From Prolixibacteraceae bacterium (GTDB taxonomy: Bacteria; Bacteroidota; Bacteroidia; Bacteroidales; Prolixibacteraceae), in NCBI GenBank assembly GCA_028683385.1, contig JAQUIJ010000008.1, positions 124,001 through 188,000 of the forward strand: 64,000 nucleotides of DNA, given 5' to 3'. A program made the translations under genes and the position numbers. Numbering within the stretch: position 1 is the stretch's first letter; the number at the start of each line of letters is the position of its first letter. Positions 1 through 64,000 of this stretch are shown here, in pieces. Below the pieces are notes generated by a model. It saw nothing but the letters and a program-made list of their open reading frames with translations, was not told the DNA's origin and did not search any database.

Positions 1-1525
1 TTTCGTAGCTGAATTTGTGAAGCCGATCGAAGAAAAGCTGAATGCACGTGGATTTTCTTTCGAAATGAAAGCGCGTACCAAATCAATCAATTCCATCTGG
101 CGCAAAATGCAGGCGCAAAAGGTCGAATTCGATGAAGTAATGGATTTATTTGCCATTCGGGTTATACTCAATGCTGAACTGGCTAACGAAAAATCGGATT
201 GCTGGCAGGTTTATTCCATTGTTACCGAAGAATACCAGTCGAACCCAAAACGTATGCGCGATTGGATTACAATTCCAAAATCGAACGGTTACGAGTCGTT
301 GCATGCCACTGTTCTCGGGCCTCATGGTAAATGGGTCGAAATTCAGATCCGTACCCGTAGAATGGACGAAATCGCTGAAAAGGGATTGGCGGCTCATTGG
401 AAATACAAAGGCGGTTCCGGAACTTCTGAAATGGAAACCTGGTTAGCGAACGTTCGCGAAATTTTGGAAAATCCGGATTTAAATATGGTCGATTTCATCG
501 ACGATTTCAAGATGAACGTTTATGCCGACGAAATTTTTGTTTTTACGCCCAAGGGTGATTTGCGAAAACTTTCGGCCGGAGCCACTTTGCTCGATTTCGC
601 CTACGAGGTTCATTCCAAGGTTGGCGATCGTTGTATTGGTGGCAAAGTGAACGGAAAGAATGTTACGCTTCGTCATAAACTACACAATGGCGACCAGATT
701 TCGGTTGATACAGCAAACCATCAGCGGCCAAAAATGGACTGGCTCGATTTTGTGGTGACTACGAAAGCCAAAAATCGCATCAAAGCTAGTTTAAACGAGG
801 AAGTTAAGCGGGAAGCTGAGAATGGAAAGGAAATACTACTGCGGAAAGTAAAAAACTGGAAAATCGAATATAACGATGACAGTATTCGTAAGCTTCTGAA
901 GCATTACAAGTTTAAGCTTGCACAGGATTTGTATTACAATGTTTCGATCGGGAAAATCGATACCCTTGAAATAAAAGATATTCTGGTCGATAAAAAGGAA
1001 GAGTCGGCCAAACAGATGATTACTGAAATATTGCCCAAGGATAAGGTTCAGGAGCTTGAATTCTCGGGTGGTGACGATTATTTGGTTATTGACAACAACA
1101 TTAAGAATGTAATTTATAAGCTGGCTCCCTGCTGTAATCCGATTTTTGGTGACGATATTTTTGGGTTTGTGACCATTTCCGAAGGAATTAAAATTCACCG
1201 CGAAAGTTGCCCCAATGCGCGTCAAATGATCGAACGGTATCCTTATCGCGTAATCAAAGCGAAATGGCAGGATACCAAAAAGAAAACCTCGTTTCAGGCA
1301 ACTATTCGAATTGCCGGTACCGATGAGATTGGAATTGTTGCTCAAATCTCGCACGTTATTTCGAAAGATATTGGTGTGCAGATGCGGTCAATAAATATCG
1401 AAAACAGCAATGGCGATTTCGATGGAACTTTAAGGGTATTTGTCAATGGACTGGAACATCTGGATTTTTTGATGAATAAACTACGCAGCATTAATGGTGT
1501 ATTTTCGGTTTCGCGAGCCGATTAG
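1..1525 (+). CDS. Bifunctional (p)ppGpp synthetase/hydrolase, Rel/SpoT family, 5'-truncated by window edge
   Basis: Makes (and in full-length form hydrolyses) the alarmone (p)ppGpp from ATP and GTP/GDP in the cytoplasm. The frame is open to base 2, so the gene begins upstream; about 507 residues are visible and the N-terminal HD hydrolase domain is missing. The synthetase domain shows RTKSINSIWRKM, YESLHATV and EIQIRTRRMDEIAEKGLAAH. A TGS domain follows (VFTPKGDLRKLSAGATLLDF), then a helical linker, a CC...H...C zinc-finger-like segment (PCCNP, about residues 372-405) and a C-terminal ACT domain. The GTG at base 17 is an internal codon, not the start. A TPR gene follows 22 bases downstream. 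Family assignment is firm; RelA versus SpoT activity balance cannot be read without the HD domain. Confidence 0.95.
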   Translation, partial: FVAEFVKPIEEKLNARGFSFEMKARTKSINSIWRKMQAQKVEFDEVMDLFAIRVILNAELANEKSDCWQVYSIVTEEYQSNPKRMRDWITIPKSNGYESLHATVLGPHGKWVEIQIRTRRMDEIAEKGLAAHWKYKGGSGTSEMETWLANVREILENPDLNMVDFIDDFKMNVYADEIFVFTPKGDLRKLSAGATLLDFAYEVHSKVGDRCIGGKVNGKNVTLRHKLHNGDQISVDTANHQRPKMDWLDFVVTTKAKNRIKASLNEEVKREAENGKEILLRKVKNWKIEYNDDSIRKLLKHYKFKLAQDLYYNVSIGKIDTLEIKDILVDKKEESAKQMITEILPKDKVQELEFSGGDDYLVIDNNIKNVIYKLAPCCNPIFGDDIFGFVTISEGIKIHRESCPNARQMIERYPYRVIKAKWQDTKKKTSFQATIRIAGTDEIGIVAQISHVISKDIGVQMRSINIENSNGDFDGTLRVFVNGLEHLDFLMNKLRSINGVFSVSRAD

Positions 1526-1547
1526 CAAAATGAAAATGGGAAAAAGA

Positions 1548-1820
1548 ATGGATATTACAGAATTAAAACAATTGGTTGATCAGAATGAATTGTCTCGATC
1601 ATTGGAACTGTTAAATGAGCTAATCCGGGTAGATCCAACCGACGTTTCGGCACTTCAGCTTCGTGCCCGTATCTATTATAAAATGCAAAAGTGGGGCGAC
1701 GCCATGAATGATTTTTCATCGGTTTTAGAACTTGAGCCGAATAATCCGGAGGCAAAATCGGGCTTTCAGATGGCTCAAAATATACTGGGATATTTCACTC
1801 CCGACATGTTTAATCCTTAG
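1548..1820 (+). CDS. Small cytoplasmic tetratricopeptide repeat protein
   Basis: A 90-residue protein without signal peptide or membrane segment, made of two TPR-like helical pairs (an ALQLRARIYYKMQKWGDAMNDF segment followed by LELEPNNPEA). TPR proteins mediate protein-protein contacts; no partner is evident. I chose the ATG at 1548 because GGGAAAAAG lies just before it and the protein then starts MDITELKQL; in-frame ATGs at 1530 and 1536 are alternatives, and an open frame reaches back to 1494, overlapping rel. It follows rel closely and may be co-transcribed with it. Confidence 0.75.
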   Translation: MDITELKQLVDQNELSRSLELLNELIRVDPTDVSALQLRARIYYKMQKWGDAMNDFSSVLELEPNNPEAKSGFQMAQNILGYFTPDMFNP

Positions 1821-1985
1821 CTTTTTTTATTGATTACATAATATTTTTATCGATTTGAATTCGCTTTTGATTTTCTAAAAGTTGTTAAAAAATTAGGTTT
1901 ATCCGCTGTAAATGCTATTTTTGAATTCTGGTAATGATTTATAGGGAATAATTTAACTAAATATTATAACTTAAAATTTCTGATT

Positions 1986-2644
1986 ATGAAGCGTATTTTG
2001 TTTGTTTTTGTTTTGTTTGTTGTCGCGTTGGCTGTAAACGCGCAGGAGGTTGAGAAGTCGTTTGCAGATTTTAAAAATGAGGGTAATGCGGCAATAAGAA
2101 GTAAGGATTATCCCAAAGCATTGGATGCTTATGAAAAGCAATGGCTAAATGGGGAGACCAACCAATTGCCGATTCTGCGATGATTATTAATATGGGATAT
2201 TGTGCATTGAAAGCTAAAGACTATGAGAAATCTTTGAAATATTTCGATCAGGCGATTTCGATGAATTACAAGAAATCAACTGCCTATATGTTTAAAGCCG
2301 ATGTTTATACTGCCATGAAGGATATGGAAGGTAATTTGAAATCTCTCGAATCTGCTTACGAGGTTGATCCGAATAATGCAACGTTAAAAGCCAGATTAGC
2401 TAATTACTATGCCAGAGAAGCATCAGCCGTTTATTCAAAGGGTGGTAAGCTTATCACAAAAGCCAACGCTGACGTAACTGCCGGCAAATTAAAGGCATCT
2501 GATGATGCTTATAAAACGGCAATTCAAGATGCCAAAGCCGAATTTGAAAAATCAATGCCATTAATCGAAAAAGCATTGAGTTATGATGCGAATAACGGAC
2601 CAGCCAAGCAGCTAAAAGCAGCTTGTGAACAAGCGCTTAAATAA
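1986..2644 (+). pseudogene. Exported TPR protein, disrupted by a one-base frameshift
   Basis: The first part (1986-2183 frame) has a signal peptide ending AVNAQ and the start of a TPR (FKNEGNAAIRSKDYPKALDAYEK). The second part (frame of 2141-2644) continues it naturally with AMAKWGDQPIADSAMIINMG and further TPRs to the stop. The frames join near 2133-2141, where the sequence reads gaaaagcaatggct; one extra G (gaaaaggcaatggct) would restore YEKAMAKWG and a protein of about 220 residues. No classical slippery heptamer is present in the zero frame, so a real single-base deletion or an assembly/sequencing error is likelier than programmed frameshifting. A strong terminator follows at 2668. Confidence 0.75.
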
Positions 2645-2667
2645 TCTATTCAAGATATTATATGATG

Positions 2668-2704
2668 CGAGGCTGCCTGCAAGGGTGGCCTCGTTTCGTT
2701 TTTA
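2668..2704 (+). terminator. Rho-independent terminator after the TPR gene
   Basis: An 11-bp stem (cgaggctgcct pairing with gggtggcctcg, three G-T wobbles) closes a GCAA tetraloop and is followed by tttcgttttt. It lies 23 bases after the stop at 2644. Confidence 0.85.
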
Positions 2705-2897
2705 CCGATTAGATTTCATATTCAATGGATAAGTGAGTTAAAGGTTAGAGAACAAATTGAATTCAATTTCGTTTTATTTTAAAGTGTAAAACTTATCTCT
2801 TTCAGCACACATGCCAGAATCCTGATAGCGTTCAAACGCAGTTTATGTTTCTGAATGATTTTTGGGAAAACTGAATCAGATCAATAAACACGATCAT

Positions 2898-3905
2898 ATG
2901 ATATACCGAAAACTAATCAGGAATTTTAGAGCTTTGAAGCTTTGCCTGCTCTTGATCATCTTTTCAGGAATTATAAGCTCCTGTGTTCAGAATTATGAGT
3001 ACGATAATTTTCAGGCAAAAAAAGTTGATCGCGAATATCAAACCAAAAATGTAATTGTTGTTGTTGTTGATGGCCTCAGGTATTCAGAAGGGTGGGGCGA
3101 CTTAACTCATCAGTACATTCCCCGGATGGCAGAAATTCTGACGAAAGACGGTGTTGTCAATACGCATTTTTACAATTTGGGTGATACTTATACCTCGGCC
3201 GGACACACAAGTTTGACTACGGGTATTTATCAAACTATTGATAACAATGGAAAGGAATTACCCGACAATCCCTCTTTTTTTCAGTATTGGAATCAGGTCT
3301 ATGGAAATGATCAACGAAAGTCGTGGATAATAACGAGTAAGGATAAACTTGCTGTATTGGCCGACTGTAAAAACCCATATTGGATGGGTAAATATACTCC
3401 ATCAGCAAATTGTGGTGTTGATGGACTTGGCGTTGGAAGTGGTTATCGTGAAGATAGCCTTACTTTAAAAATTGCGCTTAAAATTCTAAGTGAAGATCAT
3501 CCTAATCTGGTATTAATTAATTTTCGCGATCCTGATTATTCCGCACATACCGGAAATTGGATTAATTATATCAAAGGAATCCGCACAACGGATGAATATG
3601 TTTACCGTCTGTGGCAGTTTCTTCAAACCAATAGCACTTACAAAAACACAACAACTTTGTTTGTAACCAATGATCATGGAAGACATTTAGATGGAGTTGG
3701 TGATGGATTTGCCGGACATGGCGATGGATGTGACGGTTGCAGACATATCAGTTTGTTTGCTTGCGGGCCTGATTTTCGAAAAAATATAGTGTTAAATGTT
3801 TCAAGAGAACAAATTGATTTACCAGTAACGGTTTCCAAATTGCTCGGCATTTCCCTTCCAAATTCTCAAGGTAAAGTGATGACCGAATTGTTTGAACGAC
3901 GATAG
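2898..3905 (+). CDS. Lipoprotein of the alkaline phosphatase/nucleotide pyrophosphatase superfamily
   Basis: A 335-residue protein with a lipoprotein signal (FSGIISSC, lipobox cysteine near residue 29), so it is predicted to be membrane-attached outside the cytoplasm. The fold family is shown by VVVVDGLRYSE near the N-terminus (metal-binding Asp), the GDTYTSAGHTSLTTG segment containing the likely nucleophile Thr/Ser, and VTNDHGRH plus GHGDGCDGCRH near the C-terminus (metal-binding Asp/His). Family members hydrolyse phosphomonoesters or diesters; the substrate is unknown. The frame is open from a TTG at 2862, but the ATG at 2898 gives a standard signal peptide directly. Three Cys in HGDGCDGC are unusual next to the metal site. 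Confidence 0.75.
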   Translation: MIYRKLIRNFRALKLCLLLIIFSGIISSCVQNYEYDNFQAKKVDREYQTKNVIVVVVDGLRYSEGWGDLTHQYIPRMAEILTKDGVVNTHFYNLGDTYTSAGHTSLTTGIYQTIDNNGKELPDNPSFFQYWNQVYGNDQRKSWIITSKDKLAVLADCKNPYWMGKYTPSANCGVDGLGVGSGYREDSLTLKIALKILSEDHPNLVLINFRDPDYSAHTGNWINYIKGIRTTDEYVYRLWQFLQTNSTYKNTTTLFVTNDHGRHLDGVGDGFAGHGDGCDGCRHISLFACGPDFRKNIVLNVSREQIDLPVTVSKLLGISLPNSQGKVMTELFERR

Positions 3906-3935
3906 CCTTCATGTAAAATTAATATATGCAGATAA

Positions 3936-3963
3936 TTGTATGTATTATTTTGTGTTACCTTTG
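3936..3963 (+). promoter_or_regulatory. Predicted Bacteroidota-type promoter for the metal permease gene
   Basis: TTG at 3936-3938, 17 bases of spacing, and TACCTTTG at 3956-3963 match the TTG-N17-23-TAnnTTTG pattern known for Bacteroidota sigma factors. Transcription would start near 3970, about 45 bases before the ATG at 4016. Confidence 0.5.
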
Positions 3964-4015
3964 GCACTATTACATTGAGAAATACCGTATGAGGAATTAA
4001 AGCGAAAGGAACGAC

Positions 4016-5344
4016 ATGATGGATTTTGTAATCAAATATTTTTCTGAATTGGCCTATTTGTTTAATGAAATGGCGCCATGGTTGCTTTTTGGATTGGTCT
4101 TTGCCGGATTACTGAAAGTTTATTTTCCACAGAAACACATCGATAAATATTTGGGCAAACCCGACTTTAAATCTACTGTAAATGCTTCATTACTTGGCGT
4201 TCCACTTCCTTTGTGTTCTTGTGGGGTAATTCCTACAGCTATTTCTTTTTACAAGAATGGAGCATCCAAAGGTGCTACGAATTCATTCCTGATTTCAACG
4301 CCACAAACAGGTGTCGATTCCATATTTGCAACTTATTCCATGTTGGGCTGGCCATTTGCTATTTTGCGTCCTTTGGTCGCATTCACTACCGGAATTATGG
4401 GTGGTGCATTAACTAATTTGCTCATAAAAGAAAAACCTGCGCCCAAACCAATTGTCAATCCGATGTTTGCTGGCTTGAAAATGGATATTCCAAATTCAAA
4501 GAAAACTTCAGCAGCATGTGACGATAATTCCTGTGGTTGCCACACGCCTCCTAAAGAGGAAACTCATTCGTTGATTAAAGCTGCTAACTACGCTTTTGTC
4601 GAACTGCTTCAGGATATTTCAAAATGGTTGATTATCGGTTTTTTGGCAGCCACATTGATTTCGGTTTTATTGCCTGATGATTTTTTTAGTATGTTTCAAG
4701 GATATGGATTCATTGAAATACTGGTAGTTTTGGCTGCTTCGATTCCGTTATATGTTTGTGCCACCGGATCAATTCCAATTGCTGCTGTGCTTTTAATGAA
4801 AGGTGTTTCTCCGGGAGCAGCATTGGTTTTCATGATGGCAGGTCCGGCAACCAACGTGGCTACTATCACCGTACTTGGCAAAACGATGGGGAAGAAATCT
4901 CTTTTTATTTATCTGGGTTCTATAATTGGTGGTGCAGTTTTATTTGGTATGCTTACCAATTGGCTCATCCCCGCCAGTTTTTTTCTGAGCAAAATGAACC
5001 ATTTAATGGCTCATGGCCAAGCTCACGAAATGTTGCCAAAATGGATCGGAATTACATCGTCATTGGTTTTGGTAGTTTCAATTATTGCTGGTTATTTTAT
5101 CGAACGAATTCAAAAAAATAAAAAAATGACACTCGAAACATTCAAAACAATTCGTGTTGAAGGTATGACTTGCTCGCATTGCGAAGCCAGCGTAAACCGC
5201 AACCTTTCTAAAATGGAAGGCATTGAAGAAGTGGTAGCCGATAAAAACACTTCTCAGGTTAAAATCAGAGGTTCAAAAATTAATTTTCCTGAAATTGAAC
5301 GAATTGTAACTGATCTTGGCTATCAGTACAAAGGAGAAGTATAA
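4016..5344 (+). CDS. SO_0444-type Cu/Zn efflux permease with C-terminal HMA domain
   Basis: A 442-residue inner-membrane permease of the DUF318/SO_0444 family. It has two multi-helix permease halves (roughly residues 1-140 and 190-365); the first carries PLPLCSCGVIP, a conserved cysteine motif, and the second IPLYVCATGSIPIAA. Between them is a cytoplasmic Cys/His-rich loop (CDDNSCGCH, about residues 167-175). A heavy-metal-associated domain begins near residue 381 with the metal site GMTCSHCEAS. Family members are described as Cu/Zn efflux transporters; the exact metal here is inferred. The stop overlaps the next start as TAATG, so translation is probably coupled. The ATG at 4019 is an equally possible start. 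Confidence 0.88.
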   Translation: MMDFVIKYFSELAYLFNEMAPWLLFGLVFAGLLKVYFPQKHIDKYLGKPDFKSTVNASLLGVPLPLCSCGVIPTAISFYKNGASKGATNSFLISTPQTGVDSIFATYSMLGWPFAILRPLVAFTTGIMGGALTNLLIKEKPAPKPIVNPMFAGLKMDIPNSKKTSAACDDNSCGCHTPPKEETHSLIKAANYAFVELLQDISKWLIIGFLAATLISVLLPDDFFSMFQGYGFIEILVVLAASIPLYVCATGSIPIAAVLLMKGVSPGAALVFMMAGPATNVATITVLGKTMGKKSLFIYLGSIIGGAVLFGMLTNWLIPASFFLSKMNHLMAHGQAHEMLPKWIGITSSLVLVVSIIAGYFIERIQKNKKMTLETFKTIRVEGMTCSHCEASVNRNLSKMEGIEEVVADKNTSQVKIRGSKINFPEIERIVTDLGYQYKGEV

Positions 5345-5928
5345 TGAGCTGGATTGATTACTCATTGGCTATTTTGATAAGTATGCCAATTCTGGCTACG
5401 TTTGTGTTGGGAGCTTTTCTGGCACAAAACGGCAAAAGTGCAATGGGAAAACCTACTATTCAGCCGTTCTTCTTTTATACCGGAAAGTTTTTGCTGTTTG
5501 CCGTTTGGGCTTTATTTGCATTCATTGCGGTTTTTTCTGAATATCGTTCGGCTGTTCCTTTTTTAATTCAGGATTTTACTCCTGAAGTGCAAAAGCTGAT
5601 GGCTTGTGTTTTTCTTATTCCGGCCAATCTGATCATTGTTCCGGCATACCTGTCAATGGGACTTGTTACCAATATCGGACTTCCGACGGGTAAACACGAA
5701 TTGCGTACCGGTGGTATTTATAGAATTAGCCGAAACCCGATGTATGCCAGCTTTATTTTCCTGAATACGGCGACATTCCTTTTTCTGCCCAGCCTTTTAT
5801 TGCTTGCAATTATGCTTTACGGAATGGTCGTCCATCATTTTATCATTCTTGGCGAAGAAAAATTTCTGGAGCGGGAATTTGGCGACGAATACCTAGACTA
5901 CAAAGCTAGGGTACCAAGGTATTTTTGA
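5344..5928 (+). CDS. Membrane methyltransferase, ICMT/phospholipid methyltransferase-like
   Basis: A 194-residue protein with about five membrane helices. The C-terminal third has the signature of isoprenylcysteine carboxyl methyltransferase/PEMT-like enzymes: GIYRISRNPMYASF, then GEEKFLEREFGDEYLDYKARVPRYF, which forms the SAM pocket in this superfamily. The start overlaps the stop of the metal permease by one base (TAATG), so the two are co-expressed; a link to metal stress is inferred only from this. Its 3' end overlaps the convergent gene 5906-7405 by 23 bases. Confidence 0.8.
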   Translation: MSWIDYSLAILISMPILATFVLGAFLAQNGKSAMGKPTIQPFFFYTGKFLLFAVWALFAFIAVFSEYRSAVPFLIQDFTPEVQKLMACVFLIPANLIIVPAYLSMGLVTNIGLPTGKHELRTGGIYRISRNPMYASFIFLNTATFLFLPSLLLLAIMLYGMVVHHFIILGEEKFLEREFGDEYLDYKARVPRYF

Positions 5929-7405
5929 TTTCCACTTTCTTTTCAAGCCAGTAAATAAAATCGAACGAATTGAGTAATTGTCGTTCAAACGGATCATCTT
6001 TTAATTTAATAAGTAGATCTTTTTGCTTCTGAAGCTCCTTCCTGTATTTAATTTGATCATTTTTATTTGCGATTAGGCGGATACTTTTCAGTATTATTTT
6101 TTCACTTTGAAAGAGCTTGTTGCGCATTTTCTGATCGCGTTCAAACGAGCGGATTTCTGATTCGAGGTATTCAAAATCATGAAGTTCGGTATGAATCAGG
6201 ATGTTCAGGAAGCGAACTGATTTTGTTTGTGTTAACTGGCTAAAAGGCTTACCAACATTCAACAACGGACGTAATATTTTTAGTGCCTGACGATAATCTT
6301 TATTCCAGAAATACACAGTTGCTGTTTGCAGGGCAATTTCTGAATGAGTTGCAAATGTTAAGTTAATTTGTTTCTCTGAAGGGTCGTTTCGGGTTTTAAC
6401 AAGGTGATTCAGAGCTTCCTGAAATAAGTGCTGGTCTGTCAGCATTAAACTTTCGAAAATGAAAATTAGTGGTTGGATGGTTGTGACAGCAGATGGGTGT
6501 TCGGTTTGCAGATTTTTTAGTTTATCAATGAAATAGGGCATTTCATTGTAATGTCCGAACCAACGAAGATTATTCAGGATTCCTCTGATATGGTTTAGAT
6601 AAAAATAGGGTGGATTTCCCCAGAGCTTTCGGTTGTTTTCAAATAATTCGTTTAATTCCCGATAAACTTTCAGGCTTGATTTGGGATTAGCCGTTTTCAT
6701 AAAATAAGCAGATTGAAACAATAAATGGAGCTTTTGAGCTTCAAATGAATCCTTACTTTGGCCTGATATCGCCTGTAATTCGTTAAAAGCCAGATCGTTT
6801 AGTTTTGTTTTCTCCGCTTCATTTCTTACCTGACCTTGTTTGATTTGCCGCAGCGAAATCAGGTTGTAGAGTCCGGTATGGTTCTCAATTGCTCGTTGCT
6901 GACGCGATATTGATTCAATTTTTGATTGCTTTTTGACCAACGTGTCCTCGTCAATTTGGTCGAATTCCAGCTGATTATAAATTCGGATTTCGAGTTTTGC
7001 CAAGAGTATAAAATGACTAAAAAGTTCATATTCAAGCGCAATCGGTTTGAATTTTTTGATTAGCTGCTGACTTTCGTCGCACAAATTCCGCTTAAAAAGA
7101 AATCGGGCCTGTTGATAAGCTTTTAAAACCTGAAACTCAATTTCAGTTTCGGTATCTTTTGTCGAAAGCTTTTCAAGCAATACCTGATACAGGTGATTGC
7201 AGATGATTTCGAAACTGGTTTGCGGTCTCTGTTTCTTAAACTCATTTTTCACTGTATCGGCATCAAATGTTGATTTTTGAATGATCTGGTATAGGAGCTG
7301 GTAGTCTTTTTCACCTTCGTAAATTTGGCTGTGGAGCCCGAAGTAGCGTTTGTCGGAGCTGTCCATCGAGTTAATTAATACAATCAGGCTATCCAATTTT
7401 GACAT
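5906..7405 (-). CDS. Helical-repeat (TPR-like) protein of unknown function
   Basis: A 499-residue soluble, Gln/Lys/Leu-rich, almost all-helical protein without signal peptide. The N-terminus (MSKLDSLIVLINSMDSSDKRYFGL) resembles conserved Bacteroidota proteins of unknown function with a KRYF motif followed by TPR-like helices; weak TPR units occur across residues 190-460. It could act as a scaffold or regulator; I cannot assign a role. It is divergent from the ribose operon across a 210-base AT-rich gap, so a regulatory link is possible but untested. Confidence 0.7.
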   Translation of the reverse strand: MSKLDSLIVLINSMDSSDKRYFGLHSQIYEGEKDYQLLYQIIQKSTFDADTVKNEFKKQRPQTSFEIICNHLYQVLLEKLSTKDTETEIEFQVLKAYQQARFLFKRNLCDESQQLIKKFKPIALEYELFSHFILLAKLEIRIYNQLEFDQIDEDTLVKKQSKIESISRQQRAIENHTGLYNLISLRQIKQGQVRNEAEKTKLNDLAFNELQAISGQSKDSFEAQKLHLLFQSAYFMKTANPKSSLKVYRELNELFENNRKLWGNPPYFYLNHIRGILNNLRWFGHYNEMPYFIDKLKNLQTEHPSAVTTIQPLIFIFESLMLTDQHLFQEALNHLVKTRNDPSEKQINLTFATHSEIALQTATVYFWNKDYRQALKILRPLLNVGKPFSQLTQTKSVRFLNILIHTELHDFEYLESEIRSFERDQKMRNKLFQSEKIILKSIRLIANKNDQIKYRKELQKQKDLLIKLKDDPFERQLLNSFDFIYWLEKKVEIKNTLVP

Positions 7406-7615
7406 ATGAATGTTTTATAACAGTGAAAGTACATACGTGTAATCAAAAATATATAAAGTGTAAATATTTGTTGTAATTTAAATAGCATTAATACAGATAT
7501 TTGATAGTTGTTTTATGGTTTTGAAATACGTTTTAAAAATATAAATAATTAAGATTATCGGTGATGTTTGTTTTATAAGATCAGTTAAATTTGATTCAGT
7601 AAATAAAACCTACTT

Positions 7616-8524
7616 ATGAATCCGAAGAAAATATTGGTTATTGGAAGTTCGAATACCGATATGGTCATTAAAACAAATAACTTTCCTGTACCGGGAGAAA
7701 CCATTTTAGGCGGGCGATTTTTAATGAATGCTGGTGGAAAAGGCGCCAATCAGGCTGTTGCTTCAGCCAGGTTAGGCGGAATGGTGACTTTTATCGGAAA
7801 AATTGGTGATGATATTTTTGGTAAGCAAGCAGTTCAGCAATTGGAAGACGAAGGAATCAATGTAAATTTTGTAGCCGTCGATCATGAGAATCCCAGTGGG
7901 GTGGCCATGATAACAGTTGATCGGAAGGCAGAGAATACCATCGTGGTTGCTCCTGGCTCAAACGGAACACTTAGTCCGGGAGATTTCAACAAGGCTTTGT
8001 CCGAATTCAACGAATCGGAATTTGTTTTAATGCAACTTGAAATTCCTATTCCTACGGTTGAATACATTGCCCGAATTGCGGCTCAGAAACAGAAAAAAGT
8101 AATTTTGAACCCTGCGCCTGCAGCTGAATTATCTGACGAGCTTTTGCAAAATCTCTACATCATCACTCCCAACGAAACAGAAGCGGAACTGCTTACTGGA
8201 ATAAAAGTAACTGACGAGAAATCGGCTTTGAATGCGGCTTCGGCTTTGCATGAAAAAGGAGTTGAAATTATAATTATTACGATGGGTGCCACCGGAGCAT
8301 TTCTTCTTAACAATGGAAAGTCAGAACTTATAAAAGCCCCGAAAGTAGAAGCCGTCGACACTACTGCTGCGGGCGATACTTTCAATGGAGCATTGGTTGT
8401 TGCCTTATCCGAAGGGAAAACAATTCAGGAATCTATCGTTTTTGCCAATAAAGCTGCCGCAATTTCGGTTACCCGTATAGGCGCACAATCATCGGTACCT
8501 TACCGGAATGAAATTATAGACTAA
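7616..8524 (+). CDS. rbsK: Ribokinase
   Basis: Phosphorylates D-ribose to ribose 5-phosphate with ATP in the cytoplasm. The 302-residue PfkB-family protein has the N-terminal signature NAGGKGANQAVASARLGG (residues about 39-56), IGSSNTDMV near the start (sugar binding), NPAPA in the middle, and the C-terminal DTTAAGDTFNGALV with the catalytic Asp of the GAGD-type anion hole (here AAGD). It is the first gene of a four-gene operon; 16 bases separate it from the next gene. A TAAATTTG -7-like box at 7586-7593 is the best promoter candidate, although no well-spaced -33 element is clear. Confidence 0.93.
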   Translation: MNPKKILVIGSSNTDMVIKTNNFPVPGETILGGRFLMNAGGKGANQAVASARLGGMVTFIGKIGDDIFGKQAVQQLEDEGINVNFVAVDHENPSGVAMITVDRKAENTIVVAPGSNGTLSPGDFNKALSEFNESEFVLMQLEIPIPTVEYIARIAAQKQKKVILNPAPAAELSDELLQNLYIITPNETEAELLTGIKVTDEKSALNAASALHEKGVEIIIITMGATGAFLLNNGKSELIKAPKVEAVDTTAAGDTFNGALVVALSEGKTIQESIVFANKAAAISVTRIGAQSSVPYRNEIID

Positions 8525-8540
8525 ACTCAAATTACATAGC

Positions 8541-10166
8541 ATGAAGAAGTATTTTATTATTTGGTTATTCCCCTTAATTATTCTCGTTTTTGTTTCGTGT
8601 TCAAACCAGAAATCTACGGATACACGAAAAATTTCCATTGAAACACTGAAAGATAAAATTGCTGGTGGCTGGGCGGGGAAGATGATTGGTGTAACTTATG
8701 GCGCTCCAACCGAATTTAAAGCTCAGGGAAAAACTTTCGAAGATTCGATCAAATGGAAACCTGCCGATGTGAAGGGTTCTATCTGGCAAGACGATATATA
8801 TGTACAGCTTACTTTTTTAATGACAATGGATCAATATGGCATTGACGCTCCTGCTAAAAAGTTTCAGGAGTTATTTGCCAAAGCTGGATATATGTTGTGG
8901 CACGCCAATGTTCAGGCTCGTAAAAACTATTACGACAGTATTTTTCCTCCTCAGTCGGGTCATCCCGATTATAACCTTCATGCTGATGATATTGATTTTC
9001 AGATTGAAGCCGATTACATTGGTTTTATGTGTCCCGGCATGCCTGCAACTGCCAATCAGATTGCGGATAAAATTGGCCATATTATGAATTATGGCGATGG
9101 TGTGTATGGAGGTGAATTTGTTGCCGCACTTTATTCTGAAGCTTATTTCGATAACGATATCAGCAAAATCATTGATAAGGCGTTGCTCTCGATCCCGGCC
9201 GAAAGCGATTATGCCAAGATTGTAAACGATGTTATTCTTCTGCATCAACACTATCCGGCTGACTGGCGTGCGGCCTGGACAGAACTTGAAGCCAAATGGG
9301 GAAAAGTTCAGATTTGTGGTGCCGGAACTTCATTTAACATCGATGCCAAGCTGAATGGAGCCTTTATTGTTATGGGATTGCTTTATGGCGATGGCGATCC
9401 GGCTAAAACGATGGAAATTTCAACGCGTTGCGGACAGGATTCGGATTGCAACCCTTCGAACGCCATGGCCGTTTTAGGTGTAATCAAAGGTTTGAGCGGA
9501 TTGCCTGTTGAGTATCAGGATGCGGTGAAGGCAATTGGCGATTCAACATTTATTAATACCAGTTATTCTTTCAACAAGGCTGTGGATAAAACCTTGGACT
9601 ATGCACAAAAACTGGCAGTTCAAAATGGCGGAGAATCGGCATCCGGAGAATTAAAGATTAAAGTTCAACAACCACAGGCATTTGCACTGGAAGTGGCCTT
9701 TCCAAAACTTGTGTTTGATCGGAAAATAAGCGCCTTTGCCACTGAAGGAGTTCAAATTAAAGGACATTGGAGCAATGTTGGTCCTAAAGATCCGACTAAG
9801 CTTGAAGCAAGATCTCAGGCCACATTCAGCGGAAATGCCGGCGATGAGATTAGTTTTACGTTTGAAGGAACCGGTGTTTCGATTTCAGGAAACTGGTTTA
9901 AAGATGGTGGAAAAGCTGATGTTTTTGTTGATGGTCAGTTTAAACGCAGCATCGACTGCTATTTTAATTATTCGAATCAACAGCACGAGAATATGGATCT
10001 GTATCATATAACCAATCTGGCGCAGGGAAAACATACGATTAAAGTTGTTGTAAAAGGCGAGAAACGACCTGAATCAGCTGGCACAAATGTTTACATTACT
10101 GAAGCAGTGGTATTTAAAGCTGCTGACAAAATCAACGAAAATTATAAGTTCTCACTTCAGAAGTAA
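8541..10166 (+). CDS. ADP-ribosylglycohydrolase-family lipoprotein with C-terminal beta domain
   Basis: A 541-residue protein with a lipoprotein signal (LVFVSCSNQ, Cys near residue 20). The ADP-ribosylglycohydrolase fold is shown by KIAGGWAGKMIGVTYGAPTE, by the acidic pair in WQDDIYVQLTFL (about residue 83) and by TRCGQDSDCNPSNAMAVLG (about residues 292-310), which carry the metal ligands of the DraG/ARH family. Residues about 380-535 form an unrelated beta-rich domain (GDEISFTFEGTGVSISGNWFK), probably carbohydrate- or surface-binding. With its neighbours it resembles the exported glycohydrolase of Bacteroides ribose-utilisation (rus) loci. The likely role is releasing ribose from ribosyl compounds outside the cytoplasm; the substrate is inferred. 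Confidence 0.85.
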   Translation: MKKYFIIWLFPLIILVFVSCSNQKSTDTRKISIETLKDKIAGGWAGKMIGVTYGAPTEFKAQGKTFEDSIKWKPADVKGSIWQDDIYVQLTFLMTMDQYGIDAPAKKFQELFAKAGYMLWHANVQARKNYYDSIFPPQSGHPDYNLHADDIDFQIEADYIGFMCPGMPATANQIADKIGHIMNYGDGVYGGEFVAALYSEAYFDNDISKIIDKALLSIPAESDYAKIVNDVILLHQHYPADWRAAWTELEAKWGKVQICGAGTSFNIDAKLNGAFIVMGLLYGDGDPAKTMEISTRCGQDSDCNPSNAMAVLGVIKGLSGLPVEYQDAVKAIGDSTFINTSYSFNKAVDKTLDYAQKLAVQNGGESASGELKIKVQQPQAFALEVAFPKLVFDRKISAFATEGVQIKGHWSNVGPKDPTKLEARSQATFSGNAGDEISFTFEGTGVSISGNWFKDGGKADVFVDGQFKRSIDCYFNYSNQQHENMDLYHITNLAQGKHTIKVVVKGEKRPESAGTNVYITEAVVFKAADKINENYKFSLQK

Positions 10167-10191
10167 ATCATAATCATAAACAACTAAACCA

Positions 10192-11184
10192 ATGAATTCA
10201 TTTAGCCGAACAGTTTTTATCCTATTCTTCCTGATGCTTTTTTCTGTTGTAAGCGCATTAGCTCAGCCTGTCAAGATTATTTTCGATTCGGATATGGGAC
10301 CCGATTTTGACGATATTGGTGCCATTACTATTCTTCACGCATTGGCTGCAAAGGGTGAATGTGAAATCTTGGCAACCATGGCCAGTGACGGATATCCATA
10401 CATTGCGCCAACACTCGAAGTTTTTAACCGCTATTTTCAGAAGCCCGAAATCCCAATTGGCGTTCCAGGGCCGGATGCGCCTAACTTTTCGTGTCCGAAT
10501 CACTGGAACGATTCTTTGGTCGTGAACTATTTGCCGAAACTGAAAACCAACAAAGATTATCCTCCGGCAACTGAAGTTTACCGAAAGGTTTTGGCAGCTC
10601 AGCCCGATGGAAGTGTGGTCATTGTAACAGTTGGATTTTTATCGAATTTGGAGGCCTTGTTGAAATCAGCTCCTGATCAGAATAGTTCGCTTTCAGGAAA
10701 AGAACTGGTGGCTAAAAAGGTAAAAAAATGGGTGGCTATGGCCGGTATATTTCCTGAAGGAAGTGAATTTAATGTAAACCGACACCCCTCTGCATCCGAA
10801 TATGTGATCAAGAACTGGCCAACTCCGGTTCTTTTCAGCGGATTTGAAATTGGTGTGAAAATCATGACTGGCAACAAAGTGGCAACGCTGGGCTCTAAAG
10901 GAAGTCCGGTTCAGTGGGCTTACAACTATTGTTTGTCGAATTACGAAGACCGGAAATCGGAGAACCGCAATTCATGGGATCATACTGCTGTTTTGTGCGC
11001 TGTGCGTAATCCGGAAAACTATTTTTATGTGGTTGGAAACGGAACTTTTGTGTGCAATCCCGACGGATCGAACTCATGGAATGCGGATAAAAATTCGAAT
11101 CATTCCTTCCTTGTTCACAAATATCCGTATCAAAAGATCGCAGATATTCTGGACGATTTAATGCTTTACGAACCCAAAAAATAG
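10192..11184 (+). CDS. Exported inosine-uridine-type nucleoside hydrolase
   Basis: A 330-residue protein with a cleavable signal peptide (VVSALAQ). Family motif IIFDSDMGPDFDDIGAI supplies the Asp cluster that binds Ca2+ in inosine-uridine-preferring hydrolases (canonical DTDxGxDDxxA, here with the inserted PDF), and SWDHTAVLCAV near the C-terminus holds the conserved Asp-His. The enzyme would split nucleosides to base plus ribose in the periplasm, feeding the permease and ribokinase of the same operon. Its TAG stop overlaps the first base of a heptad repeat array. Confidence 0.85.
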   Translation: MNSFSRTVFILFFLMLFSVVSALAQPVKIIFDSDMGPDFDDIGAITILHALAAKGECEILATMASDGYPYIAPTLEVFNRYFQKPEIPIGVPGPDAPNFSCPNHWNDSLVVNYLPKLKTNKDYPPATEVYRKVLAAQPDGSVVIVTVGFLSNLEALLKSAPDQNSSLSGKELVAKKVKKWVAMAGIFPEGSEFNVNRHPSASEYVIKNWPTPVLFSGFEIGVKIMTGNKVATLGSKGSPVQWAYNYCLSNYEDRKSENRNSWDHTAVLCAVRNPENYFYVVGNGTFVCNPDGSNSWNADKNSNHSFLVHKYPYQKIADILDDLMLYEPKK

Positions 11185-11242
11185 TCAATAGTCATTTGTC
11201 AATAGGAAAGGTTGTTCCTGAATTTTTCAAATGACTAATGAC
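11184..11242. repeat. Inverted heptad array after the nucleoside hydrolase gene
   Basis: Three 7-base units on the left (GTCAATA, GTCATTT, GTCAATA at 11184-11204) face two inverted units on the right (11229-11242, reading GTCATTA and GTCATTT on the minus strand). The arms agtcatttg and caaatgact pair over 9 bp, and actttttt follows, so it could also act as a weak terminator. It starts on the last base of the stop codon. Confidence 0.7.
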
Positions 11243-11290
11243 TTTTTTCCTTGAATTAAAAATCAATCATCAATACTAAATAACAAAGTC

Positions 11291-12286
11291 ATGTACATCG
11301 TTAGTTCATATTTTCTAGCTGTAATTCTTTGTGTGATTACTATGTTGTGTTGGGGTTCGTGGGCCAATACCCAGAAATTGGCGCAAAAGTCGTGGCGTTT
11401 CGAGTTATTCTATTGGGACTATGTGCTCGGAATTCTCCTGATGTCGTTGGTTTTCGCATTTACCATGGGAAGTTCCGGTGAACTTGGTCGCGGTTTTGTT
11501 AGCGACATTGGTCAAGCCGAAATGAGCAACATCGGTAATGCATTTCTGGGTGGGATTATTTTTAATGCAGCCAATATCCTGGTAGCTGCAGCCATCTCCA
11601 TCGCTGGCATGTCGGTTGCTTTTCCGGTTGGCATCGGTATCGCGCTTGTGTTGGGGGTAATCGTAAATTACGTTGCCAGCCCGCAGGGAAATGCCATGTG
11701 GCTGTTTACTGGTGTTGCATTGATTACTGTTGCCATTGTAATTGATGCGGTGGCTTACCGCAAAAAAACGTCTCAATCTCATAAAGTTCCGACCAAAGGA
11801 ATAGTACTGTCGATCGTTGGTGGAATTCTGATGGCTTTGTTTTACCGCTTTGTAGCAAGTTCGATGATCACCAATATGGAACAACCCGAAGCTGGTCTTT
11901 TAACTCCATACACTGCGGTATTTGTATTTTCAGTAGGTATCCTGATCAGCAATTTTGTTTTCAATACTCTTTTGATGAAACGACCTTTTGAAGGCCTGCC
12001 CGTTACTTATTCTCAGTATTTTGGCGGAACTGGCAAAGAGCACTTTACCGGAATCCTTGGTGGAATGATTTGGAGTATTGGGATGACTTTCAGTATAATA
12101 GCTGCCGGTAAGGCAGGGTTTGCAATTTCTTACGGATTGGGTCAGGGAGCAACATTGGTAGCTGCTTTATGGGGTGTGTTTGTCTGGAAAGAGTTTTATG
12201 GAGTAAAAGGTATAACTGGTCTTCTGGTAACCATGTTTTTCTTGTTTTTGTTAGGTATAGGCCTTATTATTTATGCCGGAATCTAA
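11291..12286 (+). CDS. GRP/RhaT-type sugar permease, probable ribose transporter
   Basis: A 331-residue integral membrane protein with about ten helices, of the drug/metabolite transporter superfamily and close to glucose/ribose-porter (RbsU/GRP) and RhaT families. Visible marks are WGSWANTQK after helix 1, VAFPVGIGIALVLGVIVNY in the middle and GMIWSIGMTFSIIAAGKAG in the second half. As last gene of the operon with ribokinase, nucleoside hydrolase and ADP-ribosylglycohydrolase, it most likely imports ribose released outside; this is inferred from context and from the rusT-like permease of Bacteroides rus loci. Confidence 0.8.
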   Translation: MYIVSSYFLAVILCVITMLCWGSWANTQKLAQKSWRFELFYWDYVLGILLMSLVFAFTMGSSGELGRGFVSDIGQAEMSNIGNAFLGGIIFNAANILVAAAISIAGMSVAFPVGIGIALVLGVIVNYVASPQGNAMWLFTGVALITVAIVIDAVAYRKKTSQSHKVPTKGIVLSIVGGILMALFYRFVASSMITNMEQPEAGLLTPYTAVFVFSVGILISNFVFNTLLMKRPFEGLPVTYSQYFGGTGKEHFTGILGGMIWSIGMTFSIIAAGKAGFAISYGLGQGATLVAALWGVFVWKEFYGVKGITGLLVTMFFLFLLGIGLIIYAGI

Positions 12287-12464
12287 AAAAAAAACTATCA
12301 TAATCTTGTAACTCGTTTATTCGCAGAAGATTTTTTTGTTTTGGCAGGCTTTGATCATTCAGATCAATCGAATGGTAGTTCATTCTCGTGGTTTAGAAAG
12401 TGGCTGATTTAACGACTAGGTTTTAATTTTCAATTAGTTTAGCTTTGAAAAAGGAATTGAAAAA

Positions 12465-13019
12465 ATGAAAAAAGTAACCTTGTCATTTAAGAATTATTTT
12501 GAAGAAGCTTTTAGTAAAATAGATCAATCTGTATCTGAAAAGCTTGCAGATGAGTTTTTTACAGACGTTATTTTTTATACGCCAATTAAGCTTGAATTAC
12601 TTGACTCATATCTGAAAGCTGGTCATGTTAACTATTTTTACCAGACTTTATCTGACTTAAAATACTTGGTTGAGTTTTCTGATAGTTTAAATCGATATTG
12701 GTATTTGTTGCGAGCTTATTCAACGGCACTTTCAAAATTGAATGCGGATCATTCGGTTAAAAGCGCCAAAAAATTATACAGCCATTATTTCGAAATTTAT
12801 GGTGACAGGCGCATGCTCCGGAATGAACATTGGTTTGAGAAAAAGCGATGGGAGTTTTTAGATGAACTACAACTCATAAATAGAGAGGATGAGCTTGATG
12901 GTTTTATCAGCAAATATCTGCAGGTTTTATCCGGAAATCTTAAAATATATGCTTCTTTCATAATGGCCTTTATCGATGATTTAAAGAAGCTTAAGGTCTC
13001 GCGAAAACCAGTTAAATAA
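12465..13019 (+). CDS. Hypothetical protein, all-helical
   Basis: A 184-residue soluble protein, rich in Lys, Leu, Tyr and Phe, with no signal peptide or membrane segment. I do not recognise it. The AAAAAAGGAATTG-type purine stretch before the ATG is a plausible ribosome site. Predicted helices cover most of the length (SEKLADEFFTDVIFYTPIKLELL, then YWYLLRAYSTALSKLN), reminiscent of a small helical repeat. It stands alone between the ribose operon and a response regulator. Confidence 0.6.
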   Translation: MKKVTLSFKNYFEEAFSKIDQSVSEKLADEFFTDVIFYTPIKLELLDSYLKAGHVNYFYQTLSDLKYLVEFSDSLNRYWYLLRAYSTALSKLNADHSVKSAKKLYSHYFEIYGDRRMLRNEHWFEKKRWEFLDELQLINREDELDGFISKYLQVLSGNLKIYASFIMAFIDDLKKLKVSRKPVK

Positions 13020-13141
13020 TTAAATTCTGTCTAGTTTTATTTCTGTTTTTGGCTTTGTAGCAAAGTCTCTTTTGAGGTTTGTTTAAATAAACTTTAATTT
13101 AATCCTGACAACACAGAACAACGTATTTGATTAAAGTTCTT

Positions 13142-13149
13142 TATCTTTG
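13142..13149 (+). promoter_or_regulatory. Predicted -7 box (TATCTTTG) of the response regulator gene
   Basis: TATCTTTG followed by C matches the Bacteroidota TAnnTTTG element. A TTTG at 13126 is only 12 bases upstream, too close for a standard -33 box, so only the -7 half is supported. The start site would be near 13156, giving a leader of about 50 bases. Confidence 0.45.
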
Positions 13150-13205
13150 CCTAACTAAATTTGATCATAGAACTTTTTATCGCTTTTCGATCAACAAAAG
13201 TAAAT

Positions 13206-13592
13206 ATGGAAATTTTGAAAGATCTGAAAATTTTGGTTGTTGATGATAATGAGGTTAATCAACGATTAGCAATAATACTTTTCCGCAAAATGGGATTTAA
13301 ATGCGATGTTTCTTCTGACGGGAAGGAAGCATTTGAAATGTACCAGAAAAAAGCATACGATCTTATTTTTATGGATTTGCAAATGCCAGTTATGGGTGGC
13401 TTAGAATCGACGAAACTGATTCGTGCATTTGAAAACGATACAAAAGCCCCATGTCGGGCGACAATTATAGCTCTTACCGGAAGCGAACTTCAGGAAAATA
13501 AAGAAGCATGCTTAGAGGCCGGAATGGATGATTTAATTGAAAAGCCAGTCCGTGTTGAGAAACTGAATAAATTTATTTCTCTTTTAGTCTAA
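13206..13592 (+). CDS. Single-domain response regulator (CheY/receiver type)
   Basis: A 128-residue protein that is just a receiver domain: LVVDDNEVNQRLA holds the acidic pair, DLIFMDLQMPVMGG the phosphoacceptor Asp, IIALTGSEL the conserved Thr/Ser position, and DDLIEKPVR the conserved Lys. There is no output domain, so it likely works in a phosphorelay or by protein contact. The frame extends to 13161 but the ATG at 13206 starts the domain properly. No kinase gene is adjacent. Confidence 0.88.
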   Translation: MEILKDLKILVVDDNEVNQRLAIILFRKMGFKCDVSSDGKEAFEMYQKKAYDLIFMDLQMPVMGGLESTKLIRAFENDTKAPCRATIIALTGSELQENKEACLEAGMDDLIEKPVRVEKLNKFISLLV

Positions 13593-13917
13593 TATTTCTC
13601 CCAAATTTTATCGGTTATCAAGTCTCCTTGTACCTTTTTTCGCTCTGAAATCAGTTCAGTATGGCGATAAGAACAGCTAATTCGATTCTTTCTCCTGAAT
13701 TATATTTTTGTTGTTTGGCTAAGAACACTTATCTAAAGTAAAATAGCATAAAAAAATCTTCTTAATTAACTGTTTGCTGTACAGGTCTATATGATGTGCT
13801 TAAGTGTTATTGATTTGTTAATAAATCTTACTATTTAGAACCTTATTAAATTCTGTATCGTGTTGGATTACTGATCGATCCTTAATACTTTTACAAAAAA
13901 CTATTTAAGCCGACCCA
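13593..13917. other. Intergenic region, 325 bases, no gene seen
   Basis: AT-rich spacer between the response regulator and the first PQQ-like gene. No hairpin terminator, tRNA-like fold or protein-coding frame was found. It must contain the promoter of the beta-propeller cluster, but no clear TTG-N-TAnnTTTG pair is seen. Confidence 0.6.
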
Positions 13918-15132
13918 ATGAGACCATTATTTGTATTTCTGATTTTATTCATTTCCCTGTCAATTCATGCAAATTCGCAGGAGGCCACTCAATGGCGTGG
14001 CCTTAATTCTTCCGGAATTTATAAGGTTGAAAAACTTTTACCACAATGGCCTGCTGAAGGTCCGAAAATTCTTTGGTCATCCAGCGACCTTGGGCAGGGA
14101 TTTTCCTCACCTGTTTTTGCCAACAACAAAATTTACATCAACGGGATGGTTGACGGACAGGCTGTGCTATTTGTTCTCGATCAAACCGGGAAAAAGCTTC
14201 AGCAATTTAAATACGGAAAAGAGTTTGACGAAAGCTATTCAGGAGTCCGATCAACTCCAACAATTGTGGGTGATTTGGCTTATTTACTTACCGGCCATGG
14301 AAAACTAACCTGTCTCGATTTAAAGACCGGAAAGCCGGTTTGGGTAAAAGATTTTATCGCTCAATTTGAAGGAACTAACATTACCTGGGGATATACCGAA
14401 TCGATTTTGGTAGATGGAGATAAACTCTATTGCACTCCGGGTGGAAAAAAGAATAATGTGATGGCTCTCAATCGCATGACGGGTGAGCCAATCTGGAGTT
14501 GCCCTGGATTAGGCGAATTATCCACTTATTGCACACCTTTACTTATTAAATTACCGGCTCGTCAGTTATTGGTTACGCACACAGCCAGCCATGTTTTGGG
14601 AATTGATGCCACAACCGGAAAATTACTTTGGAGTTTCGGACACCCCAATGAGTGGGCCGTTCACCCAAATACCCCGATTTATTCGGATGGTGGATTGTTC
14701 GTTTTTAGCGGATATGGACAAGGTGGCGAAAACCTTAAGTTGAGTGCCGACGGAAGTTCAATTACAAAAGAGTGGGAAATCAAGAGCTTCGATAGCCGCA
14801 TTGGCGGAGCGGTTTTAATTGATGGTTATCTCTATGGATCTGGTGATAAGGATCGAAGTTGGCAGTGTATTGATTGGAAAACCGGTGCGCGAAAATATGC
14901 TTCAACCGAAGTTACCAAAGGTGTCGCCATAGCTGCAAACAAAATGTTGATTGGCTATTCTGAAAAAGGCGAATTGTTTATGGCTGAGGCTAATCCTTCA
15001 GCTTTCAAGGTAATCAGCAAAGCAAAAGTGACCTTGGGAACCGAACAACATTGGGCTCATCCGGTAATTGATAATGGAGTTTTGTACGTGCGTCATGGAA
15101 ATACGCTGATTGCCTATCGGATTTCAGAATAA
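13918..15132 (+). CDS. Exported PQQ-like beta-propeller protein, paralogue 1
   Basis: A 404-residue protein with a cleavable signal peptide (SIHANSQ). It starts with the WRGLNSSGIY...LLPQWPAEGPKILW motif shared by three tandem genes here, then carries PQQ-like/BamB-like blades with W-docking ends such as DLKTGKPVW, NRMTGEPIW and DATTGKLLW. The fold would be a periplasmic seven- or eight-bladed propeller. No haem-binding CxxCH and no vicinal CC of PQQ alcohol dehydrogenases is present, so PQQ binding is not established. The next paralogue begins 50 bases downstream. Confidence 0.82.
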   Translation: MRPLFVFLILFISLSIHANSQEATQWRGLNSSGIYKVEKLLPQWPAEGPKILWSSSDLGQGFSSPVFANNKIYINGMVDGQAVLFVLDQTGKKLQQFKYGKEFDESYSGVRSTPTIVGDLAYLLTGHGKLTCLDLKTGKPVWVKDFIAQFEGTNITWGYTESILVDGDKLYCTPGGKKNNVMALNRMTGEPIWSCPGLGELSTYCTPLLIKLPARQLLVTHTASHVLGIDATTGKLLWSFGHPNEWAVHPNTPIYSDGGLFVFSGYGQGGENLKLSADGSSITKEWEIKSFDSRIGGAVLIDGYLYGSGDKDRSWQCIDWKTGARKYASTEVTKGVAIAANKMLIGYSEKGELFMAEANPSAFKVISKAKVTLGTEQHWAHPVIDNGVLYVRHGNTLIAYRISE

Positions 15133-15182
15133 AGCGATTTTGAAGTTCTGTCATTAATTTTAAAATAAACCAACTAAAAAAT

Positions 15183-16421
15183 ATGAAACGAATAAACCTT
15201 GCGATTGCATTTCTTTTTTGTGTAGTAATTTCTTTTGCTCAACCAACACAATGGCGCGGACCAGAGCGAAGCGGTAAATTTTCGGATACCGGGTTACTGA
15301 AAAAATGGCCTGATGCTGGTCCTGAATTAGTATTAAAAGTGGAAGGAATTGGCAAAGGCTACTCCTCTGTTATTGCTACCGATAAATATATTTTCGCAAC
15401 CGGAATGATCGATACGCTCGATTATTTATCGTGCATCACTCCTGAAGGCCAAATCAAATGGAAAGTGGCTTATGGTCGTTCATGGACTAAATCTTTTCCG
15501 GAAACTCGTGGATCTGCTACCATTGAAGGCGACCGTGTATATGTGATTAGCGGAACCGGCCAATTGGTTTGCCTGAATGTTGATGATGGAGCTATTCGCT
15601 GGAAAGTAAATGTTGACAAGGATTACGAATCTGAATGGCACATTTGGGGAGTTTCTGAATCACCATTGATCGTTGATGATAAAGTAATTTGTACTCCCGG
15701 CGGGGCAAAAACTTCGGTTGTTGCATTCGATAAAATGACAGGTAAACCGGTCTGGCAAAGTGAATCCGTTGGTGGACCTCGTTGTTATGTTTCACCAATT
15801 ATTTATGAATACAAACAATTCCGTTATATTCTGGCTGCTACCGGAACGAATCTGATCGCGCTAGAACCGGCAACAGGTAAAGTTGTCTGGACTTTCAAAT
15901 ATTGGGATGGATCAAAATGGGATCAACCCGGTTTGATTTGGGCGAATACTCCGGTTGTTAAAGGAGCCGATATTTTTCTTTCGATGGGTTACGATTACCG
16001 CAATGTGATGTTAACGATGAGCGAAGATGGAAAATCGGTTACCGAAAAATGGAGCAACTTAATTCTGGATAATCATCACCACGGTTTGATTGAACTCGAT
16101 GGTTTCATTTACGGTTCGAATTGGGAAAGCAACAGCAAAGGCAAATGGGTTTGTATGGATTGGAATTCAGGGGAAACAAAATATGAGACCGAATGGTTGA
16201 CCAAAGGTGAGCTGATTTATGATGACGGTATGTTTTATATTCTGGAAGAAAAAACGGGAACCGTTGCTTTAGTAAATCCGAATCCGCAAAGTTTTGACGT
16301 AATCAGTTCATTCAAATTGCAGGGCGGAAACGGTCCTTTCTGGTCGCATCCGTTCATTGCAAATGGGAAGCTGTATCTGCGACATGGCGATGTTTTGTTC
16401 GTGTATAACATTAAAGCATAA
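15183..16421 (+). CDS. Exported PQQ-like beta-propeller protein, paralogue 2
   Basis: A 412-residue protein with signal peptide (VVISFAQ). It shares the N-terminal WRGPERSGKF...LLKKWPDAGPELVL motif and blade pattern with its neighbours (FDKMTGKPVW, LEPATGKVVW). It has an insert (KYWDGSKWDQPGLIW) between blades and the conserved NHHHGLIELDGFIYGSNW stretch, also seen as DNHIGGVVKVGNYVFGSNW in paralogue 3, so these two are the closest pair. Role unknown; probable periplasmic redox or binding propeller. Co-transcribed with paralogues 1 and 3. Confidence 0.82.
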   Translation: MKRINLAIAFLFCVVISFAQPTQWRGPERSGKFSDTGLLKKWPDAGPELVLKVEGIGKGYSSVIATDKYIFATGMIDTLDYLSCITPEGQIKWKVAYGRSWTKSFPETRGSATIEGDRVYVISGTGQLVCLNVDDGAIRWKVNVDKDYESEWHIWGVSESPLIVDDKVICTPGGAKTSVVAFDKMTGKPVWQSESVGGPRCYVSPIIYEYKQFRYILAATGTNLIALEPATGKVVWTFKYWDGSKWDQPGLIWANTPVVKGADIFLSMGYDYRNVMLTMSEDGKSVTEKWSNLILDNHHHGLIELDGFIYGSNWESNSKGKWVCMDWNSGETKYETEWLTKGELIYDDGMFYILEEKTGTVALVNPNPQSFDVISSFKLQGGNGPFWSHPFIANGKLYLRHGDVLFVYNIKA

Positions 16422-16441
16422 CTTGATTCTTGGAGACGATA

Positions 16442-17683
16442 ATGAGGATATTTACTGTTTTGTTATTGATATTCATTTTTTCTGGGGAGCTTTTTTCTCA
16501 GGATGTGGTTGAATGGAGAGGTTTAAACCGGACAGGAATTTATCCTGATCAAAATCTGCTGAAAAGTTGGCCTGAAAGCGGACCAAAACTTTTGCTGGAG
16601 CTGGATCAAATCGGGAATGGTTATTCGTCGCCAGTGGTTTATAAAAATACCATTTTTGTCACCGGACGTAAAGATACCCTCGATGTGATTTCTGCTTATG
16701 AAATGGACGGACAGAAAAAATGGGAAACACCTTATGGCCGGGCTTGGGCGCGCACTTTTCCTGAAACTCGCTGTACGCCTACCATTGAAAATAATCGCAT
16801 TTATATGGTGAGTGGTATGGGTCAGGTGGTTAGTGTTGATGCTCTTTCCGGAAAATTGCTTTGGTCGGTTGATGCACAAACAATTTACAAGGGCGAACCG
16901 CACCGTTGGGGCATTTCCGAATCGGTTGCGATTTCAGATAAGGCTGTTTTCTATGTTACTGGAGGAGAAGAAACGTCAGTAATTGCATTGAATAAAGCTG
17001 ATGGTAAATTACTTTGGAAAACAAAAAGTCTAGGCGGAGTTCGTGCTTATGCTTCCTCTGTAATCATCGAAAAAGCCGGATTGAAACTTTTGCTGGCTCA
17101 AACAGCCAATGATTTGATGGCTATAAACATTGAAACTGGAGAAATAGTATGGTCTTTCAACCTGGTAAAGTATCATCCCGGAGAAACTGGTAAAGGTGCT
17201 AACACAAACACACCGCTTTATTTTGATAACCAAATCTTTTTGACGAGTGGTTACGATCATCCGGCAATCATGTTAACTCTTGCCGACGATGGACGATCTG
17301 TTTCGGTTAAGTGGACCAATCCTGATTTTGATAATCACATTGGTGGTGTAGTAAAAGTTGGAAATTACGTCTTTGGCTCAAATTGGATAACCAATACAAC
17401 CGGAAACTGGATATGTGCAGATTGGAATACCGGAAAAACCATGTACGAAACGAAGTGGTTCAACAAAGGCTCGATCATTTCAGTAGATGACCTTTTGTAT
17501 TGCTACGAAGAAAAATCAGGGAATCTGGCACTGGTCAGGCCAAATCCTGAAACGTTCGATGTAATCAGTTCATTTAAGATCACAAAGGGTGAAGGTCCAC
17601 ATTGGGCTCATCCCTCCATTTTCGATGGAAAACTGTTCGTTCGGCATGGCGAAAGTCTGATGGTTTATAACCTGAAGAATTAG
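16442..17683 (+). CDS. Exported PQQ-like beta-propeller protein, paralogue 3
   Basis: A 413-residue protein with signal peptide (GELFSQ). The ATG at 16442 is chosen over the TTG at 16430 because GGAG at 16432-16435 is well placed before it. N-terminal WRGLNRTGIY...LLKSWPESGPKLLL and several blades match paralogues 1 and 2; the C-terminal VRPNPETFDVISSFKI is nearly the same as VNPNPQSFDVISSFKL of paralogue 2, pointing to tandem duplication. A repeat region follows the stop codon immediately. Confidence 0.82.
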   Translation: MRIFTVLLLIFIFSGELFSQDVVEWRGLNRTGIYPDQNLLKSWPESGPKLLLELDQIGNGYSSPVVYKNTIFVTGRKDTLDVISAYEMDGQKKWETPYGRAWARTFPETRCTPTIENNRIYMVSGMGQVVSVDALSGKLLWSVDAQTIYKGEPHRWGISESVAISDKAVFYVTGGEETSVIALNKADGKLLWKTKSLGGVRAYASSVIIEKAGLKLLLAQTANDLMAINIETGEIVWSFNLVKYHPGETGKGANTNTPLYFDNQIFLTSGYDHPAIMLTLADDGRSVSVKWTNPDFDNHIGGVVKVGNYVFGSNWITNTTGNWICADWNTGKTMYETKWFNKGSIISVDDLLYCYEEKSGNLALVRPNPETFDVISSFKITKGEGPHWAHPSIFDGKLFVRHGESLMVYNLKN

Positions 17684-17870
17684 TGCCTAAAGTGAGCTAA
17701 AGTTTGGAGTGCCTAAAGTTAAAAATATCGGAAGGTGTGATTCCCTGAAAGGGAATAATATAAATAGCCCGGGGTAAAGTGACGAAGGAACGGCACCCCG
17801 GGTAAAAAGGTAAATATTAAAATCGTCCGCGGTTATGCGTCAATTAAAGCGAATTTAATTTTTCGGACGA
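17684..17870. repeat. Multi-hairpin intergenic repeat, copy 1
   Basis: Begins right after the stop with two copies of GTGCCTAAAGT (17683 and 17709). Then come three hairpins: attccct-gaa-agggaat (17740-17756), cccggggt pairing with accccggg (17768-17802), and tcgtccg pairing with cggacga (17823-17870). The same order of CCCGG and CGTCC hairpins recurs at 22585-22680. No coding capacity. Confidence 0.75.
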
Positions 17871-17918
17871 AATAGCACAAACGATCAATAAATGTCACAA
17901 AAGGAAAATTAAAAAATC

Positions 17919-19337
17919 TTGGAAAAGAACATCAAATACATTTTGTGGAGCACTGGAACAGTTTTGCTAATCCTCTTTTTCTGGTGGCTGATGAAAGATC
18001 CGACCAGTCAGTTCGCTGAAAGTATTCCTGGCGCTGATAACCGTGGAGCCGACTCTACGAGTGTTGGCCCACCGGTAAAGATTGGGGAAAACTTTCAGGT
18101 TTTTGGTACTTCAACATCAAACCTGAAAGGAACATGGACCCGATTCCGAGGCGCTGATTTCGATAATATCGTTAAAAACTCGTTGCCACTTAAAAATTCG
18201 TGGGCAGGTAACGATCCTGAAATTAAATGGTCGGTTGAATTGGGCGAAGGTCATGCCGGACCTTCCATTTACGAAGGTAAAGTGTATGTGATGGACTACG
18301 ATGAAACAAAGCGCGAAGATGCATTGCGATGTTTTTCGCTTGAAGACGGCAAAGAACTTTGGCGACGTTCATACAATGTGAGCCTGAAACGCAATCACGG
18401 AATGTCGAGAACGGTTCCTGCTGTGAATGCCGATTTTATTCTCACTATTGGGCCACGATGCCACGTAATGTGTGTGAAACGCGAAACAGGCGATTTGGTT
18501 TGGGGGCTCGACATGGTTCAGCAATATCAGACTGAAGTGCCATTGTGGTTTACCGGTCAGTGTCCCATGATTGATGGAAATAAAGCAATTCTGGCGCCAG
18601 GCGGAACCTCAGTTATGATTGCAGTGGATATGGCGACAGGCAAAGTTTTGTGGGAAACACCTAATCCGGGTGGAATAAAAATGTCGCATTCGTCCATTAT
18701 GCCCTGGACACTGAATGGCAAGAAAATGTATGTGTATAGTGCGGTTGGTGCTGTTATAGGTGTTTCTGCCGAAGGTGCTGATGAAGGAAAAATCCTTTGG
18801 CAGTCAACGGCTTGGAATCATGCGGTAGTTGCCCCTGCCCCTGTCTGTTTTCCGGATGGAAAAGTGTTTTTAACGGCAGGCTATGGCGCTGGAAGTATGA
18901 TGATCAAAGTAACTCCTTCAGGAAGCGAATATAAAGTGGATGTTTTGAAACAATACCTTCCCAAAGAAGGGATGGCCTGCGAACAGCAGACTCCTGTTAT
19001 TTGGGAAGGAAAAATGCTTGCAATTGAACCCAAAGATGCCGGACCGCTGCGCAATCAGTTGATTTGTGTTGACCCTTCGGATGTCACCAAAGTAATCTGG
19101 ACTTCAGGGAAAGATGGCCGTTTTGGCCTTGGCCCATACTTAATTGCTGATAACAAGATGTTTGTGCTAAGCGATGATGGAACGCTGACTATGATTAAAC
19201 CCGACGGTAAAAAGTACATCCAGTTGGCTCAGAAAAAACTGTTTGATGGGCAGGATGCCTGGGCACCAATGGCTTTGGCCGATGGCTTTTTATTGTTGCG
19301 TGATGCGAAAAAGATGTACTGTGTAAAAGTAAATTAA
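17919..19337 (+). CDS. Membrane-anchored PQQ-like beta-propeller protein
   Basis: A 472-residue protein whose N-terminus has one uncleaved membrane helix (YILWSTGTVLLILFFWWLM, residues 6-24), putting the propeller in the periplasm. TTG at 17919 is taken as start: it keeps the helix, and AAGGAAAA lies upstream. The domain begins at WTRFRGADFDN and has PQQ-like blades (VDMATGKVLWETPNPGG, CFSLEDGKELWRRSY). It diverges from paralogues 1-3. It is followed after 5 bases by the NHL gene, so it heads a new transcription-translation block with the Fe-S proteins. Confidence 0.75.
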   Translation: MEKNIKYILWSTGTVLLILFFWWLMKDPTSQFAESIPGADNRGADSTSVGPPVKIGENFQVFGTSTSNLKGTWTRFRGADFDNIVKNSLPLKNSWAGNDPEIKWSVELGEGHAGPSIYEGKVYVMDYDETKREDALRCFSLEDGKELWRRSYNVSLKRNHGMSRTVPAVNADFILTIGPRCHVMCVKRETGDLVWGLDMVQQYQTEVPLWFTGQCPMIDGNKAILAPGGTSVMIAVDMATGKVLWETPNPGGIKMSHSSIMPWTLNGKKMYVYSAVGAVIGVSAEGADEGKILWQSTAWNHAVVAPAPVCFPDGKVFLTAGYGAGSMMIKVTPSGSEYKVDVLKQYLPKEGMACEQQTPVIWEGKMLAIEPKDAGPLRNQLICVDPSDVTKVIWTSGKDGRFGLGPYLIADNKMFVLSDDGTLTMIKPDGKKYIQLAQKKLFDGQDAWAPMALADGFLLLRDAKKMYCVKVN

Positions 19338-19342
19338 TCGCG

Positions 19343-20317
19343 ATGAACCGGAAACTCGTAAATATTGTATTGATCGTTCTGGCTTTAGCTATTGTCGTCA
19401 TCATCGGAAAAGATTTTGTCGGGAAAAAGGCCGGAAAAAACATGGATAATCCATATGAATATAACATCGATGAATTTCGGAAAGTAGATTCCACCCAAAT
19501 TCTATATACGGAGAAACTTCATTTCCCGGTTAAAGCGCATTACTGGGCGGGCATTGCTGTGTCCGATTCAACGATCATTGTGGCGACTGATAATCATTTA
19601 CTGAAATTCGATTTATCAGGGAAACAGATATTCAGTAAGCAAACCATTGATACGGCAACTTGCGTAACCGTTGACGAGAATCGCCAGATTTGGATCGGGA
19701 TGCGGCATTATGTGGTGATGTACGATCAGAACGGTACATTGGTAAAACGCTGGAATTCGTTTGGCGACCGTGCTGTTTTTACCTCCATTGCTGTTTCGGG
19801 AGAAAATGTTTATGTGGCCGATGCCGGAAATCGGATTGTTTATCAGTGCAATACCAACGGACAGACGGTTCAGAAAATAGGGGAGAAGGACGAACAAAAG
19901 GGGATACCGGGATTCGTGATTCCGAGTCCTTACTTCGATGTAGCAACTGATGATAACGGCATTTTATGGGCGGCCAATACAGGTCGGCATACATTCGAAA
20001 ATTACAATCAGGATGGTTCACTTCGAACTTCATGGGGTGTGACCAGTTTCAAGATTGAAGGTTTTAGTGGTTGCTGTAATCCGGCGCATTTCGCAATTTT
20101 TAACGATAATTCATTTATAACCAGCGAAAAAGGAATGCCTCGTATTAAATTGTACGATCAGCACGGACAATTTATTGGAGTGGTGGCGCCTCCCGCGGCT
20201 TTCAGCGGCTCATTGGCTCCCGATATTGCAGTAGATGAGCAACAGCGCGTGATCGCTCTTGATTTTGAACGTCAGCAGGTACGAATTTTTGAAAAGAAAA
20301 AAGATGGAAACAACTAG
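19343..20317 (+). CDS. NHL-repeat (six-bladed) beta-propeller protein with vicinal cysteines
   Basis: A 324-residue protein with an N-terminal signal-anchor helix (VNIVLIVLALAIVVII) and NHL-type blades (VDENRQIWIGMRHYVVMYDQNG, VADAGNRIVYQCN, IAVDEQQRVIALDFERQQVRIF). A conserved-looking GFSGCCNPAHFAIF contains adjacent cysteines next to a His, a possible metal or disulfide site. The 3' end overlaps the next gene by 14 bases, indicating coupled expression with the Tat/Fe-S genes. Function unknown; probably a periplasmic partner in the same electron-transfer complex. Confidence 0.75.
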   Translation: MNRKLVNIVLIVLALAIVVIIGKDFVGKKAGKNMDNPYEYNIDEFRKVDSTQILYTEKLHFPVKAHYWAGIAVSDSTIIVATDNHLLKFDLSGKQIFSKQTIDTATCVTVDENRQIWIGMRHYVVMYDQNGTLVKRWNSFGDRAVFTSIAVSGENVYVADAGNRIVYQCNTNGQTVQKIGEKDEQKGIPGFVIPSPYFDVATDDNGILWAANTGRHTFENYNQDGSLRTSWGVTSFKIEGFSGCCNPAHFAIFNDNSFITSEKGMPRIKLYDQHGQFIGVVAPPAAFSGSLAPDIAVDEQQRVIALDFERQQVRIFEKKKDGNN

Positions 20318-20507
20318 AAGAGACTTTTTCAGAAAGGCAGCGCAGCTAACTTTTCTTTCTGCGATGGTTGGAGGTTCAGCTTATTTGTTGGCCAAGGACA
20401 GGGTGCAGTTGGATGGTTGTGCTGATAATCAATTTTGTAAGAAATGCCAGAAGCTAACGACTTGCTCGTTGGACAAGGCAAAGAAATATCAGGAAAATGA
20501 GCGATAA
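20304..20507 (+). CDS. Small Tat-signal cysteine protein
   Basis: A 67-residue protein starting METTRRDFFRKAAQLTFL, a clear twin-arginine signal (RRDFF), followed by a hydrophobic stretch. The mature part of about 35 residues has four cysteines in a CX5CX2CX5C pattern (CADNQFCKKCQKLTTC), enough to hold a small metal or Fe-S centre. Tat export suggests it folds with a cofactor before export. It overlaps both neighbours (14 bases upstream, 11 bases downstream). I know no named family for it. Confidence 0.75.
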   Translation: METTRRDFFRKAAQLTFLSAMVGGSAYLLAKDRVQLDGCADNQFCKKCQKLTTCSLDKAKKYQENER

Positions 20508-21102
20508 AAAGGAACCCAAAAGCATAGAAAGGCGTCGGTTTCTCCGAAGCGGGATGCAGATGGCGCTGGCTGTTTCGCTCGGTGGTGTAGCCGGTGTTTC
20601 GCTACTAAAATCGACTTCGAAGGATTTGGTCTGGCAGATTGATCCGTTTAAATGCGTGCAATGCGGTCGTTGTGCCGACGAATGTGTGATGACTCCTTCG
20701 GCAGTTAAATGTGTGCATGCCTACGATTTGTGCGGCTATTGCGATTTGTGCGGTGGTTATTTGAAACCCGATGCAAATGCCCGAACCACGGCTGCTGAAA
20801 ATCAGCTTTGTCCTACCGCTGCCATTAAGCGGCAATATATCGAAGAACCCTATTTCGAATATGTGATTGACGAAAGCCTGTGTATAGGCTGTGCCAAGTG
20901 TGTGGCTGGTTGCACTTCATTCGGGAATGGTTCGCTGCATTTGCAGGTAAGACACGATCGATGTAAAAATTGCAACGATTGCTCTATTGCACGTGTTTGT
21001 CCGGCTGAGGCTTTTCAGCGTGTTCCGGCTGATACCCCATACCTGATTAAGGGCGGATTTACGAAAGGTGGAAACAGCGAGGATAAACTGAAGAAAGGAT
21101 AA
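20497..21102 (+). CDS. Tat-exported polyferredoxin, NapG/MauM-like
   Basis: A 201-residue Fe-S protein with a twin-arginine signal (ERRRFLRSG, residues 11-19). Cysteine motifs follow: CVQCGRCADEC, CGYCDLCGG, LCIGCAKCVAGC and CKNCNDCSIARVCP, compatible with three to four [4Fe-4S] clusters. NapG and MauM ferredoxins share this plan and work with a membrane NapH/MauN partner, which is the next gene here. Likely periplasmic electron carrier between the beta-propellers and the membrane protein; the assignment to NapG/MauM is by architecture and context. Confidence 0.82.
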   Translation: MSDKKEPKSIERRRFLRSGMQMALAVSLGGVAGVSLLKSTSKDLVWQIDPFKCVQCGRCADECVMTPSAVKCVHAYDLCGYCDLCGGYLKPDANARTTAAENQLCPTAAIKRQYIEEPYFEYVIDESLCIGCAKCVAGCTSFGNGSLHLQVRHDRCKNCNDCSIARVCPAEAFQRVPADTPYLIKGGFTKGGNSEDKLKKG

Positions 21103-21165
21103 AAAAGTAGGTAGTCGCAGTCTCAGTTGGCAGAAGGGTCTGGCCTGCTTGCTGCTGGAATCCCT

Positions 21166-21200
21166 AACTTGAAACTTGAAATTTGGAACTTGAAACTAGA
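21166..21200. repeat. Heptad array (AACTTGA units)
   Basis: Five consecutive 7-base units starting with AACTTGA twice, then AATTTGG, AACTTGA and AACTAGA, ending one base before the ATG at 21202. On the minus strand they read GTTTCAA/GTTCCAA-type units, like the array at 39703. Confidence 0.75.
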
Positions 21201-21201
21201 T

Positions 21202-22473
21202 ATGAATCAACTTAAAAGATATTTTTTACTGATTTCGGTGATGCTTTACGGAGCAATCCAATCTTTCGCGGCCGAAGCAAAGCAGCGGTTTCCAAAACCT
21301 GAATTTGATACAGGATATGTTCAGCCGCATACTACTGCGCCATCGCCCCGATACATGCTTTTGCAATATTTCGATGTGTTGGTGTTGCTGATTGTTTTGT
21401 CGGTAGTTACCTGGTTTGTACTGAAAAAACGTTCACGGAAAGGTGTTTTCTGGACTTCGGTTTTTTCATTGCTGTATTTCGGTTTTTACCGCGAAGGTTG
21501 TATTTGTTCTATCGGATCCATCCAAAATGTGGTTTTGGGAATGGTCGATCCGACTTATGCGATCCCATTTACAGCTCTTTTGTTTTTTCTTTTACCGTTG
21601 ATTTTTTCGCTTTTCTTCGGAAGGACATTCTGTGCCGGAGCTTGTCCGCTCGGTGCCATTCAGGATATTGTTGCGATCCGACCCATTGAGTTGCCCAAAT
21701 GGATTCAGAAAGTGTTGGGCTTGATTCCCTATTTATACCTCGGGCTGGCTGTTTTGTACGTAGCTACTAAATCCGAATTTATCATCTGCCGTTACGATCC
21801 GTTTGTCGGACTATTCCGGTTTGATGCGCCATACAACATGTTAATTCTGGGAATTTTGTTTCTTGCTGTTGGAGTGTTTGTTGCCCGACCATATTGTCGG
21901 TTCTTCTGTCCATATGGTGTTTTACTGGGCTGGATGTCGAAATTTTCGTCTCGTCACATGACCATCACACCCGCTGCATGCATTCAGTGTAAATTATGCT
22001 CCAATTCGTGCCCGTTTGGAGCCATTGACGAGCCAGTGGTTGAAACCGGAAAACGTCGCAGTAATGTGAATCGTTTGATGACCTATTTTGTACTTCTGCC
22101 ATTATGGATTGGAATTGGAGGATTTGCAGGTTCAATGATGCATGTACCACTTTCTCGATTTAATCAAACGGTTTATTTGGCCGAACAAATCATAGAACAT
22201 CCTGAAGTAAAAAATGATCCAAAGAATATTGATGTCCGTACATTTATGAGCTCCGGGAAATCGACCGAACAACTGGTTCAGGAAGCCGATACTATTCGTC
22301 GTCAGTTCTATTGGGGAGGTTGGCTACTAGGTGGTTTCATGGGACTGGTCATCGGAACAAGCTTGATCAATCTGTCGAAATTCAGGAAACGTGAAGATTG
22401 GGAGCCGAACAAAACCAATTGCCTGAGCTGTGGTCGATGCATGGATTATTGCCCGGTGAAGAAGGAAGAGTAG
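21202..22473 (+). CDS. Membrane 4Fe-4S protein, NapH/MauN-like
   Basis: A 423-residue inner-membrane protein with a signal-like first helix and about five further helices. It has the NapH-type motifs FCAGACPLGAIQDIV and YCRFFCPYGVLLGW at membrane edges, a ferredoxin pair CIQCKLCSNSCPFGAID and a C-terminal CLSCGRCMDYCPVKK. NapH/MauN proteins move electrons between quinol and periplasmic ferredoxin. The frame runs back to a TTG at 21127 through a heptad repeat, but ATG 21202 (MNQLKRYFLL) is the natural start. It sits between the NapG-like gene and another propeller gene, the core of the proposed electron path. Confidence 0.82.
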   Translation: MNQLKRYFLLISVMLYGAIQSFAAEAKQRFPKPEFDTGYVQPHTTAPSPRYMLLQYFDVLVLLIVLSVVTWFVLKKRSRKGVFWTSVFSLLYFGFYREGCICSIGSIQNVVLGMVDPTYAIPFTALLFFLLPLIFSLFFGRTFCAGACPLGAIQDIVAIRPIELPKWIQKVLGLIPYLYLGLAVLYVATKSEFIICRYDPFVGLFRFDAPYNMLILGILFLAVGVFVARPYCRFFCPYGVLLGWMSKFSSRHMTITPAACIQCKLCSNSCPFGAIDEPVVETGKRRSNVNRLMTYFVLLPLWIGIGGFAGSMMHVPLSRFNQTVYLAEQIIEHPEVKNDPKNIDVRTFMSSGKSTEQLVQEADTIRRQFYWGGWLLGGFMGLVIGTSLINLSKFRKREDWEPNKTNCLSCGRCMDYCPVKKEE

Positions 22474-22500
22474 GAAAAGGGAGAAAGGAATACGGAAACA

Positions 22501-22680
22501 GGAACTCTGTTCCCTGAGTAGCGAAGCGTATTGTAAGAAGATACTAAAGTAAAAGAAACCGCATAGCGGTGAAAAGTATTGTAGCCCGGGATGAAGTGGA
22601 ACGGAATTCCGGGAAAGAATAAAAAATAAAGAACCGTCCGCGGGAAATGATCAAAAAAGTAGAAATCTATTTTAGGACGG
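22501..22680. repeat. Multi-hairpin intergenic repeat, copy 2
   Basis: Hairpins in series: ggaac-tct-gttcc (22501-22513), accgc-ata-gcggt (22558-22570), cccgg/ccggg (22585-22613) and ccgtcc/ggacgg (22634-22680). The last two correspond to copy 1 at 17768-17870, in the same order and orientation. It separates the NapH-like gene from the long propeller gene. Confidence 0.72.
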
Positions 22681-22730
22681 AATGGCCATAATGTTGATTG
22701 GAAATATCTAATATTTGAATTCAAAATATA

Positions 22731-24587
22731 ATGAACATCTCAAAAGACGATAAAATTAAACTGGCACAACGCATTGCATGGATGGCGGCTGGATTCGCTT
22801 TGATCATGGCTGTTTTGCTGATTGCCAACTTTGCGCAAACAAAGTTGAACAAACCCATTGACAACAAAACCATTCCGGAGCTTGTCAAACGGCTCAGCGA
22901 AAATCCGGGCGACGAAACGTTGAAAACGGAGATTCGTGCATTCGACCTGATGGCAAGGAAAGCCTATTTTACCAGTCAATGGCAAATTCGTACAGGTATT
23001 TACCTGATGTTTCTTGGAGTAATCATCTCGATTCTGGCGATTCGGTATATTTTGGCTGCAAAGTCGAAACTGAACGAAATTGATAGCGTTGAAAAAGTGA
23101 ATGAACTGGATAAACTGGTGGCTCAAAAATGGGTCATTTATGTTGGCTCCGGATTGATTGCGCTTGCACTTGGTTCCGGGTTTCTGGCTTCCAATTCGCT
23201 CAAAGATTACATGGTGAATGAAAACATCGCTGTTCAGGAAGAAAAACCTGTTGAAACAGCCGTTGATCCAGCAATTCAGGAACAGGCTAGTACTCCGGTC
23301 GATCAAGCTGTTCCTGTTGCTGTTCCTACTACCACGGAGAATGCAGTATCTTCAAATGTTCCTGCTGAAACTAATGCTACTGTTGTTCCTGCAGCCACAA
23401 TAGCTGCAAAACCTGCCGGATTACCAACTCAAGCCGAATTGAAAGCCAATTATCCATTTTTCCGCGGGCCGGAAGGTGATGGAGTCGCTTTTCAGAAAAG
23501 CACGCCAACCGACTGGAATGGCGCAGGTGGTAAAAATGTAATCTGGAAAGTTAAAGTTCCGAAAGCAGGTTTTAGCTCTCCAATTATTTGGGGAAATCAG
23601 TTATTTGTAACTGGCGCCGATGCTCAGTCGCGAGTAGTTTATTGCTACGATAAAACTACCGGTAAATTGCTTTGGGAAGCTGCTGCTGACAACATCGAAG
23701 GTTCGCCGGCTAAAATGCCAAAAGTAACTGCCGATACTGGGTTGGCGGCTCCAACCATGGCTACCGATGGCCGGGCTGTATTTGCCATTTTTGCAACCGG
23801 CGATGTGATAGCCCTCGATATGAGTGGAAAACGCTTGTGGGCTCGCAATCTTGGCGTTCCGGATAATCACTACGGCCATGGCTCATCGCTGATCGTTTAT
23901 AAAGACAAATTGTTAATTCAATACGATACCAACAAGTCAGGAAAATTAATTGCATTGGATACACAAACCGGTACTACAGCATGGGAAACTGCCCGTAATT
24001 CAAAAATTTCCTGGTCGTCGCCAATTCTGGTCAATACCGGAAGCCGGACAGAAGTGATTTTGACCACCAATCCGAATGTAAATGGTTACGATCCTCAAAC
24101 AGGAAAGGAGCTTTGGAACATTGCTTGTCTTTCCGGAGAAGTTGGACCCTCAGCTGGCTATGCCGAAGGAATGGTGTTCGCCGCCAACGAATATGCCAAA
24201 TTAGTAGGAATAAAAATTGGTGGTGGAACTCCTGAAATTGTCTGGGAAGCCGATGAGTTTTTGCCGGAAGTTTCGAGTCCTATGGCAGTAAACGGGCTTT
24301 TGTTTATCGCGACGACTTATGGCGTTTTGGCCTGTTACGATGCCAAAACCGGTACCAAAAACTGGAGTCAGGAATATGGCGATGCCTTTTATTCGTCACC
24401 GGTTTATGCCGATGGAAAAGTTTACATTACTGACATGACAGGTAAAACGCATATTGTAAAAGCATCCAAAGATTATCAGCTAATAGGAACTCCCGAATTG
24501 GGTGAGAAAGCGGTTTGCTCGCCTGTTTTCCAGGATGGAAGGGTGTATTTACGAGGGATGAATAATCTGTATTGTCTGGGTAAATAG
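22731..24587 (+). CDS. Three-helix membrane PQQ-like beta-propeller protein
   Basis: A 618-residue protein with three membrane helices (about residues 13-35, 83-108 and 133-155), then a Pro/Val/Ala/Thr-rich linker (170-235), then a PQQ-like propeller starting YPFFRGPEGDGVAF. Blade ends include YDKTTGKLLWE, LDTQTGTTAWE and YDAKTGTKNWSQ. The helices and long flexible linker suggest a docked propeller able to reach the NapH-like membrane protein encoded just before. A 17-base repeat shared with 39757 lies between this gene and the next. Confidence 0.8.
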   Translation: MNISKDDKIKLAQRIAWMAAGFALIMAVLLIANFAQTKLNKPIDNKTIPELVKRLSENPGDETLKTEIRAFDLMARKAYFTSQWQIRTGIYLMFLGVIISILAIRYILAAKSKLNEIDSVEKVNELDKLVAQKWVIYVGSGLIALALGSGFLASNSLKDYMVNENIAVQEEKPVETAVDPAIQEQASTPVDQAVPVAVPTTTENAVSSNVPAETNATVVPAATIAAKPAGLPTQAELKANYPFFRGPEGDGVAFQKSTPTDWNGAGGKNVIWKVKVPKAGFSSPIIWGNQLFVTGADAQSRVVYCYDKTTGKLLWEAAADNIEGSPAKMPKVTADTGLAAPTMATDGRAVFAIFATGDVIALDMSGKRLWARNLGVPDNHYGHGSSLIVYKDKLLIQYDTNKSGKLIALDTQTGTTAWETARNSKISWSSPILVNTGSRTEVILTTNPNVNGYDPQTGKELWNIACLSGEVGPSAGYAEGMVFAANEYAKLVGIKIGGGTPEIVWEADEFLPEVSSPMAVNGLLFIATTYGVLACYDAKTGTKNWSQEYGDAFYSSPVYADGKVYITDMTGKTHIVKASKDYQLIGTPELGEKAVCSPVFQDGRVYLRGMNNLYCLGK

Positions 24588-24610
24588 TAAATATGGCTGT
24601 ATGCCTGTTG

Positions 24611-24627
24611 GCTTTAGCTGACGGACA
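24611..24627. repeat. 17-base repeat gctttagctgacggaca, copy 1
   Basis: Identical to 39757-39773. Here it sits in cctgt...acagg (24604-24629), a hairpin, 21 bases before the GTG start of the next gene. The second copy also lies just before a start codon (17 bases). Confidence 0.8.
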
Positions 24628-24648
24628 GGATAATAAATAAAACAAAAA

Positions 24649-27006
24649 GTGAGCGAATCAAAAAACATACACGAAACTGTTGATCAAATTATCGCTGAAA
24701 AAGGGGTGAAAGGAAAATCCGTCATTCCGATTTTGCAGGCGATTCAAAATACATACAATTATCTTCCGGAGGAAGCGTTAAAATACGTTTGCGAAAAGAC
24801 CGAAATTACTCCGGAACAAATTGTCGGGGTGGCTTCATTTTATTCGCAGTTCCGAATGCAGCCGGTTGGTGAGCACATCATCAAAGTATGCGTTGGAACT
24901 GCTTGCCATGTGAAAGGCGCCGGTCAGGTTTACGATGCTTTCCGCCGTCATTTTAACCTGACCGGGCACGAAGAAACTGATGCTTCGCGAAAATATACCA
25001 TCGAAAAAGTATCGTGCCTCGGTTGTTGTACCTTGGCTCCTGTGGTTCAGATCGATGAAATTACTTACGGACATGTGGCTTCAGACAAAGTTGGTAACGT
25101 GCTTGCCGATTTCGAGAAACATGCCGGAATTTCGAGTGGTAAAAAAGGACTTTTCAGAAATGTTGATGGTGAAGAAATTCAGGGTGAAATCCGATTGGGG
25201 CTGGGTTCCTGTTGTGTGGCTTCGGGAAGCGAAGATGTTAAAAAAGCGGTTGAGGAAACGATTGCCGACACCGGAATTCATATCAGTCTGAAAAATGTCG
25301 GCTGCGTTGGTATGTGTCATCAGGTTCCATTGGTTGAAATTATTCCGAAGGATGGAAAATCAATTTTGTATGCCAAGGTAAAACCCGAAGAAATACAGGG
25401 GATTATTGCTAACCATTTTAAACCGCAAAGTACTTTTGGAATGCTGAAAAGCAGCGTTTATAAGTTCTTTGAAAGCGTGCAGACCGATACGGTTTGGGAC
25501 GGCGTAAAGCAATATTCGATTGATGCCCGCGAAAAGGCGGTGTCCGATTTTCTGGATCGGCAAATCCCAATAGCAACTCAGTATCGTGGTATCATCAATC
25601 CACTCGATATTGAAGAATACAAAAAGCACGAGGGTTTTGAGGCCATGAAAACCTGTTTGTTCGAGCTTTCTCCGGAAAAGATTATTGAAACCATTAAAGA
25701 CAGCGGTTTGCGTGGAAGAGGAGGAGCTGGTTTCCCGACAGGGATGAAATGGGATTTGGTGGCTTATAATCATTCGGATGTAAAATACCTGATTGTCAAT
25801 GGTGATGAAGGAGATCCGGGAGCATTCATGGATCGGATGTTGCTCGAATCTTATCCGTACCGGGTAATCGAGGGCGCTGTTATTGCCGCTAAAGCGGTTG
25901 GTGCCACGCAGGGATTTTTCTACATACGTGCCGAATACCCGTTAGCTGTTAAACGTATCCGTCAGGCGCTAGTCTATTGTCGGGAAAATAATTATCTCGG
26001 CGAAAATATTTTGGGAAGCGGCTTCTCATTCGATATGACCATTTATGAAGGGGCTGGTGCTTTCGTTTGCGGCGAAGAATCTGCGATGATGGCTTCCATA
26101 GAAGGAGAGCGTGGTTTCCCGCGTATTCGTCCGCCTTTCCCTGCGGTGAGAGGCTTGTGGAAACAACCTACGTTGATCAATAATACCGAAACTTTTGCGC
26201 AAGTCTCCTACATCATTCGCGAAGGATCGGCCAAATTTGCTGGCATTGGAAGTGAAAAGAGCAAAGGCACCAAGGTATTTGCATTGGCCGGAAAGGTGAA
26301 TCGGGGTGGATTGATTGAAGTACCGATGGGAATTACCGTTCGTCAGATTGTGGAAGAAATTGGCGGTGGCGTGCAGAATGGAAAGAAATTTAAAGCGGTT
26401 CAAATCGGTGGACCTTCCGGAGGTTGTGTCCCTGCTGAATTGTATGATACGCCAATCGACTACGAATCGCTCCTGAAAGTTGGCGCGATGATGGGTTCGG
26501 GTGGTTTGGTTGTATTGGACGAAGACGATTGTATGGTGGATATTGCCCGCTATTTTTTATCGTTTACGCAGAATGAGTCGTGCGGAAAGTGTACCTTCTG
26601 CCGGGTGGGGACCAAACGAATGCTCGAAATAATGACCAAAATAACTGCCGGAAAGGGAGTGCTAAAAGATTTGGATGAATTGGAATACCTGGCTAAATGG
26701 ACACAAAAAGGAAGCTTGTGTGGGCTGGGACGGTCGGCTCCAAGTCCGGTATTATCAACTTTAAAGTATTTCAGAGAAGAATACATTGCCCACATCAACG
26801 GTAAATGTCCATCGGGCAAATGCCAGAGCCTGATTAAATATCAGATCAACGATTTGTGTATCGGTTGTACCAAATGTGCGCAGAAATGCCCAACCAATGC
26901 CATTTTGTTCAAGCCACACGAAAAGCACGAAGTCATTACCGATCTCTGCATCAAATGCGATGCCTGCCGGGTGGTTTGTCCGGTTGATGCGGTGGAGATC
27001 GTGTAG
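24649..27006 (+). CDS. NuoE-NuoF-ferredoxin fusion, NAD(P)H-linked diaphorase subunit
   Basis: A 785-residue cytoplasmic fusion. Residues 1-155 are a NuoE/HydC-type [2Fe-2S] domain (C81, C86, C123, C127). Residues 180-250 are a second thioredoxin-like [2Fe-2S] domain (C188/C189, C219, C223), as in HydB/HoxF. Residues 320-700 are NuoF, with GRGGAGFPTG at 356-365, NGDEGDPGAF for FMN/NADH, and a [4Fe-4S] site C645, C648, C651, C691. Residues 737-785 are a two-cluster ferredoxin (CIGCTKCAQKC, CIKCDACRVVC). Such proteins oxidise or reduce NAD(P) in hydrogenases, formate dehydrogenases and bifurcating enzymes. The start is GTG. It is followed by a repeat-bounded four-helix gene and then by its likely partner. 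Confidence 0.9.
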   Translation: MSESKNIHETVDQIIAEKGVKGKSVIPILQAIQNTYNYLPEEALKYVCEKTEITPEQIVGVASFYSQFRMQPVGEHIIKVCVGTACHVKGAGQVYDAFRRHFNLTGHEETDASRKYTIEKVSCLGCCTLAPVVQIDEITYGHVASDKVGNVLADFEKHAGISSGKKGLFRNVDGEEIQGEIRLGLGSCCVASGSEDVKKAVEETIADTGIHISLKNVGCVGMCHQVPLVEIIPKDGKSILYAKVKPEEIQGIIANHFKPQSTFGMLKSSVYKFFESVQTDTVWDGVKQYSIDAREKAVSDFLDRQIPIATQYRGIINPLDIEEYKKHEGFEAMKTCLFELSPEKIIETIKDSGLRGRGGAGFPTGMKWDLVAYNHSDVKYLIVNGDEGDPGAFMDRMLLESYPYRVIEGAVIAAKAVGATQGFFYIRAEYPLAVKRIRQALVYCRENNYLGENILGSGFSFDMTIYEGAGAFVCGEESAMMASIEGERGFPRIRPPFPAVRGLWKQPTLINNTETFAQVSYIIREGSAKFAGIGSEKSKGTKVFALAGKVNRGGLIEVPMGITVRQIVEEIGGGVQNGKKFKAVQIGGPSGGCVPAELYDTPIDYESLLKVGAMMGSGGLVVLDEDDCMVDIARYFLSFTQNESCGKCTFCRVGTKRMLEIMTKITAGKGVLKDLDELEYLAKWTQKGSLCGLGRSAPSPVLSTLKYFREEYIAHINGKCPSGKCQSLIKYQINDLCIGCTKCAQKCPTNAILFKPHEKHEVITDLCIKCDACRVVCPVDAVEIV

Positions 27007-27021
27007 GTTACGGGTTACGAG
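27006..27021. repeat. Left inverted heptad arm of the four-helix-bundle element
   Basis: ggttacgggttacgag begins on the last base of the NuoEF stop codon. Its reverse complement matches 27537-27552 at 15 of 16 bases. Further imperfect 7-base units follow to about 27034. Confidence 0.75.
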
Positions 27022-27124
27022 TTTTCGGTCGCGAAGATTGTAGTTGTGATGATCTAATGAGATTATAATGAGAATATGACTGATTGTTTGAGTAAAGTAG
27101 ATGGAAATGAGTTTTTTAACCTGT

Positions 27125-27166
27125 AACTTGAAACTTGAAACAGTTTTCAATAACTCGCAACAATTT
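27125..27166. repeat. AACTTGA pair and 16-base direct repeat, copy 1
   Basis: Two AACTTGA units at 27125-27138, then taactcgcaacaattt at 27151-27166, seven bases before the ATG of the four-helix gene. The 16-mer recurs exactly at 27569-27584 and, inverted, at 59172-59187. Confidence 0.8.
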
Positions 27167-27172
27167 AAAAAC

Positions 27173-27550
27173 ATGAACAGCTATAAAGAACTTGATATTT
27201 ACAAATTGGCTTACCGATTGGCAATAGAGGTTCACAAAATGACCATGACTTTGCCGAAATATGAGTTGTATGAACAAGGGAGTCAGGTTCGGAGATCATC
27301 AAAAAGCATTAAAGATAATGTTGCTGAAGGTTTTGGCAGAAGAAGGTATAAAGATGAATTTGTTCGCTTTCAGGTTTTTGCGCATTCATCATGTGATGAA
27401 GCAATTTCGCAATTGACGATGATCAATGAAATCTATTTTGAAAATAAAGACTTAAACAATTTACTTGAAGAGTATGAAGTTTTGGGTGCTAAAATCAATA
27501 AGTTTATTCAATATATCGAAGAAAACTGGAAATCAACTCGTAACCCATAA
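27173..27550 (+). CDS. Four-helix-bundle protein, S23/IVP (23S rRNA intervening-sequence protein) family
   Basis: A 125-residue soluble protein of the S23-type four-helix-bundle family: YKELDIYKLAYRLAIEVHKMT at the start, LYEQGSQVRRSSKSIKDNVAEGFGR as the hallmark second helix, and LDEA-like helix SSCDEAISQLTMINEIYF. Relatives occur in 23S rRNA intervening sequences and as scattered genes; the DGR accessory protein Avd shares the fold. Function unknown, possibly nucleic-acid binding. Its last codons (STRNP) and stop lie inside the heptad repeat, and the gene splits two functionally linked redox genes, both signs of insertion. ATG 27173 is chosen over the in-frame TTG-type start at 27101. Confidence 0.85.
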   Translation: MNSYKELDIYKLAYRLAIEVHKMTMTLPKYELYEQGSQVRRSSKSIKDNVAEGFGRRRYKDEFVRFQVFAHSSCDEAISQLTMINEIYFENKDLNNLLEEYEVLGAKINKFIQYIEENWKSTRNP

Positions 27551-27584
27551 CCCGCAACTCGAATCACGTAACTCGCAACAATTT
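27537..27584. repeat. Right heptad array of the four-helix-bundle element, with 16-base direct repeat copy 2
   Basis: Six CYCGYAA-like 7-base units, starting inside the end of the four-helix gene. 27537-27552 is the inverted partner of 27006-27021 (15/16), and 27569-27584 is an exact copy of taactcgcaacaattt at 27151. The array ends five bases before the ATG of the next gene. Confidence 0.8.
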
Positions 27585-27589
27585 TTTAA

Positions 27590-29152
27590 ATGATAAAACT
27601 TACCATAGATAATCACTCCATTGAAGTTCCTTTCGGAACTACGGTTTGGCAGGCAGCTCAATCGGTTGGGATTGAAATTCCGACCATGTGTTATTTGGAA
27701 GGAATGGAGCATTTTACCTCGTGCATGATTTGCCTGGTAAAAGACGCTAAGAACGGACGTTTTTTTGCTTCCTGTTCCACACCGGTTTTTGAAGGTCAAT
27801 CCATTATTACGAATGATGAGGAAACCATCGAATCGCGGAAAGCTGCGCTGGAGTTGCTATTGAGCGAACACGTTGGTGATTGTGAAGCCCCATGCCAGTT
27901 GGTTTGTCCGGCTCACATGAATATTCCGTTGATGAACCGACTGATTGCCAAAGACGATTTTGCTAAGGCGCTGGAAGTGGTAAAGCGCGACATTGCATTA
28001 CCTTCTATTTTGGGTCGAATTTGTCCTGCACCATGCGAATCTGGTTGTCGCCGTAAACAGGTTGACGAAGCAGTTTCAATTTGTTTGCTGAAACGATTTG
28101 TAGGCGATGAAGATCTGAAAAATGAAAGACCGTATAAGCCGCAATTGGCCAAACTTTCAGGCAAAAAGGTTGCAATTGTTGGTGCTGGCCCTGCCGGATT
28201 GGCTGCTGCTTATTATTTGCAGATTAAAGGGCATCAGGCTGTAGTTTTTGACAAGAATGATCGTGCGGGTGGCGAATTGCTTCAGATCGATAATGAAATA
28301 TTACCTTCTGAAATCATTGATCAGGAAGTAGCACAAATCGTAGCAACCGGAGTTCAACTTCGATTGAATGAATCGATTAATGAGTTTCGTTTTTTAGAAT
28401 TACAGAAGGAGTTTGATGCGGTTGTTGTAGCTTTTGGAGCTGTTAATGAAAATACATACGATTACGGATTAAAAACGATCAGTACGGGAGTCATTGCTGA
28501 TAAAACCAGTTACCTGACTTCTAGCCCGAATGTTTTTGCTATCGGAAATGCTGTAAGGTACTCGAAAATGGCTGTACGCTCAGTTGGTCAGGGAAAAGAA
28601 GTGGCAGCGGTTATCGATAACTATTTGAAGACTTCAGAAATTAAAGGGTATCCGGAGCGGTTTAATTCCAAATTTGGACGATTGGCTGAGGCGGAATTTC
28701 TTCAATATCAAAAGGACTCGGAAAATTCACCACGACAAAAAGCTGATCAGTCAGGATTTACTAAAGAAGCAGCTATTCGGGAGGCCAAACGCTGTATGCA
28801 CTGTGATTGTCGGAATCCGGAATCGTGTGTTTTGCGCGAATTGTCTGATCGTTATCATGCTGTTCAAAAACGTTTTCAAGGCGAAGAACGGTTTAATGTG
28901 GAGAAGTTTATTCATCGCGAAGGAATTGTTTACGAGCCATCCAAGTGCATCAAATGTGGCATTTGTGTTCGTTTGACCCGGAATCATCAGGAAGAATTTG
29001 GATTTACATTTATTGGCCGTGGTTTCGATGTAAAAGTAGGTGTGCCGTTTAACGAAAGCGTTCAGAAAGGATTAGAAAAAACTGCATCAATTGTTGCCAA
29101 AGCTTGTCCAACTGGTGCGCTTGCCATGTATAATAATGAGGAACAAATCTAA
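27590..29152 (+). CDS. 2Fe-2S/GltD-like FAD/NuoG-like 4Fe-4S adapter protein lacking the NAD(P) domain
   Basis: A 520-residue cytoplasmic Fe-S flavoprotein. Residues 1-75 are a plant-type [2Fe-2S] domain (C34, C45, C48, C62). Residues 98-170 are a GltD/NfnB-type Cys region (C98, C102, C106, C145, C149, C153). FAD site GAGPAG is at 198-203 and closes at FAIGNA (316-321), only about 115 residues later; GltD-type enzymes need roughly 270, so the second Rossmann (NAD(P)) domain is absent. Residues 395-520 resemble the NuoG/Fe-hydrogenase/FdhA ferredoxin domain (C453, C456, C459, C506) but one cluster is incomplete and no H-cluster or molybdenum domain follows. Likely the electron adapter of the NuoEF fusion. 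Confidence 0.82.
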   Translation: MIKLTIDNHSIEVPFGTTVWQAAQSVGIEIPTMCYLEGMEHFTSCMICLVKDAKNGRFFASCSTPVFEGQSIITNDEETIESRKAALELLLSEHVGDCEAPCQLVCPAHMNIPLMNRLIAKDDFAKALEVVKRDIALPSILGRICPAPCESGCRRKQVDEAVSICLLKRFVGDEDLKNERPYKPQLAKLSGKKVAIVGAGPAGLAAAYYLQIKGHQAVVFDKNDRAGGELLQIDNEILPSEIIDQEVAQIVATGVQLRLNESINEFRFLELQKEFDAVVVAFGAVNENTYDYGLKTISTGVIADKTSYLTSSPNVFAIGNAVRYSKMAVRSVGQGKEVAAVIDNYLKTSEIKGYPERFNSKFGRLAEAEFLQYQKDSENSPRQKADQSGFTKEAAIREAKRCMHCDCRNPESCVLRELSDRYHAVQKRFQGEERFNVEKFIHREGIVYEPSKCIKCGICVRLTRNHQEEFGFTFIGRGFDVKVGVPFNESVQKGLEKTASIVAKACPTGALAMYNNEEQI

Positions 29153-29171
29153 ACTACCTAAATACCATTCT

Positions 29172-30128
29172 ATGAAAACCACTTTAAGTATTGTTTGTAT
29201 TCTGTTGTTGTCGCTTTCTTCGGAAGCGAAAATAAAAGTACTCATTGTCGACGGCCAGAATAATCACGAGGTTTGGCCTAAATCTACCATCATGATGAAA
29301 CAATACCTGGAAGAAACCGGTTTGTTTTCGGTAGACATCAAACGTACCAAGTTTACCTGGATGGGCGAACGCGAAAAAGCCTATCTTCCTTTGGCCGGTG
29401 TGGGCGAAACTCAGGATTTAAAGGAGCCACAGACTGATCCTGATTTTATTTTATCTTTCAAAAAATATGATGTGGTAGTTTCCAATTTTGGTTGGAGAGC
29501 TGCCGACTGGCCCGAAGCCACGCAAAAAGCTCTTGAGAAATTTATGAAGGATGGCGGTGGTTTTGTTTCGGTACATGCCGCTGATAACTCTTTCCCAAAC
29601 TGGTTGGAGTATAACAAAATGATTGGTCTTGGCGGATGGGGCGACCGGACCGAAAAAGATGGACCGTATGTTTACTATACCAACGATGGCGAATTGGTTC
29701 GCGATACTTCTCCAGGTAGCGCCGGAGCGCATGGGCCACAACACATCATTCCGGTTACAATTCGTGTTGCCGACCATCCCATTACAAAAGGATTGCCTAA
29801 GGTTTGGTTAACCGCAAAGGACGAATGCTATGCAAAATTACGTGGTCCAGGTGAGAATATGATCATTCTGGCTACCGGAAAAGATATGTCGGGAAAAGCC
29901 CCAACCGACAGAAACGAGCCTATGCTTATGGCGTTGACTTATGGAAAAGGAAGAATTTTTCATACCACTCTTGGACATGATGATTATTCATGCGAAAGTG
30001 TAGGATTCATCACTACTTTTTTACGTGGAGTTGAATGGGCGGCAACCGGTAAAGTCACGCAAGCTGTTCCCTCTGATTTTCCTACTGCAGAAGAGTCAAC
30101 CATCAGAAAATTTGTGCTGAAAAAATAA
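29172..30128 (+). CDS. Exported ThuA-domain protein
   Basis: A 318-residue protein with a signal peptide (LSLSSEA). The ThuA fold (glutamine-amidotransferase-like) is shown by KVLIVDGQNNHEVWPKST at the start, VVSNFGWRAADWPEATQKALEKF, GGGFVSVHAADNSFPNW, and FHTTLGHDDYSCESVGF near the end. ThuA proteins are tied to trehalose/sugar catabolism and often accompany sugar oxidoreductases; the reaction is unclear. ATG 29172 is chosen because it starts the signal peptide. The gene follows the FAD adapter by 19 bases, so it probably ends the redox cluster and hints at a sugar substrate. Confidence 0.82.
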   Translation: MKTTLSIVCILLLSLSSEAKIKVLIVDGQNNHEVWPKSTIMMKQYLEETGLFSVDIKRTKFTWMGEREKAYLPLAGVGETQDLKEPQTDPDFILSFKKYDVVVSNFGWRAADWPEATQKALEKFMKDGGGFVSVHAADNSFPNWLEYNKMIGLGGWGDRTEKDGPYVYYTNDGELVRDTSPGSAGAHGPQHIIPVTIRVADHPITKGLPKVWLTAKDECYAKLRGPGENMIILATGKDMSGKAPTDRNEPMLMALTYGKGRIFHTTLGHDDYSCESVGFITTFLRGVEWAATGKVTQAVPSDFPTAEESTIRKFVLKK

Positions 30129-30334
30129 GTTGATTTCCTGAGGGCTTTCTTTTTGATTTGGGCATTGATTTCGTGTGTTTTTTCCTTTTCACTGGCATCA
30201 CATTGATTCAGAAAAGAACCAGTAAAATAAGGCGATTCCGTTAAGAAACTTTAACTTTAATTGTAAAACATTGAAGTTAAAATTGGGTTCTTATCTCAAA
30301 AATCAGAATCATAAATTCCATTCAGAAATAAGTT

Positions 30335-33300
30335 ATGGAAACGTCAACAAAACCGGTTTTTTACTCCACCAGTTCTTCCCGATGGAAACGATTTTTATGG
30401 GGAGTTAAAATTCTTACTGTTTTAATTCTTATAGGTGTTGTTTGCCTGTCGTTTTCTTTGTTGCACAAACAAGTTTTTAAACTCCCGTCTTTGCATGAGA
30501 ATCTGATGCTATCTCAGAACGAAAATCTGAAATACAACAGCGCTGATTTGCAGGCTGCGGAGAGTGAGCATTTCAGGAAATTGGCATTGGAAGCACGCAC
30601 CCGTAAGGAGCATAATTTTTACAAGAAAGATAAAGTTATTCCGGGCGAAATCAGAAAATACATGCCCGTTCGTGCCGGATTTTATGTGAACTGGGATATT
30701 CAATCGAAATATTCGCTTGATCAGAATGCCTCAAAAATGAATATGATTCTTCCTGAATGGTTGTTTATTCAGGATACAGCCGATGTGGTGTCGACTGATA
30801 TTGATTTATCGGCACTCGAAATTATGCGACGAAATCATTTGGCCATTGTTCCCATGGTTTCGAACTATTTCAAAAATGTGTGGAACGGGAAGAATGTGCA
30901 CCGCATCATCACTTCGCCTGAAAGACGGGCTACGCTGATCAAAAGCCTGATCGATGTTCTGGATAAATACAAGTTCAATGGTGTAAACATCGACTTCGAA
31001 GAATTGACGGATGAAAAAACCGATGAATACCTTGTTATTTTCATGAAAGAATTGCATCACGAATTGAGTTGCAGAGGTTATTTGGTGACCCAGGATATTG
31101 CTCCGTTTAACGAAGATTACAATGTGACAGAACTGGCAAAGTACACTGATTTCCTGTTTCTGATGGGTTACGATCAACACAATTCAACATCCGAGGCTGG
31201 GCCTGTGGCAGCTCAAACATGGCTCGAAGCAGGTTTGGGCGATTTATGTAAGAAAGTTCCTTCTGATAAAGTGGTACTTTGTCTTGCAGCTTTCGGGTAC
31301 GATTGGCAGGATGGTTTTCAGGGCGAAGATGTGACTTATCAGGAAGCGATTTCAACGGCGCTCGAAAGTGAAGGTAAAGTGAAGTATGATAACAATACCT
31401 ACAACCTTGACTATACTTACTACGATGATAACGATAAGGTTCATCATGTTTATTTTGCCGATGCGGCAACAGCTTTTAACGGCATGCGCACAGCAGCCAA
31501 TTTCGAAACTTCAGGAGTGGCAATCTGGCGATTAGGTTCTGAAGATCCGCGATTGTGGAAATTCTATAGCGAAGATCTTTCAGCTCCGGCCCTGACGAAC
31601 AAGTCTTTCGATGTGAATTTGCTTCAAGAGGAACAGTCGTCGTATAGCGTTGATTATGTAGGTGCTGGTGAAGTACTGAATATCCTTTCAGTTCCTCATC
31701 CCGGAAAATTCAATATTGAATACAATAAAGCCGACAACCTGGTGGCCGAAGAAGAATATATCAGTTTGCCTTCAGGATATGTGATTAACAAAGCTGGTGA
31801 GAAGAAAAAGCAGATTGTGCTTACTTTCGACGATGGCCCTGATGAACGCTATACTCCACGGATTCTGGATATTCTGAGCGAATACAAAGTTCCGGCTGCA
31901 TTTTTTGTAACCGGAATTAATGCTGAACAGAATCTTCCTTTGGTAAAGCGTCTTTATCGCGAAGGCCACGAGATTGGCAACCATACCTTTTTGCATCCAA
32001 ATCTGACTCTGACATCAGACGACCGACTGAAACTTGAATTGCGGTCGACCGGATACATCATTGAAAGTATAACCGGTCATGCGACTACCTTGTTTCGTCC
32101 ACCATACGACACCGATGCTGAGCCGACAAATCCGATTCAGATACGCCCGATATATACCGCCAAACAGGAAGGATATTTGACCATTGGTTCCTCAATCGAT
32201 CCGCGCGACTGGGAAGAGGGTGTTTCGGCTGACACGATTGTCGCCAGAGCCGAAAGACAGAGCGGACTGGGAAACATTATATTGTTGCATGATGCGGGAG
32301 GAGAGCGGGAACAAACAGTTGCCGCATTGCCCCGAATCATTGAATATTATAAAATGCATGGTTATCAGTTTGTGAGTCTTGCATCGTTAATGGATAAAAA
32401 GCGCGACGACATTATGCCACAAGCTGTTGGTTCATTCAATAAATATCTTCAAACGGCTGATGCAACCGTTTTTAAAACGGGTTATTATTTCAATCGCGTG
32501 GTATCTGCTATTTTCTTTCTGGCAATGATCCTTTCGTTGCTAAAACTGAAAAGTATTGCCATTCTGGCAATTCGTCAACGAAGAAAATCAAAGAAACTGG
32601 GGATAAATCCAATATTGTCAGTAAATTACAAAGTCAGTGTTATTGTTCCGGGTTACAACGAAGAAATTACAGCGCCTAAAACAGTCGGGAACCTTCTTCT
32701 TTCCGATTATCCGGATATTGAAATTGTGTTTGTCGACGATGGCTCGAAAGACAATACCTTCAGGAATATACAATCGCTTTATGGCGATCATCCGAAAGTT
32801 AAAGCGCTTACCAAGCCCAATGGAGGCAAAGCTTCGGCCTTGAATTACGGAATCGGATTTGCTACCGGCGATATTCTGGTGTGTATCGATGCCGATACGG
32901 TTCTTAATCCGGATGCTATTCCCCGGATGGTCGCCGGGTTTGACGATCCTAAAGTGGCGGCAGTTGCCGGAAACGTTAAAGTCGGGAACCTTAAGAATTT
33001 GTTGACACGCTGGCAATCTATCGAATACATTACCAGCCAGAATTTCGACAGGCGTGGCTACGACGTTGTGAATGCCATTATGGTGGTTCCCGGTGCAATT
33101 GGCGCTTTTAGACGTGACGCCGTAATGAAAGTTGGAATGTTTACCACCGATACACTTGCCGAAGATTGTGACCTGACATTGCGTTTACTAAGTGCAGGTT
33201 ATAAAGTGCGAACCTGTAACGAAGCCCTCGCTTTTACTGAGGTGCCGGAAACTTTGCACATGTTGCTCAAACAGCGCTTTCGCTGGACATTTGGAATTAT

Positions 33301-33703
33301 GCAGTCGTTCTGGAAACATCGGGGCAATCTTTTTGTTCGCCGGAATCCTAACTTGGGGTGGATTGTCCTGCCCAATATGTTGATATTCCAACTCATTTTG
33401 CCGCTTTTATCACCTTTAGTTGACATTACCCTGTTGATTTCGATTTTCATGCCAAAAGGTGGGATAATCGTGTTACTTTATTTTGCTTACTATGCATTGG
33501 ATTTATGCATTTCAATTCTTGCTTTTCGGTTCGATGGCGAAAAGTTTACCCTGCGCGTAGCTGGTAATCTGTTTTTGCAGCGAATCATTTACCGTCAGCT
33601 TTTATGGTATGTTTTGGTGAAAGGTTATGTGCGGGCACTGAAAGGTGAACTTGCAGCATGGGGTTTCCTGAAACGGACAGGAAGTGTTGAAATGGCGCAT
33701 TAG
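30335..33703 (+). CDS. GH18 - NodB polysaccharide deacetylase - GT2 synthase trifunctional membrane protein
   Basis: A 1122-residue fusion. An N-terminal helix (residues 22-45) precedes a GH18-like domain (about 110-425) with NGVNIDFEEL at 214-223, where the final DxE of DxxDxDxE is kept but two earlier Asp are Asn. Then comes a NodB deacetylase (about 490-690) with TFDDGP at 496, HTFLHPN and RPPYD. After a second helix (about 725) is a GT2 glycosyltransferase with VDDGS, DADT (850), AEDCDLTLR and QRFRW (979), then C-terminal helices. GT2 synthesis, N-deacetylation and hydrolysis in one chain fit secretion and trimming of a beta-linked N-acetylhexosamine polymer (PNAG- or chitin-like); the polymer is inferred. 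Confidence 0.9.
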   Translation: METSTKPVFYSTSSSRWKRFLWGVKILTVLILIGVVCLSFSLLHKQVFKLPSLHENLMLSQNENLKYNSADLQAAESEHFRKLALEARTRKEHNFYKKDKVIPGEIRKYMPVRAGFYVNWDIQSKYSLDQNASKMNMILPEWLFIQDTADVVSTDIDLSALEIMRRNHLAIVPMVSNYFKNVWNGKNVHRIITSPERRATLIKSLIDVLDKYKFNGVNIDFEELTDEKTDEYLVIFMKELHHELSCRGYLVTQDIAPFNEDYNVTELAKYTDFLFLMGYDQHNSTSEAGPVAAQTWLEAGLGDLCKKVPSDKVVLCLAAFGYDWQDGFQGEDVTYQEAISTALESEGKVKYDNNTYNLDYTYYDDNDKVHHVYFADAATAFNGMRTAANFETSGVAIWRLGSEDPRLWKFYSEDLSAPALTNKSFDVNLLQEEQSSYSVDYVGAGEVLNILSVPHPGKFNIEYNKADNLVAEEEYISLPSGYVINKAGEKKKQIVLTFDDGPDERYTPRILDILSEYKVPAAFFVTGINAEQNLPLVKRLYREGHEIGNHTFLHPNLTLTSDDRLKLELRSTGYIIESITGHATTLFRPPYDTDAEPTNPIQIRPIYTAKQEGYLTIGSSIDPRDWEEGVSADTIVARAERQSGLGNIILLHDAGGEREQTVAALPRIIEYYKMHGYQFVSLASLMDKKRDDIMPQAVGSFNKYLQTADATVFKTGYYFNRVVSAIFFLAMILSLLKLKSIAILAIRQRRKSKKLGINPILSVNYKVSVIVPGYNEEITAPKTVGNLLLSDYPDIEIVFVDDGSKDNTFRNIQSLYGDHPKVKALTKPNGGKASALNYGIGFATGDILVCIDADTVLNPDAIPRMVAGFDDPKVAAVAGNVKVGNLKNLLTRWQSIEYITSQNFDRRGYDVVNAIMVVPGAIGAFRRDAVMKVGMFTTDTLAEDCDLTLRLLSAGYKVRTCNEALAFTEVPETLHMLLKQRFRWTFGIMQSFWKHRGNLFVRRNPNLGWIVLPNMLIFQLILPLLSPLVDITLLISIFMPKGGIIVLLYFAYYALDLCISILAFRFDGEKFTLRVAGNLFLQRIIYRQLLWYVLVKGYVRALKGELAAWGFLKRTGSVEMAH

Positions 33704-33751
33704 ATATAAATTTTAATAACTTTGAGACAAAGCCTAAAACAGTTATTCAGT

Positions 33752-34849
33752 ATGAAGTTTTTCCAAATTTTCATTTTTTGCAGTTTTTTCGTTTTTGAAG
33801 CATCAGCGCAACCCTGGACCATTTTTCGTGGCAATCAACAGCTTACAGGTGCCACTTCTGCCAGCATTCCGGAAAAGCCAAAATTACTTACCTCATATCA
33901 AACCGGTGATGATATAAAAGCCACACCGGTAATGGATGGGCAAACCATATTTTGCGGATCGACTGATGGAACAATGTATGCGATTGGTTTGGACGGAAAG
34001 CTGAAATGGAAATTTGCTTCCGGAAATTCAATCGAGGCTCCGGCATTGGTCATGGATGGATCGGTGTTGTTTGGTCAGCTCGATGGATTGTTTTACCGCC
34101 TGGATGAAAAAACCGGGAAGGAAATCTGGAAATACAAAACCGATAACCAAATTATGGGTTCGGCCAACTGGCTGAAAGTTGCCGGAAAAGTGCGTTTGTT
34201 TGTAGGCAGTTACGATTATAATCTGCATTGTTTCGGTTTTGACAAGGGGGACAGCATCTGGCGCTACGAATCGGATAATTACATCAACGGAGCTCCTGCG
34301 CTTTATGGAAAATATGCGGTTTTCGGCGGTTGCGATGGCTTTTTGCATCTGGTAAATGTCGAGACAGGAAAGGTGTTTAAAAAGATTCATTTGGAGACTT
34401 ACATCGCATCATCGCCGGTGATTGAAGGTAAGTTCGCTTACGTGGGCGATTACGAAGGTAAATTTTTTGGTATTGATTTGGAGGCTGGTAAAATCGCGTG
34501 GACTTATCACGAAAAAGATAAAAACCTACCATTTATTGCTTCTCCGGCTTTAAGTGGAAATTTCATTGTCATTGGCAATCAGGACAAGTTTATTTACTGT
34601 TTTGATAAATCCAATGGTAAAATCGTATGGAAAGTAAAAACCAGCAATCGGGTTGAGTCGTCATCGGTGATTGCTTCAGGAAAAGTGATTACCGGAACCA
34701 TGGACGGAATGTTGTACATCCATGATCTAAAAACTGGTGCTGAACTTTGGAAATACGAATTGGGCAGCCCAATTGTTGGCAGTCCGGCAGTAATTTCAGG
34801 AAAGATTGTGGTTGGAGCAGGCGACGGCCGGATTTATGTGTTTGGATAA
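33752..34849 (+). CDS. Exported PQQ-like beta-propeller protein, sixth copy
   Basis: A 365-residue protein with signal peptide (VFEASAQ). It opens with PWTIFRGNQQLTG and carries short regular blades (IGLDGKLKWKF, LDEKTGKEIWKY, DLEAGKIAWTYH, DKSNGKIVWKVK, DLKTGAELWKYE), about eight in all, closer to classical BamB-like repeats than paralogues 1-3. Start ATG 33752 is chosen over TTG 33722. It follows the GH18-NodB-GT2 gene by 48 bases, same strand, so it may serve polysaccharide export rather than the redox cluster. Confidence 0.8.
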   Translation: MKFFQIFIFCSFFVFEASAQPWTIFRGNQQLTGATSASIPEKPKLLTSYQTGDDIKATPVMDGQTIFCGSTDGTMYAIGLDGKLKWKFASGNSIEAPALVMDGSVLFGQLDGLFYRLDEKTGKEIWKYKTDNQIMGSANWLKVAGKVRLFVGSYDYNLHCFGFDKGDSIWRYESDNYINGAPALYGKYAVFGGCDGFLHLVNVETGKVFKKIHLETYIASSPVIEGKFAYVGDYEGKFFGIDLEAGKIAWTYHEKDKNLPFIASPALSGNFIVIGNQDKFIYCFDKSNGKIVWKVKTSNRVESSSVIASGKVITGTMDGMLYIHDLKTGAELWKYELGSPIVGSPAVISGKIVVGAGDGRIYVFG

Positions 34850-34937
34850 ATCTTCAGATTATTTAGGATAAATAAAGTTGTAAATTAATCAAGTGGCATT
34901 AATTTTATACGACGAATAATTACATCTTCGGTATTCT

Positions 34938-36848
34938 ATGAAAAAAATAAATTTCCACTTCTTAGCTATTCTGAGCATACTTTTAATTTCTTATTCCTGT
35001 GAATATTCTCCTTCCGAAATTCCTTTAACCGAAGTTGAAAAACCGTCAGATCAGGCGCCTTCTATTTCAATTGACTTAACTCCTGAAATGGATACAATAA
35101 TGCTCAGTACTTCGGTTAATGTATCTTATAAGGTTGATGTTGGTTCTCTCACGATTTACGAGGTTAAATTTCTATTGGATGGTACCGATATGGGTACTCT
35201 TTTTAACGATGCAAATGGGCATTATGCTACAACTCTATCGTCGTCTAAGATAAGTGATGGTTTGCATGAGCTAAAGGTTAGAACTTACACTTCTACGAAT
35301 TCAGGAAGCATTGCTGATAAAGTGCAGGCTGAAGGTTATTTGTATGAGTTTACGTGGCCTGTAGTAGTTAATAAAGAAGCTAAGGATCAAATGAAATTTA
35401 CAAATCTTCAGGTTATTCCAACTGGAATTAAACTTTCCTGGTTCAAATACGATTATGCCGATTTTCAAAGATATACAGTAGGTAAATCTTCCATTATTCC
35501 AAATCAGTCCAGAGAATTAGTGAACACGGAAAATCCATACTTAACTTCGGTAGTTGATAATAATTATATCGAAGGCGACTATGTGACCTATAGTTTATAT
35601 ACCTACATGGACGGATTTGCAATGGATTCCAGATCATACGTTGAAGAGATCAAAAAGCCAAAAGTAACAATCAACTCCGATCGAACTATTGGTGTAAATT
35701 GGAGCCAATCAAAGTATCTACAAAACGTGAAATCGTATTACCTGAAAACTTCTATTCCAACATTTGGATATACTGAAGACAAGGAAATAGCCGATCTGGC
35801 TCAGACAACTGTTACGTTTAATGAAAAATTGGGTTTTGGTGGAAACTACGGAATGCAACTTCGGTATATTCCCAAAGGGTATGATGGGTACAATACTTTT
35901 GAGGTAAAAGGCGGACTTACCCAATTCGCCTTAGGCGATTCAATACCGGCATTTGAGCGTGGATTTCTCATTGAAGGAACAAACTCACTACTCATATATA
36001 AGGCTGGAAATTTTTTCAGGTACAATTATTCTACACATCAAAGTTCTTCCTCTTTTGCAATTACACCGATTGAAAGTGTTTACCAAAGATTTATTGTTAG
36101 TTCGGCTAGTGGTGAATTGTTTGGCTATTTCGAAAATAAGCAGTTCGTCGTAAGAAAATCAAGCGATTGGTCTTTGGTTAAGAAAATGGATATTGAGGCT
36201 TACGATGGATTTAATTCTATTTTAAGTGCGGTCTCCATTTCAAATAATGGAATGGTAGCTACGGTTGATATCTATAATAATCTTCGGATATTTAATTTAC
36301 AATCGGGCACAAAAATACTGGAGAAGGAGCCTGAAGGTTCGCAATTAATTCAAAGAGCAGTGCTTTCACCTGACGGTAAAAATGTGTGTTTAAGATATAG
36401 CAATTCTCTTGAAAATAAAAGTTTGCTGATTTCTTATTCCATTCAAAGTGGAACGCTGATTGAGAATGGAAGATACGAACGAGTTGGGTATGATTACGAG
36501 TCAAGTTTTTCTTATTCGCCTGTTAATGGGAAGATAATCCATTTCAATTATTTGGGAATGTACAGTTACAAAATCGATATTTTAAATCCGGAGACTTTAG
36601 CAGTTGAAAATTCATTACCGATGCCTGAATGGTTCATTCCAATCGCCTATGATTATACAAACGATCGGGTTATTGGGCAGTATCAATTTTTCCCAATTAA
36701 AAGATTCTCGTATATGTTGGATGTAAAAACAGGAAAACAATCCAAGGTGGTGCAATTTGTCGGACAAGAGCAATACTTGTTCTCGAACGGAACGGTTTTC
36801 GCTGGAAACGGGAGATCGATAAAAATTGATGATTACCTTATTCAGTAG
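34938..36848 (+). CDS. Large lipoprotein with Ig-like and propeller-like regions
   Basis: A 636-residue protein with a lipoprotein signal (LLISYSCEYS, Cys near residue 21). Residues 40-150 look like a bacterial Ig-like beta-sandwich (LSTSVNVSYKVDVGSLTIYEVKFLLDG), and about 330-630 contains WD40/YncE-like repeats (ISNNGMVATVDIYNNLRIFNLQSGTKIL, LSPDGKNVCLRYS). No family name can be given. The next gene, an outer-membrane barrel, starts 25 bases downstream; together they may form a surface complex. Confidence 0.65.
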   Translation: MKKINFHFLAILSILLISYSCEYSPSEIPLTEVEKPSDQAPSISIDLTPEMDTIMLSTSVNVSYKVDVGSLTIYEVKFLLDGTDMGTLFNDANGHYATTLSSSKISDGLHELKVRTYTSTNSGSIADKVQAEGYLYEFTWPVVVNKEAKDQMKFTNLQVIPTGIKLSWFKYDYADFQRYTVGKSSIIPNQSRELVNTENPYLTSVVDNNYIEGDYVTYSLYTYMDGFAMDSRSYVEEIKKPKVTINSDRTIGVNWSQSKYLQNVKSYYLKTSIPTFGYTEDKEIADLAQTTVTFNEKLGFGGNYGMQLRYIPKGYDGYNTFEVKGGLTQFALGDSIPAFERGFLIEGTNSLLIYKAGNFFRYNYSTHQSSSSFAITPIESVYQRFIVSSASGELFGYFENKQFVVRKSSDWSLVKKMDIEAYDGFNSILSAVSISNNGMVATVDIYNNLRIFNLQSGTKILEKEPEGSQLIQRAVLSPDGKNVCLRYSNSLENKSLLISYSIQSGTLIENGRYERVGYDYESSFSYSPVNGKIIHFNYLGMYSYKIDILNPETLAVENSLPMPEWFIPIAYDYTNDRVIGQYQFFPIKRFSYMLDVKTGKQSKVVQFVGQEQYLFSNGTVFAGNGRSIKIDDYLIQ

Positions 36849-36873
36849 TCAAACATTACCAAGAAATTTAGCT

Positions 36874-37563
36874 ATGAAAAAGATATTGCTCATTATATTT
36901 ATTCTGAATTCACTTTTACTGAGCGCACAAGAGCAGGAATCTAAATACCGGTTTGGAATTTCGGGTGGTTATGGAACATTTAATCACAGCGCCCCAAAAG
37001 CCTTAAATCAGGCTGCAATTGATCAGTTGCCTTTCGATGCAAAAATCATTGACGAGTTTGAACCAAACTTTAATTTTGGAGGTTACGCTCAATATCAATT
37101 ATTTAACCGGTTTTGGATAGGACCTGAATATCGTTACTATTATACAGGATCGCGTTTGGGTCAAAAAGATTATTCAGGAGTATATTCGTTCGATCAGTAT
37201 TTGCATGCACATACGGTCGGTTTAAAAATGGGATTTGTGGTAGCTGAAATTGACCGGTTTAGTTTCCTGATTCAGTTGAATTCAGGAGTTGGCTTTACCA
37301 AATGGAAAATGGATTCAGAATTAACACTTAGTGGAAATTCAGACAGCCAGGTTGATAAACTTAAGGGCCTTAGTTGGTATGCGCTGCCTTCGTTTGCTGC
37401 GAATTATAAACTATTTCAGGGTTTATCTCTGGTTGGTACAGCCGGATATTCGCTTGATTTGGTTAAAAAATATAAATACGAGGCGAACAGTGATATTAAA
37501 ATCGTAAAAAATCCAGATTGGAGCGGACTTCGATTAACTTTAGGACTTGAATACGAATTGTAG
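36874..37563 (+). CDS. Outer-membrane beta-barrel protein
   Basis: A 229-residue protein with signal peptide (LLLSAQEQ). Alternating strands with aromatic ends (YRFGISGGYG, FGGYAQYQLFNRFWIGPEYRYYY, RLTLGLEYEL at the C-terminus) fit a porin-family small barrel of eight to ten strands. ATG 36874 is chosen since it starts the signal peptide; the frame is open earlier within the upstream gene. No specific function. Confidence 0.72.
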   Translation: MKKILLIIFILNSLLLSAQEQESKYRFGISGGYGTFNHSAPKALNQAAIDQLPFDAKIIDEFEPNFNFGGYAQYQLFNRFWIGPEYRYYYTGSRLGQKDYSGVYSFDQYLHAHTVGLKMGFVVAEIDRFSFLIQLNSGVGFTKWKMDSELTLSGNSDSQVDKLKGLSWYALPSFAANYKLFQGLSLVGTAGYSLDLVKKYKYEANSDIKIVKNPDWSGLRLTLGLEYEL

Positions 37564-37625
37564 CATATGAAACGAGCCATGAGAGATCGCCTCACAAACA
37601 GGAGAATGATTATAATGGCGAGTTC

Positions 37626-37645
37626 CCTGTCTGCCGACAGGCAGG
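37626..37645. repeat. Short palindromic element cctgtctgccgacagg
   Basis: CCTGT and ACAGG flank CTGCCG, and an overlapping CTGCC/GGCAG pair gives an alternative fold. A related sequence (ctgcccgctcgcttgtcaggcgg) is embedded in the repeat at 48401. It lies between the barrel and the glycosyltransferase genes. Confidence 0.5.
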
Positions 37646-37676
37646 CATTTGACAATTAAAAACAAATTATAGACAG

Positions 37677-38969
37677 ATGAAAATCGCACACATCATTCCG
37701 GGCTCTGGCGGTAGTTTTTACTGTGGAAACTGCCTTCGCGACAGCAAATACATCCGTGCGCTGAAAGACTTGGGTCATCAGGTGATTAAAGTGCCTTTAT
37801 ATTTGCCCATTTTCGACGATGCCCACGATTTGGATGAAGTGCCTGTATTTTATGGGGCAGTGAATCTCTACCTCAAACAGCAATTTCCTATTTTCCGGCA
37901 CATGCCTGCGTTTGTCGAACATGTGCTCGATTCGAAAAGTGTATTGGAAATGGCTGCCCGAAAAGCAGGATCAACCCGCGCAAAAGGGCTGGAGGGAATG
38001 ACTATTTCGATGTTGTTAGGTGAAGAAGGTGGACAAAAGGAGGAACTTGAACGATTAGTCGATTGGCTGGCAGATGAGGCGAAACCCGATGTGGTTCACC
38101 TGTCGAATGCTTTGTTGTTGGGACTCGCTCACCGGATAAAAGAGCGGATGAATGTGGCGGTTGTTTGCTCGCTCCAGGACGAAGATGTTTGGGTAGATGC
38201 CATGGAAGATCATTTCCGTAAAGAGGTTTGGGACTTGATGAGTGAACGTGGCAAAGATGTGGATGTGTTTATACCTGTCAGCAATTATTTTGCGGCCGAA
38301 ATTCACAAACGAATGGTTATTCCTGGAAACAAGATTCAGACGGTTTATTTGGGGGTTGATGTTGCTGATTATTCCCCGAGACCAATAACTGAAAAGGAAC
38401 CTATGATTGGCTATCTCTCGCGAATGTGCGAAGAAAATGGGCTGGCCGTTTTGGTTGATGCTTATCTTATCCTCAGGGAAAATCCGGAATATTCGGCAGT
38501 TCAACTTAAAATTACCGGTGGAAAAACGGGCGACGATCTGCATTTCATCAAGGAACAAAAGCAAAAGATTTCGAAAGCCGGATTGGAAAACGATGTGTTT
38601 TGGGCTGAAGAATTTGAAGGGGAAGAACGACAAAAGTTCTTTGATTCAGTTCGGCTTATTTCAGTACCTGTGTTAAATGGTGAAGCTTTTGGATTGTACC
38701 AACTGGAAGCCATCGCTTCCGGAATACCTATGATTCAACCGGCGTTGGGCGCTTTCCCCGAAGTAATCAACCTCAGCGGTGGTGGAGTTATATATGGCGA
38801 TAATAAACCTGAATTGTTAGCTGAGGCTCTCGGTGAACTCATTTTTGACGATATCCGCCTTCAGGAATTAAGCGCCGCCGGAATTTTAGGTGTGAAAACC
38901 CATTTCGATATTCATGCCCAGGCAAAGAAAATGGTGGCGGTATATGAAAGTGCATTAAAGTCATCCTGA
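37677..38969 (+). CDS. Glycosyltransferase family 4 (GT-B) protein
   Basis: A 430-residue soluble enzyme. The N-terminus MKIAHIIPGSGGSFYCGNCLRD is a GT-B donor-acceptor start, with a C-terminal E-x7-E motif in GEAFGLYQLEAIASGIP that binds the nucleotide-sugar phosphate. It would transfer a hexose from UDP/ADP-sugar to an unknown acceptor. It could act in glycan or surface polysaccharide synthesis; the nearby GT2 fusion lies 4 kb upstream. A hairpin repeat follows the stop. Confidence 0.8.
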   Translation: MKIAHIIPGSGGSFYCGNCLRDSKYIRALKDLGHQVIKVPLYLPIFDDAHDLDEVPVFYGAVNLYLKQQFPIFRHMPAFVEHVLDSKSVLEMAARKAGSTRAKGLEGMTISMLLGEEGGQKEELERLVDWLADEAKPDVVHLSNALLLGLAHRIKERMNVAVVCSLQDEDVWVDAMEDHFRKEVWDLMSERGKDVDVFIPVSNYFAAEIHKRMVIPGNKIQTVYLGVDVADYSPRPITEKEPMIGYLSRMCEENGLAVLVDAYLILRENPEYSAVQLKITGGKTGDDLHFIKEQKQKISKAGLENDVFWAEEFEGEERQKFFDSVRLISVPVLNGEAFGLYQLEAIASGIPMIQPALGAFPEVINLSGGGVIYGDNKPELLAEALGELIFDDIRLQELSAAGILGVKTHFDIHAQAKKMVAVYESALKSS

Positions 38970-39022
38970 ACTTGTTTCAGGATCTCCGCGAAATTCAACA
39001 GACCCCGAAATAAATTCGGGGT
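38964..39022. repeat. Two-hairpin intergenic repeat, copy 1
   Basis: tcctgaa-cttgt-ttcagga (38964-38982) and accccgaa-ataaa-ttcggggt (39002-39022), both perfect stems. Related sequence in the same order occurs at 48391-48477. It begins a few bases before the glycosyltransferase stop and may terminate transcription. Confidence 0.75.
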
Positions 39023-39042
39023 GACGTTTAAAATTTAGAGAT

Positions 39043-39702
39043 ATGCTTCTTAAACTTGAAAAAATAACGAAATCCTACTCCAAAGATCGAACAATACTCG
39101 ATCAGCTTGATCTGGAAATTAAAGCCGGAGAACGTATTGCCATTGTTGGTCCATCGGGCTCAGGCAAAACAACATTGCTGAATTTGATCGGAACTTTGGA
39201 TCGTCCGGATTCGGGCAAAATGTTCTTCGAAAGTCAGGATCTATCTGCATTTTCCGATCAGCAACTGGCTGCATTCCGAAACGAAAAAATCGGATTTGTT
39301 TTCCAGATGCATCACTTGTTGCCGCAACTCACTTTACTCGAAAACATACTTTTACCAACATTGACGGATAAAAAGCTTCAGGGAAAGGAAACGTTGCAAC
39401 GTGCGCAGAAGTTGATTTCCAGAATGGGACTGGCAGAAGTGGCACATCAAAAACCTTCGGAATTGTCGGGTGGCGAATGTCAGCGGACCGCGGTTGCCCG
39501 TGCGCTGATCAACCGTCCCGGACTAATTTTGGCCGACGAACCAACCGGTGCGCTTGATCAAAAATCGGCTTTCAACCTGACTGATTTGCTGGTTGAATTG
39601 AATCAGGAAGAAGGAGTGACATTGATTGTAGTCACACATTCGATTGACGTGGCCAAAAAAATGGACCGGATTTATCGACTTGAAAACGGCAAACTGATTT
39701 GA
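39043..39702 (+). CDS. ABC transporter ATP-binding protein, LolD/MacB type
   Basis: A 219-residue ATPase with Walker A GPSGSGKTTLL (residues about 35-45), Q-loop VFQMHHLLPQ, signature LSGGECQRTAVARAL, Walker B LILADEPTGALD and the switch His in VVTHS. Size and sequence fit the LolD/FtsE/MacB group that powers FtsX-like permeases. Its partner is most likely the large permease at 40590, separated from it by a DUF1697 gene and repeats. Role: lipoprotein or lipid/peptide extrusion, inferred. Confidence 0.88.
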   Translation: MLLKLEKITKSYSKDRTILDQLDLEIKAGERIAIVGPSGSGKTTLLNLIGTLDRPDSGKMFFESQDLSAFSDQQLAAFRNEKIGFVFQMHHLLPQLTLLENILLPTLTDKKLQGKETLQRAQKLISRMGLAEVAHQKPSELSGGECQRTAVARALINRPGLILADEPTGALDQKSAFNLTDLLVELNQEEGVTLIVVTHSIDVAKKMDRIYRLENGKLI

Positions 39703-39737
39703 GTTCAACGTTCCAAATTTCAGGTTCCAGGTGTAAC
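39703..39737. repeat. Heptad array (GTTCCAR units) directly after a stop codon
   Basis: Five 7-base units starting on the base after the ABC ATPase stop: GTTCAAC, GTTCCAA, then ATTTCAG, GTTCCAG and GTGTAAC. It shares GTTCCAAATTTCA with the reverse complement of 21166-21200. Confidence 0.75.
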
Positions 39738-39756
39738 GAGATATTCTTTGCCGTCT

Positions 39757-39773
39757 GCTTTAGCTGACGGACA
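39757..39773. repeat. 17-base repeat gctttagctgacggaca, copy 2
   Basis: Exact match to 24611-24627. Here ccgtc pairs with gacgg across it (39751-39770). It lies 17 bases before the ATG of the DUF1697 gene. Confidence 0.8.
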
Positions 39774-39790
39774 TGATCAATCAAAAAGTT

Positions 39791-40336
39791 ATGAGCAAAT
39801 ACATCGCTATTCTTCGAGGAATTAATGTGGGATCGGGCCGGAAAGTACCGATGACCGATCTGAAAAAGCTGTGTGAGTCACTCGGATTGCAGAATGTGCA
39901 AACCTATATTCAAAGCGGAAATGTGGTGTTCGAACTGGGCAGACCAGAGGCAATTCTGATGTTGGAAATGCGTTTGCAGCAGGCTTTTTCAGAAACGTTT
40001 GGTTTTGATATTCCGGTGATTGTTCGCACTGACGAAGAATTGGCTGAATCCATTGCCCAAAACCCATTTCTGAAAGAAGAAAATTTAGATATTGAGCGGT
40101 TGCATCTTACGGTTCTAAAGGAATTGCCTAAGCCTGAACTCCTCGAAAAAATAAAGGGATATCAATATTTACCCGACCGGTATGAGATTATTGGTTGTAA
40201 TGTGTTTATTTTCTGCGCGGCCGGCTATGGCACGTCGAAACTGGTCAATTCGTTTTTCGAGTCGAAGCTGAAAGTGCCTGCCACCACCCGAAACTGGAAA
40301 ACCGTACTGAAATTGCATGAAATGGTTTTGCAGTAA
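39791..40336 (+). CDS. DUF1697-family protein
   Basis: A 181-residue soluble protein recognised by its N-terminus (YIAILRGINVGSGRKVPMTDLKKLCESLG) and NVQTYIQSGNVVFE, then LTVLKELP and TRNWKTVLKLHEM near the end. These are the family's hallmark segments; its biochemical role is unknown. Start ATG 39791 replaces an open frame from 39773. It interrupts what is probably an ABC ATPase-permease pair and is flanked by different repeats on both sides. Confidence 0.85.
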   Translation: MSKYIAILRGINVGSGRKVPMTDLKKLCESLGLQNVQTYIQSGNVVFELGRPEAILMLEMRLQQAFSETFGFDIPVIVRTDEELAESIAQNPFLKEENLDIERLHLTVLKELPKPELLEKIKGYQYLPDRYEIIGCNVFIFCAAGYGTSKLVNSFFESKLKVPATTRNWKTVLKLHEMVLQ

Positions 40337-40382
40337 TGTAAGAAATTGGGCTAATGTTGAACTCACTTCGGGGTTCTTTATA

Positions 40383-40540
40383 GGAGGCATTGCAATGCCT
40401 CCGGTTTCACCGGAGGTTATTCAGATTCAAGTCTTTCAGACTTGTACTTTTTGAAAACCCGGAAAGGGTTTAATTTGAATAACCGTGGGTGTTAACCCAC
40501 GGAAGCTAAAAGGACAGAAGTTACAACCCTGAAGGGGTTG
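40383..40540. repeat. Chain of six hairpins between DUF1697 and ABC permease genes
   Basis: Stem-loops in series: a perfect 20-base palindrome (40383-40402), cctccggt-ttc-accggagg (40398-40416), caagtct-ttc-agacttg (40428-40444), aaaccc-ggaaa-gggttt (40455-40471), ccgtgggt-gtta-acccacgg (40483-40502) and caaccc-tgaag-gggttg (40524-40540). Hairpins 1 and 2 share bases and exclude each other. The last resembles the first hairpin at 17740. Confidence 0.82.
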
Positions 40541-40589
40541 AATAATTTTGGAATTATTGTTTATCTTTTTTAATACCTATTTCAACTGC

Positions 40590-43500
40590 ATGTCGCTATA
40601 CAAACTCATATTGAAATCGGCTTGGTTTTACCGAAAACTAAACCTGACGATTATCCTCGGAATTGCTTTAAGCACGGCCATTCTGGTTGGTGCGCTCATC
40701 ATTGGTGATTCGGTGAAATACAGTCTTCAGCAGATTACAGTTCAACGGTTGGGAAAAACCTCACAGGTGATTACTGCTGGCGAACGCTTGTTTAGGCAGC
40801 AATTGGCCACCGAATTGGCTGAAAAAAACGGAACTGAAACGGCAGCTTTGCTTCGCGCCAACGGGTTTGGGGTGATTGATGGTGGCGATCTTCGGATCAA
40901 TCAGTTGGCCGTTTGGGGTGTTGATGCGACGATCGGGAATTTTTCCAATTATCCTGAAGTATTTCAATTGCAAAACAATGAAGTGGCGATCAACGAAAAC
41001 CTGGCTTCTTTGTCAGGCCTGAAAGTGGGCGACGAATTCTTGCTTCGGGTCGATAAATTAAATACATTTCCGGCCAATACGCCTTTTGTTTCTGAAAAAG
41101 AGGCGACCGTTTCGTTTCGGGTTTCGGTTGCCCGAATCCTGAAGCCGGATGAGTTAGGAAATTTTAATCTGCGAAATATACAATCCGCTCCACGCAATGT
41201 TTTCCTGAATCTGGAATGGCTTAACCAACAGATGGGACTTCAGCAAAAGGCCAATGTTTTATTGGTCGGTGAAGTCATTTCTGATGCCGATTTGATTCAG
41301 AATTTGCAAAAATGCTGGACTTTGGATGATGTGAATCTGAAGATCAGGGAAAATCAGGAATTAAGCTATACTGAACTGATTTCAGATCGGGTGTTTGTTG
41401 AACCGGCAGTTTCGCAGTTTTGCCTGAACAAAATACCGGATTCACAGGTTATTTTCAGCTATTTCATTAATCAATTTACCCTGAACGGCAGGCAAACACC
41501 GTATTCGTTTGTTTCGTCCGACCCGAAACTTACAAGAAATCAAATGTCAGTGAGTAAATGGCTGGCCGACGATCTGAAAGTAAAACCGAATGATACCATC
41601 CGAGTTTCGTATTTCGAGGTTGGCCCACTTCGGAAACTGGTTTTGAAAGATACTGCCTTTGTGGTTAAAGATAGTTATACGTTGACCGGAGAAAAAGCCG
41701 ATCAGAATTTGATGCCGGTGATTCCCGGACTTTCTGATGCCGGAAATTGCCGCGACTGGAAGACAGGCGTACCAGTAGATTTGAAGCAAATCCGCCCACA
41801 GGATGAAGCCTACTGGAAAGCTTACAAAGGAACTCCTAAAGCGTTTGTTTCGCTCGAAACGGCTCAAAAACTGTGGGGAAACCGCTTCGGACAATCGACA
41901 GCTATTCGCGTCGGCGGATTGAAGAAAGCTGAATTTGAAAAACAACTTCTTGACGGACTTTTGCCGGCTCAATTGGGTTTCGAGGTGAAAGATGTAAAAA
42001 CCGACGGACTTGCGGCTGCCAGTGGGGGAACCGATTTTGGTGGTTTGTTTATCGGCCTTAGCTTTTTTGTGCTGTTTGCAGCGGTATTGCTGGCTTTCCT
42101 GTTGTTCAAACTCTATCTCGGATTCCGCAAAACCGAAATCGGAACGTTATCTGCACTTGGTTTTTCGTTTTCGGCGATTCGAAAACTGTTTGTGGACGAA
42201 GCTTCTATATTTGTACTGGTAGGTATTTTGCTCGGCATTCCGTTTGGGATCTATTACAACCACTTGATTTTAAAAGCCATCAATACAATTTGGGTTGATA
42301 TTGTGCGCACTTCGATTGTCGATATATACATTCGTCCGGTTTCGCTGATGATGGGAAGCCTGATTATTGCCGCAATGTCTTTCACTGCCATTTGGGTTAT
42401 ACTGAATCGTTTTCTGAAAAACGAAGCAGTTGCCTTGCAGCGAAAATCGGTTTCCGGAAAAGTAAAAAGCGGAAAACGTTCACTTTGGATTGGATTAGCG
42501 CTGATTGCTCTTTCAATCATCATTTTGTTTTCAATGGGCTTCCGGAGTGGTGAAATTAATCCTGAAATGTTCTTTATCAGTGGTTTTGGATTACTGCCTG
42601 GACTGATCCTGATTTTTGACTTTTGGATGCTCCGATTAGCGGTTCAGGAAAAAACCTTTCAATTCTCGTTGCGCTCTTTTTTGCTGAAACGGATTGCCGG
42701 TGAACGCCACCGTAATGTAATGATCGTGAGTTTTCTGTCGGTGGGCGTGTATCTGGTAGTCTCCACCGGACTGAACCGCAAAGACCTGACCTCACATGCC
42801 GATTTGCCGTCGTCGGGTACGGGCGGGTACAATTATTTTGTGGAAACGACCATGCCTGTGCTGTTTGACGCCAGCAGCAAGCAGGGTAGGGAAGACCTGA
42901 ATATTCCGACTAGTGCAGAGCTAGTGCAGTTTCAGTCGCAACCGGGCGACGATGCCAGTTGCCTGAACCTGAATAAAATTTCGCGACCACGTTTGATTGC
43001 CTGTAATCCGGCGGCTTTCGATCTGCGGGGTGCATTTACTTTTGCCACGCGAATGGACGATTTGGATGCACAGCATCCGTGGCTGACGCTGAATAAAACC
43101 CTTGCTGACGATGTCATTCCGGCAATTGCTGACCAAACCGTGATTCAGTGGGGACTGATGAAAAGCATTGGCGATACCATCTTGTATAAAACCGAGGATG
43201 GCAAGAATTTGAAACTGAAACTGGTTGGTGGACTGGCCAATTCGGTTTTTCAGGGCAATGTGATTATTGCCGAAGACCATTTCAACCGGGCATTCCCCTC
43301 GGTGAGTGGTTCAAACATTTTCCTGATTGATGCGCCGGATACCACATCGGTTGCAACCGATTTACAAACCGGAATGCGTAATTACGGCCCTGAAGTCAGC
43401 AAAACGACAGATCGGTTATTGAATTTTTATACCATCGAAAATACTTACCTGAATATTTTCCTGATGCTGGGTGCATTGGGACTTTTAATCGGCACACTCG

Positions 43501-43823
43501 GTCTTGGAATTCTAATTTTCCGGATCACCTTTGAGCAAATTCCCGAATACGCCTTGCTGCTTTCGCTGGGTTTTTCCAAATCCATTATTCAGCGGATGGT
43601 GATGCGCGAAAAGTTCTTCCTCATGGTAGTTGCCGTATTGATTGGCCTGATTCCGGCAGTACTGAGCGGCTTGCCAACCTTACTTTCTTCGCTTTACGCC
43701 GGACTGTGGATTTGGCTACCAGCCATTTCGGTATTGGTTATTTTCAGCGGGACCATTTTTAGCCTGATTGCTATCCGAATGGCTTTCAAACAAAATCTGG
43801 TGCAGGCGCTGCGGAATGAATAG
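40590..43823 (+). CDS. Large ABC transporter permease, FtsX/MacB-like (two fused halves)
   Basis: A 1077-residue inner-membrane permease. One helix near the N-terminus (LNLTIILGIALSTAILVGALIIG) precedes a large periplasmic MacB_PCD-like domain. Then come FtsX-type helices (about residues 480-690), a second periplasmic domain (about 740-940) and a last FtsX helix set (about 955-1070), as in the double-permease layout of LolCE-like or DUF214 exporters. It should work with the ATPase at 39043. ATG 40590 (MSLYKLILKS) replaces an upstream TTG at 40548. Substrate unknown. Confidence 0.85.
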   Translation: MSLYKLILKSAWFYRKLNLTIILGIALSTAILVGALIIGDSVKYSLQQITVQRLGKTSQVITAGERLFRQQLATELAEKNGTETAALLRANGFGVIDGGDLRINQLAVWGVDATIGNFSNYPEVFQLQNNEVAINENLASLSGLKVGDEFLLRVDKLNTFPANTPFVSEKEATVSFRVSVARILKPDELGNFNLRNIQSAPRNVFLNLEWLNQQMGLQQKANVLLVGEVISDADLIQNLQKCWTLDDVNLKIRENQELSYTELISDRVFVEPAVSQFCLNKIPDSQVIFSYFINQFTLNGRQTPYSFVSSDPKLTRNQMSVSKWLADDLKVKPNDTIRVSYFEVGPLRKLVLKDTAFVVKDSYTLTGEKADQNLMPVIPGLSDAGNCRDWKTGVPVDLKQIRPQDEAYWKAYKGTPKAFVSLETAQKLWGNRFGQSTAIRVGGLKKAEFEKQLLDGLLPAQLGFEVKDVKTDGLAAASGGTDFGGLFIGLSFFVLFAAVLLAFLLFKLYLGFRKTEIGTLSALGFSFSAIRKLFVDEASIFVLVGILLGIPFGIYYNHLILKAINTIWVDIVRTSIVDIYIRPVSLMMGSLIIAAMSFTAIWVILNRFLKNEAVALQRKSVSGKVKSGKRSLWIGLALIALSIIILFSMGFRSGEINPEMFFISGFGLLPGLILIFDFWMLRLAVQEKTFQFSLRSFLLKRIAGERHRNVMIVSFLSVGVYLVVSTGLNRKDLTSHADLPSSGTGGYNYFVETTMPVLFDASSKQGREDLNIPTSAELVQFQSQPGDDASCLNLNKISRPRLIACNPAAFDLRGAFTFATRMDDLDAQHPWLTLNKTLADDVIPAIADQTVIQWGLMKSIGDTILYKTEDGKNLKLKLVGGLANSVFQGNVIIAEDHFNRAFPSVSGSNIFLIDAPDTTSVATDLQTGMRNYGPEVSKTTDRLLNFYTIENTYLNIFLMLGALGLLIGTLGLGILIFRITFEQIPEYALLLSLGFSKSIIQRMVMREKFFLMVVAVLIGLIPAVLSGLPTLLSSLYAGLWIWLPAISVLVIFSGTIFSLIAIRMAFKQNLVQALRNE

Positions 43824-44014
43824 TTTGCCTTCGGTTACCAAAAAGCAATCAATAGGTCAAAGTGTGCTTATTATTGAGGAATTGGAGATTATTTAGAGGA
43901 TAAGCAATTTCTTTATATCCATTCAAATAACAAGTATAAGGGCTATTGCGACATAGAAAATTGCAGGAATAGGGCTTTTCTTTCCTCAATGTGTTTCGTT
44001 GGATTTTTCTTGCA

Positions 44015-44137
44015 CTAATAACTGTTTAACCACAAAACAGTTAGTGATAGCAATAAAGATGCTATGGTCATTATTGCGAAAATTAAATTTGCCCACTTAT
44101 CTAATATCTTATGCTTTTCAATCATAACATTTTTCAT
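44015..44137 (-). CDS. Possible 40-residue single-helix membrane protein
   Basis: The frame begins MKNVMIEKHKILDKWANLIF and ends with a hydrophobic helix (FAIMTIASLLLSLTVLWL) and NSY before TAG. A charged N-terminus plus one helix suits a real small membrane protein, but no Shine-Dalgarno or known relative is recognised. It could also be a decayed gene fragment, given the nearby minus-strand hydrophobic stretch in another frame. Confidence 0.35.
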   Translation of the reverse strand: MKNVMIEKHKILDKWANLIFAIMTIASLLLSLTVLWLNSY

Positions 44138-44224
44138 AGTGCATATTTTAAAATTATTTAGTAGAACTTAAAATTTCTGAATGTAAATATCTATTTATTG
44201 CGATAATGGATTTTCTAATAATTA

Positions 44225-44242
44225 TTTTAGAATATTCTAAAA
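44225..44242. promoter_or_regulatory. Perfect 18-base palindrome ttttagaatattctaaaa
   Basis: Two 9-base half-sites meet without a spacer in an otherwise unstructured AT-rich region; a nearly symmetric extension (attatt...aataat) makes it longer. It has the form of a dimeric regulator's operator, about 90 bases upstream of the small minus-strand ORF. Chance in AT-rich DNA cannot be excluded. Confidence 0.35.
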
Positions 44243-44991
44243 ATAATGACAATAGAAATTATTGTTATTTTGTTTAGTAAATATATTGCGGATAATTGTT
44301 TGAGTCAATAGGTAATTTCCGCCCTGCATTAAATTGATGATTTGTAATTACTTAAATAAATAAAAAAGAATTAGTTCCTGTTTGTGGCTTATTAAACTGG
44401 AAAAGCATCAGATGTTTTTGTTGTTTTTTATAATTAGAAATTCTATTTATAGAAATATAAAACTGGAAACTGAAAACGGCATAAATCCCACAATACATTA
44501 CTACTTTTTAACTCAGTCTGTATGGTAAGTTCGGAATCTTTTGGTCATGTATTTTTGTTCAAAAAATAACCAGAGCCAAATAATTATTAGCCTTTATGTT
44601 GGTTATAAACAATGAAATGTCATAGTTGAATGCAATCATTTAAACATTAATGTAATTGAATAAACGGTGATATTTTCAATGCCAGTTCATGACATGTTAT
44701 AAGTGATTTTTCAGTTTTTGCATTACAAACAGCGGGTTGGATGGTTTTTTTTATAGAATAAATATTCTTCCGTAGATAGTTGACGGTTTAAATGAAGAGG
44801 AGAATTTATTAGATTTTCTTTTTGACTTTTAATAAATTTTCAAGCAATGCTCATATTTTTACAAACAAACATAAGGAGTTGTTTTTCGACCGTTTCACTT
44901 GACTGAGGCATGAAACAAATGAATTGCTAATTCAAAACTATTCCGTATCTTTTTTGCTCGATTTCAGAATGTTAAACTAAACGCTATAAAA

Positions 44992-45654
44992 ATGAGTAAA
45001 GTGGTCAAATTTGGTGAAGATGTTAAAGGTTATGAAATTCCGGTTTTAAATGAACGGGAAATACGTGCTGCTGCCGGAATATTATTTGTTTGGGCATTTC
45101 TTTCGGTTCTGATGGCTATTATGAAAGGGAGTTTTGTTTCTCTAAAGTATTTTATTCTCGCCTTTCTAGTCGATTTTCTGATTCGGTTATTTATCAGCCC
45201 CAGGTTTTCGCCAACCCTGATCATTGGACGACTCATTGTCCGCAGACAGACACCAGAATATGTAGGTGCAGCTCAAAAGAAGTTTGCCTGGGTAATTGGG
45301 CTGGTTTTAGTATTGATCATGCTGGTTTTGGTTGTGTTCGTCAATTCATACAGTGCAATTACCGGCTTGATCTGTTTGATTTGCCTGATATTCCTGCTAT
45401 TTGAATCGGCTTTCGGAATTTGTTTGGGTTGCCTGTTTTATGGATGGTTTTACGGAAAGAAAGCGCAGTACTGCCCCGGCGAGGTTTGCGAGATAAAAGA
45501 CCGGCATGAGATTCAGAAAACGTCGTGGACACAAATCCTTATTGTTTTAGGCTTTATTGCTTTTATCGCATTGTCCATTTCTTTATTTCAGGAGAAGTTT
45601 AGCGAAAAGCCACAGGATTTATTTAAAATTATCGAATCGGCTCAATCGAAATAA
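44992..45654 (+). CDS. DUF4395-family membrane protein
   Basis: A 220-residue protein with five or six helices. DUF4395 features visible are VLNEREIRAAAGILF at the N-terminus, FSPTLIIGRLIVRRQTPEYVGAAQKKFAW in the middle, and FGICLGCLFYGWFYGKKAQYCPGEVC, whose cysteines lie at the membrane edge. Relatives often accompany thiol or sulfur enzymes, so a redox role is possible but unproven. It is convergent with the sensor kinase, 38 bases apart, with no clear shared terminator. Confidence 0.82.
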   Translation: MSKVVKFGEDVKGYEIPVLNEREIRAAAGILFVWAFLSVLMAIMKGSFVSLKYFILAFLVDFLIRLFISPRFSPTLIIGRLIVRRQTPEYVGAAQKKFAWVIGLVLVLIMLVLVVFVNSYSAITGLICLICLIFLLFESAFGICLGCLFYGWFYGKKAQYCPGEVCEIKDRHEIQKTSWTQILIVLGFIAFIALSISLFQEKFSEKPQDLFKIIESAQSK

Positions 45655-45692
45655 GATTTGTTATAGTTATAAATACGGCATTCAGTCGATTA

Positions 45693-47714
45693 TTAAACTG
45701 CTGACTTTGCCGGAATGGTGAAATAGAATGAGCTCCCTACACCCGGAGAACTGTTTACCCAAATTGTCCCGTTGTTTTTATACACAAATTCTTTGCAAAG
45801 GATTAATCCCAGTCCCGAACCGTCTTCGTTGTTAGTTCCTTTACGTTTGACTGTCGAATCGATTTGGAACAGGTTTCGTGCATCTTCTTCGGAAATGCCT
45901 ATTCCTGAATCTTTAACACAAATGCTGATTTGATCGGTGATTTGAATTGCAGATACTTCTATCAGCCCGTTTTCGGGAGTAAATTTAATTGCATTGTTAA
46001 TGAGGTTCCTCAATACGGTCTCAATCATCAGCGGGTCAGCAAACAGGATCAGATCATTGTCGTATTCAATTTTAATTTCGATATTCTTTTGTTCGGCTAA
46101 AGATCGCAGCACGCTTACCGAATTCTCAATGATCTTTTTAAATTCAATATTACGGGGACTAAATATTAGTCTTCCAGTTTGCGATCTCGACCATTCGAGA
46201 AGGTTTTGTAGCAACCGGAAAATATTGTTGGTTGAATGGTGAATATCTGAAGCAAACTTTCTTCGTTCATCTTCAGTAAAATGTTCATAGTCTTTACTCA
46301 ATAGCCACGAATACCCCATTACTGTGTGAAATGGGTTCTTTAAATCATGCGCAATGATCGAGAAGAACTTATTTTTTGAGGCATTTAATACTTTGAGTTC
46401 ATTTTCGCTCTGCTCAATTGTTTTGTTTTTTTGTTCAAGTAATTGATTCAACTTAATTTTGTCGTAATACCTGATGAGTACATAAAATACGAAAATAAGC
46501 AGTAATGCAGCCGTCACAAATCCAAGTATCTTGAGCTGTCGGTTTTTTTGCAATTGTACATCCGTTAAGTCCTGTTGGGCTTGCAGACGGATAATTTCAT
46601 TTTGTTTCTTTTCTGTTTCATATTGTTTTTCGAGATTGGCAATCTGATCGAGCTTCTGTTTTTCAGTTATACTATCGTTGTATTGCGAGGATAGAATGCG
46701 GTATTCTAAGGCATGCTTGTAATCGCCTTTCTTTTGGTAAACTTCCGACAGACCCTGATAAAGCTGCTTTTTTAGGAATAACTCTCTTTTAAATTGATTA
46801 GCAAGCTGTATGCTCTTTTTGTAGGCTGAAATTGATTCATCTAATTTGCCTTGTTTTCCTAAAATATTGGCTATGCCAAACTGGATATTTGGCTCATAAT
46901 GGAGCCATCCAAGCTCCTGAAATTTTCTCCAGGCCAAATTGAAATAGTTGATTGCGCTGTTTAGGCTATCCGGATAATTTGGCAGAATCCAGGCCATGTT
47001 CGAAAGTGAAACTGCGTAGCGATCATCTTGCCTGACTTTCTTAAAAAGGTACAAGGCTTTATGGTAATTAATCAATGAAGAATCTGGCATTTTCATTCGG
47101 CTGTATGTTGCCCCCAGATAGTCGTAATCAATAGCCAAACTTGCGGTATCGTGAATGGTTTGGTTGATGTTTATTGCTTTCCGGAAATAACTAATTGCTT
47201 CATTCACATTATCCATCTCGTTATGCACCAATCCAATATTGCCAAGAAGTTCAGCGGTGTAATCCAAATCTCTTTTTGCCAATTTTATTCCTTCAAGATA
47301 GCTGGCAATGGCTTCTTTACTTCTCGACATATTGAAATTCGAAATGCCAATGTATCTGTAACATTTGGTCATGCCTGAAGTATCGTTTAGTTGACGATAC
47401 ATTTCCAAAGCTTTTTGGTATTTTTTTATTGCCTCGGTAAAGTCTCTGGCCGTGTAAAGAATTCTCGCTGAATAGTAAACTGAGGTGGCTTGTTCGGGTA
47501 ATTGTTTATTGGCAACTGCGAGTTCAAATGCCTTTTTATTGTATCGATTACTTAAAGAGGAATCTTTAACAGTCGCATTTACAAGTTCTAAATAAATGGT
47601 TGTCTTTTGGACATTGCTGGCTTTTTCACAAAGGCTCAATAAACTATCCACTTTAGTTTGGCCAGAAGTTGTTGTAGCGAATAAAAGACCAATAAATACG
47701 TATAAAAGTCGCAT
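45693..47714 (-). CDS. TPR-sensor histidine kinase
   Basis: A 673-residue sensor kinase. The signal peptide (GLLFATTTSGQ) leads a periplasmic region of about seven TPRs (residues 40-370), then a coiled coil, a membrane helix (LGFVTAALLLIFVFYVLI, about 400), a second coiled coil, HisKA (SIIAHDLKNPFHTVMGY) and HATPase_c (NLINNAIKFTPENG, DSGIGISEEDA, GSGLGLILCKEF). No receiver is attached and no response regulator lies next to it, so its partner is elsewhere. The TPRs replace a normal sensor domain, a common Bacteroidota plan; the signal is unknown. Confidence 0.9.
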   Translation of the reverse strand: MRLLYVFIGLLFATTTSGQTKVDSLLSLCEKASNVQKTTIYLELVNATVKDSSLSNRYNKKAFELAVANKQLPEQATSVYYSARILYTARDFTEAIKKYQKALEMYRQLNDTSGMTKCYRYIGISNFNMSRSKEAIASYLEGIKLAKRDLDYTAELLGNIGLVHNEMDNVNEAISYFRKAININQTIHDTASLAIDYDYLGATYSRMKMPDSSLINYHKALYLFKKVRQDDRYAVSLSNMAWILPNYPDSLNSAINYFNLAWRKFQELGWLHYEPNIQFGIANILGKQGKLDESISAYKKSIQLANQFKRELFLKKQLYQGLSEVYQKKGDYKHALEYRILSSQYNDSITEKQKLDQIANLEKQYETEKKQNEIIRLQAQQDLTDVQLQKNRQLKILGFVTAALLLIFVFYVLIRYYDKIKLNQLLEQKNKTIEQSENELKVLNASKNKFFSIIAHDLKNPFHTVMGYSWLLSKDYEHFTEDERRKFASDIHHSTNNIFRLLQNLLEWSRSQTGRLIFSPRNIEFKKIIENSVSVLRSLAEQKNIEIKIEYDNDLILFADPLMIETVLRNLINNAIKFTPENGLIEVSAIQITDQISICVKDSGIGISEEDARNLFQIDSTVKRKGTNNEDGSGLGLILCKEFVYKNNGTIWVNSSPGVGSSFYFTIPAKSAV

Positions 47715-47879
47715 CAGGGGTAGTTTTTTTAGATGCGGAAAATTAAATATTTTTTGGAGAAGGCAATCGTCTGTGGTAAATTTTAATCAAATGGAATTTA
47801 ATGTTTTTGGTTAGATCGTGAACTTACCTACGATTCAGTGAATCATCGTATTTAGATTTAGTGCCTGACTTTTAGAATC

Positions 47880-48314
47880 TCAATCCTGATTTCCCGGAAT
47901 TGCGATCTCGTTTTTCCGGGGTTTGATGAAAAAGATGCTGATGATGATCCATCCAATCCAGAACAGGTATCCTCCGATATGAAAACGATCACCCAATATT
48001 CCGTGTGAGAATGTTTTGAAATCTAAATAAGTATAATACAGACCGAGTACGGCCAGGAATATAAAAGCAGCCTGGATAGTCAGATTGATACTTCGGCGGT
48101 ATCTTTTCAAAATCTGATATTGAACGATTTCCAAAACTACCCAGATGACCCAGATCAATAAGGCTCCTTTCCACCAGGAGCTTAAAAACTTGTATTCCCG
48201 ATGCAAAACATGGATTCCTACTTTACCAACGAGTGATGCTTTGGAAAGTGTCCAGCCTGCGATGACGGCAAGCGGCACCAATATGGCGTTTAAAGCGATT
48301 ATTCGTTTGTTCAT
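47880..48314 (-). CDS. Hypothetical four-helix membrane protein
   Basis: A 144-residue protein with four hydrophobic helices (IIALNAILVPLAVIAGWTL, GALLIWVIWVVLEIVQY, AAFIFLAVLGLYYTYL, GGYLFWIGWIIISIFFI). I recognise no family motif. It is downstream of nagB on the same strand but separated from it by a terminator-like hairpin, so it is probably a separate unit. Confidence 0.65.
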   Translation of the reverse strand: MNKRIIALNAILVPLAVIAGWTLSKASLVGKVGIHVLHREYKFLSSWWKGALLIWVIWVVLEIVQYQILKRYRRSINLTIQAAFIFLAVLGLYYTYLDFKTFSHGILGDRFHIGGYLFWIGWIIISIFFIKPRKNEIAIPGNQD

Positions 48315-48340
48315 CTGTAGTCGTTTTAAAGATCCGGAAC

Positions 48341-48377
48341 AAAAAGTCAGGGCTTCATTTGGAGTGAAACCCTGACT
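48341..48377 (-). terminator. Rho-independent terminator downstream of nagB
   Basis: On the minus strand, agtcaggg and ccctgact form an 8-bp stem extended by ttca/tgaa after one mismatch, followed by TTTTTGTT. It lies about 117 bases past the nagB stop. Confidence 0.75.
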
Positions 48378-48390
48378 AAATTATACGTTA

Positions 48391-48477
48391 TTCTGAACTC
48401 CCTGCCCGCTCGCTTGTCAGGCGGAGTTTCAGGATCTCAATAGAGCAATGAATTGAATCTCGAAATGAATTCGGGGT
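48391..48477. repeat. Two-hairpin intergenic repeat, copy 2
   Basis: Same order as 38964-39022: tctgaact...gtttcaggatctc, then cgaaatgaattcggggtga. The first hairpin is enlarged by a cctgcc...ggcgg insert. It sits between nagB and its terminator. Confidence 0.7.
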
Positions 48478-48493
48478 GATGAGCAGTCAGGTT

Positions 48494-49321
48494 TTACCAA
48501 ATCAAATCAGAGTTTAGCAAACTGCCCGGATTGAGATTTTTTTCTTCGATTGATTTAAAGTGTTTGTAGGTTCCTACTTTCAATTCGTAGGTTGCCTGTT
48601 CATCGCATACAATCATTCCACGCGGATGCAATTGCAGTGCGCTAATGGTCCACATGTGGTTCACACCCTCTTCAATGGCATGTTGCAGAGCGCGGGCTTT
48701 GTTATAGCCATTTACGATGATTAAAACTTCTTTCGAGTCCATTACAGTGCCAACGCCAACAGTAAGAGATGAGTCAGGCACTTTATTCACATCGTTGTCG
48801 AAAAAGCGCGAATTGGCTACTTTGGTATCGAAATTCAATTCTTTGTCGCGGGTGCGCGATGCCAGTGACGATCCGGGTTCGTTGAACGCAACATGCCCAT
48901 CGGCGCCAATTCCACCAAGGAATAAGTCAATTCCGCCATATGCTTTGATTTTATCTTCGTAGGCCTGACATTCGGCTTTGAGGTCAGGTGCATTCCCATT
49001 CAGTAGATTCGCATTTTCAGGTCGAATATCAATATGACTGAAGAAATTCGTCCACATAAATGTATAGTAACTTTGTGGATGATCTTTCGGAATACCTACA
49101 TATTCGTCCATGTTAAAGGTTACTACGTTTTTAAACGAAACCACGCCTGCCTGATGTAATTTGATCAGTTCCCGGTAAATGCCCAGCGGCGAAGAGCCTG
49201 TTGGCAGCCCCAATACATAAGGTTTTTCGGTAGTTGGCTTAGCCAGAATAATCTTCCGTGCCATATAATTAGCAGCCCATTGGGATGCCAGTTCGTAGTT
49301 GTCCTGAATAATAAGTCTCAT
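48494..49321 (-). CDS. nagB: Glucosamine-6-phosphate deaminase
   Basis: Converts glucosamine 6-phosphate to fructose 6-phosphate and ammonia in the cytoplasm. The 275-residue protein matches NagB of about 266 residues: [34 protein letters not shown] (catalytic Asp), and [17 protein letters not shown] (catalytic His/Glu). It is the last gene of a tight minus-strand operon (hypothetical, methyltransferase, DUF4954, nagB) with 3-11-base gaps. This could feed amino sugars from or to the polymer made by the GH18-NodB-GT2 enzyme, but that is inference. Confidence 0.94.
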
Positions 49322-49326
49322 AATAT

Positions 49327-51339
49327 TTAGTTGTGATTTGATTTTTCAATTACTGATAATTTTTCAAGTATTTTTTCGCCAAGCAATGTCTTCCTTTTAA
49401 TGTGACTGACAATTTCATTGACGAAATCGTTGTTTTCGAAATTGCCTCTAACTTTTTCGAAATCAAGTTTTTGTGTAGTTTTATTTCCGTCCATTCCGAA
49501 GCCAGTCATTGAATCCAACCTGAATTCCTTTTTTGCATCTTCATAAAGCATTTCGTCCAATCCGATCACACTTTCTTTCCATTTTTTGATCAGCAAAATA
49601 ACGTCATTTATGGTTAGGTCATCAATTTTTTTACCGGTTTTTTCGACTAATAATTGCGAGGCCCAAATCCATTCGTATTCATAATAACTGTTGTGCAAGT
49701 TTCTGAATTCCAGTTCTATCTCTTCCAAACTTGCCAATTCCTTACGTTCTATGCTTTTGATCAGCTTGTGGATTTCAGTCTTGGGAGCAATCAATCCGGA
49801 TAAATCGCTCCATTCTCCTTCGCCAATGCTGTGTTTTGGTTTCAGGCAATCAATAAGTTCTTTCCATGTTTGAACGTTGCATTTTTCGAGGCGCGAAATA
49901 ACAGAGTTTCCCAGGAATTTATAGATAGCTTTATCGTAGAGGTTAATTCCTTTTTCCAAAGCACTTCTGCTGATCAGTGTATTCCGGTAAGCAAAAACTT
50001 CGGTTGTTTCTCCTGAAATTTCTTTCAAACTGTGCAGAATATCAAGTCCTTTTTGCATTTTTTTAATGGTGAACGGACTGAGAAGGTTGAAGTTGATGCA
50101 ATCCAATTTCTCCGGATCATTGCGTCGGTCGCGTCGAGGCCATTTCATCACGTCACGAATGGTTCCAACACTTCGAAGATTAATTCCGGGAGCAATCCAA
50201 CTGTCGTCTTTATTTTCAATCAGGTACGAAAACGGAAGGTCAGAGGTGTCGGTATTTTTATAATGTCGGCCCATGACAAGCGTGAATGCGCCTATTTTTG
50301 CAGGCCAGAGAATGTATGAGTCAGAGGTGGTTTTCGAGCCACGTTCTACAATTCCATGATGAATAGGTCCAAGTTTGTACATGTGATTGCTCTGATTGGA
50401 GCCGCTACCGGCGTTACAAAACGAGAACATTCCAGCAATTAATAAAGTCGATTTATGATGTGTTACCGTGTATGGGCCGCCAAAAATTGAACAGGCTTCG
50501 CCATGAAACCCTTGACAATTGGCAAAAAACAAAGAGTTTTCAGCCGAATATTGTTTTCCTAAAGTACAACCCTGACCAATAAAACAATTAGAGACAATGC
50601 TTCCATCGGATATTTCAGCTCCGGAAGAAACAATAAAGTTTTCGGCCAAAATACCAGCGCCTAGTTTTACCGGGGCAAATTTGTTGCTGTTTACCGATCC
50701 ATTTTCAAGTCGGGTACAACCCTTAACCTGGCTGTAAGGTCCGAACTTTACATCTTTAATCAGGCGACAGTTTCGGATTACAGAATATTCACCGATGGTT
50801 CCGCGGTTGCTTTTCACCGAATTGGCATAGTCTGTAATTTTCGACTCTAACTCTTCAATCAGGCAATGACGATGTTTATACCAGGCCTGAAAATAAGCCA
50901 GGTGTGCTGATAATTTATCGTAAATTATAACACCGCGGCCACCTGTTTCGTCGAGCGTCGAGACTTTTATTCCGTTTCCAAAGGTGCTTTCTTCGTCGAT
51001 GTAACACAATTCAATGTTCTCAACAATAACATGATCGTGTACATCGTAGTTGGCCATGTAATTCGAAATCTGGCTTATATAAACATGGTCGCCAATGGTA
51101 CAGTTGTGAATGGTCGAGTTGTACAAGCCACAATTTCTGACAATTCCACCATTGAACTCAACAGTTCCGGAGTTGTCGCCAATTTTTATGCATCCGGAGA
51201 ATTGTACATTTCGAATATTCTGAGGAATGAATACCTGACTTACAAGAATCTGATCCCAATCTGTGGCCGAAACACCTTGCTGTTTTAGAATTTCTATTTC
51301 CGATGCGGAAAGTGGTCTGTAATCCTGATTGTCTTTCAA
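49327..51339 (-). CDS. DUF4954-family left-handed beta-helix protein
   Basis: A 670-residue protein. The N-terminal 390 residues are hexapeptide-type left-handed beta-helix, with many short isoleucine/valine/asparagine turns ([42 protein letters not shown]), as in nucleotidyl- and acyltransferases. The C-terminal half is helical ([21 protein letters not shown]). The protein matches the Bacteroidota DUF4954 family; activity is unknown, but close coupling to nagB (5-base gap) suggests sugar-nucleotide or amino-sugar metabolism. Confidence 0.85.
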
Positions 51340-51350
51340 GTTGTTTGTTT

Positions 51351-52082
51351 TTAAAAAGTTATTTGAGCCAAATAATCGTAATGCTGACCTTTAAATACTT
51401 TTTTCAGTTTCAATTGATTTTTTTCAATCGCATTTTCCAGATTGTTCAAGTCGGCATATAACCACGAAAAGGATTGACTTACCCAGTTTTTATATTCCGT
51501 TTGAAAGGTCAGTTCTCCATAGTATTTGCTGGCTGAAATATCAATCAGGGCCGAACCATCTTCCTCTTCAAACAAATAAATGAGATCTGATGAGTCTATT
51601 AAGATTTGACCACCTGGATTCAGTAACGTTTTCAGATGATGCAACAACACTTCCAGTCCGCTCAAACTTCCGGCTATTCCGGTGCCGTTCATGAGCAGCA
51701 ATATGGTATCAAAAGTTTGACCGTTGAATTTAAAAATATCTTGCTGAACAGCTTTTTCGATGTTGCGGTCTTTTAAAACTTCGCAGCAAAGCGCCGAAGT
51801 TTCGAGAGCTGTAACTTCAAACCCTTTTTTCTGCAGGTAAACTGAATGTGCCCCGGCACAGGCTCCAACATCAAGAATAGTTCCGGAGCAAAGGCTCATG
51901 GCTTTTTTCTCTAGTAACGGCATCTGTTTGTACGTCCTGAATAAGTAAGAAGTATCGATGGTGTCGTCATCAAAATCGTCGGAATGAACAATGATGGGCT
52001 GATTGATGGAATGATAATGAAAGTCGTGGACAGCTCTTCCAATGGGGTCATCAAAATGTGGGCTCATACTTTCGTTTTCCAT
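51351..52082 (-). CDS. Class I SAM-dependent methyltransferase
   Basis: A 243-residue soluble enzyme with the Rossmann-like SAM motif ILDVGACAGAHSVYLQKKG (residues about 70-88), acidic motif II ALETSALCCEVL, and FDTILLLMNGTGIAGSL as the strand-4 active-site loop. Substrate unknown. Second gene of the nagB operon, 11 bases before DUF4954. The in-frame Met at residue 6 (MSPHF) is an alternative start. Confidence 0.82.
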   Translation of the reverse strand: MENESMSPHFDDPIGRAVHDFHYHSINQPIIVHSDDFDDDTIDTSYLFRTYKQMPLLEKKAMSLCSGTILDVGACAGAHSVYLQKKGFEVTALETSALCCEVLKDRNIEKAVQQDIFKFNGQTFDTILLLMNGTGIAGSLSGLEVLLHHLKTLLNPGGQILIDSSDLIYLFEEEDGSALIDISASKYYGELTFQTEYKNWVSQSFSWLYADLNNLENAIEKNQLKLKKVFKGQHYDYLAQITF

Positions 52083-52085
52083 GAA

Positions 52086-52358
52086 TTAAACTTCGGCTAA
52101 TTTTCGCTCAAATTTAAAACATGTTTTTTGTTTTAGAGAGTAAATGTAGAATCCTTCTGCCGATCCTTCGCCAATTACTACAATTTTTGAATCTGGCATG
52201 TTCTTGGAAAAATCGACAATTTCGTCCAGATTCAGGTTGTTCTTTTGAATCCATTTTGAGGTTGAAAAATCTCCAAGGCGCCATCTGCTGCCATTTGTCT
52301 CAGCTTCTTCAAAAAACTTTAGAGCTGTTTCGAAATCAATTGCAATAAAATGAGACAT
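52086..52358 (-). CDS. Hypothetical small protein
   Basis: A 90-residue soluble protein (MSHFIAIDFETALKFFEEAE at the start, a central SKIVVIGEGSAEGFYIYSL strand pair). No family recognised. It heads the nagB operon, with a three-base gap to the methyltransferase. ATG 52358 is preferred to the upstream ATG at 52397 since the remaining 13 residues look unstructured. Confidence 0.6.
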   Translation of the reverse strand: MSHFIAIDFETALKFFEEAETNGSRWRLGDFSTSKWIQKNNLNLDEIVDFSKNMPDSKIVVIGEGSAEGFYIYSLKQKTCFKFERKLAEV

Positions 52359-52468
52359 GTTCGATGTGTATGATTGAGCTAATTTAAGGCAAAGCAAGGT
52401 GAAAAAAAAACATTATCAAAGAAATCATGACCACAATGCCCTAGGTTTAATATTTTATTAGTGCAACA

Positions 52469-52498
52469 AAAAAGCCGGTTAATAATTTAACCGGCTTT
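52469..52498 (-). terminator. Rho-independent terminator of the FadL-like gene
   Basis: A perfect 12-bp stem (aaagccggttaa / ttaaccggcttt) with a four-base loop, followed on the minus strand by TTTTTT. It lies 18 bases beyond the stop of the gene at 52516. Confidence 0.9.
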
Positions 52499-52515
52499 GC
52501 TTTAATATGTTTCAA

Positions 52516-54006
52516 TTAGAATTTATATCCAAGAGTAAAAATGATATTGTCTTGTGTTGTTGAGTATTTGGCCATTTCAGGCGAACCTGGGTAAAGTTTT
52601 AAGTTTTCGTCATTCAGAATGTGTTTAATTGTAGCATCAAAGAATACGTTACCCTGTCTGAATCCAAAACCTCCTGCAACAGTTGAATAAGAAGTATTAC
52701 TATTCAAATTTGTTGTATTCAGGTAAGATGTTTTGTACACACTTGGAAAATTTTCGTATCCGGCACGAAGGCTGAAATTCTTGTTTACACGGTATTCACC
52801 GCCAATGTGAAGATTTCCTACTCTTTTATATGCATTTTGAATGGTTTGATTCTGGCTATAAAAGTCGTAACCATCGCTCCCGTTTTTAATTTTGACAGTT
52901 GAGTAGTCAACGATCTCATAATCAACACTGATTAATCCTGATTTTCCAATGACATAAGCTCCACTTAAAATGGCTTTCATTGGAGTTTCAATTTCGTAAT
53001 CGTAAACACCAGCTTTATCCGGAGAAACAGGATTTCCGTTGTCGTAAGTTGATGTCGACATACTGCTATCATACTCATCGTTGAACTTGTAGAAAGTTGG
53101 AGTATGGAAAGCCAAACCTAATCTCAGGTTTTCAGTTGGTTTGTAGATTGCTCCAATTTTCAAATTGAACCCACTGCCTGTTGTTTTTAAATAGGTATTG
53201 AAGTTTAAATCATTAAAATAATCAATGTTATTTTTAGCATCCCATTCATATAGGTTTGCATTTTCTTTGAAATAAACATCGTGAATTCCGACTGTTCCAC
53301 CAAGGTAGAATTTGTGATTGAAGTTAGCGCCAAATGAAATCAAATACTCGTTGATGTAACCTCTCCGGTCGGTTGATTTCCGCTGAGATTGCCCATATCC
53401 GGCATCTTTAACGTCGTTAAAATATTCTTTGGCATTATCATCATGGTTAATGAGATAAGTGTCCCAGGCCAGTTTTTCATAGTAAGGATCCAGGGTAGCA
53501 TCCTCGTTTCCGTATATATTGTCGTAATTTGCATTCATATTATCTGAAAAATAACTCAGAATTGAATTGTTCGAATTTGCACCTTCAGCAAGAGAATTCA
53601 TTGAGAAACTTCCCAACTTGTTAAATCCCAAACCAAAACTAAAGCTCACCAAACCTGATTCGCTATTCGATCCGGTAGGAATTGTGGTTACATAGCCAAG
53701 ATTATCGATTCCAACATTGTATTTTGAATCAGTGGATGTACTTCCCAGGTAAGTTCCGTCAACACTGATTTTCCCAAAAGATGGAGTGAATGTAAATTCT
53801 CCTGTACGGTAAACTGCAACACCTGCCGGATTGATACTCAAGGAAGTGAAATCGCCGCCCAATGCGCCAAAGGCATTTCCCATGGCTGATGAACGGGCTG
53901 TGCCACTAATTTTGTAGTTTGAATATCTTAAAGCATCTTGCAAATCCTGCGCGAAAGCACTGAATGTAATCAGCAGGATACTAAGGGTATATACTAATTT
54001 TTTCAT
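52516..54006 (-). CDS. FadL/OmpP1-family outer-membrane transport protein
   Basis: A 496-residue outer-membrane protein with signal peptide (ITFSAFAQ). The start of the mature chain LRYSNYKISGTARSSAMGNAFGALGGDFTSLSINPAG matches the hatch-domain start of FadL/TodX proteins (SAMGGAFTALADD...NPAG). The C-terminus ends NIIFTLGYKF, with a terminal aromatic as usual for barrels. It imports hydrophobic compounds in known families; the ligand here is unknown. ATG 54006 is chosen as signal-peptide start; the frame is open to 54057. Confidence 0.85.
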   Translation of the reverse strand: MKKLVYTLSILLITFSAFAQDLQDALRYSNYKISGTARSSAMGNAFGALGGDFTSLSINPAGVAVYRTGEFTFTPSFGKISVDGTYLGSTSTDSKYNVGIDNLGYVTTIPTGSNSESGLVSFSFGLGFNKLGSFSMNSLAEGANSNNSILSYFSDNMNANYDNIYGNEDATLDPYYEKLAWDTYLINHDDNAKEYFNDVKDAGYGQSQRKSTDRRGYINEYLISFGANFNHKFYLGGTVGIHDVYFKENANLYEWDAKNNIDYFNDLNFNTYLKTTGSGFNLKIGAIYKPTENLRLGLAFHTPTFYKFNDEYDSSMSTSTYDNGNPVSPDKAGVYDYEIETPMKAILSGAYVIGKSGLISVDYEIVDYSTVKIKNGSDGYDFYSQNQTIQNAYKRVGNLHIGGEYRVNKNFSLRAGYENFPSVYKTSYLNTTNLNSNTSYSTVAGGFGFRQGNVFFDATIKHILNDENLKLYPGSPEMAKYSTTQDNIIFTLGYKF

Positions 54007-54059
54007 GTTTTCTGTATTAATTGTTTGTTTGAAGTCAGATTTCATTTTTGTGTTCAATA

Positions 54060-55529
54060 TTATCTTCTATGGCCAGAACCACCGCCACCACCTGAGCTAC
54101 TGCCACTTGAGCTGCCACCTGATGAGCCGCCGCTTGAACTGCTTCCCCCACTGTACGAAGAACCTGAAGAACTTCTTGCCGGAGCGCTATAGGTTGACCC
54201 TGAGTTGCCCGAAGACCTGTTGTAGCTTGAAGAACTTCTGGTTCCGGTAGAACTAGAACCTGTAGAATAAGATGAACTTGAACGATAAGTCTGTCTCATA
54301 CTTGAAGAACTTCTAGGCTGAGTATAGCTCTGATTTTGACTGCTTGAGTTTGCACTTCTTAAAGCTGGCTGATTATAAGCACCTGCAGTACGAGGACGTG
54401 TATAGTTGTTGCTATTGTAATTCGATTGATTGACAATTCTTGGTTTGTTGTAGCTCGGTGTATAATTCTGGCTCTGTCTAACCACTCTTCCCTGGTCATA
54501 GGTTCTTCCGGTAGTAGATGGTTCGTACGACCTTCTTGCACTTCCTGAAGCCACATTTTGTTGTGTCTGAGAATTAACTTGTCTTCCTGTATTTGATCTG
54601 CGGTCGTTTACAATCGTTGCGCTCTTTGTATCCTGATTATCGCCGGTCGTATTAATTGAACGAGTCCTTGAATGACTGTCGTCGATTGTGCTGTTTGAAT
54701 TTGCTCTTCCGGTATTTACAGATGACCTCTCTCCGTTTGCTGATTTGGTATAACCATTACTGGTATTTGGGAGGTTCATGTCGGTTGATCTTCTTCTTGC
54801 AACCTGATGAGTGTTGTAGAAACCACCACCGCCATAGTAGCCACCATAATATCCATCGTAATAGCCGTTATAGTATCCACCATAACCACCGTAACCCCAA
54901 TATCCGCCAAGTCCAAATGAGAAAGGAGAATAATAACGAGCAGGATATTGGTATGGGTATCCAAAGCCTCCATACCATCCATTATATCCTAAGCCATATC
55001 CCATTCCGTAATATCCTGAATACCATGGTGAGTAATAACCACTATACATCCAATCATCGTAGAAAAAAGGATTGTAATAGTAGGGATTGTGAAACCTTGC
55101 TATACGATACGAAAAATCAAGATCGTTGTCGTTTTCGTCGTAATAGTTATTTATCACATATTTAACATCGTCGTCGTTGTAGTAGGCCGTTGTATCAGAT
55201 CCAACCAGTTCCTGATTGTCCATGTTGTAACTCTGACTATCCGGATTGCTGTTGTTGTCAGGCTGATAAATGTAATTGTTCACAGAAGATGTACCATCAA
55301 CATTACGATCCATCTGACTAAGAACAATTTTTTTGTCTCTGGTATCATTATTGCTAATCCTAGCTGATTTTTCTCTCGCCGGAGCTTCATTCTCAACAAC
55401 AGCTACTGGTGGAACATCTGCGGGAGAGAAATAAATGTCATCATCATACGCTTTAGTCATATATGTCCCCGTAGTACATGCGCTGACTAAAATTGCTAGA
55501 ATTGAGATGACGGTAAGTTTGGTTTTCAT
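54060..55529 (-). CDS. Low-complexity Tyr/Asn/Ser/Gly-rich lipoprotein
   Basis: A 489-residue protein with a lipoprotein signal (ILVSACTTGTY, Cys near residue 17). After an acidic N-terminal stretch comes a Tyr/Gly-rich segment (MGYGLGYNGWYGGFGYPY, GGYGGYYNGYYDGYYGGYYG), then a long Asn/Ser/Arg/Thr/Gln segment and a Ser/Gly tail ending GGGGSGHRR. The composition is prion-like and fits surface adhesion or matrix binding; no enzyme fold is visible. The start at 55529 has an unusually strong AAAGGAGGG site (55536-55544), so high translation is expected. Several long shadow frames on both strands are due to the biased codons. Confidence 0.75.
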   Translation of the reverse strand: MKTKLTVISILAILVSACTTGTYMTKAYDDDIYFSPADVPPVAVVENEAPAREKSARISNNDTRDKKIVLSQMDRNVDGTSSVNNYIYQPDNNSNPDSQSYNMDNQELVGSDTTAYYNDDDVKYVINNYYDENDNDLDFSYRIARFHNPYYYNPFFYDDWMYSGYYSPWYSGYYGMGYGLGYNGWYGGFGYPYQYPARYYSPFSFGLGGYWGYGGYGGYYNGYYDGYYGGYYGGGGFYNTHQVARRRSTDMNLPNTSNGYTKSANGERSSVNTGRANSNSTIDDSHSRTRSINTTGDNQDTKSATIVNDRRSNTGRQVNSQTQQNVASGSARRSYEPSTTGRTYDQGRVVRQSQNYTPSYNKPRIVNQSNYNSNNYTRPRTAGAYNQPALRSANSSSQNQSYTQPRSSSSMRQTYRSSSSYSTGSSSTGTRSSSSYNRSSGNSGSTYSAPARSSSGSSYSGGSSSSGGSSGGSSSGSSSGGGGGSGHRR

Positions 55530-55535
55530 AGTACA

Positions 55536-55544
55536 CCCTCCTTT
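55536..55544 (-). promoter_or_regulatory. Consensus Shine-Dalgarno AAAGGAGGG of the low-complexity lipoprotein gene
   Basis: On the minus strand the site lies about seven bases before ATG 55529 and decides the start against the upstream in-frame extension to 55664. Most other genes here lack a strong Shine-Dalgarno. Confidence 0.75.
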
Positions 55545-55624
55545 ATAATGAATGATAATTTTACTTTCTTTGTAGGCATTAAAACTAATACGAAAAACGC
55601 AAATACCATACCAAAAGTTTAAAA

Positions 55625-57100
55625 ATGGCAAAAGAATTGACTTCACGCAGCGAAAATTATTCACAGTGGTATAACGATCTGGTAGTCAAGGCAGATCTCG
55701 CTGATAATTCTGCGGTTCGAGGATGTATGGTGATCAAACCATACGGATATGCAATCTGGGAGAAGATGCAGGCACAGCTTGACAAGATGTTTAAAGAGAC
55801 CGGACACGTAAATGCTTACTTCCCGTTATTTATTCCGAAATCCTTTTTTAGTAAAGAAGCCAGCCACGTGGAAGGCTTTGCTAAGGAGTGTGCAGTGGTT
55901 ACGCATTACCGTTTAATGAACGATCCAAACGGTAAAGGCATCATTGTTGATCCGGATGCTAAATTGGAAGAAGAACTGATTGTACGACCAACTTCTGAAA
56001 CCATTATTTGGAGTACCTATAAAACGTGGATTCAATCTTACCGTGATTTACCTATTTTGGTTAACCAGTGGGCGAATGTGGTACGATGGGAAATGCGTAC
56101 CCGTTTATTTTTACGTACTGCTGAGTTTTTATGGCAGGAAGGGCACACAGCACATGCTACCAGTCAGGAAGCAATGGAAGAAGCAGAACGAATGGTAAAT
56201 GTGTATGCCACTTTTGTTGAAGAATTTATGGCTTTGCCTGTAATTAAGGGATCTAAATCGGCCAACGAACGTTTCGCCGGAGCGCTCGAAACTTACACCA
56301 TCGAAGCTTTGATGCAGGATGGAAAAGCTTTGCAGTCGGGAACTTCACATTTTCTTGGTCAGAACTTCGCCAAGGCATTTGATGTTCGATTTACCAATAA
56401 AGAAGGTAAAGAAGATTTTGTTTGGGCAACGTCATGGGGTGTTTCAACCCGATTGATGGGTGCTTTAATTATGGCTCATTCCGACGATAACGGATTGGTA
56501 CTTCCTCCTAAACTGGCACCTTTTCAGGTGGTTATTGTTCCAATCTATAAACAGGACGAACAATTGGCCGCAATTTCAGAAAAGGTTGACAGTATCGTTG
56601 CCAAATTGAAAGCGCTTGGAATTTCGGTTAAATACGATAACAACGACACGAAAAAGCCAGGCTGGAAATTTGCCGAGTATGAGTTGAAAGGTGTTCCGGT
56701 TCGCATTGCTATTGGTCCCCGGGATCTGGAAAATGGAACTGTAGAAGTTGCGCGACGCGATACGCTTGAGAAACAAGTTGTTTCGATGGACGGAATTGAA
56801 TTGTATATTCAACAATTATTGGATGCCATTCAGGAAAATATTTATAAGAAGGCATTTGATTATCGCACAGGAATGACAACTCCGGTTGAAACCTATGAAG
56901 AATTTAAAGAGGTTCTTCAAAATAAAGGCGGGTTCATTTCGGCACACTGGGATGGTACTCCCGAGACCGAACAAGCTATTAAAGACGAAACGAAAGCAAC
57001 AATCCGCTGCATCCCGTTTGATCAGGTTCCTGAAGAAGGCAAATGTATTTACTCAGGGAAGCCATCAAAAGGTCGTGTTTTATTTGCACTGGCATACTAA
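55625..57100 (+). CDS. proS: Prolyl-tRNA synthetase, archaeal/eukaryote-like type
   Basis: Charges tRNA-Pro with proline. The 491-residue protein has class II motifs: [17 protein letters not shown] and [23 protein letters not shown] (motif 2), [16 protein letters not shown], and a C-terminal anticodon-binding domain ([12 protein letters not shown]). It lacks the about 180-residue INS editing domain of bacterial ProS and ends in Y, like the archaeal/eukaryotic type common in Bacteroidota. It is divergent from the low-complexity lipoprotein, 95 bases apart. Confidence 0.95.
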
Positions 57101-57119
57101 AAGATTAAAATCAGATACA

Positions 57120-57155
57120 GGAAAAGCAGTCAAAGTTGGCTGCTTTTCTTATTTT
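57120..57155 (+). terminator. Rho-independent terminator after proS
   Basis: gaaaagcag pairs perfectly with ctgcttttc over a ten-base loop, followed by ttattttta. It lies 20 bases past the proS stop. Confidence 0.8.
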
Positions 57156-57178
57156 TATGGGATTATTAATCAAGATTT

Positions 57179-57865
57179 ATGAACGCAAAGAAAAAAACTG
57201 TTAATCAGTTAGATGGAATGATCCTTAAAACCAACCTGAAACAGGAAGTTTACCGGAAAGCGGTTAGTTCGTTTGCCTTGTTGAAGGAAGTTTTGAAAGA
57301 ATTAGCGGATGATTATCGGGTAAAGCTAAAAGATAAGGTTGACGACAGTGTCTTACCTGTTTATCAGGAAAAGGGGCCTTTTGAAGCCGAATTCAGGTTG
57401 GGAGGAGATATGCTTATTTTCAGCATGCATTCCAACGTGTTTGTTTTCAATCGTGAGCATCCAATCTGGAAATTAGATTACATCAAAGCGAATCCATTGA
57501 ACTCGTATTGTGGGGTGTTTAATATTTACAATTTTCTGGCCGATAGTTTTAAATACAATCGATCGGAGGATTTGGGCTACCTTATTGCACGGATTTTTGT
57601 GAACCGCGAAAACCATTTCTTTGTTGAAGGCAAGAGACAGTCGGGCGAGTTGGTTAAAGATTTTGGCAGCGACGAAATGACCAAGGAATACATGAAAGAG
57701 ATCATTGAGACAGCGGTTCAGTATGCCATCGACTTCGATTTGCTGGTTCCGCCTTACGATCAGGTTAAAATTGTTACTGTTGACCAGATGAATGCAGAGA
57801 TTAATCATTCCAAAATTCAGACGGGCAAGCGATTAGGGTTTAAATTTAATTCAGACGACATTTAG
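57179..57865 (+). CDS. Conserved hypothetical soluble protein
   Basis: A 228-residue protein with a mixed alpha/beta pattern and no signal peptide. Notable stretches are FEAEFRLGGDMLIFSMHSNVFVFNREHPIWK and YCGVFNIYNFLADSFKYNR. I recall similar proteins in Bacteroidota genomes without a known function, but no domain name can be given. It follows the proS terminator and ends three bases before a GTTATAA repeat array. Confidence 0.65.
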   Translation: MNAKKKTVNQLDGMILKTNLKQEVYRKAVSSFALLKEVLKELADDYRVKLKDKVDDSVLPVYQEKGPFEAEFRLGGDMLIFSMHSNVFVFNREHPIWKLDYIKANPLNSYCGVFNIYNFLADSFKYNRSEDLGYLIARIFVNRENHFFVEGKRQSGELVKDFGSDEMTKEYMKEIIETAVQYAIDFDLLVPPYDQVKIVTVDQMNAEINHSKIQTGKRLGFKFNSDDI

Positions 57866-57868
57866 AAA

Positions 57869-57889
57869 GTTATAAGTTATAAATTGTGA
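57869..57889. repeat. Short heptad array (GTTATAA units)
   Basis: GTTATAA twice, then ATTGTGA, starting three bases after a stop codon. Too short to be certain on its own; listed because period and position match the other arrays. Confidence 0.5.
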
Positions 57890-57944
57890 ATGATCATTGT
57901 GGGCTATGTTGGTGCAGAGAATCATTCAGTTCAATCATTAAAAA

Positions 57945-59171
57945 ATGGAGCAAGTTTTAGATCGATTTTTAAGATATACCAAGGTTTTTACCACTTCAGA
58001 TCCTGAAAGTGAAACCTTTCCGAGTACCAGTCGCCAATTGATTTTTGCGGATCAATTAGCCAACGAATTGCGCAAAATTGGATTATCCGAGGTCACCCGT
58101 AACGAGTTTGGCTATGTTACAGCCACTTTACCTTCCAATCAGGATAAAGCTGTGCCAGTAATTGGCTTTATTTCTCACATGGATACCAGTCCTGATTATT
58201 CAGGAGAAAATGTGAATCCTCAGATGGTGAAAAATTACCAGGGACAGGAATTGGTGTTGAATGCCGATCTGGATTTGAATTTAAGTCCGGTTGATTTTCC
58301 TGAGTTGCTGAAATATGTTGGTCAGGATTTGATTACTACCGATGGAAAAACGTTGCTTGGAGCTGACGATAAAGCCGGCCTGGCCGAAATTATTTCTGCA
58401 ATGGATTATTTGATTCTTCATCCTGAAGTTAAACACGGTAAAATCAGGATTTGCTTTACGCCCGACGAAGAAGTGGGACGTGGAGCCGATCATTTTGATG
58501 TTGCCAATTTTGGGGCTGACTTTGCTTACACGCTTGACGGAGGTGAGATTGGTGAACTTGAATATGAAAATTTTAATGCAGCTGGTGCTAAAATTACAGT
58601 AAAAGGACGCAGCGTTCATCCTGGATCAGCCAAAAATCAAATGGTTAATTCCATTCTGGTAGCTCACCAGATTGTTCAAGCATTGCCTCTAGAACAACGT
58701 CCGGAGCACACCGAAGGATACGAAGGATTTTTTCACCTCACTTCGTTTGAAGGTGATATTTCACTTACAAAAATGGAATATATCATTCGGGATCACGATC
58801 TGGCGAAATTTGAAGCCAAGAAAAAACTGATGAAAGAAATCTGTGGATTGATCAATCTTCGTTACGGACAAGGAACTGTTGCGCTTGAAATGCATGACCA
58901 GTATTACAACATGAAGCTAAAGGTGGAGCCAGTGAAATACATCGTTGATTTAGCAGAACAGGCGATGAAAGATGTTGGTGTTTCTCCAAAAATAAAAGCT
59001 ATCCGCGGTGGAACCGATGGCGCCCGGCTTTCGTGGGACGGTTTGCCTTGTCCCAATATTTTCGCCGGAGGACATAATTTTCATGGTCCGTACGAATTTG
59101 TACCGGTACAATCGATGCAAAAAGCCGTTGAGGTGATTGTGCGGATTGCTGAATTAGTTGCAAAAATGTAA
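57945..59171 (+). CDS. pepT: Peptidase T (tripeptide aminopeptidase)
   Basis: Removes N-terminal residues from tripeptides in the cytoplasm as a zinc M20 metallopeptidase. The 408-residue protein has [14 protein letters not shown] (first zinc His, catalytic Asp), [13 protein letters not shown] (bridging Asp), [16 protein letters not shown] (catalytic Glu), [14 protein letters not shown] and [29 protein letters not shown] (last zinc His), all in the usual order and length. It is followed immediately by an inverted heptad array and then tilS. Confidence 0.95.
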
Positions 59172-59244
59172 AAATTGTTGCGAGTTACGAGATACGGGTT
59201 TCGAGTTAAACCCGCAACCCGCAACCCGCAACCCGTAACAAAAA
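59172..59244. repeat. Inverted heptad hairpin array between pepT and tilS
   Basis: Starts on the base after the pepT stop. aaattgttgcgagtta (59172-59187) is the exact reverse complement of the 16-mer at 27151 and 27569. Four GTTRCGR-like units run to 59207, then four CAACCCG-like units run back to 59239. Together they form one long hairpin with no gene inside. Confidence 0.85.
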
Positions 59245-59247
59245 TTT

Positions 59248-60570
59248 ATGGTTGAGCAATTTCTGAAATACATTCACAACGAGAAACTGTTTCATTCGTC
59301 GCAGCGAATTTTGCTGGCGGTGAGTGGCGGAGCCGATTCGATGCTCATGTTGCATTTGTTCGCCAACGCTGGGTTCTCAGTGGCTGTTGCTCATTGTAAT
59401 TTCGGGTTACGTGGTGTCGAATCGGATGGCGATGAACAGTTCGTTGCGGATTATTGTGACAAGCACAATCTGGCTTTTTATGTGAAGCATTTTAATACCC
59501 AGGATTATGCTTTGGAGAAAGGTATTTCGATTGAAATGGCAGCCCGCGACCTTCGCTATGCCTGGTTTGATGGTTTGCTCTCGAAACACAACCTGGATCT
59601 TCTTGCGACTGCGCATCATCAGGACGATGTGATTGAAACATTTCTGATCAACCTTTCCAGGGGCAGTGGAATAAAAGGTTTGAGCGGCATTCAGCCCAAG
59701 TCAGGAAAGATTATTCGCCCGATGCTTTTTACCAACCGGACTGAAATTCTGGATTACTGCCAGCGATTAAAAATTGATTTCCGGACAGATTCCAGTAATG
59801 TCGATACCGTTTACAAACGTAATCTGATTCGTCAGCAGATTTTGCCTTTGCTCGAACGGGTGAACCCTGCTTTCCGGAGAAATGCTTTGAAAACCATAGG
59901 AAACCTTCACGAAACTGGGCTGCTATTTCATCAGCGGATGAGCGAAATAAAATCCTGGGTTTATTCGGAAGATGATCAAGGAGCCATGATTCACATCGAC
60001 AAGTTGCTGACCTTGTATCCAATTCGGACTATTTTGTTTGAATTGATCCGCGAATTTGGGTTTCAGGCAGAACAGGTTGACGATATTATTGATTCGCTGA
60101 CCAAAGAATCGGGACGTAAATTTTTCTCAGGTGAGTACCGTTTGGTGAAAGATCGCGAATATTTGCTTATTTCGCCATTCTTATCGAAACAAGATCAGGT
60201 TTTTTACATCGAAGAGAATTGTCTCAAAATAAACTATCCCATTCATCTTTCGCTTGAAATAATTGATCGGAAATCTGATTTTCGGTTCTCAACGCATCAG
60301 AATATAGCCGATCTGGATCTGGATCAGCTTGTTTTTCCGCTTATTTTACGGCGCTGGCAGGAAGGTGAGTACTTTCAGCCCTTGGGCATGACTGGCATGA
60401 AAAAGCTAAGCGATTTCTTCGTTGATGAGAAATACTCCATTCCGGATAAAGAAAGTGCCTGGATTTTAGCCAGCGGCAATCAACCAATTTGGATCGTTGG
60501 CAAACGCTTGGATGACCGATTCAAGATTACCTCGATAACCAAACGGATTCTGAGAATTACAATGGAATAG
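59248..60570 (+). CDS. tilS: tRNA(Ile)-lysidine synthetase
   Basis: Modifies C34 of tRNA-Ile(CAU) to lysidine, using ATP. The 440-residue protein has the PP-loop LLAVSGGADSMLMLHLF, ATAHHQDDVIETFLINLSRGSGIKGLSG (catalytic), a linker helix domain and the C-terminal TilS domain (RRWQEGEYFQPLGMTGMKKLSDFFVDEK). The gene starts three bases after the heptad hairpin, which may shape its leader. Convergent with the two-component cluster, 42 bases apart. Confidence 0.94.
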   Translation: MVEQFLKYIHNEKLFHSSQRILLAVSGGADSMLMLHLFANAGFSVAVAHCNFGLRGVESDGDEQFVADYCDKHNLAFYVKHFNTQDYALEKGISIEMAARDLRYAWFDGLLSKHNLDLLATAHHQDDVIETFLINLSRGSGIKGLSGIQPKSGKIIRPMLFTNRTEILDYCQRLKIDFRTDSSNVDTVYKRNLIRQQILPLLERVNPAFRRNALKTIGNLHETGLLFHQRMSEIKSWVYSEDDQGAMIHIDKLLTLYPIRTILFELIREFGFQAEQVDDIIDSLTKESGRKFFSGEYRLVKDREYLLISPFLSKQDQVFYIEENCLKINYPIHLSLEIIDRKSDFRFSTHQNIADLDLDQLVFPLILRRWQEGEYFQPLGMTGMKKLSDFFVDEKYSIPDKESAWILASGNQPIWIVGKRLDDRFKITSITKRILRITME

Positions 60571-60612
60571 TCCGATCAAAAGTGTAATCTGATTGTACAA
60601 AGAGGTATATTT

Positions 60613-62331
60613 CTATTGTTTTATGTGCTTACTAATCAAGTTCAGTAGGTTATCCGTTTTTATAGGTTTCGAAACATAATCGTTACAGCCTGCTTCTATC
60701 GCTTTTTTATTGTCACCAGATAGCGCATAGGCTGTTTGTGCAATAATAATTACTTCTGTGTTAAATTCCCGGATTCGTCTCGTGGCTTCATAGCCATCCA
60801 TTATTGGCATTTGAATATCCATTAGGATTAAATCGATTTCAGGATTTTCAAAACAGGCTCGAACGGCTTCTGTTCCGTTTTCTACGCTGATTATTTCTCC
60901 TGCAATTTTCCGGATTATAATTGAAATGAGTTGGCTCGATGATCTGTCGTCCTCGGCAATCAATATTTTCAACTTCTTTAACTGGGTTTCTTCGATTGGG
61001 GCCAGAGTTTCATGTCCAATTTCGATTTTATTTTTTGATACCGGAAGATACGGAATAGTAAAATAGAATGTCGAACCTTTTCCTTCTTCACTTTCAATCC
61101 ATATTTTTCCACCCAACATCTCGACATACGCTTTCGAAATGGCCAATCCTAAACCGGCACCCTGGCGAGCCATTTTATCAAAAACATCAACTTGAATAAA
61201 ACGTTCAAAGATAGCTTCGTGCCTGTTTTTGGGGATCCCAATACCGGTATCTCTTACGAAATATTGCAGAAACAATTCATGATTAGTCTCTACAACATCA
61301 CAACCAAATTCAATAAAACCTTTTGATGTATATTTAATTGAATTTTTGACCAAATTGGTTAGTATAGCATAAAGCTTTTCCCGATCGGTCTCAACGATTG
61401 ATTCAGGCGGCAATGAAACTTTTTTCAAGGAGAAAGACAATCCCTTGTGTTCAACCTCTCTGTTAAAAAGCTGGTAAATAAATTCAAGTTGTTCGTTGAT
61501 ATTGGTTTCTTGCAGGACAGCCTTCATTTGTCCCGATTCTATTTTCGAGATGTCAATGATATCGTTTATGATATTCAGCATTCGGGCGCCGCTTTTTTCT
61601 ATAATTTTAATATATTCCTGTTGCTGTTCGCCTGTAAGATCGGGTTCTTTCAATAGTTCGGCGAAGCCAAGAATACCGTTCATTGGTGTCCGGATTTCGT
61701 GGCTCATATTGGCAAGAAACGCCGATTTTAAACCATCGCTTTCTTCTGCTCGTTTTAGCGCTTCTATTAATTCAAGTTCTGCCTGCTTTCTCTGTTCTAT
61801 CTCCTGTTCAAGTTGCGAGGCATAAATCCTGATTTTCATTTCGGCTTCTTCGCTTTTAATCATTCGGTCTTCCATCTTGCGAATCAGGGTTTCGTTGTAT
61901 TCCTTCAGCATGGAAACTTCGGATGACTCAGGTGTTATCGATACCGGAATTTTACCATTTCTGAATTCTGATAATACCTGCTCAATTATGGCCATGAAAT
62001 CTTCAGGCTCCTGAGGTTTAATGATAAACTTATCGGCTCCAAGACTTAAAGCAAATTCTCCGTCTTTTGGATGTGTGTATGTGGCAGTGTAAAAAACGAA
62101 TGGAATGTTTTTTAGTGTGTCTTCCTTTTTCCATTCGCGGCAAAGGGTATAACCATCCATAACGGGCATCAGGATGTCAGCAATAATAATATCTGGCGGT
62201 TCTTTCAAGCCGAGGCCAAGCGCTTCGGCGCCATTGTTTGCAGTAACGGTTGTATAACCATACCCTTTAAGTAGCGATTCCAGTAGATACAGGTTTTCTT
62301 TGATGTCATCAACAATTAGGGCTCGTTTCAT
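60613..62331 (-). CDS. Hybrid histidine kinase with N- and C-terminal receiver domains
   Basis: A 572-residue cytoplasmic protein. An N-terminal receiver (PDIIIADILMPVMDGYTLC, about residue 50) leads through a coiled coil to HisKA (ANMSHEIRTPMNGILGF), HATPase_c (ILTNLVKNSIKYTSKG, DTGIGIPKNRHEA, GAGLGLAISKAYVEMLGG) and a C-terminal receiver (KILIAEDDRSSSQ, LILMDIQMPIMDGYEATRR). No membrane helix is present. Third gene of a minus-strand operon with the PAS kinase and receiver upstream; its start overlaps the receiver stop by four bases (ATGA). It likely takes phosphate from its neighbours in a phosphorelay. Confidence 0.92.
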   Translation of the reverse strand: MKRALIVDDIKENLYLLESLLKGYGYTTVTANNGAEALGLGLKEPPDIIIADILMPVMDGYTLCREWKKEDTLKNIPFVFYTATYTHPKDGEFALSLGADKFIIKPQEPEDFMAIIEQVLSEFRNGKIPVSITPESSEVSMLKEYNETLIRKMEDRMIKSEEAEMKIRIYASQLEQEIEQRKQAELELIEALKRAEESDGLKSAFLANMSHEIRTPMNGILGFAELLKEPDLTGEQQQEYIKIIEKSGARMLNIINDIIDISKIESGQMKAVLQETNINEQLEFIYQLFNREVEHKGLSFSLKKVSLPPESIVETDREKLYAILTNLVKNSIKYTSKGFIEFGCDVVETNHELFLQYFVRDTGIGIPKNRHEAIFERFIQVDVFDKMARQGAGLGLAISKAYVEMLGGKIWIESEEGKGSTFYFTIPYLPVSKNKIEIGHETLAPIEETQLKKLKILIAEDDRSSSQLISIIIRKIAGEIISVENGTEAVRACFENPEIDLILMDIQMPIMDGYEATRRIREFNTEVIIIAQTAYALSGDNKKAIEAGCNDYVSKPIKTDNLLNLISKHIKQ

Positions 62332-62729
62332 AATTGATTCCTCCTTTGCAAAAGTTCTTTGGGAAAATGGGATTCCATCCGTTGTATAAAATTGTCAGGA
62401 TCGATTGGTTTTTCAATATAGCCATTTGCCCCAGAAGCCATCACTTTTTCGCGGTCGCCAACCATGGCATGAGAAGTGACTGCGATAATCGGAATCGTGT
62501 TGAGATCGTTCCTGTTTCTCAACTCCCGTGCAATCTGATAACCATCCATTTCCGGCAGTTGAATGTCCAATAATATCACATCAGGCAGGCAATTCGTCGC
62601 AGCTTTAATACCGTCTAATCCGTTGAATGCCTGAAATACTTCATAATTATTCTTTTCGAGCAAAAAACTGAGCATATACATGTTTTGTTCGTTGTCTTCA
62701 ATAATTAATGCTTTTAGCTTCATATTCAT
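62328..62729 (-). CDS. Single-domain response regulator
   Basis: A 133-residue receiver-only protein: LIIEDNEQNMYML (acidic pocket), DVILLDIQLPEMDGYQIA (phosphoacceptor Asp), VTSHAMVG (Thr/Ser), and GYIEKPID (Lys). It resembles DivK-like intermediates. It lies between two kinases, overlapping the hybrid kinase by four bases; the Met at residue 3 is an alternative start. Confidence 0.9.
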   Translation of the reverse strand: MNMKLKALIIEDNEQNMYMLSFLLEKNNYEVFQAFNGLDGIKAATNCLPDVILLDIQLPEMDGYQIARELRNRNDLNTIPIIAVTSHAMVGDREKVMASGANGYIEKPIDPDNFIQRMESHFPKELLQRRNQL

Positions 62730-62743
62730 TTTTTTTGATTACA

Positions 62744-64000
62744 TCAGTAATTGTTATCAAGAGGTAACCTGATAATAAAAGTACTACCTTTTGCAAGCTC
62801 TGATTCAACAGAAATTGATCCGCCCAACATGGTCATCAGCTTTTTGCTGATTGAAAGTCCCAGTCCGGTACCCTCGTGTTTCCGAGCTATTCCCGAATCG
62901 ATTTGTATAAACGGTTTAAACAACTTTGTTATCTGATTTTCTTCGATGCCCAAGCCGGTATCAATTACCCGAACTACCAGATGTTTGTCCTGTAATAGTG
63001 CTTCCACTTTCACTGATCCAACTTCAGTAAATTTCAGTGCGTTATTTACCAGATTGATAATGACCTGTTGTACCCTGAATTGGTCACTGGTAATTTCAGG
63101 CAGGTCAGGTTCTATTTCGGCTGTTAAAAGTAAATTTTTGCTGGTGGCAAATGGTTTTGACAGGTCGATGACGTTTTGAATAACTTCCGAAATTTTAAAC
63201 CTGTCGGTACTCAAATTTAACTGGCCAGCCTCAATTTTCGATAAATCGAGAATGTCGTTTATCAGCGATAACAGGTGGCGACCGCTTTTCTGGGTCATAC
63301 GGAGTTGTTTTTTCTGCTCCTCGTTCAATGGCCCTGGTAATTCCTGAAGCAACATTCCGGTAAACCCAATGATCGAGTTTAATGGGGTGCGAAGTTCGTG
63401 CGACATAGTGGCCAAAAATGCAGATTTTAACTGATCGGCCGACTCGGCGCGTTCTTTGGCTATTTCTAACTCGGCAGTTCGTTCTTCAACCATATTTTCC
63501 AAATGCTTGTGGTATCTTTCCAATTCCATCTCTGCCAGTTTTCGATCGGTTATGTCGGTTACTGCGGCAATGCGGGCATCGCGTTCCATATAATCCAAAT
63601 CGTGCGAAGTTGCAATGATCGAAATAACCGAGCCATCTTTCCTGATGTGATGCCATTCGCCTGCATAGGCATGTCCATGTAAACCTTGGGCTACCTCAAC
63701 AAGAGCCTCTTTTTCTTCCTCCGGGTAAAGATCGGGTAACTGCATGGCTAACACTTCATCCATAGAAAAACCATACTGTTTTATAAATGCTTCGTTGACG
63801 GCACGAAATTTTAATGTTTCCGTATCATAAATTAGTAATGGAACAGGATTTCGCTCAAATAGAAATCGATATTTTTCTTCGTTTAGCCTTAGCAATTCTT
63901 CAGCCTGTTTTCTTTTTGTGATGTCCCAGAAAATTCCCTGAATGCCAATAACGGAGCCATTTCCATCTTTAATAGGAACCTTAACAACTTGAGTCCAGTA
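62744..64000 (-). CDS. PAS-domain sensor histidine kinase, 5'-truncated by window edge
   Basis: The frame runs off the right edge; 418 residues are visible. They begin in a PAS domain tail (IQGIFWDITKRKQAEELL), then a second PAS/PAC (RFLFERNPVPLLIYD to IAAVTDITDRKLAE), a coiled coil, HisKA (ATMSHELRTPLNSIIGF) and HATPase_c (IINLVNNALKFTEVG, DTGLGIEENQ, GTGLGLSISKKL). The TTG at 63895 is an internal codon, not a start. First visible gene of the phosphorelay operon, 14 bases before the receiver gene. Confidence 0.9.
   Translation of the reverse strand, partial: YWTQVVKVPIKDGNGSVIGIQGIFWDITKRKQAEELLRLNEEKYRFLFERNPVPLLIYDTETLKFRAVNEAFIKQYGFSMDEVLAMQLPDLYPEEEKEALVEVAQGLHGHAYAGEWHHIRKDGSVISIIATSHDLDYMERDARIAAVTDITDRKLAEMELERYHKHLENMVEERTAELEIAKERAESADQLKSAFLATMSHELRTPLNSIIGFTGMLLQELPGPLNEEQKKQLRMTQKSGRHLLSLINDILDLSKIEAGQLNLSTDRFKISEVIQNVIDLSKPFATSKNLLLTAEIEPDLPEITSDQFRVQQVIINLVNNALKFTEVGSVKVEALLQDKHLVVRVIDTGLGIEENQITKLFKPFIQIDSGIARKHEGTGLGLSISKKLMTMLGGSISVESELAKGSTFIIRLPLDNNY

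Follow-up and report, generated by a model that had tools for sequence, protein, structure and literature searches.

The window, a 64,000-nt stretch of contig C28 from a Prolixibacteraceae bacterium, carries a small S23-family gene lodged between a NuoE-NuoF-ferredoxin fusion gene and a ferredoxin / FAD adapter gene. The gene and its surroundings contain repeated heptads, and the features of the locus are as follows:

21166..21200, + strand: period-7 array AACTTGAAACTTGAAATTTGG... without an S23 gene (contig C28, 145166-145200)
24649..27006, + strand: NuoE-NuoF-ferredoxin fusion, the upstream host gene, whose stop codon abuts the 5′ arm
27006..27023, + strand: 5′ arm of GTTRCGR heptads (GGTTACGGGTTACGAGTT), predicted to pair with the 3′ arm
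27117..27141, + strand: period-7 array TAACCTGTAACTTGAAACTTGAAAC within the leader of S23, internal to the unit (contig C28, 151117-151141)
27151..27166, + strand: 16-mer TAACTCGCAACAATTT, directly ahead of the S23 start codon
27173..27550, + strand: S23 / 23S rRNA intervening sequence (IVS) protein gene, encoding a four-helix bundle of 125 aa
27535..27584, + strand: 3′ arm with heptads in reverse orientation, which overlaps the stop of S23 and stops 5 nt short of the next start codon
27569..27584, + strand: second copy of the 16-mer (TAACTCGCAACAATTT), directly ahead of the downstream gene's start codon
27590..29152, + strand: ferredoxin / FAD adapter, the downstream host gene
59172..59250, + strand: gene-less solo hairpin of the GTTRCGR word, flanked by two co-directional genes

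The 125-aa protein matches PF05635 at 84.8 bits (curated cut-off 33.8) and TIGR02436 at 94.7 bits (curated cut-off 24), and it shares the fold of the solved members 2gsc and 2rld. S23 proteins were found in 90 of 118 sampled Bacteroidota genomes. Four helix bundle protein is the only name that they currently bear. Median dN/dS values of 0.04-0.11 at six sites indicate purifying selection (pairs of at least 75% nucleotide identity with dS < 1.5; one of the six sites contributed a single pair).

A preliminary description of this DNA had pointed to inverted repeats around the S23 gene, and these are real: 27006-27023 and 27535-27552 are 94% complementary over 18 nt, and the second spans the last S23 codons and the stop, so the C-terminal codons are indeed made of the repeat. 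The 16-mer described as an exact direct repeat ahead of the start codons of both S23 and the next gene was recovered as well, with exact copies of TAACTCGCAACAATTT at 27151 (+), 27569 (+) and 59172 (−); 0.12 matches are expected by chance at up to two mismatches, and three copies appeared in 0 of 100 shuffles. The third, inverted copy lies, as proposed, in a gene-less hairpin: between 59172 and 59250 this word's heptads stand in both orientations, and the stretch folds as a hairpin. Judged from their translations, the neighbouring genes are peptidase-like and tilS-like. The notion that GTTRCGR arrays mark S23 genes did not hold, since in this genome they flank one of eight, and the other seven have other words.

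Inverted period-7 flanks across S23 loci

Searches of 23 genomes of the genus returned 195 S23 matches, and 94 of these (fetched, with 200-nt flanks and a product of 95 aa or more, each set of identical genes being taken once) were analysed for inverted flanks. At 75 of the 94 loci, flank complementarity exceeded that of 95% of mismatched pairs, with a median score of 20 against 11. The remaining 19 did not exceed the threshold of 16, among them the window's own locus, whose 18-nt arm has one mismatch and a score of exactly 16. Lags of 7, 14 and 21 peaked in both S23 flanks and were flat in the gene body and in distant DNA; flanks of ordinary ORFs lacked the lag-7 peak, and 4.9% of 266 control ORFs of S23 size, S23 genes included, passed the inverted-flank threshold. 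A fold of the whole element predicted 16.3 expected pairs between the arms, and only 38 of 94 flank pairs passed the 5% duplex-energy mark.

Across 74 loci with an arm score of at least 17 and an upstream ORF of 100 codons, the unit has a median length of 522 nt and its 5′ arm begins near the upstream stop codon. Both neighbours are co-directional at 84 of 94 S23 loci, compared with 600 of 989 ORFs of this genome, and the gene pairs that enclose S23 are many and functionally unrelated. GxxExxY genes are laid out likewise between arms of their own: of 30 loci 29 were usable, and 25 of these scored above 16.

A wider survey of the best 80 of 404 confirmed S23 loci left 72 usable, and inverted flanks were present at 28 of 38 loci from Bacteroidota and 24 of 31 from other phyla, a grouping made from record titles, with three loci of unstated phylum outside both. 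Four of the 31 (Balneolaceae, Aliifodinibius and two Ignavibacteria) belong to Bacteroidota under GTDB; without them, the figure for other phyla is 20 of 27.

Arm words, S23 lineages and insertion sites

The repeat word varies between S23 loci, and comparison of 86 of the 94 (arm score at least 14) shows that it goes with the S23 lineage and not with the insertion site. Between different sites, arms had a median score of 22 for pairs with S23 identity of at least 0.7 (18 pairs in six groups) and 7 for pairs below 0.3 (2139 pairs), and a median of 7 was likewise seen where unrelated S23 genes share a site (24 pairs). The signal is limited to close relatives, the overall rank correlation between S23 identity and arm similarity at different sites being only 0.04, and four of the 18 close pairs scored low (5, 6, 12 and 12). 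Close S23 copies with the same arms occur at different junctions, and unrelated S23 lineages also occur at one junction. Loci were grouped into sites when one of their flanking genes was 45% identical, a rule by which paralogous operons may have been joined. Within sites, the two arms showed weak coevolution (47 positive and 25 negative of 73).

Sites without S23 do occur in relatives, in which the preliminary description had suggested looking for an empty one. We tabulated 21 adapter loci and excluded five with another upstream gene, leaving 16 genomes with the window included (G011 and G022 had no usable locus); S23 is intact in seven, a remnant in one and absent in eight. All seven intact proteins belong to one clade, the remnant, in the most divergent relative, has the same word, and presence and absence make five changes on the tree. 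Because of this single clade and the matching remnant, the insertion looks old, with repeated losses or more than one gain. At an alr-like junction, S23 is found in G019 only, of 20 genomes, and G012 and G022 are nearly empty there, with 11-12 nt between the host genes. A further array is present at the occupied site, so its ends are not exact and no target-site duplication could be read cleanly; more generally, neither a target-site duplication nor a clean junction was established for the S23 unit, and no move between strains was caught.

Gene-less copies and heptad arrays

By pattern search, the GTTRCGR word occurs at 21 places in the window's genome, one with S23 and 20 without. Inspected by eye, 17 of these 20 hold heptads in both orientations; by a self-complementarity measure that counts both arms, seven exceed the 95th percentile (23) and three the 99th (30.01) of random genome pieces, which include terminators. 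When 79 S23 arms (score at least 16) were compared by blast with 1.24 Mb of this genome, 58 matched dispersed copies, as did 16 shuffled and 26 reversed arms. The window's own 18-nt arm had no dispersed copy at the blast cut-off, although the pattern search did find copies.

At score 13, 1.237 Mb of this genome contains 20 period-7 arrays and a Markov control none, while arrays of other lags in the same DNA number 0-2 at lags 3-6, 9-11 and 13, six at lag 8, four at lag 12, 16 at lag 14 and three at lag 15. Most period-7 arrays in the 1.24 Mb are not adjacent to S23. At score 12, seven arrays were found in 400 kb of ten S23-rich Bacteroidota and none in 360 kb of nine S23-free ones.

The preliminary description had seen in the locus a tiny transposase-less mobile cassette with solo forms. 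Genus-wide, this picture was supported, by related S23 genes with the same arms at different junctions, by S23-less sites in relatives and by 20 solo places. A recent move of the window's own copy was not supported, given the one S23 clade and the remnant in the most divergent relative.

Interpretation

We think it probable, with some reserve, that S23 and the inverted arms on its two sides form one inherited unit of ~0.5 kb, a dispersed element related to the 23S rRNA IVS that lies between genes, mostly inside operons. The best reading of the comparisons is that this unit is transposase-less and has gene-less derivatives; its mobility rests on comparison, and we infer its mechanism. Pairing of the arms is predicted for the polycistronic mRNA, with the S23 gene enclosed between them. 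The protein, which like Avd is a four-helix bundle, may recognize its own arms as RNA or DNA. Such recognition would allow the unit to be separated from host mRNA, in the way that RNase III separates the rRNA IVS, and to be copied into other junctions. Solo forms would be either copies that are not autonomous or remnants left by deletion.

Alternatively, the arms could belong to a MITE- or REP-like repeat family that a cellular transposase, for instance a RAYT, mobilizes in trans, with S23 as a passenger captured between two arms. The 20-to-1 excess of GTTRCGR places without S23, the eight Y1 transposase matches (PF01797) in the window's genome, and GxxExxY genes between other arms, from which the cargo may be interchangeable, would all suit such a family, but the arm word follows the S23 lineage, sampled S23-free genomes have no period-7 array at score 12, and the eight Y1 loci, inspected by eye, show other short palindromes, where any, and no heptad arrays; we regard this origin as unlikely. 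A settled host regulator, one that binds the heptad hairpin in the operon mRNA and controls downstream processing or translation, with solo hairpins as its other targets, would explain the strong purifying selection at fixed sites, the excess of co-directional neighbours (84/94 versus 600/989) and a 3′ arm that ends 5 nt before the next start codon. It fits poorly with the absence of S23 from the same site in relatives, with unrelated S23 lineages at one junction and with the many functionally unrelated gene pairs that hold S23, and seems to us quite unlikely too.

Far less probable still is that these are old operon genes with slippage-prone spacers, where polymerase slippage makes heptads anywhere, S23 is uninvolved and nothing moves. 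An excess of heptameric repeats is described for many bacteria, with slippage put forward as a cause (PMC4692102, PMC4679880), and most arrays in the 1.24 Mb are indeed not beside S23; slippage, however, does not yield inverted partners across a gene, leaves the low pass rate of same-size ordinary ORFs and their missing lag-7 peak unaccounted for, and does not place the same arms with S23 at different junctions.

Returning to the inherited S23 unit, a broader proposal can be offered tentatively, as a possibility short of our main reading: S23 elements may be an unrecognized pan-bacterial class of transposase-less mobile elements, in which a pentameric Avd-like protein recognizes the heptad arms of its unit, carries that unit from junction to junction, perhaps by way of RNA, sheds gene-less hairpins and is the source of the long-noted bacterial excess of heptameric repeats, including the Xanthomonas GGGAATC pairs. 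The usual setting of S23 inside lineage-specific inverted heptad arms provides a first testable role for S23 proteins, links the rRNA IVS with a far broader element and offers an explanation for over-represented heptameric repeats. If S23 proteins do recognize their own arms, each protein and its word would be a natural specificity pair.

Comparison with known systems

Avd of diversity-generating retroelements is also a four-helix bundle, but the window's S23 gene has no adjacent reverse transcriptase; the genome's single RVT_1 match lies on contig C11, the window on C28. REP/RAYT systems (REPtrons and TIRtrons, as far as described in the available text of PMC3733652) likewise place a small gene within inverted repeats, which are also met on their own in intergenic DNA, and dispersed solo repeats were found here too, at the 20 GTTRCGR places without S23. 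They differ in that the repeats of the S23 unit are period-7 arms. No Y1 (HUH) transposase match lies on the window's contig, the eight PF01797 matches being on other contigs, and a RAYT as owner of the heptads was rejected, since by eye these Y1 loci carry other palindromes.

Among known heptads, the GGGAATC arrays of Xanthomonas are similarly intergenic and form 70 inverted pairs in one genome and 75 in another. Most of them lie between aligned genes, nearer the upstream one; they are treated as quadruplex-forming, and S23 has no occurrence in the main text (PMC4692102); according to that text, no detailed literature on over-represented heptameric repeats existed. X. campestris has a solved S23 protein, XCC0516 (2gsc). 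The TAACTGA repeats of Beggiatoaceae and other bacteria are also intergenic heptanucleotide units, found in Bacteroidetes as well, but they are one word, arranged directly with a single inverted case in the described genome, and the available text of PMC4679880 mentions no S23 gene. Within the open-access literature, as far as its available text extends, only the paper on the Coxiella IVS (PMC4990558) joins S23p and heptameric repeats, in a search for links of S23 to heptads or to mobility outside rRNA.

The closest comparison is the 23S rRNA IVS with an S23p ORF, where an S23-family ORF is likewise enclosed by inverted repeats in the transcript, the pairing being predicted in our case. In Coxiella, tandem heptameric repeats precede the S23p start and RNase III excises the IVS (available text of PMC4990558). 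The window's unit differs in lying between nuoEF-like and adapter genes and not in a 23S rRNA helix, and S23 units are numerous in a genome, differ in their words and have solo forms. Reductive evolution is described for the Coxiella ORF, whereas S23 here is under purifying selection.

Most S23 genes lie between inverted heptad arms

The preliminary description placed an S23-type gene between a NuoEF fusion and an FAD adapter, an arrangement borne out by our annotation:

24649..27006: NuoE-NuoF fusion gene, upstream host gene
27173-27550: S23 / 23S rRNA intervening sequence (IVS) protein gene, 125 aa
27590..29152: ferredoxin/FAD adapter gene, downstream host gene

The 5′ arm starts at the upstream gene's stop codon, and the 3′ arm spans that of S23, leaving 5 nt between its end and the start codon that follows. 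The inverted repeat, two direct 16-mers and third, inverted copy at 59172 given in that description were all recovered, beyond chance. An RNA fold of 27001-27592 predicts that the arms pair with each other (16.3 expected pairs), enclosing the S23 gene.

Eight genes of the S23 family (PF05635) are present in the window's genome, and 195 matches in 23 genomes of the genus. By eye, most S23 genes among the first 37 loci carry inverted short-period repeats on both sides, with words that vary between sites. We then aligned each upstream flank to the reverse complement of its downstream flank at 94 loci, using flanks of different loci as the control. The median score was 20, versus 11 in mismatched flanks; 75/94 loci lay above the mismatched-pair 95th percentile (16) and 34/94 above the 99th, while 4.9% of 266 ordinary ORFs of the window's genome, S23 genes counted among them, scored above 16. 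The window's own locus, at exactly 16, is among the 19 not above threshold; its arm is 18 nt with one mismatch. Flank self-matches peaked at lags 7, 14 and 21, with the gene body and distant DNA flat, and no lag-7 peak was found in flanks of ordinary ORFs. Unit length was 522 nt in the median (10-90%: 446-637). Measured from the upstream stop codon, the median start of the 5′ arm was 0 nt (quartiles -16 and 22), with 40/74 starting within -10 to 40 nt.

Scanning a single genome for each GTDB species gave at least 404 confirmed S23 loci, of which the best 80 were kept and 72 were usable. Among these best 80, 28/38 Bacteroidota loci scored above the 95th percentile for mismatched flanks, as did 24/31 from other phyla (Clostridia, Acidobacteriota, Planctomycetota, candidate phyla, Cyanobacteria and Cloacimonadota among those sampled), with a lag-7 peak likewise; the S23 layout therefore extends beyond the one genus. 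In the genus, GxxExxY genes (PF13366, PD-(D/E)XK; loci L188-L217) also lie between inverted arms, CACAGAG-, CACAAAG- or CACAGAT-like with a period of ~8-10, including one in the window's own genome (contig C19:165657-166067). Their flanks scored above 16 at 25/29 loci and above 22, the 95th percentile for mismatched GxxExxY flanks, at 20/29, and the layout is therefore not exclusive to S23. On the same contig (C19:162671-163087), an endonuclease gene, presumably DUF559-like, sits between inverted copies of TCACCCCTAAATCCCCTGAAGGGG.

Arms accompany the S23 lineage across sites

Clustering by site placed the 94 loci in 41 groups, with a co-directional upstream neighbour at 92 loci and both neighbours co-directional in 84, against a background of 600/989 ORFs for both. 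In the S23 tree, unrelated lineages can share one site and close relatives occupy separate sites. Where two loci at different sites had an S23 identity ≥0.7, their arms scored 22 in the median (18 pairs, drawn from six groups and hence not independent), compared with 7 where identity was below 0.3 (2139 pairs) and 7 for same-site pairs with unrelated S23 (24 pairs). By sequence comparison, the arms thus go with the S23 gene lineage; the rank correlation over all different-site pairs was only 0.04. Low scores occurred in four of the 18 close pairs: L030 with L135 (6) and L185 (5), and L129 with L157 and L162 (12 each); the word of L135 and L185 is nonetheless present in the longer flank of L030.

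The clearest case comprises four loci (L160 and L161, both in genome G019, L156 and L138) whose S23 genes are 89-97% identical in DNA. Across different junctions, similarity extends beyond the gene for ~90 nt on its upstream side and 55-70 nt on its downstream side, with weak continuation into host genes in the L160-L138 alignment. From the translations, two junctions are adjacent in an ABC-transporter operon and one follows an alr-like gene, the gene on its other side being convergent. At this last junction an S23 match occurs in G019 only, of 20 genomes (within the fetched DNA). In two others (G012 and G022) 11-12 nt separate the two stop codons, and nine more, read by eye, show a 5′ array with the same word but no S23. 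Hairpins of several words also occur behind the alr-like gene across genomes (L248-L266, by eye), some apparently nested, as though one element could insert within another.

At the site of the window's own S23 gene, the two host genes are neighbours in 16 genomes, the window's included: eight lack S23, seven hold an intact S23 and one (G015, L118) a remnant, in which the first S23 codons are followed by a deletion that reaches the 3′ heptad array, the word of this site (GTTRCGR) being kept. One of the eight (G007) retains a short 5′ array of this word. The seven intact proteins form one clade, presence and absence require five changes on the adapter tree, and the insertion looks old. The adapter's upstream gene differs in five genomes (L106-L109, L114), one of which (L109, G019) has a 664-nt spacer with an unrelated open stretch. 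S23-less spacers often contain other palindromes, some resembling those beside Y1 transposase genes; these RAYT-like genes (L267-L274) have short palindromes of their own. At L111 (G014), the upstream spacer holds a hybrid array whose heptads begin as GTTTAAA, pass into GTTTCAG and end as GTTGCGG, as though the word had shifted gradually.

Solo forms

A search of the window's genome for GTTRCGRGTTRCGR gave 29 occurrences, spread over 21 places, versus 3 for the reversed control. S23 is present at one place; as a marker of S23 genes the word is not supported, since it flanks 1 of the genome's 8. The 20 other places are solo forms, 19 of which lie between co-directional ORFs and 17 of which carry heptads in both orientations (by eye). 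Relative to random genome pieces, self-complementarity exceeded the 95th percentile at seven places and the 99th at three, so solo hairpins are of uneven quality. More broadly, 58 of 79 genus S23 arms had dispersed matches in 1.24 Mb of the window's genome (shuffled 16, reversed 26). In a small sample of unmatched kinship, no period-7 array at score 12 was found in 360 kb from 9 S23-free Bacteroidota genomes (two at score 11, and five lag-9 arrays), versus seven at score 12 and nine at score 11 where 10 S23-rich genomes were sampled (400 kb), one of the seven being an arm of that sample's sole S23 gene.

Mechanism and known systems

At the level of compared genomes, these data show a unit with lineage-specific arms that changes place and has solo forms, with selection on its protein. 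S23 may recognise its own arms, which would allow IVS-like processing of the unit and its copying into further junctions. Alternatively, a transposase may act on the unit in trans, or S23 may have a regulatory role.

An excess of heptameric repeats in bacteria was already known, with 70 and 75 inverted GGGAATC pairs in two Xanthomonas genomes (PMC4692102). The main text of that paper does not mention S23; the solved S23 protein XCC0516 belongs to X. campestris. Within the accessible text of the papers retrieved, our literature search found none linking S23 genes with heptad arms outside rRNA. Inverted repeats are given as a feature of IVSs, and the Coxiella 23S rRNA IVS encodes an S23-family protein, is excised by RNase III and has tandem heptameric repeats ahead of its ORF (PMC4990558). 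The protein family is common to the Coxiella IVS and the window's unit.
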